Below, in pieces: positions 1-10,075 of a stretch of DNA of 10,075 nucleotides (position 1 is its first letter; every line of letters begins with the position of its first letter). Origin of the DNA: Opitutales bacterium (lineage in GTDB: Bacteria > Verrucomicrobiota > Verrucomicrobiae > Opitutales > CAG-312); assembly GCA_017623955.1 (NCBI GenBank), contig JAGAOA010000193.1, positions 1 through 10,075 of the forward strand, in the 5' to 3' direction. The position numbers were made by a program, and so were the translations under genes. The notes beneath the pieces are model-generated. The model saw nothing but the letters and a program-made list of their open reading frames with translations. It was not told the origin of the DNA and made no database searches.

Positions 1-2
1 GT

Positions 3-719
3 AACGTAAAACAGATTGATACGCAGATTGGAGTCTTTCCTCCAGCTCCAGAAAATCTACCAGAAGAACCAATTCCCGAAGGCTTTAATTACGATATGTG
101 GCTTGGACCTACAAAGTGGTATCCGTATAATTCTTTCAGAGTATTGGGTAATTATAGCAAAGGATGGCGTTGTTTTTATGATTATGGACAACGTAAAGAT
201 GGCGATTGGGGAGCACACCACTTCGATATAATTCAGTGGGCATTAGGTATGGATAATTCTGGACCTACCGATTTTTATCCAGCAAATTCAGATGGTTCAC
301 CATATCGACATTATCGTTATGCAAATGGAGTTTCAGTGTTTGTCAATGCTCCAATTCCAAATAAGCATATGATAAGATTTATAGGCGATGAAGGTGAAAT
401 TTTTGTAAGTCGCAATGCTCGTCTTGATTGTAGTAATCCTCTTATAAAGAATATTGCACGCAAATCTTCCGATGTACGCTTACCTGTTTCAGATAATCAT
501 AGAAGAGATTTTATTGATGCAATTCGTTTTGGAAAAACAAATGTAAGTCCAGTCGAAGTAGGGCATCGCAGTGCAACTGTTTGTCATTTGATGTCGATTG
601 CAAATCGTTTAAATGCTCATGTAAAGTGGGATCCTGTTACCGAAAAAGTTTTAAACAATAAACAGGCATCGTCTATGCTTTCTCGACCACGTAGAGCACC
701 TTATTTCTTGGGAGTTTAA
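3..719 (+). CDS. Gfo/Idh/MocA-family oxidoreductase, C-terminal part (5' end outside the window)
   Basis: The reading frame is open from the window edge, giving about 238 residues and a TAA stop at 717-719. An internal ATG at 96 is not the start, because the frame continues upstream with sensible protein (GVFPPAPENLPEEPIPEGF). The visible part is the substrate-binding, mixed alpha/beta C-terminal domain of NAD(P)-dependent dehydrogenases of sugars, polyols or glycosides. The DWGAHHFDIIQWALGMD motif is at about nt 204-254; in this family the histidine of this motif lies at the active site. The N-terminal Rossmann fold is outside the window. The ending NRLNAHVKWDP and RPRRAPY resemble large secreted or cytoplasmic members from PVC bacteria and Bacteroidetes. 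It is followed after 2 bases by a lipoprotein gene and then by a xylulokinase, which suggests a role in sugar or polyol oxidation. The exact substrate cannot be told. Confidence 0.88.
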   Translation, partial: NVKQIDTQIGVFPPAPENLPEEPIPEGFNYDMWLGPTKWYPYNSFRVLGNYSKGWRCFYDYGQRKDGDWGAHHFDIIQWALGMDNSGPTDFYPANSDGSPYRHYRYANGVSVFVNAPIPNKHMIRFIGDEGEIFVSRNARLDCSNPLIKNIARKSSDVRLPVSDNHRRDFIDAIRFGKTNVSPVEVGHRSATVCHLMSIANRLNAHVKWDPVTEKVLNNKQASSMLSRPRRAPYFLGV

Positions 720-721
720 TT

Positions 722-1732
722 ATGAAAATTTTTTTATTATTAACATCAATATTGGCTTTGTTTGCTATGGGCGGTTGTGTACGTGTCAATAACGCAGAGC
801 AAGTAACTAAAGTAGATGATATTTATCAGGCAGACAACGCCAGATTGGAGCTTGAGCAAAAAGGCGATGTATGTTCTTTAATGGTTGCATTGAAAACAGA
901 AACGCGTCCGAGAATACGCGAGGGGATTATATACTCATTAGGCAGATTAAAAGCTCCAGAATCGCGTAATATTATAGAAAAAATGGCTTTCGAGCAAATG
1001 GATAAATCCCCAGCTTCAGTATTAGCTTTGGCTTGTTATGACGATTCATTCGATGCAATCAATAAACTTGCAATCATGGGTTCTCAAGTAGCCAAAAGTG
1101 CATTGCAAATGAAATATCAGAAAATGGTATGTTGTGCAAAAGCAAAACTTTGTTGTAACGAGATTGGTTTCTTACGCAATATGGGCAATTGCAACGGAAA
1201 TAAAAAATTTTTGTTGAAGACAAATCCTAAATCAGAAGCCGAAGCATCTGCAGTGTGTTATGCTTTGGCTAGAATTGGTGGAAAAGATTGTGCCTATAAA
1301 ATTGTATCGATAATGAAAAAGCATCCTACAATTTCTGAACAACCATTGGCAATTTGTGCAAACTCAACAGATGTAATTTTGTCAGAAGTAAAAGCTAAGA
1401 ATGTTTTGGCTGTTAAAGCAGTAAAACTCGCCAAGGTATCTGAAGCCGAAAATATATTGTTAGAACAGTTGTCATCTGCAGATGAAAATTATAAAGCTTT
1501 GCTTTTATCATCCTTGGAGGTAGTTGGTGCTGAAAAAACAGCAAATAAAATTGTCGATAGTTTTAAAAGTTTATCTGTTAAAGAGTTGGGAATATACGTA
1601 AAAATCGCAAATTTTTCGCTTTCGCGTTGCAATGAAAATCAGAAGCAAAAGTTGTATGCTAAACTGAAATATTATACTTCTGAAAACTCCGTATATGCAA
1701 AAGCTGCACAAAGAATAATATCAGGAAAATAA
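722..1732 (+). CDS. predicted lipoprotein with HEAT-like helical repeats
   Basis: This is a 336-aa protein. The start is supported by GGGAG 7 bases upstream and by a gap of only 2 bases after the preceding stop. Residues 1-19 form a signal peptide: Lys2, a hydrophobic stretch, then AMGGC with Cys19 as the likely lipidated residue. The residue at -3 is Met, so the lipobox is slightly irregular. The rest is mainly alpha-helical, with HEAT- or PBS-lyase-like repeats near residues 63-90 (REGIIYSLGRLKAPESRNII), 172-201 (ASAVCYALARIGGKDCAYKI) and 255-281 (ALLLSSLEVVGAEKTANKIV). A cysteine-rich patch (CC, CC and C) lies at about 135-158. The protein probably sits on a membrane surface and acts as a binding scaffold. 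No enzyme motif is seen. Co-transcription with the dehydrogenase and kinase is likely, but its part in sugar use is unknown. Confidence 0.8.
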   Translation: MKIFLLLTSILALFAMGGCVRVNNAEQVTKVDDIYQADNARLELEQKGDVCSLMVALKTETRPRIREGIIYSLGRLKAPESRNIIEKMAFEQMDKSPASVLALACYDDSFDAINKLAIMGSQVAKSALQMKYQKMVCCAKAKLCCNEIGFLRNMGNCNGNKKFLLKTNPKSEAEASAVCYALARIGGKDCAYKIVSIMKKHPTISEQPLAICANSTDVILSEVKAKNVLAVKAVKLAKVSEAENILLEQLSSADENYKALLLSSLEVVGAEKTANKIVDSFKSLSVKELGIYVKIANFSLSRCNENQKQKLYAKLKYYTSENSVYAKAAQRIISGK

Positions 1733-1733
1733 T

Positions 1734-3275
1734 ATGGGAAATAATTTGTATTTGGGCATCGATGCCAGTACGCAATCGCTTACTGGAATGGTAATAGATA
1801 TAAATAGTGGCGAAATTTTTTCATCATCAATAAATTTTGATGAACGTTTGCCCGAATACAAAACTACATCAGGCGTAGTAAACGGCGAATTAGGCGAAGT
1901 GTGGTCGTATCCACAAATGTGGGTTGATGCTCTTGATATTCTTTTTGATGAGCTTTCTTCAAAAGTAAATCTTTCTGATATCAAAGCTATCGGTGGAGCA
2001 GGGCAACAACATGCAAGTGTGTGGTTAAATTCAACCGATGTTTTTGCCAAGTTTTCTACTGCCAATAAGGGCGAACTTTCTAAAGTGTTAAAACCCTATT
2101 TAAGTAAGTTAGAAGCACCAGTATGGCTCGATACATCTACATCTGCCGAGTGTAAAGAAGTTGAAAGTGTAATTGGTGTAGATGCTGTTGTTATAAAAAC
2201 TGGTTCGTTGCAAACAGAACGTTTTACAGGTGCGCAAATTAAAAAAGTTTTTCAGAAAAATTCCGAAGTTTACAAGGCTACAAAACGCATACATTTGAAT
2301 TCTTCGTTTATATGTTCAGTTCTTTGCAATGCAGACTGTCCAATTGATTGGTGTGATGCATCGGGAATGAATTTGCTAAATTTATCAACATTTAAGTGGG
2401 ATACTGAGATGTTGTCGGCAACAGCCCCAGAATTAGAAAGCAAAATTGTATTGCAAAAACCTATGTCGGTTGTTGGTAATATTGGCAAGTATTTTTGTAG
2501 ACACTACGGATTTTCTTCCGATACCCAAGTTGTTGTTTTCACAGGTGATAATCCATCGAGCCTTGTAGGTATCGGGGCATCAGGTGGGGGAAATGCAGTT
2601 ATAAGCTTGGGTACGAGTGATACATTCTTTTGTGCAAATAAAAATTATTCTCCGGTTGCGGGCGCTCATGTTTTTGGAAATCCTCGAGGAGCATATATGA
2701 ACTTAGCGTGTTTTCGCAATGGTTCATTAGCTCGCGAAGCTTTGAAAAACGAGCTAGGAATAGATTGGAAGTTTTTTGACAATTCTTTTGATGGCTATGA
2801 GCCTAATGATGAAAGTCATTTAATTATGCCATACTATTGTGATGAAATTACACCAAAAATAAAATCGAATGCGCCAACTTATATTGGCGATAAGTCTCAG
2901 TTAGCACCAATAGATGTTGTACGTTTGTTTATTGAAGCTCAGATGTTCAATATGCGTTTGCAAGCAGAAGCATTTAAGGCTGATGTCGATAAAATTTTGC
3001 TTACTGGTGGTGCATCTAAAAGTAGGGCAATGGCTCAGTGTGCGGCAAATGTTTTCAATAGTACAGTTTATGTATCAAAATCATCTGCTAATTCTTCGGC
3101 ATTAGGCGGTGCTATGAGTGCCGCATATGTAGTTGGAAAAGCATCTATCGAAGAGCTTGAAAAAATGTTTGCCTCGCGTGAAGTCGTTGCTGTTGCTAAT
3201 ACGCATGCAGTTGATTTTTATAATAAGAAAATTTCCTTATTTAATGACTATCGCAATAAGATGATAAATCAATAA
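1734..3275 (+). CDS. xylB: xylulokinase, FGGY carbohydrate kinase family (human XYLB-like type)
   Basis: This 513-aa cytosolic kinase is predicted to phosphorylate D-xylulose to D-xylulose 5-phosphate using ATP, feeding the pentose phosphate pathway. The start has AGGA 7 bases upstream and lies 1 base after the preceding stop. N-terminal FGGY domain: GIDASTQSLTG at 8-18 and GAGQQH at 88-93, a typical xylulokinase sugar-site motif. The C-terminal half has TGDNP with Asp272 as the likely catalytic base, SLGTSDT (GTSD at 293-296), LTGGASKSR near 424 (adenine-binding region) and SSALGGAMSAAY. DASGMNLL at 208-215, VVGNIG, VVVFTGDNPSSLVG, CFRNGSL and the GGAS block resemble the human XYLB type more than the shorter E. 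coli XylB type; this is from memory of the family. Full length, with no damage seen. A related FGGY substrate cannot be wholly excluded. Confidence 0.9.
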   Translation: MGNNLYLGIDASTQSLTGMVIDINSGEIFSSSINFDERLPEYKTTSGVVNGELGEVWSYPQMWVDALDILFDELSSKVNLSDIKAIGGAGQQHASVWLNSTDVFAKFSTANKGELSKVLKPYLSKLEAPVWLDTSTSAECKEVESVIGVDAVVIKTGSLQTERFTGAQIKKVFQKNSEVYKATKRIHLNSSFICSVLCNADCPIDWCDASGMNLLNLSTFKWDTEMLSATAPELESKIVLQKPMSVVGNIGKYFCRHYGFSSDTQVVVFTGDNPSSLVGIGASGGGNAVISLGTSDTFFCANKNYSPVAGAHVFGNPRGAYMNLACFRNGSLAREALKNELGIDWKFFDNSFDGYEPNDESHLIMPYYCDEITPKIKSNAPTYIGDKSQLAPIDVVRLFIEAQMFNMRLQAEAFKADVDKILLTGGASKSRAMAQCAANVFNSTVYVSKSSANSSALGGAMSAAYVVGKASIEELEKMFASREVVAVANTHAVDFYNKKISLFNDYRNKMINQ

Positions 3276-3366
3276 ATGTTATATTGTATCGCGAAGTTTG
3301 ATTTTGGAAAAATGAAGTAAGAGTTGGAAAATTAAATAAAAACATCGCTATTTTCCTTCAAATTGC

Positions 3367-3398
3367 AAAGCCCTTGCAAGTGTATTGCAGAGGGCTTT
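3367..3398. terminator. symmetric hairpin between convergent operons, likely bidirectional terminator
   Basis: AAAGCCCT (3367-3374) pairs with AGGGCTTT (3391-3398). The inner TGCAA (3375-3379) pairs with TTGCA (3385-3389), leaving a 5-base loop and one bulged G at 3390. The stem starts with AAA and ends with TTT, so it could act on both strands. It lies 4 bases past the stop of the last tail gene and about 90 bases past the kinase stop. The U-tracts are short on both sides, so efficiency is uncertain. The rest of 3276-3402 holds nothing else convincing. Confidence 0.6.
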
Positions 3399-3402
3399 CA
3401 TA

Positions 3403-3708
3403 TTATTGTTTAAGACGGTCGGCTGTTTCATATTCAGAGTAAACTGTATCGACTTGATATTCTATCCATTTTGCCATCGTTGCGTTATCTATGGTAATCC
3501 CATCTGCATTTAGAATAGCTCCAAGAAATTCTACAGTTTCTTCAGGCAACGACAATGTTATATCAGTTGTATTGTTTTTGCGGTTTTCATATTGTTCGAC
3601 CATTTTAACAAACGCATCTTTTGAAATTCCCCATTGCTCCGCCAATACTGCAACAATATTTGGTAGTTGATTATTTTCTAATTTTTCTGCTTCAGTCATT
3701 TCACTCAT
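3403..3708 (-). CDS. small acidic phage-module protein, unknown function
   Basis: This is a 101-aa protein when read from the ATG at 3708-3706 (MSEMTEAEK). That ATG overlaps the upstream stop as ATGA (3708-3705), a usual sign of translational coupling. AAGGAG lies 11 bases before it, inside the last codons of the upstream gene. A GTG at 3714 would add two residues and sits 5 bases after the same AAGGAG, so it remains possible. The protein is acidic and probably helical, with a polar middle (NRKNNTTDITLSLPEETVEF) and no membrane segment or known motif. As the last gene of the tail module it may be a small tail, baseplate or chaperone protein, but its family is not recognised. Its stop lies just before the hairpin at 3367-3398. 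Confidence 0.65.
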   Translation of the reverse strand: MSEMTEAEKLENNQLPNIVAVLAEQWGISKDAFVKMVEQYENRKNNTTDITLSLPEETVEFLGAILNADGITIDNATMAKWIEYQVDTVYSEYETADRLKQ

Positions 3709-4817
3709 ATACACTTAGTCTCCTTTACTATCATTTTATATAATTTATTTATTTCGTCATATTCGATTGTTGGTTCTGTATAAACAAATAGCTTTTCTGC
3801 TTTTATATATTCCTTCCACTGGCGTATTGATGGTGTTGTCGACTTTGATATAACATCTAATTCAGATCCGTCACCTAATTGTGGAACTACAATTTTAGGG
3901 ACATCATTAGGATATTCTGAATGGAACGATGTTGTTGTTTTTGTTTGGCGGTCTCGTCGTTTAAATGGTCTTGAACTGTCGACTTTCTTTACCGACATCG
4001 AGTGTATTCGATAGTTTAGATTTGTATTTCCAACATTCCACTTTGAATCGATAGATATTGTTCCCCATAAACACTCGTAACAGTGATCTGGAATTTCCTT
4101 ATATGAGTGCGACGTGTGAAGTGTATTTCCTATTGACCACGACATATCTGCGAGAGGACGATCTAATTCGATTATTCTATTGGGGGTATCAATACTCACG
4201 ATTGTTACGGCATTAGGCGTTAGAAGCTCGTATGTTTCGTAAACGATCCCAGTTAGAACATTATTTATTCCACGCTTTGCAAACGAAGCTTTTGCCAACA
4301 CTGAAACTTTATCGCCTGTTGAAAACTTAGTGACATCTGCAACTTTTAACAAAGTATGCCATTCAATAGTTGTTCTACAGTTATTACCACGTCCCAAAAT
4401 AACAGTAGATAAACCCAACGCTCCTACATCTTTTAAGCCCCAGATTGGGACAATGTCGTTTTCGTAGCTGATGTATTCTTTGTTCGGGGCGTATGAATAC
4501 GTCTCGGATACGATAAGCAAATCGCCATCGTCGTTATACTCGATTCCGTCGCTTACAAACGCGAGCTTGTAATTTCGATTCTTCAACATCTCAAGCGTTG
4601 TTTCTGGAATACCTGCGAACACTCCGATACCGTCGTAGTCGAGCATATCGAAGTCAAGTGCTGTTCCGACGTCTGACTTTGTTTTCAAATAGTGTGTTTT
4701 GTTGATAAAATACTTGAGCTCGATAAAGAAATTATCGGTATCGCCTAATTCGGCAAAATAGTAAACAGGTGTCCATTTACCTACATATTTCTTGTTGTCA
4801 AAAAAATCATCATTCAT
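3705..4817 (-). CDS. putative phage tail-associated protein, unknown function
   Basis: The protein is about 370 aa from the ATG at 4817 (MNDDFFDNKKYVGKW). A GTG at 4844 would add nine residues (MACPHNFEN). The frame stays open without a start codon to about 4904, but that extension runs into the neighbouring repeat cluster and has no Shine-Dalgarno sequence, so I prefer the ATG. The ATG has only a weak GAG close upstream. The sequence looks beta-rich, with many alternating hydrophobic and polar stretches (GDKVSVLAKASFAKRG, VTIVSIDTPNRIIELDRPL) and no signal peptide or membrane segment. Its place directly after the tape measure gene is where many phages carry distal tail or baseplate-hub proteins. 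I do not recognise a named family. It overlaps the next gene by the 4 bases ATGA. Confidence 0.7.
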   Translation of the reverse strand: MNDDFFDNKKYVGKWTPVYYFAELGDTDNFFIELKYFINKTHYLKTKSDVGTALDFDMLDYDGIGVFAGIPETTLEMLKNRNYKLAFVSDGIEYNDDGDLLIVSETYSYAPNKEYISYENDIVPIWGLKDVGALGLSTVILGRGNNCRTTIEWHTLLKVADVTKFSTGDKVSVLAKASFAKRGINNVLTGIVYETYELLTPNAVTIVSIDTPNRIIELDRPLADMSWSIGNTLHTSHSYKEIPDHCYECLWGTISIDSKWNVGNTNLNYRIHSMSVKKVDSSRPFKRRDRQTKTTTSFHSEYPNDVPKIVVPQLGDGSELDVISKSTTPSIRQWKEYIKAEKLFVYTEPTIEYDEINKLYKMIVKETKCI

Positions 4818-4855
4818 ATTCTCAAAGTTGTGTGGACACGCCACTGTTGCGGTTT

Positions 4856-4943
4856 CAAAAGCGTGAGGGCTTTGCCCTTTGGATTTGGATTTTTTGTTTA
4901 AAAGTTAGCGTAAAAGCTTCGCAATTTAGAAAAAATCCAAATG
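4856..4943 (-). repeat. stem-loop repeat, copy 1
   Basis: Read on the - strand it starts with CATTTGG (4943-4937) and ends with CTCACGCTTTTG. ATTTGGATTTTTT (13 bases, 4942-4930 on the - strand) pairs with a perfect partner at 4883-4895. GGCAAAGC (4943-4950) also pairs with GCTTTGCC (4869-4876), with 6 unpaired bases between the two helices. GGGC-TTT-GCCC (4867-4877) is a competing small hairpin. The inner loop holds a short GCG/CGC stem. Confidence 0.65.
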
Positions 4944-4961
4944 GCAAAGCGGTTTGATTAT

Positions 4962-5045
4962 CATTTGGTTTTATTTCGGACTCACGTGCATTTAGCACGC
5001 TACGCCTCATAAAACGCAAATCCTAATGCAAACCTCACGCTTTTG
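4962..5045 (+). repeat. stem-loop repeat, copy 2
   Basis: The outer stem pairs ATTTGGTTTT (4963-4972) with AAAACGCAAAT (5011-5021), with one bulged G. The inner hairpin is CGTGC-ATTTA-GCACG (4985-4999). The unit ends CCTCACGCTTTTG, identical in reverse complement to the end of copy 1. It aligns without gaps to copy 3 over 84 bases, with 56 identities counted by hand. Confidence 0.7.
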
Positions 5046-5046
5046 T

Positions 5047-5073
5047 TGTTCCAACATAGAGCTTGTTGGAACA
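5047..5073. repeat. central 10-bp hairpin in the spacer between copies 2 and 3
   Basis: TGTTCCAACA (5047-5056) pairs perfectly with TGTTGGAACA (5064-5073) around a 7-base loop. A second TGTTGGAA at 5138-5145 could compete for the left arm. The hairpin lies in the 105-base spacer that would form the head of the large fold made when copies 2 and 3 pair. Confidence 0.6.
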
Positions 5074-5150
5074 TCTCAAGCAATGAAGTCATATCGTTTT
5101 CTGTTTTCATCTGGGTTAAATTTTAGATTGTCTTCGTGTTGGAAGCAGTG

Positions 5151-5234
5151 CAAAACCGCAGGGCTCGAGGCAGGATTTGCGTTTTGCAAGGCGTAGCTGG
5201 GCTGTAGCCCTGCAGTCCGCAGCAAAACCAAATG
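5151..5234 (-). repeat. stem-loop repeat, copy 3 (GC-rich)
   Basis: On the - strand it runs from CATTTGG (5234-5228) to GCGGTTTTG (ending 5151). It has the same outer stem as copy 2, ATTTGGTTTT with AAAACGCAAAT, and the same CTACGCCT block (5196-5189). The inner hairpin is GGGCT-AC-AGCCC (5210-5199), at the same place as in copy 2 but with different bases. An alternative pairing joins GCAGGGCT (5158-5165) with AGCCCTGC (5206-5213). Confidence 0.7.
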
Positions 5235-5245
5235 ATGCCCGAGAG

Positions 5246-5335
5246 CATTTGCTTATGAAATTTTTTCTAAAATTCATCTTTCACTTTTCCTTTCAAAAAT
5301 TTCATTTCATAAGCAAATGCGGCGATGCGGTTTTG
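5246..5335 (+). repeat. stem-loop repeat, copy 4 (17-bp perfect stem)
   Basis: GCATTTGCTTATGAAAT (5245-5261) pairs perfectly over 17 bases with ATTTCATAAGCAAATGC (5304-5320), around a loop of about 42 bases rich in T and C. The unit ends GATGCGGTTTTG at 5335. GCGGTTTTGC (5327-5336) is also a perfect 10-base partner of GCAAAACCGC (5150-5159) in copy 3. On the tail transcript this stem begins 16 bases after the tape measure stop codon. The copy is more diverged than the others, so its membership rests on the landmarks, the length and the orientation. Confidence 0.55.
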
Positions 5336-5336
5336 C

Positions 5337-8285
5337 CTAGAGTTGGGATTGAACTTTCACATGCTTTGCGATTTCGCAAACCACTTTTAAAATTTTCTCT
5401 TGGACATTTCCGCCCGAAGCCTTTTTGCCGTCGACATCGAAAGCTCCACGTTGCTGAAGTTTCTGTTGAGCCGGTGTTGACGGTTTTTTCTGTGGCTCAT
5501 CAGATTTTTTCTCTTCAGCTTTCGGTTGTTTTGCTTGCGGAGTATTATTGCCGACTTTATCAACCGTGTTTTTCAAGTCGCCACCCATTTTTGCAGTCAT
5601 GGATTTAGATGTTTTTTCGACCTTATCTAAGAATGCTCCAGCTTGAACTCTTGTTTTGTTTGTAGATTGTTTCTGCTGTGGACTTTGCTTTGTGCTTTGT
5701 TCTCTGAAAGCAATCCAACCATCTTTTGCGGTTCCTGCTTTCTTTGCTTGTTGATATTCGCTGTAAAGCCCTGCATACTTTGCCGATACTGTGGCAGGTC
5801 TGCCCGTTCTGCGAGATATCCCTCCGGAAACTAGCGTTGTTCTGTCTCCAAAACCGCTGTCTTTTCCGACCGACATCAGCGAATTTTTGCGAGATATTGC
5901 GGAAGATGTTGAACGATCAAACGAACTTCCACCAAAAGAATCACTTCTTGAAAATCCGCCATCGGCTCCAGCCCTGAAGTCGTTTGTCTGACGCATCATA
6001 TTGCCGAGCTTCTTTTTGTCGTCGTCCGATACTGCATCACCCAAGCCTGCAAGAGTGCGTCTAATTTCGCGTTCTTGCTCAAGTTCCTTTGCTTCGGCGA
6101 GTTTACCTTCGGCTTTTAGCTGTTCAATTTTGTTTGCAATAATGATGTCTTCAATCTTGGCTTGAGCGTTCTTTGCAAGGTTCTGACGCTCCGTTTCATC
6201 GGTTATAGACTTTTCAAGATTGTAGCGTTCTTGAGCCTGTTTTGAAGCGGAATCTTGCAAATTAACAAGTTCTTGCTTGCTCATACCTTCTTTGCGAGAT
6301 GCCTCGAAGATTTCGTTTGTGAGTTGGGCAATTCGTAGTTTACCTTCAAGCTCTTTTGCCTGTGCCTCATTTCCCGATGCTCTCGCACGCAAAATTTCCA
6401 AATCAAGTGAACGTTGATTTTCTTTCGACTTTTCACTTTCAGAGTTCAACCACTTTTCTGTCTGGGCTTCGGCTTCTTTTTTCTTCAGCATTGAATCGGC
6501 ATAAGCATTTGCCTCTTTTTGTAATTTACTGATGTCATCTTGACTTTTTGCAGCAGCTTTTAGCGAATCAAAGTAAGTGTTTGCAAGTTCAAGCTTTTGT
6601 TGATGTGCATGTACACTTGCAAGTTCCTTTTGCAATTCTTTTGATTTTTCAACATTTCCACTCGATACGGCTTCTGCAATTTGCTTCTCAAGAGCATATT
6701 GGTTTTGCAAAGCAGAAGTTTTCTTTGTCTCGTGATCTGCTTTGTTGATTTCTAACATCAACAAAAGTTCCTGTTGTGCCAAAGATACAAGCTGTTTTCT
6801 TGCAGAAGCAAGTGCCGAAGCCTTTGCAACACGTTCAGAAACAGCAATATTGCCTGTCTTAAATTCATTGTCGAGATTTACAATTTGAGTTTCAGTGTCT
6901 TTGTATTGCTTGCGGACATATTCAAGTTCGGAAGTTTTTGTTTTTACCGCTTCTAATTCTTCGGCATTCTTTTTCAAAATTTCTTCAGACTTTTTCAAAG
7001 CTTCTCTTTGGCGGTCAGAAGCGAGCTTGTTGAGTTCTTGAGCACTTGAAAGAACACCTAAAACTTCACGCAACTTTTCAATTTTTGCTTTGTAGTTGTC
7101 AGTTCTTGTAGTTAGTTCTTCCAAGCTTTCGCCAAATACACGGGTTTTTGATTGTTCTAAAAGGGTTTCGTATTTGGCAATTTCTTTGTTGAGTTCTTTT
7201 ACGCGTTTATTATTTGCATCGTACGAAAGCCCCCATTGCTTGATAGAATCCATTTCAGCATCAAGAGCATCGCGATATTCCTTTGATTGCTTGATGTTTT
7301 CTTTGTAGGTTTCTTCAGCTTTGCCCTTGAAGTAAGAATATGCTGAAGTAATGGCAGTCAATGCTGTCGCTGCGACAGTAAGACTAAACCCAATCGGATT
7401 CGCCTTTATCGAAAGATTGAGAGCGTCTGAAGCTCCTTTTACACCCATTATCGCAAATGCCAGATTCTTCATTAACCCTGCAACATTAGCAAGACCTCCA
7501 ATTTTTGCGAATGAAAGTGCAACTGCAGTTGTCGCAAGAGTTCCAGTCAAAAGAGAAGCTTCTGTCTTATTGCTTGAAAGCCATTCGCACATCGACTTCA
7601 AAAGCATTGCGACATCGGTTGCAACAGGTGCAAACAGTCCGCCTATAACTTCCGATAGATCGCCCCATGCATTTGCACATTGTTTCAATTTGCCAAGTGT
7701 AGAATCAGCTTCAGCCTTTGCTTGTGCAAAACCCGAACGCGAAAGTTCTTGAACTTTTGCAAATTTCTCTTCTTCGGTTTTACATTCAGAAAGCATTGGA
7801 ATGTATCGGGTAAGAAGTTCGGTTTTGCCTTGTACCGCAGCAGATGAAGCACGAGTAGCCGTTTGCAAGTCCATACCTAATGCCGAAGAAAGCCCAATGG
7901 CACCTTGGATTACTTGTTGCATTTGTTCGGGCAAAACACCCATCGAAGTCGCTACACCTTGAATTGCTAAAATTTGGTCGTCAGCAAAAACAGTGGCACG
8001 TTGCATTTCAGAGGCAAATTCTTTGAAGATTGGAACTACTGCCGAAACATCTCCACCATTGGCACGAATTGCTGCAGATAACTTTTGAACCGCTACCTCT
8101 TCCTCGCCAAAAGCTTTGATTGACGCAGTAATCACGTTCGGTATTTGAGTTGCCAAACGTGCACCCATTGCCCCAAGCTCCATGTAGAAGCCTTGGAACA
8201 TAGATTTTAATTCTTTTGTGGCATTCAAAGCTTCTTCTGCTTTTGTCTTTATTTCTATTTCAATTCTATATTTATCATCTGCCAT
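5337..8285 (-). CDS. phage tail tape measure protein
   Basis: This 982-aa protein is built as a tape measure, which sets tail length and is packed inside the tail tube of long-tailed phages. The N-terminal part (about 1-230) holds the segment GIGLSSALGMDLQTATRASS in near form (AIGLSSALGMDLQTATRASS) and AVQGKTELLTRYIPMLSE, familiar from prophage tape measure proteins. Hydrophobic segments follow at about 240-280 and 298-318. From about 330 to 745 it is a long charged helix, likely coiled coil (KELNKEIAKYETLLEQSKTR and many similar runs). The C-terminal 240 residues are rich in Gly, Ser, Lys and Gln and probably disordered. It ends VKVQSQL, TAG. The ATG at 8285 has no clear Shine-Dalgarno sequence. 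The tail-chaperone frames directly upstream are the usual neighbours and support the call. No frame damage is seen. Confidence 0.92.
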   Translation of the reverse strand: MADDKYRIEIEIKTKAEEALNATKELKSMFQGFYMELGAMGARLATQIPNVITASIKAFGEEEVAVQKLSAAIRANGGDVSAVVPIFKEFASEMQRATVFADDQILAIQGVATSMGVLPEQMQQVIQGAIGLSSALGMDLQTATRASSAAVQGKTELLTRYIPMLSECKTEEEKFAKVQELSRSGFAQAKAEADSTLGKLKQCANAWGDLSEVIGGLFAPVATDVAMLLKSMCEWLSSNKTEASLLTGTLATTAVALSFAKIGGLANVAGLMKNLAFAIMGVKGASDALNLSIKANPIGFSLTVAATALTAITSAYSYFKGKAEETYKENIKQSKEYRDALDAEMDSIKQWGLSYDANNKRVKELNKEIAKYETLLEQSKTRVFGESLEELTTRTDNYKAKIEKLREVLGVLSSAQELNKLASDRQREALKKSEEILKKNAEELEAVKTKTSELEYVRKQYKDTETQIVNLDNEFKTGNIAVSERVAKASALASARKQLVSLAQQELLLMLEINKADHETKKTSALQNQYALEKQIAEAVSSGNVEKSKELQKELASVHAHQQKLELANTYFDSLKAAAKSQDDISKLQKEANAYADSMLKKKEAEAQTEKWLNSESEKSKENQRSLDLEILRARASGNEAQAKELEGKLRIAQLTNEIFEASRKEGMSKQELVNLQDSASKQAQERYNLEKSITDETERQNLAKNAQAKIEDIIIANKIEQLKAEGKLAEAKELEQEREIRRTLAGLGDAVSDDDKKKLGNMMRQTNDFRAGADGGFSRSDSFGGSSFDRSTSSAISRKNSLMSVGKDSGFGDRTTLVSGGISRRTGRPATVSAKYAGLYSEYQQAKKAGTAKDGWIAFREQSTKQSPQQKQSTNKTRVQAGAFLDKVEKTSKSMTAKMGGDLKNTVDKVGNNTPQAKQPKAEEKKSDEPQKKPSTPAQQKLQQRGAFDVDGKKASGGNVQEKILKVVCEIAKHVKVQSQL

Positions 8286-8348
8286 AAAAAATTATTCGAT
8301 TTTTGTTGATTTATGAAAATTTTGTGCGATACTTACGTAAGAAAACAA

Positions 8349-8492
8349 ATGGAAAACATATCTGACATCCTTATAAAAACACTTATACTACTTGGATTAC
8401 CTTTCGTAGTCTATGTAATGGCTTATGTTTTTGATAAGATTTTTGATTACAAACTAACATCTACCTTTCTTGACGATTTAAATAATCGTTAA
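8349..8492 (+). CDS. possible small single-span membrane protein, antisense to the tail operon
   Basis: This 47-aa frame (ATG at 8349, TAA at 8490) lies in the 200-base gap between the chaperone and tape measure genes, on the opposite strand. It begins MENISDILIKTL, has a hydrophobic segment at about residues 8-27 (IKTLILLGLPFVVYVMAYVF), then a charged tail ending DDLNNR. Its composition looks like a real small membrane protein, such as a phage-encoded morphon or lysis/immunity-type product, but no family is recognised. It overlaps the 3' end of the - strand chaperone frame by 4 bases. A hairpin that could end its transcript follows at 8505-8536. The palindrome CTTACGTAAG (8332-8341) lies just upstream. 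There is no strong Shine-Dalgarno sequence, and chance cannot be excluded. Confidence 0.45.
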   Translation: MENISDILIKTLILLGLPFVVYVMAYVFDKIFDYKLTSTFLDDLNNR

Positions 8493-8797
8493 TCCCTTTC
8501 CAAATCCCTCAGTTCAGAATTTAATCCGCTGAGGGAATTTTCGTCTATGAGTGCGGCTTGAGCTTCAAATATTGCAAGTTTATCGTACATTCTTCGGCGT
8601 TGCACAGCACTTGCAACGTATTTTAAACGCACTGGTGAAAGGTCTAAAACGTCATCCCAAGTCATACCCGTGTTGGCGACAATCCACGCTACTGTTCTGC
8701 AGAAAGACTGCCATTGTTTTCGTTCTCGTTCTTCGGAAGGTCTATCCCAAAGGCTTGGGCTTTGAGTCTGTTGGCTGCCACCTTCCTCTTCAGCCAC
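8489..8797 (-). CDS. phage tail assembly chaperone, downstream (T-like) frame, probably made by -1 frameshift
   Basis: This 102-aa frame overlaps the 3' end of the 124-aa frame at 8689-9063 by 109 bases and is in the -1 frame relative to it. It holds WIVANTGMTWDDVLDLSP followed by a helical stretch (RLKYVASAVQRRRMYDKL), a pattern seen in C-terminal halves of tail assembly chaperones near tape measure genes. Its only start is a GTG at 8797 without any Shine-Dalgarno sequence, and an in-frame TGA lies 12 bases further upstream. It is thus more likely read as the extension of the upstream frame, like the T part of lambda G-T, which recruits tail tube subunits to the tape measure protein. A distinct, weakly started protein is the alternative. 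It ends about 200 bases before the tape measure gene. Confidence 0.72.
   Translation of the reverse strand: MAEEEGGSQQTQSPSLWDRPSEERERKQWQSFCRTVAWIVANTGMTWDDVLDLSPVRLKYVASAVQRRRMYDKLAIFEAQAALIDENSLSGLNSELRDLERD
8505..8536 (+). terminator. possible terminator for the small + strand gene
   Basis: TCCCTCAG (8505-8512) pairs perfectly with CTGAGGGA (8529-8536), with a 16-base loop, followed by ATTTTC. It begins 12 bases past the stop of the 47-aa frame. It also lies within the 3' coding part of the - strand chaperone frame, so the symmetry may be chance. The U-tract is short. Confidence 0.3.
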
Positions 8798-9063
8798 GCC
8801 GTAAAAGGCTCAAAATTCAACTCGTGAATCTTTTTGAAGATTTTACCGCTGTCATCTGGAGTGAGCGAGTCTATCTGATCAGCAGTGAGGTCTGTTGCTA
8901 ATGCAATGAGTTCAACTTCGATGTCGATTATCGATGCATATTCAGCAAAACAACGCACTGGTAAACATTTTACCAATACCGATTTTTTGCCATTGATTTC
9001 AGTTGAAATTTCGACATCCTCGCCACCTATAAAGTGTGACATATTTTGTTGTTCGTTATTCAT
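8689..9063 (-). CDS. phage tail assembly chaperone, upstream (G-like) frame
   Basis: This is a 124-aa protein with AAGGAA 8 bases before its ATG (9063). Residues from about 20 (STEINGKKSVLVKCLPVRCF) through ELNFEPFTAWLKRK match the size and layout of G-like tail chaperones: a short beta region, then helices with a ALATDLTADQIDSLTPDD segment. Such proteins bind the tape measure protein during tail building and are not in the final virion. The last 35 or so residues lie in the overlap with the -1 frame and become Asn/Glu-rich (PKNENENNG) before TAG, as expected for a frame that is often left by frameshift. The gene starts 16 bases after the 91-aa gene, so it is co-transcribed. Confidence 0.75.
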   Translation of the reverse strand: MNNEQQNMSHFIGGEDVEISTEINGKKSVLVKCLPVRCFAEYASIIDIEVELIALATDLTADQIDSLTPDDSGKIFKKIHELNFEPFTAWLKRKVAANRLKAQAFGIDLPKNENENNGSLSAEQ

Positions 9064-9079
9064 AATCTATTCCTTTTGG

Positions 9080-9355
9080 CTAAGCATCTTCTTTCATTGC
9101 TTCCGCTTGCTTTTGTTCTGCTACTGCCTTCAGTTGTTCAGCAATGCTTAATAACTGCTCTGCCGAGTAATCTTGACCGAATGCGTATGCAGTCAGCCCT
9201 GCGACTACTTCGCTTGGCAGTTGCTGAATAACCGAACTATCTAGCGTTTTGTTAACGCCTGCTGAAAGCTCTTTGCCACCGACAAAAATCTTGCCTGTGA
9301 TTTTTATCTGTTCTACTTCAAGTTCTACTAAAGAGTTTATTTTTACTTTATTCAT
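9080..9355 (-). CDS. small phage tail-module protein, unknown function
   Basis: This 91-aa acidic protein starts at the ATG at 9355, six bases after the preceding stop, with only a weak TGGA upstream. The first half appears beta-rich (VELEVEQIKITGKIFVGGKE). The second half is helical and ends in an Ala/Gln/Glu/Lys-rich tail (IAEQLKAVAEQKQAEAMKED), which may be a coiled coil. Its place between a virion protein and the tail chaperones suggests a tail-completion or accessory tail protein, but no named family is recognised. It has no signal peptide or membrane span. Confidence 0.65.
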   Translation of the reverse strand: MNKVKINSLVELEVEQIKITGKIFVGGKELSAGVNKTLDSSVIQQLPSEVVAGLTAYAFGQDYSAEQLLSIAEQLKAVAEQKQAEAMKEDA

Positions 9356-9361
9356 ATTTTG

Positions 9362-10075
9362 TTATCCATTTGTTTGATTTGCTATTCTTGCTGAAATTTT
9401 TTCAAAAAGTGTTTCAACTTTTCTGTCGTTGTCTCCTGCGACAGCCCCGCTGATAGTGCCGTGTCTGCCATTGCCTGAGTAGTCTAAGACTTCCCCATTA
9501 AATGTGTAATCTTCGAGTGCTAAAAGTGTTCCATTTACTTCAACGGAAAGTGTTCCTGAGAACGAGATTTCATCTTGCGTTTGCGATGCCACAACTTGCA
9601 ATCGTAATCTCGTAAAATCTTCTGTTGCAATCAAAGTACCTTCTGTTTCAGATAAGATAACTAAAGCGTTTGATGCTAATCCATTTGAGCTGTTTCTCAA
9701 AGAAACGGTTGCATTCTCAATACTTCCATTTATAGCCGAAAATGTTATGTTGCTTTTTACTCGAACAATATCACCTTTTTTCCCACTAAAATTAAAACGA
9801 ATTTCTGGTGTAGTTGAACCTCCATTAGAAATTGTTGCATCGATGTTTTCGCCATCACGTTCAAAATTTCCCGAAAGCATCGATGAATAGCTTGGATTAT
9901 CCCAATCGGGAGTTACACTGCCCCTTAACAAAGTTGGTGGAATAGGTTTGCCTTGCTGATAATCTTCAATCGTGTAAGGTGCGTTATCTGCCGACATATC
10001 AAAATTGAAGAAACAGAAGTCTGCAACTTCGCCAATGTTTGAACTTGCATACGACACTACAAAGTTACTTGCTGG
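9362..10075 (-). CDS. phage tail/virion protein with LamG-type C-terminal segment (N-terminal part outside the window)
   Basis: The frame is open to the right edge of the window. A GTG at 10057 is an unlikely start, because codons further upstream continue naturally (PASNFVVSYASSNIGEV). About 237 residues are visible. The middle is beta-rich and full of Ser, Thr, Asn and Gly (GKKGDIVRVKSNITFSAING), like surface-exposed virion domains. Near the end LDYSGNGRHGTISGA is the motif that commonly borders LamG/concanavalin-like domains in phage tail and receptor-binding proteins. It stops with NQTNG, TAA. Such proteins may bind host surface sugars or decorate the tail tube. Its position upstream of the chaperones would also suit a major tail protein fused to an Ig- or lectin-like domain. 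Which of these applies needs the missing N-terminus. Confidence 0.7.
   Translation of the reverse strand, partial: PASNFVVSYASSNIGEVADFCFFNFDMSADNAPYTIEDYQQGKPIPPTLLRGSVTPDWDNPSYSSMLSGNFERDGENIDATISNGGSTTPEIRFNFSGKKGDIVRVKSNITFSAINGSIENATVSLRNSSNGLASNALVILSETEGTLIATEDFTRLRLQVVASQTQDEISFSGTLSVEVNGTLLALEDYTFNGEVLDYSGNGRHGTISGAVAGDNDRKVETLFEKISARIANQTNG

Follow-up and report, generated by a model that had tools for sequence, protein, structure and literature searches.

A mosaic palindromic element of about 190 bp, dispersed at gene ends in an Opitutales bacterium and several relatives

The stretch of DNA analyzed here (termed the window) is a contig of 10,075 nucleotides from an Opitutales bacterium (JAGAOA010000193.1, assembly GCA_017623955.1), whose minus strand carries a prophage-like tail operon (Table 1). 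The tape-measure-like protein of this operon weakly matches a PHROG tape measure (E 8.9e-5). Just before its gene, two minus-strand ORFs (8689-9063 and 8489-8797, together window positions 8489-9063) overlap in different frames; such an overlap is the pattern of tail-assembly chaperone pairs made through a programmed frameshift. The window also encodes an FGGY kinase, which is 85% identical to its counterpart in the Verrucomicrobiota MAG SIG74 (titled Verrucomicrobiaceae and termed here G001); the window thus looks like chromosomal DNA of a Verrucomicrobiota bacterium. The subject of this analysis is the spacer between the tape-measure gene and the next gene, which is filled by two inverted copies, termed A and B, of one element of about 190 bp that folds as a three-way junction of helices P1, P2 and P3.

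Table 1. Positions of the genes, the two elements and their helical arms within the window
Feature	Coordinates	Strand	Basis
Upstream gene, tail tape-measure-like protein, 982 aa	5337..8285	-	ORF; element B abuts its stop codon
Next gene	3705..4844	-	start looks intact
Element A, 190 bp, P1-P2-P3-P1'	4856..5045	+	inverted repeats; folds; covariance model (CM)
A, P1 5' arm, CAAAAGCGTGAGG	4856..4868	+	inverted repeat; fold
A, P2 hairpin, variable arm (unit 1 of the initial annotation)	4869..4950	+	inverted repeat; fold
A, P3 hairpin, conserved arm (unit 2)	4951..5034	+	CM; fold; covariation
A, P1 3' arm, CCTCACGCTTTTG	5033..5045	+	inverted repeat; fold
Spacer, bounded by the 3' ends of A and B	5046..5149	.	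sequence
Element B, ~187 bp, inverted relative to A	5150..5336	-	folds; CM match
B, P1 5' arm, GCAAAACCGCA	5326..5336	-	fold; P1 script
B, P2 hairpin, 17-bp perfect arms (unit 4)	5245..5320	-	inverted repeat; fold
B, P3 hairpin (unit 3)	5161..5243	-	CM; fold
B, P1 3' arm, TGCGGTTTTGC	5150..5160	-	fold; P1 script

An initial annotation of this spacer had described four pooled repeat units, of 84-90 bases each, in strictly alternating orientation. The landmarks by which it defined them--a CATTTGG or CATTTGC start, an internal CAAATSC and a TTTTG end--do occur in all four units, at the places and on the strands that it gave. The units were compared by local alignment, pair by pair, with 500 dinucleotide shuffles as the reference. 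Only units 2 and 3 (i.e., the two P3 hairpins) proved to be alike along their length (score 52; 0 of 500 shuffles as good); units 1 and 2 also matched (score 39; 0 of 500), which is read here as the effect of a common tail, CCTCACGCTTTTG, an arm of the stem joining the two units. The similarity of units 3 and 4 is marginal (13 of 500 shuffles as good), and the pairs 1-3, 1-4 and 2-4 show no excess similarity (91, 51 and 358 of 500 shuffles as good, respectively). Hence the likeness of units 2 and 3 stands, but the choice of unit does not. The termini of A form a perfect 13-bp inverted repeat (4856-4868 with 5033-5045) and those of B likewise pair (5326-5336 with 5150-5160); because of these terminal inverted repeats, units 1 and 2, and units 3 and 4, each constitute a single three-helix element. 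The alternation of strands is real, but arises because the units are neighboring arms of one palindromic structure.

Folding agrees with this architecture: as RNA, A reaches -68.3 kcal/mol (z -7.0) and B -80.9 kcal/mol (z -7.9); as DNA, the corresponding z scores are -7.3 and -6.9; each element beats 200 of 200 shuffles in all four fold tests, and the RNA and DNA folds give the same three-way junction. The covariance model of P3 matches A at 4950-5034 (71.9 bits) and B at 5162-5245 (56.5 bits). B starts directly after the tape-measure stop codon (TAG GCAAAACCGCA), and the 5' end of A points toward the start of the next gene. A lies upstream of that gene and does not cut it, because the gene's start looks intact; a truncation by A was considered and dropped, inasmuch as the starts of its homologues (P0121-P0124) agree with it, falling at the same position or at most 11 residues from it. 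A and B are about 105 nt apart, and the 30-odd nt of spacer beside each of them resemble, by eye, the tail that follows the P1 3' arm (P1') in relatives. An 8-mer, TGCGGTTT, occurs both directly before A (4848-4855) and inside the first arm of B (5326-5333), thus flanking the A-plus-B composite on both sides; this could be a target duplication or chance.

The element is not confined to the window. Searched by blastn with the 491-bp spacer, G001 yielded nine hits (E <= 1e-5), all of them away from the contig bearing the kinase locus. A covariance model of P3 built from 9 rows (R1), for which 150 of 510 candidates in G001 were scored, gave 47 matches at E <= 1, spread over many contigs; 38 of these reach E <= 1e-10. 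In a set of 54 genomes made up of G001 and relatives, four are carriers at E <= 0.01: G001 with 43 matches, G016 and G018 with 7 each, and G004 with 1. A broader P3 model (R3) applied to 18 near relatives (G002-G019) at E <= 0.1 gave 11 in G016, 10 in G018, 1 in G004 and none in the other 15. A draw of 372 genomes of the order, including G001, yielded the same four carriers only, at a low sensitivity (12 candidates scored per genome) that may miss weak or diverged members. R3 had no match in 35 kinase loci (534,701 bases), of which L001 is from G001 and the others are from other bacteria, mostly Verrucomicrobia by title. Single copies are mostly 174-226 bp long (up to 252). They also occur in tandem arrays--such as one in G001 (C21:81386-82037) with four P3 hairpins in a row, the last one weak--and, in G016 (L132), as an inverted pair, tail to tail in the manner of A and B, where two genes converge. 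Ten G001 contigs (C4, C5, C6, C8, C10, C13, C16, C19, C23 and C28) have a terminus no more than about 130 bases away from a copy or P1 arm; the repeats therefore probably break the assembly.

These copies bear directly on another suggestion of the initial annotation, namely a phage RNA. A phage-specific structured RNA of the tail operon would suit the position between the tape measure and the next gene; copies elsewhere, however, follow genes that look cellular by eye, which largely refutes this reading, and the viral searches lend it no support. Phage records gave a single 28-nt match (E 0.1); viral contigs gave none to a strict repeat pattern, which is too strict for a family with variable stems (and which, for the same reason, returned nothing useful from genome contigs); and searches of viral contigs with the tape-measure protein and the product of the next gene gave no confirmed relative. 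This explanation is hardly credible.

Conservation of P3 was explored in a MAFFT alignment of 25 sequences from the window, G001, G004, G016 and G018. Paired changes occur on both sides in 8 of the 11 predicted P3 pairs. With four more pairs added, 92.2% of cells pair, as against 68.3% in shuffles, and the covariation score is 0.594, as against 0.167, with 0 of 500 shuffles as high in either case; these values somewhat favor structure, since rows beyond the blastn matches came from a structure model. Further pair types are no more numerous than in shuffles (257 of 500), and sliding the structure by 1-3 columns brings the covariation score to at most 0.145. The P3 helix is thus kept by paired changes. 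P1 and P2 differ in sequence between species, and their helices still form in the copies folded. Two different P3 modules are found within a single P1/P2 frame in G001; the element is therefore a mosaic. Eighteen G001 copies average 87% identity, and 12 of their 18 upstream flanks match no other, the remaining 6 copies standing behind similar PEP-CTERM-like genes. A second G001 family (L073, L127, L129, L208, L211 and L231) has the same P1 but differs in its P2 (CTCGATTGCGA, which contains a terminator) and in its P3 arms, and those G001 gene ends that were read are often packed with such mosaics.

The most striking property of the family is its placement. For 55 strong P3 copies, the interval 50-130 nt before P3 was examined for the stop codon of an open frame (80 codons or longer) on the same strand. 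One was found for 36, of which 35 were counted (L099, with a short frame ending inside P2, was left out); of the other copies, nine stand behind a further copy in an array, five are at contig edges, and five (L079, L126, L074, L109 and window element A) have no such upstream gene. Four strong G016/G018 copies (L162, L163, L165 and L167) have no upstream stop by nearly the same rule. When array members and copies at contig edges are set aside, 45 leading copies remain, and 35 of them begin at the upstream gene's stop codon, on the same strand; for G001 alone the figure is 22 of 26. For 32 of the 35, the stop coincides with the beginning of P1 (-6 to +3), as judged by eye for five where the script had chosen a wrong P1 or none; in L103, L106 and the minus-strand copy of L132, the frame runs 10-21 nt into P1. 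By chance, a stop would fall within -6 to +3 for 0.48% of intergenic positions and strands in the G001 loci examined. P1 arms were found by script in 47 of the 55 copies, with some assignments spurious (L073, L055, L094, L102 and some array members); for these, the stop was read directly from the sequence instead.

The P1 arm itself gives a second view of this placement. An exact arm, TAAAACGTGCGAG, occurs 56 times in G001 and 0 times in the control. Among the 30 occurrences whose loci were examined, 12 of 16 5' arms coincide with stop codons of frames of at least 230 codons, as against 0 of 14 3' arms (one-sided Fisher 2e-5; seven of the 3' arms were labeled by script and seven by eye). The TAA stop is often part of P1, and many copies in G001, G004 and G018 have TAAAA..TTTTA ends. 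Other mosaic families, whether they share this P1 or have a different one, keep to the stop-codon placement in the cases inspected, namely with GACGGTGTCTCGATTGCG following P1 (L208, L211 and L231) and with TAAAACGTGTGTGG (L120, with L121 similar). Window element B obeys the rule (TAG, then P1), but its 3' end is not TA; A does not obey it and has TA at neither end. One case runs against the preferred orientation: in G016, a tandem pair (L133) is reversed and holds the stop of a 1199-codon frame in its 3' arm. Many copies (L055, L073, L075, L077, L082, L088, L095 and L122 in G001; L137 and L138 in G016) follow genes ending in ..PEPAEWALIFGAIALGFIAYRRRK, a PEP-CTERM-like signal, and the reverse of the tail after P1' reads like the end of a PEP-CTERM-like gene (..KK stop).

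Folded sites lying directly after stop codons, mostly in one orientation and with 'empty' tandem units, are also what integron attC-like recombination sites behind cassette genes would look like. The attC boxes have the consensus GTTRRRY / RYYYAAC, however, and the element ends instead in GTTTTAC / GTAAAAC, so that the 3' end does not match. Moreover, several upstream genes look like housekeeping genes, which, judging by eye from their translations, are presumably those for GAPDH, ClpP, fumarase, triosephosphate isomerase and ribosomal protein L19. An attC origin is accordingly very improbable.

Two of these housekeeping genes allow orthologous ends to be compared. GAPDH ends were readable in 17 of 18 genomes and only that of G001 has the element; the other 16--including those of G005 (whose protein is 97% identical), G016 and G018--have, by eye, ordinary hairpin-plus-T terminators. 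For fumarase, 17 genomes had a match and 16 of them a readable end; here 2 of the 16, those of G001 and G018, have the element, with different P1 and P2, a sharing that may reflect either inheritance or a repeated hit. The stops of both genes are natural, in that the proteins end at the same residue in element-free relatives. Because most relatives lack the element at these two ends, gain there is the simplest reading of the comparison. Although element-free orthologous ends exist, their flanks are too diverged to align and show neither a target-site duplication nor a clean empty site. The native terminators of relatives lie about 20-65 nt beyond the stop codon (GAPDH ends, by eye); in G001 a native GAPDH terminator is not recognizable after the element, again by eye, and replacement is therefore as possible as insertion. 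At the fumarase end of G010 (L193), a palindrome of about 142 nt runs from the stop to the locus end, with the TAG inside its arm (TAGCGGG..CCCGCT) and an apex that resembles one P3 variant by eye, which suggests a wider class of stop-codon palindromes.

The same ends pose the question of whether the element serves the genes that it follows. It might be a functional 3'-UTR element, that is, a structured RNA or complex terminator under selection and copied by gene conversion. Its placement on the sense strand at stop codons, its presence after fumarase in both G001 and G018 and the covariation of its P3 helix all speak for this, as does the intrinsic terminator pattern (a GC stem, a short loop and a run of T) of the G001 copies, which occurs in the sense direction in 27 of 33 G001 elements and in the antisense direction in 2. 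Elsewhere the sense pattern occurs in 1 of 12 elements in G016, G018 and G004 and in neither of the 2 window elements; the totals are thus 28 of 47 in sense, with P1 rather than P2 as its site in two, and 2 of 47 in antisense. On the other hand, most orthologous ends lack the element, no simple P2 terminator is seen in 13 of 14 elements outside G001, A and B among them, tandem arrays and module swapping occur, and Rfam 15 gave 0 matches above the gathering score in the window. Selection for such a role as the primary explanation is thus unlikely, if the most serious competitor to mobility; a 3'-UTR function may, of course, have been added to a mobile element.

If the element is mobile, something must move it. 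Searches for a mobilizer covered three families: Y1_Tnp (PF01797) was over cut-off in none of the four carriers (G001, G004, G016 and G018), with one sub-cut-off match in G016 (E 0.12), and in 6 of 14 control genomes; DDE_3 (PF13358, the IS630-type transposase) was found in 0 of 8 genomes and RVT_1 (PF00078, reverse transcriptase) in 0 of 6. Thus, within these families, the known drivers of REPs and of TA-targeting MITEs are not seen in the carriers, which are draft genomes whose missing genes may be unassembled. Nor was an autonomous version, with a gene in place of P2, seen by eye in the loci examined.

These results weigh upon a specific form of mobility, in which the element is a REP/BIME moved by a RAYT (Y1) transposase, with a GTAG or CGTC tag hidden in P3. 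Tag-like words do occur, by eye, 5' of the apical hairpin on the reverse strand (GGCGTAGC in the first P3 type and GGCGTCAG in another); moreover, according to the available portion of PMC3733652, the verrucomicrobium Opitutus terrae commonly has GTAG repeats, and a REP end is often the source of a TAG stop codon. Against this reading, no carrier draft has Y1_Tnp over cut-off, the element (about 190-230 bp, with an 83-nt P3 hairpin) is far longer than a REP (20-40 bp, with the GTAG/CGTC tag at one end), the tag-like word lies within an internal loop rather than at an end, and one P3 variant (L111 and L116) has a run of G and C in its place. A RAYT-driven origin is therefore improbable. What remains of the likeness is that REPs and BIMEs, as described in that portion of PMC3733652, are likewise extragenic palindromes in mosaics and inverted pairs whose ends can supply stops.

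Other known repeats resemble the element in part. ERIC/RU-1, Correia/NEMIS, RUP and RPE are, in the excerpt of PMC2229807 consulted, short, non-coding and mostly intergenic, with terminal inverted repeats, stem-loop folding and, for most, TA at their ends; terminal inverted repeats on a short non-coding element are shared with MITEs generally. The element differs from these in forming a three-way junction with one sequence-conserved arm and interchangeable other arms, in having its start mostly fixed at stop codons in one orientation, and in that the three families searched yielded no related transposase. The Yersinia YPAL/RU-2 repeat, per the same excerpt, is a 168-bp palindrome whose targets span or adjoin dyad symmetries, whereas the present element begins right at the stop codon, ahead of where relatives have their native terminators. 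In Streptococcus pneumoniae, SPRITE resembles terminators and BOX is modular, and the part of PMC3049150 at hand describes neither exact stop-codon placement nor a three-way junction for them. In short, the family is MITE/BIME-like in kind and lies outside the testable definition of a REP. The PMC literature searched, some of it available in part, held no description of it, which is not proof of its absence from print.

Among the origins proposed in the initial annotation, a mobile palindromic, BIME-like repeat fits best: in the genome of a relative, many gene ends that are unrelated to one another carry copies, tandem arrays and inverted pairs also occur, and the paired changes in P3 are clear. 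The refuting outcome that the initial annotation had named, an absence of more copies and of covariation, was therefore not observed. Presence and absence at orthologous ends, dispersed similar copies, arrays and mosaics make mobility as DNA the best-supported reading, and on balance it is probable, though with moderate confidence, that this is a dispersed, non-coding, mosaic palindromic element that spreads as mobile DNA, in the manner of MITEs and BIMEs, at gene ends and without being phage-specific. Its movement would depend on a transposase or recombinase acting in trans, in much the way supposed for bacterial MITEs and BIMEs; a protein would recognize P3 and P1 as folded DNA and insert the element in or beside the TA of a stop codon, so that the P1 arm (TAAAA..) would keep the stop. 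Many copies would then act as the gene's 3' end and terminator, making insertion harmless. In the window, B would have colonized the end of a prophage-like gene, and a second copy, A, would have come to lie inverted beside it.

Against the mobile reading stand the negative results given above on target-site duplication, clean empty sites and a mobilizer, and the copies that depart from the stop-codon rule; moreover, random insertion explains neither the exact start at stop codons nor the preferred orientation. A bolder version, in which the element is aimed at stop codons--entering at TA in one orientation, with its arm rebuilding the stop and its second-arm terminator replacing the gene's own--is put forward only as a doubtful conjecture.

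Small palindromic repeats usually avoid genes, inasmuch as insertions inside genes are lost. Here the start of the element is mostly fixed to a stop codon and to the sense strand, at housekeeping-looking and prophage-like genes alike. Whether targeting or selection lies behind this, copies sit at contig ends of the draft G001 genome and are thus easily lost from annotation. If it is targeting, then mobile DNA would here have a hitherto unknown means of locating safe sites, one that makes insertion harmless at any gene; if it is selection, then selfish DNA would be taking over the 3' ends of genes.
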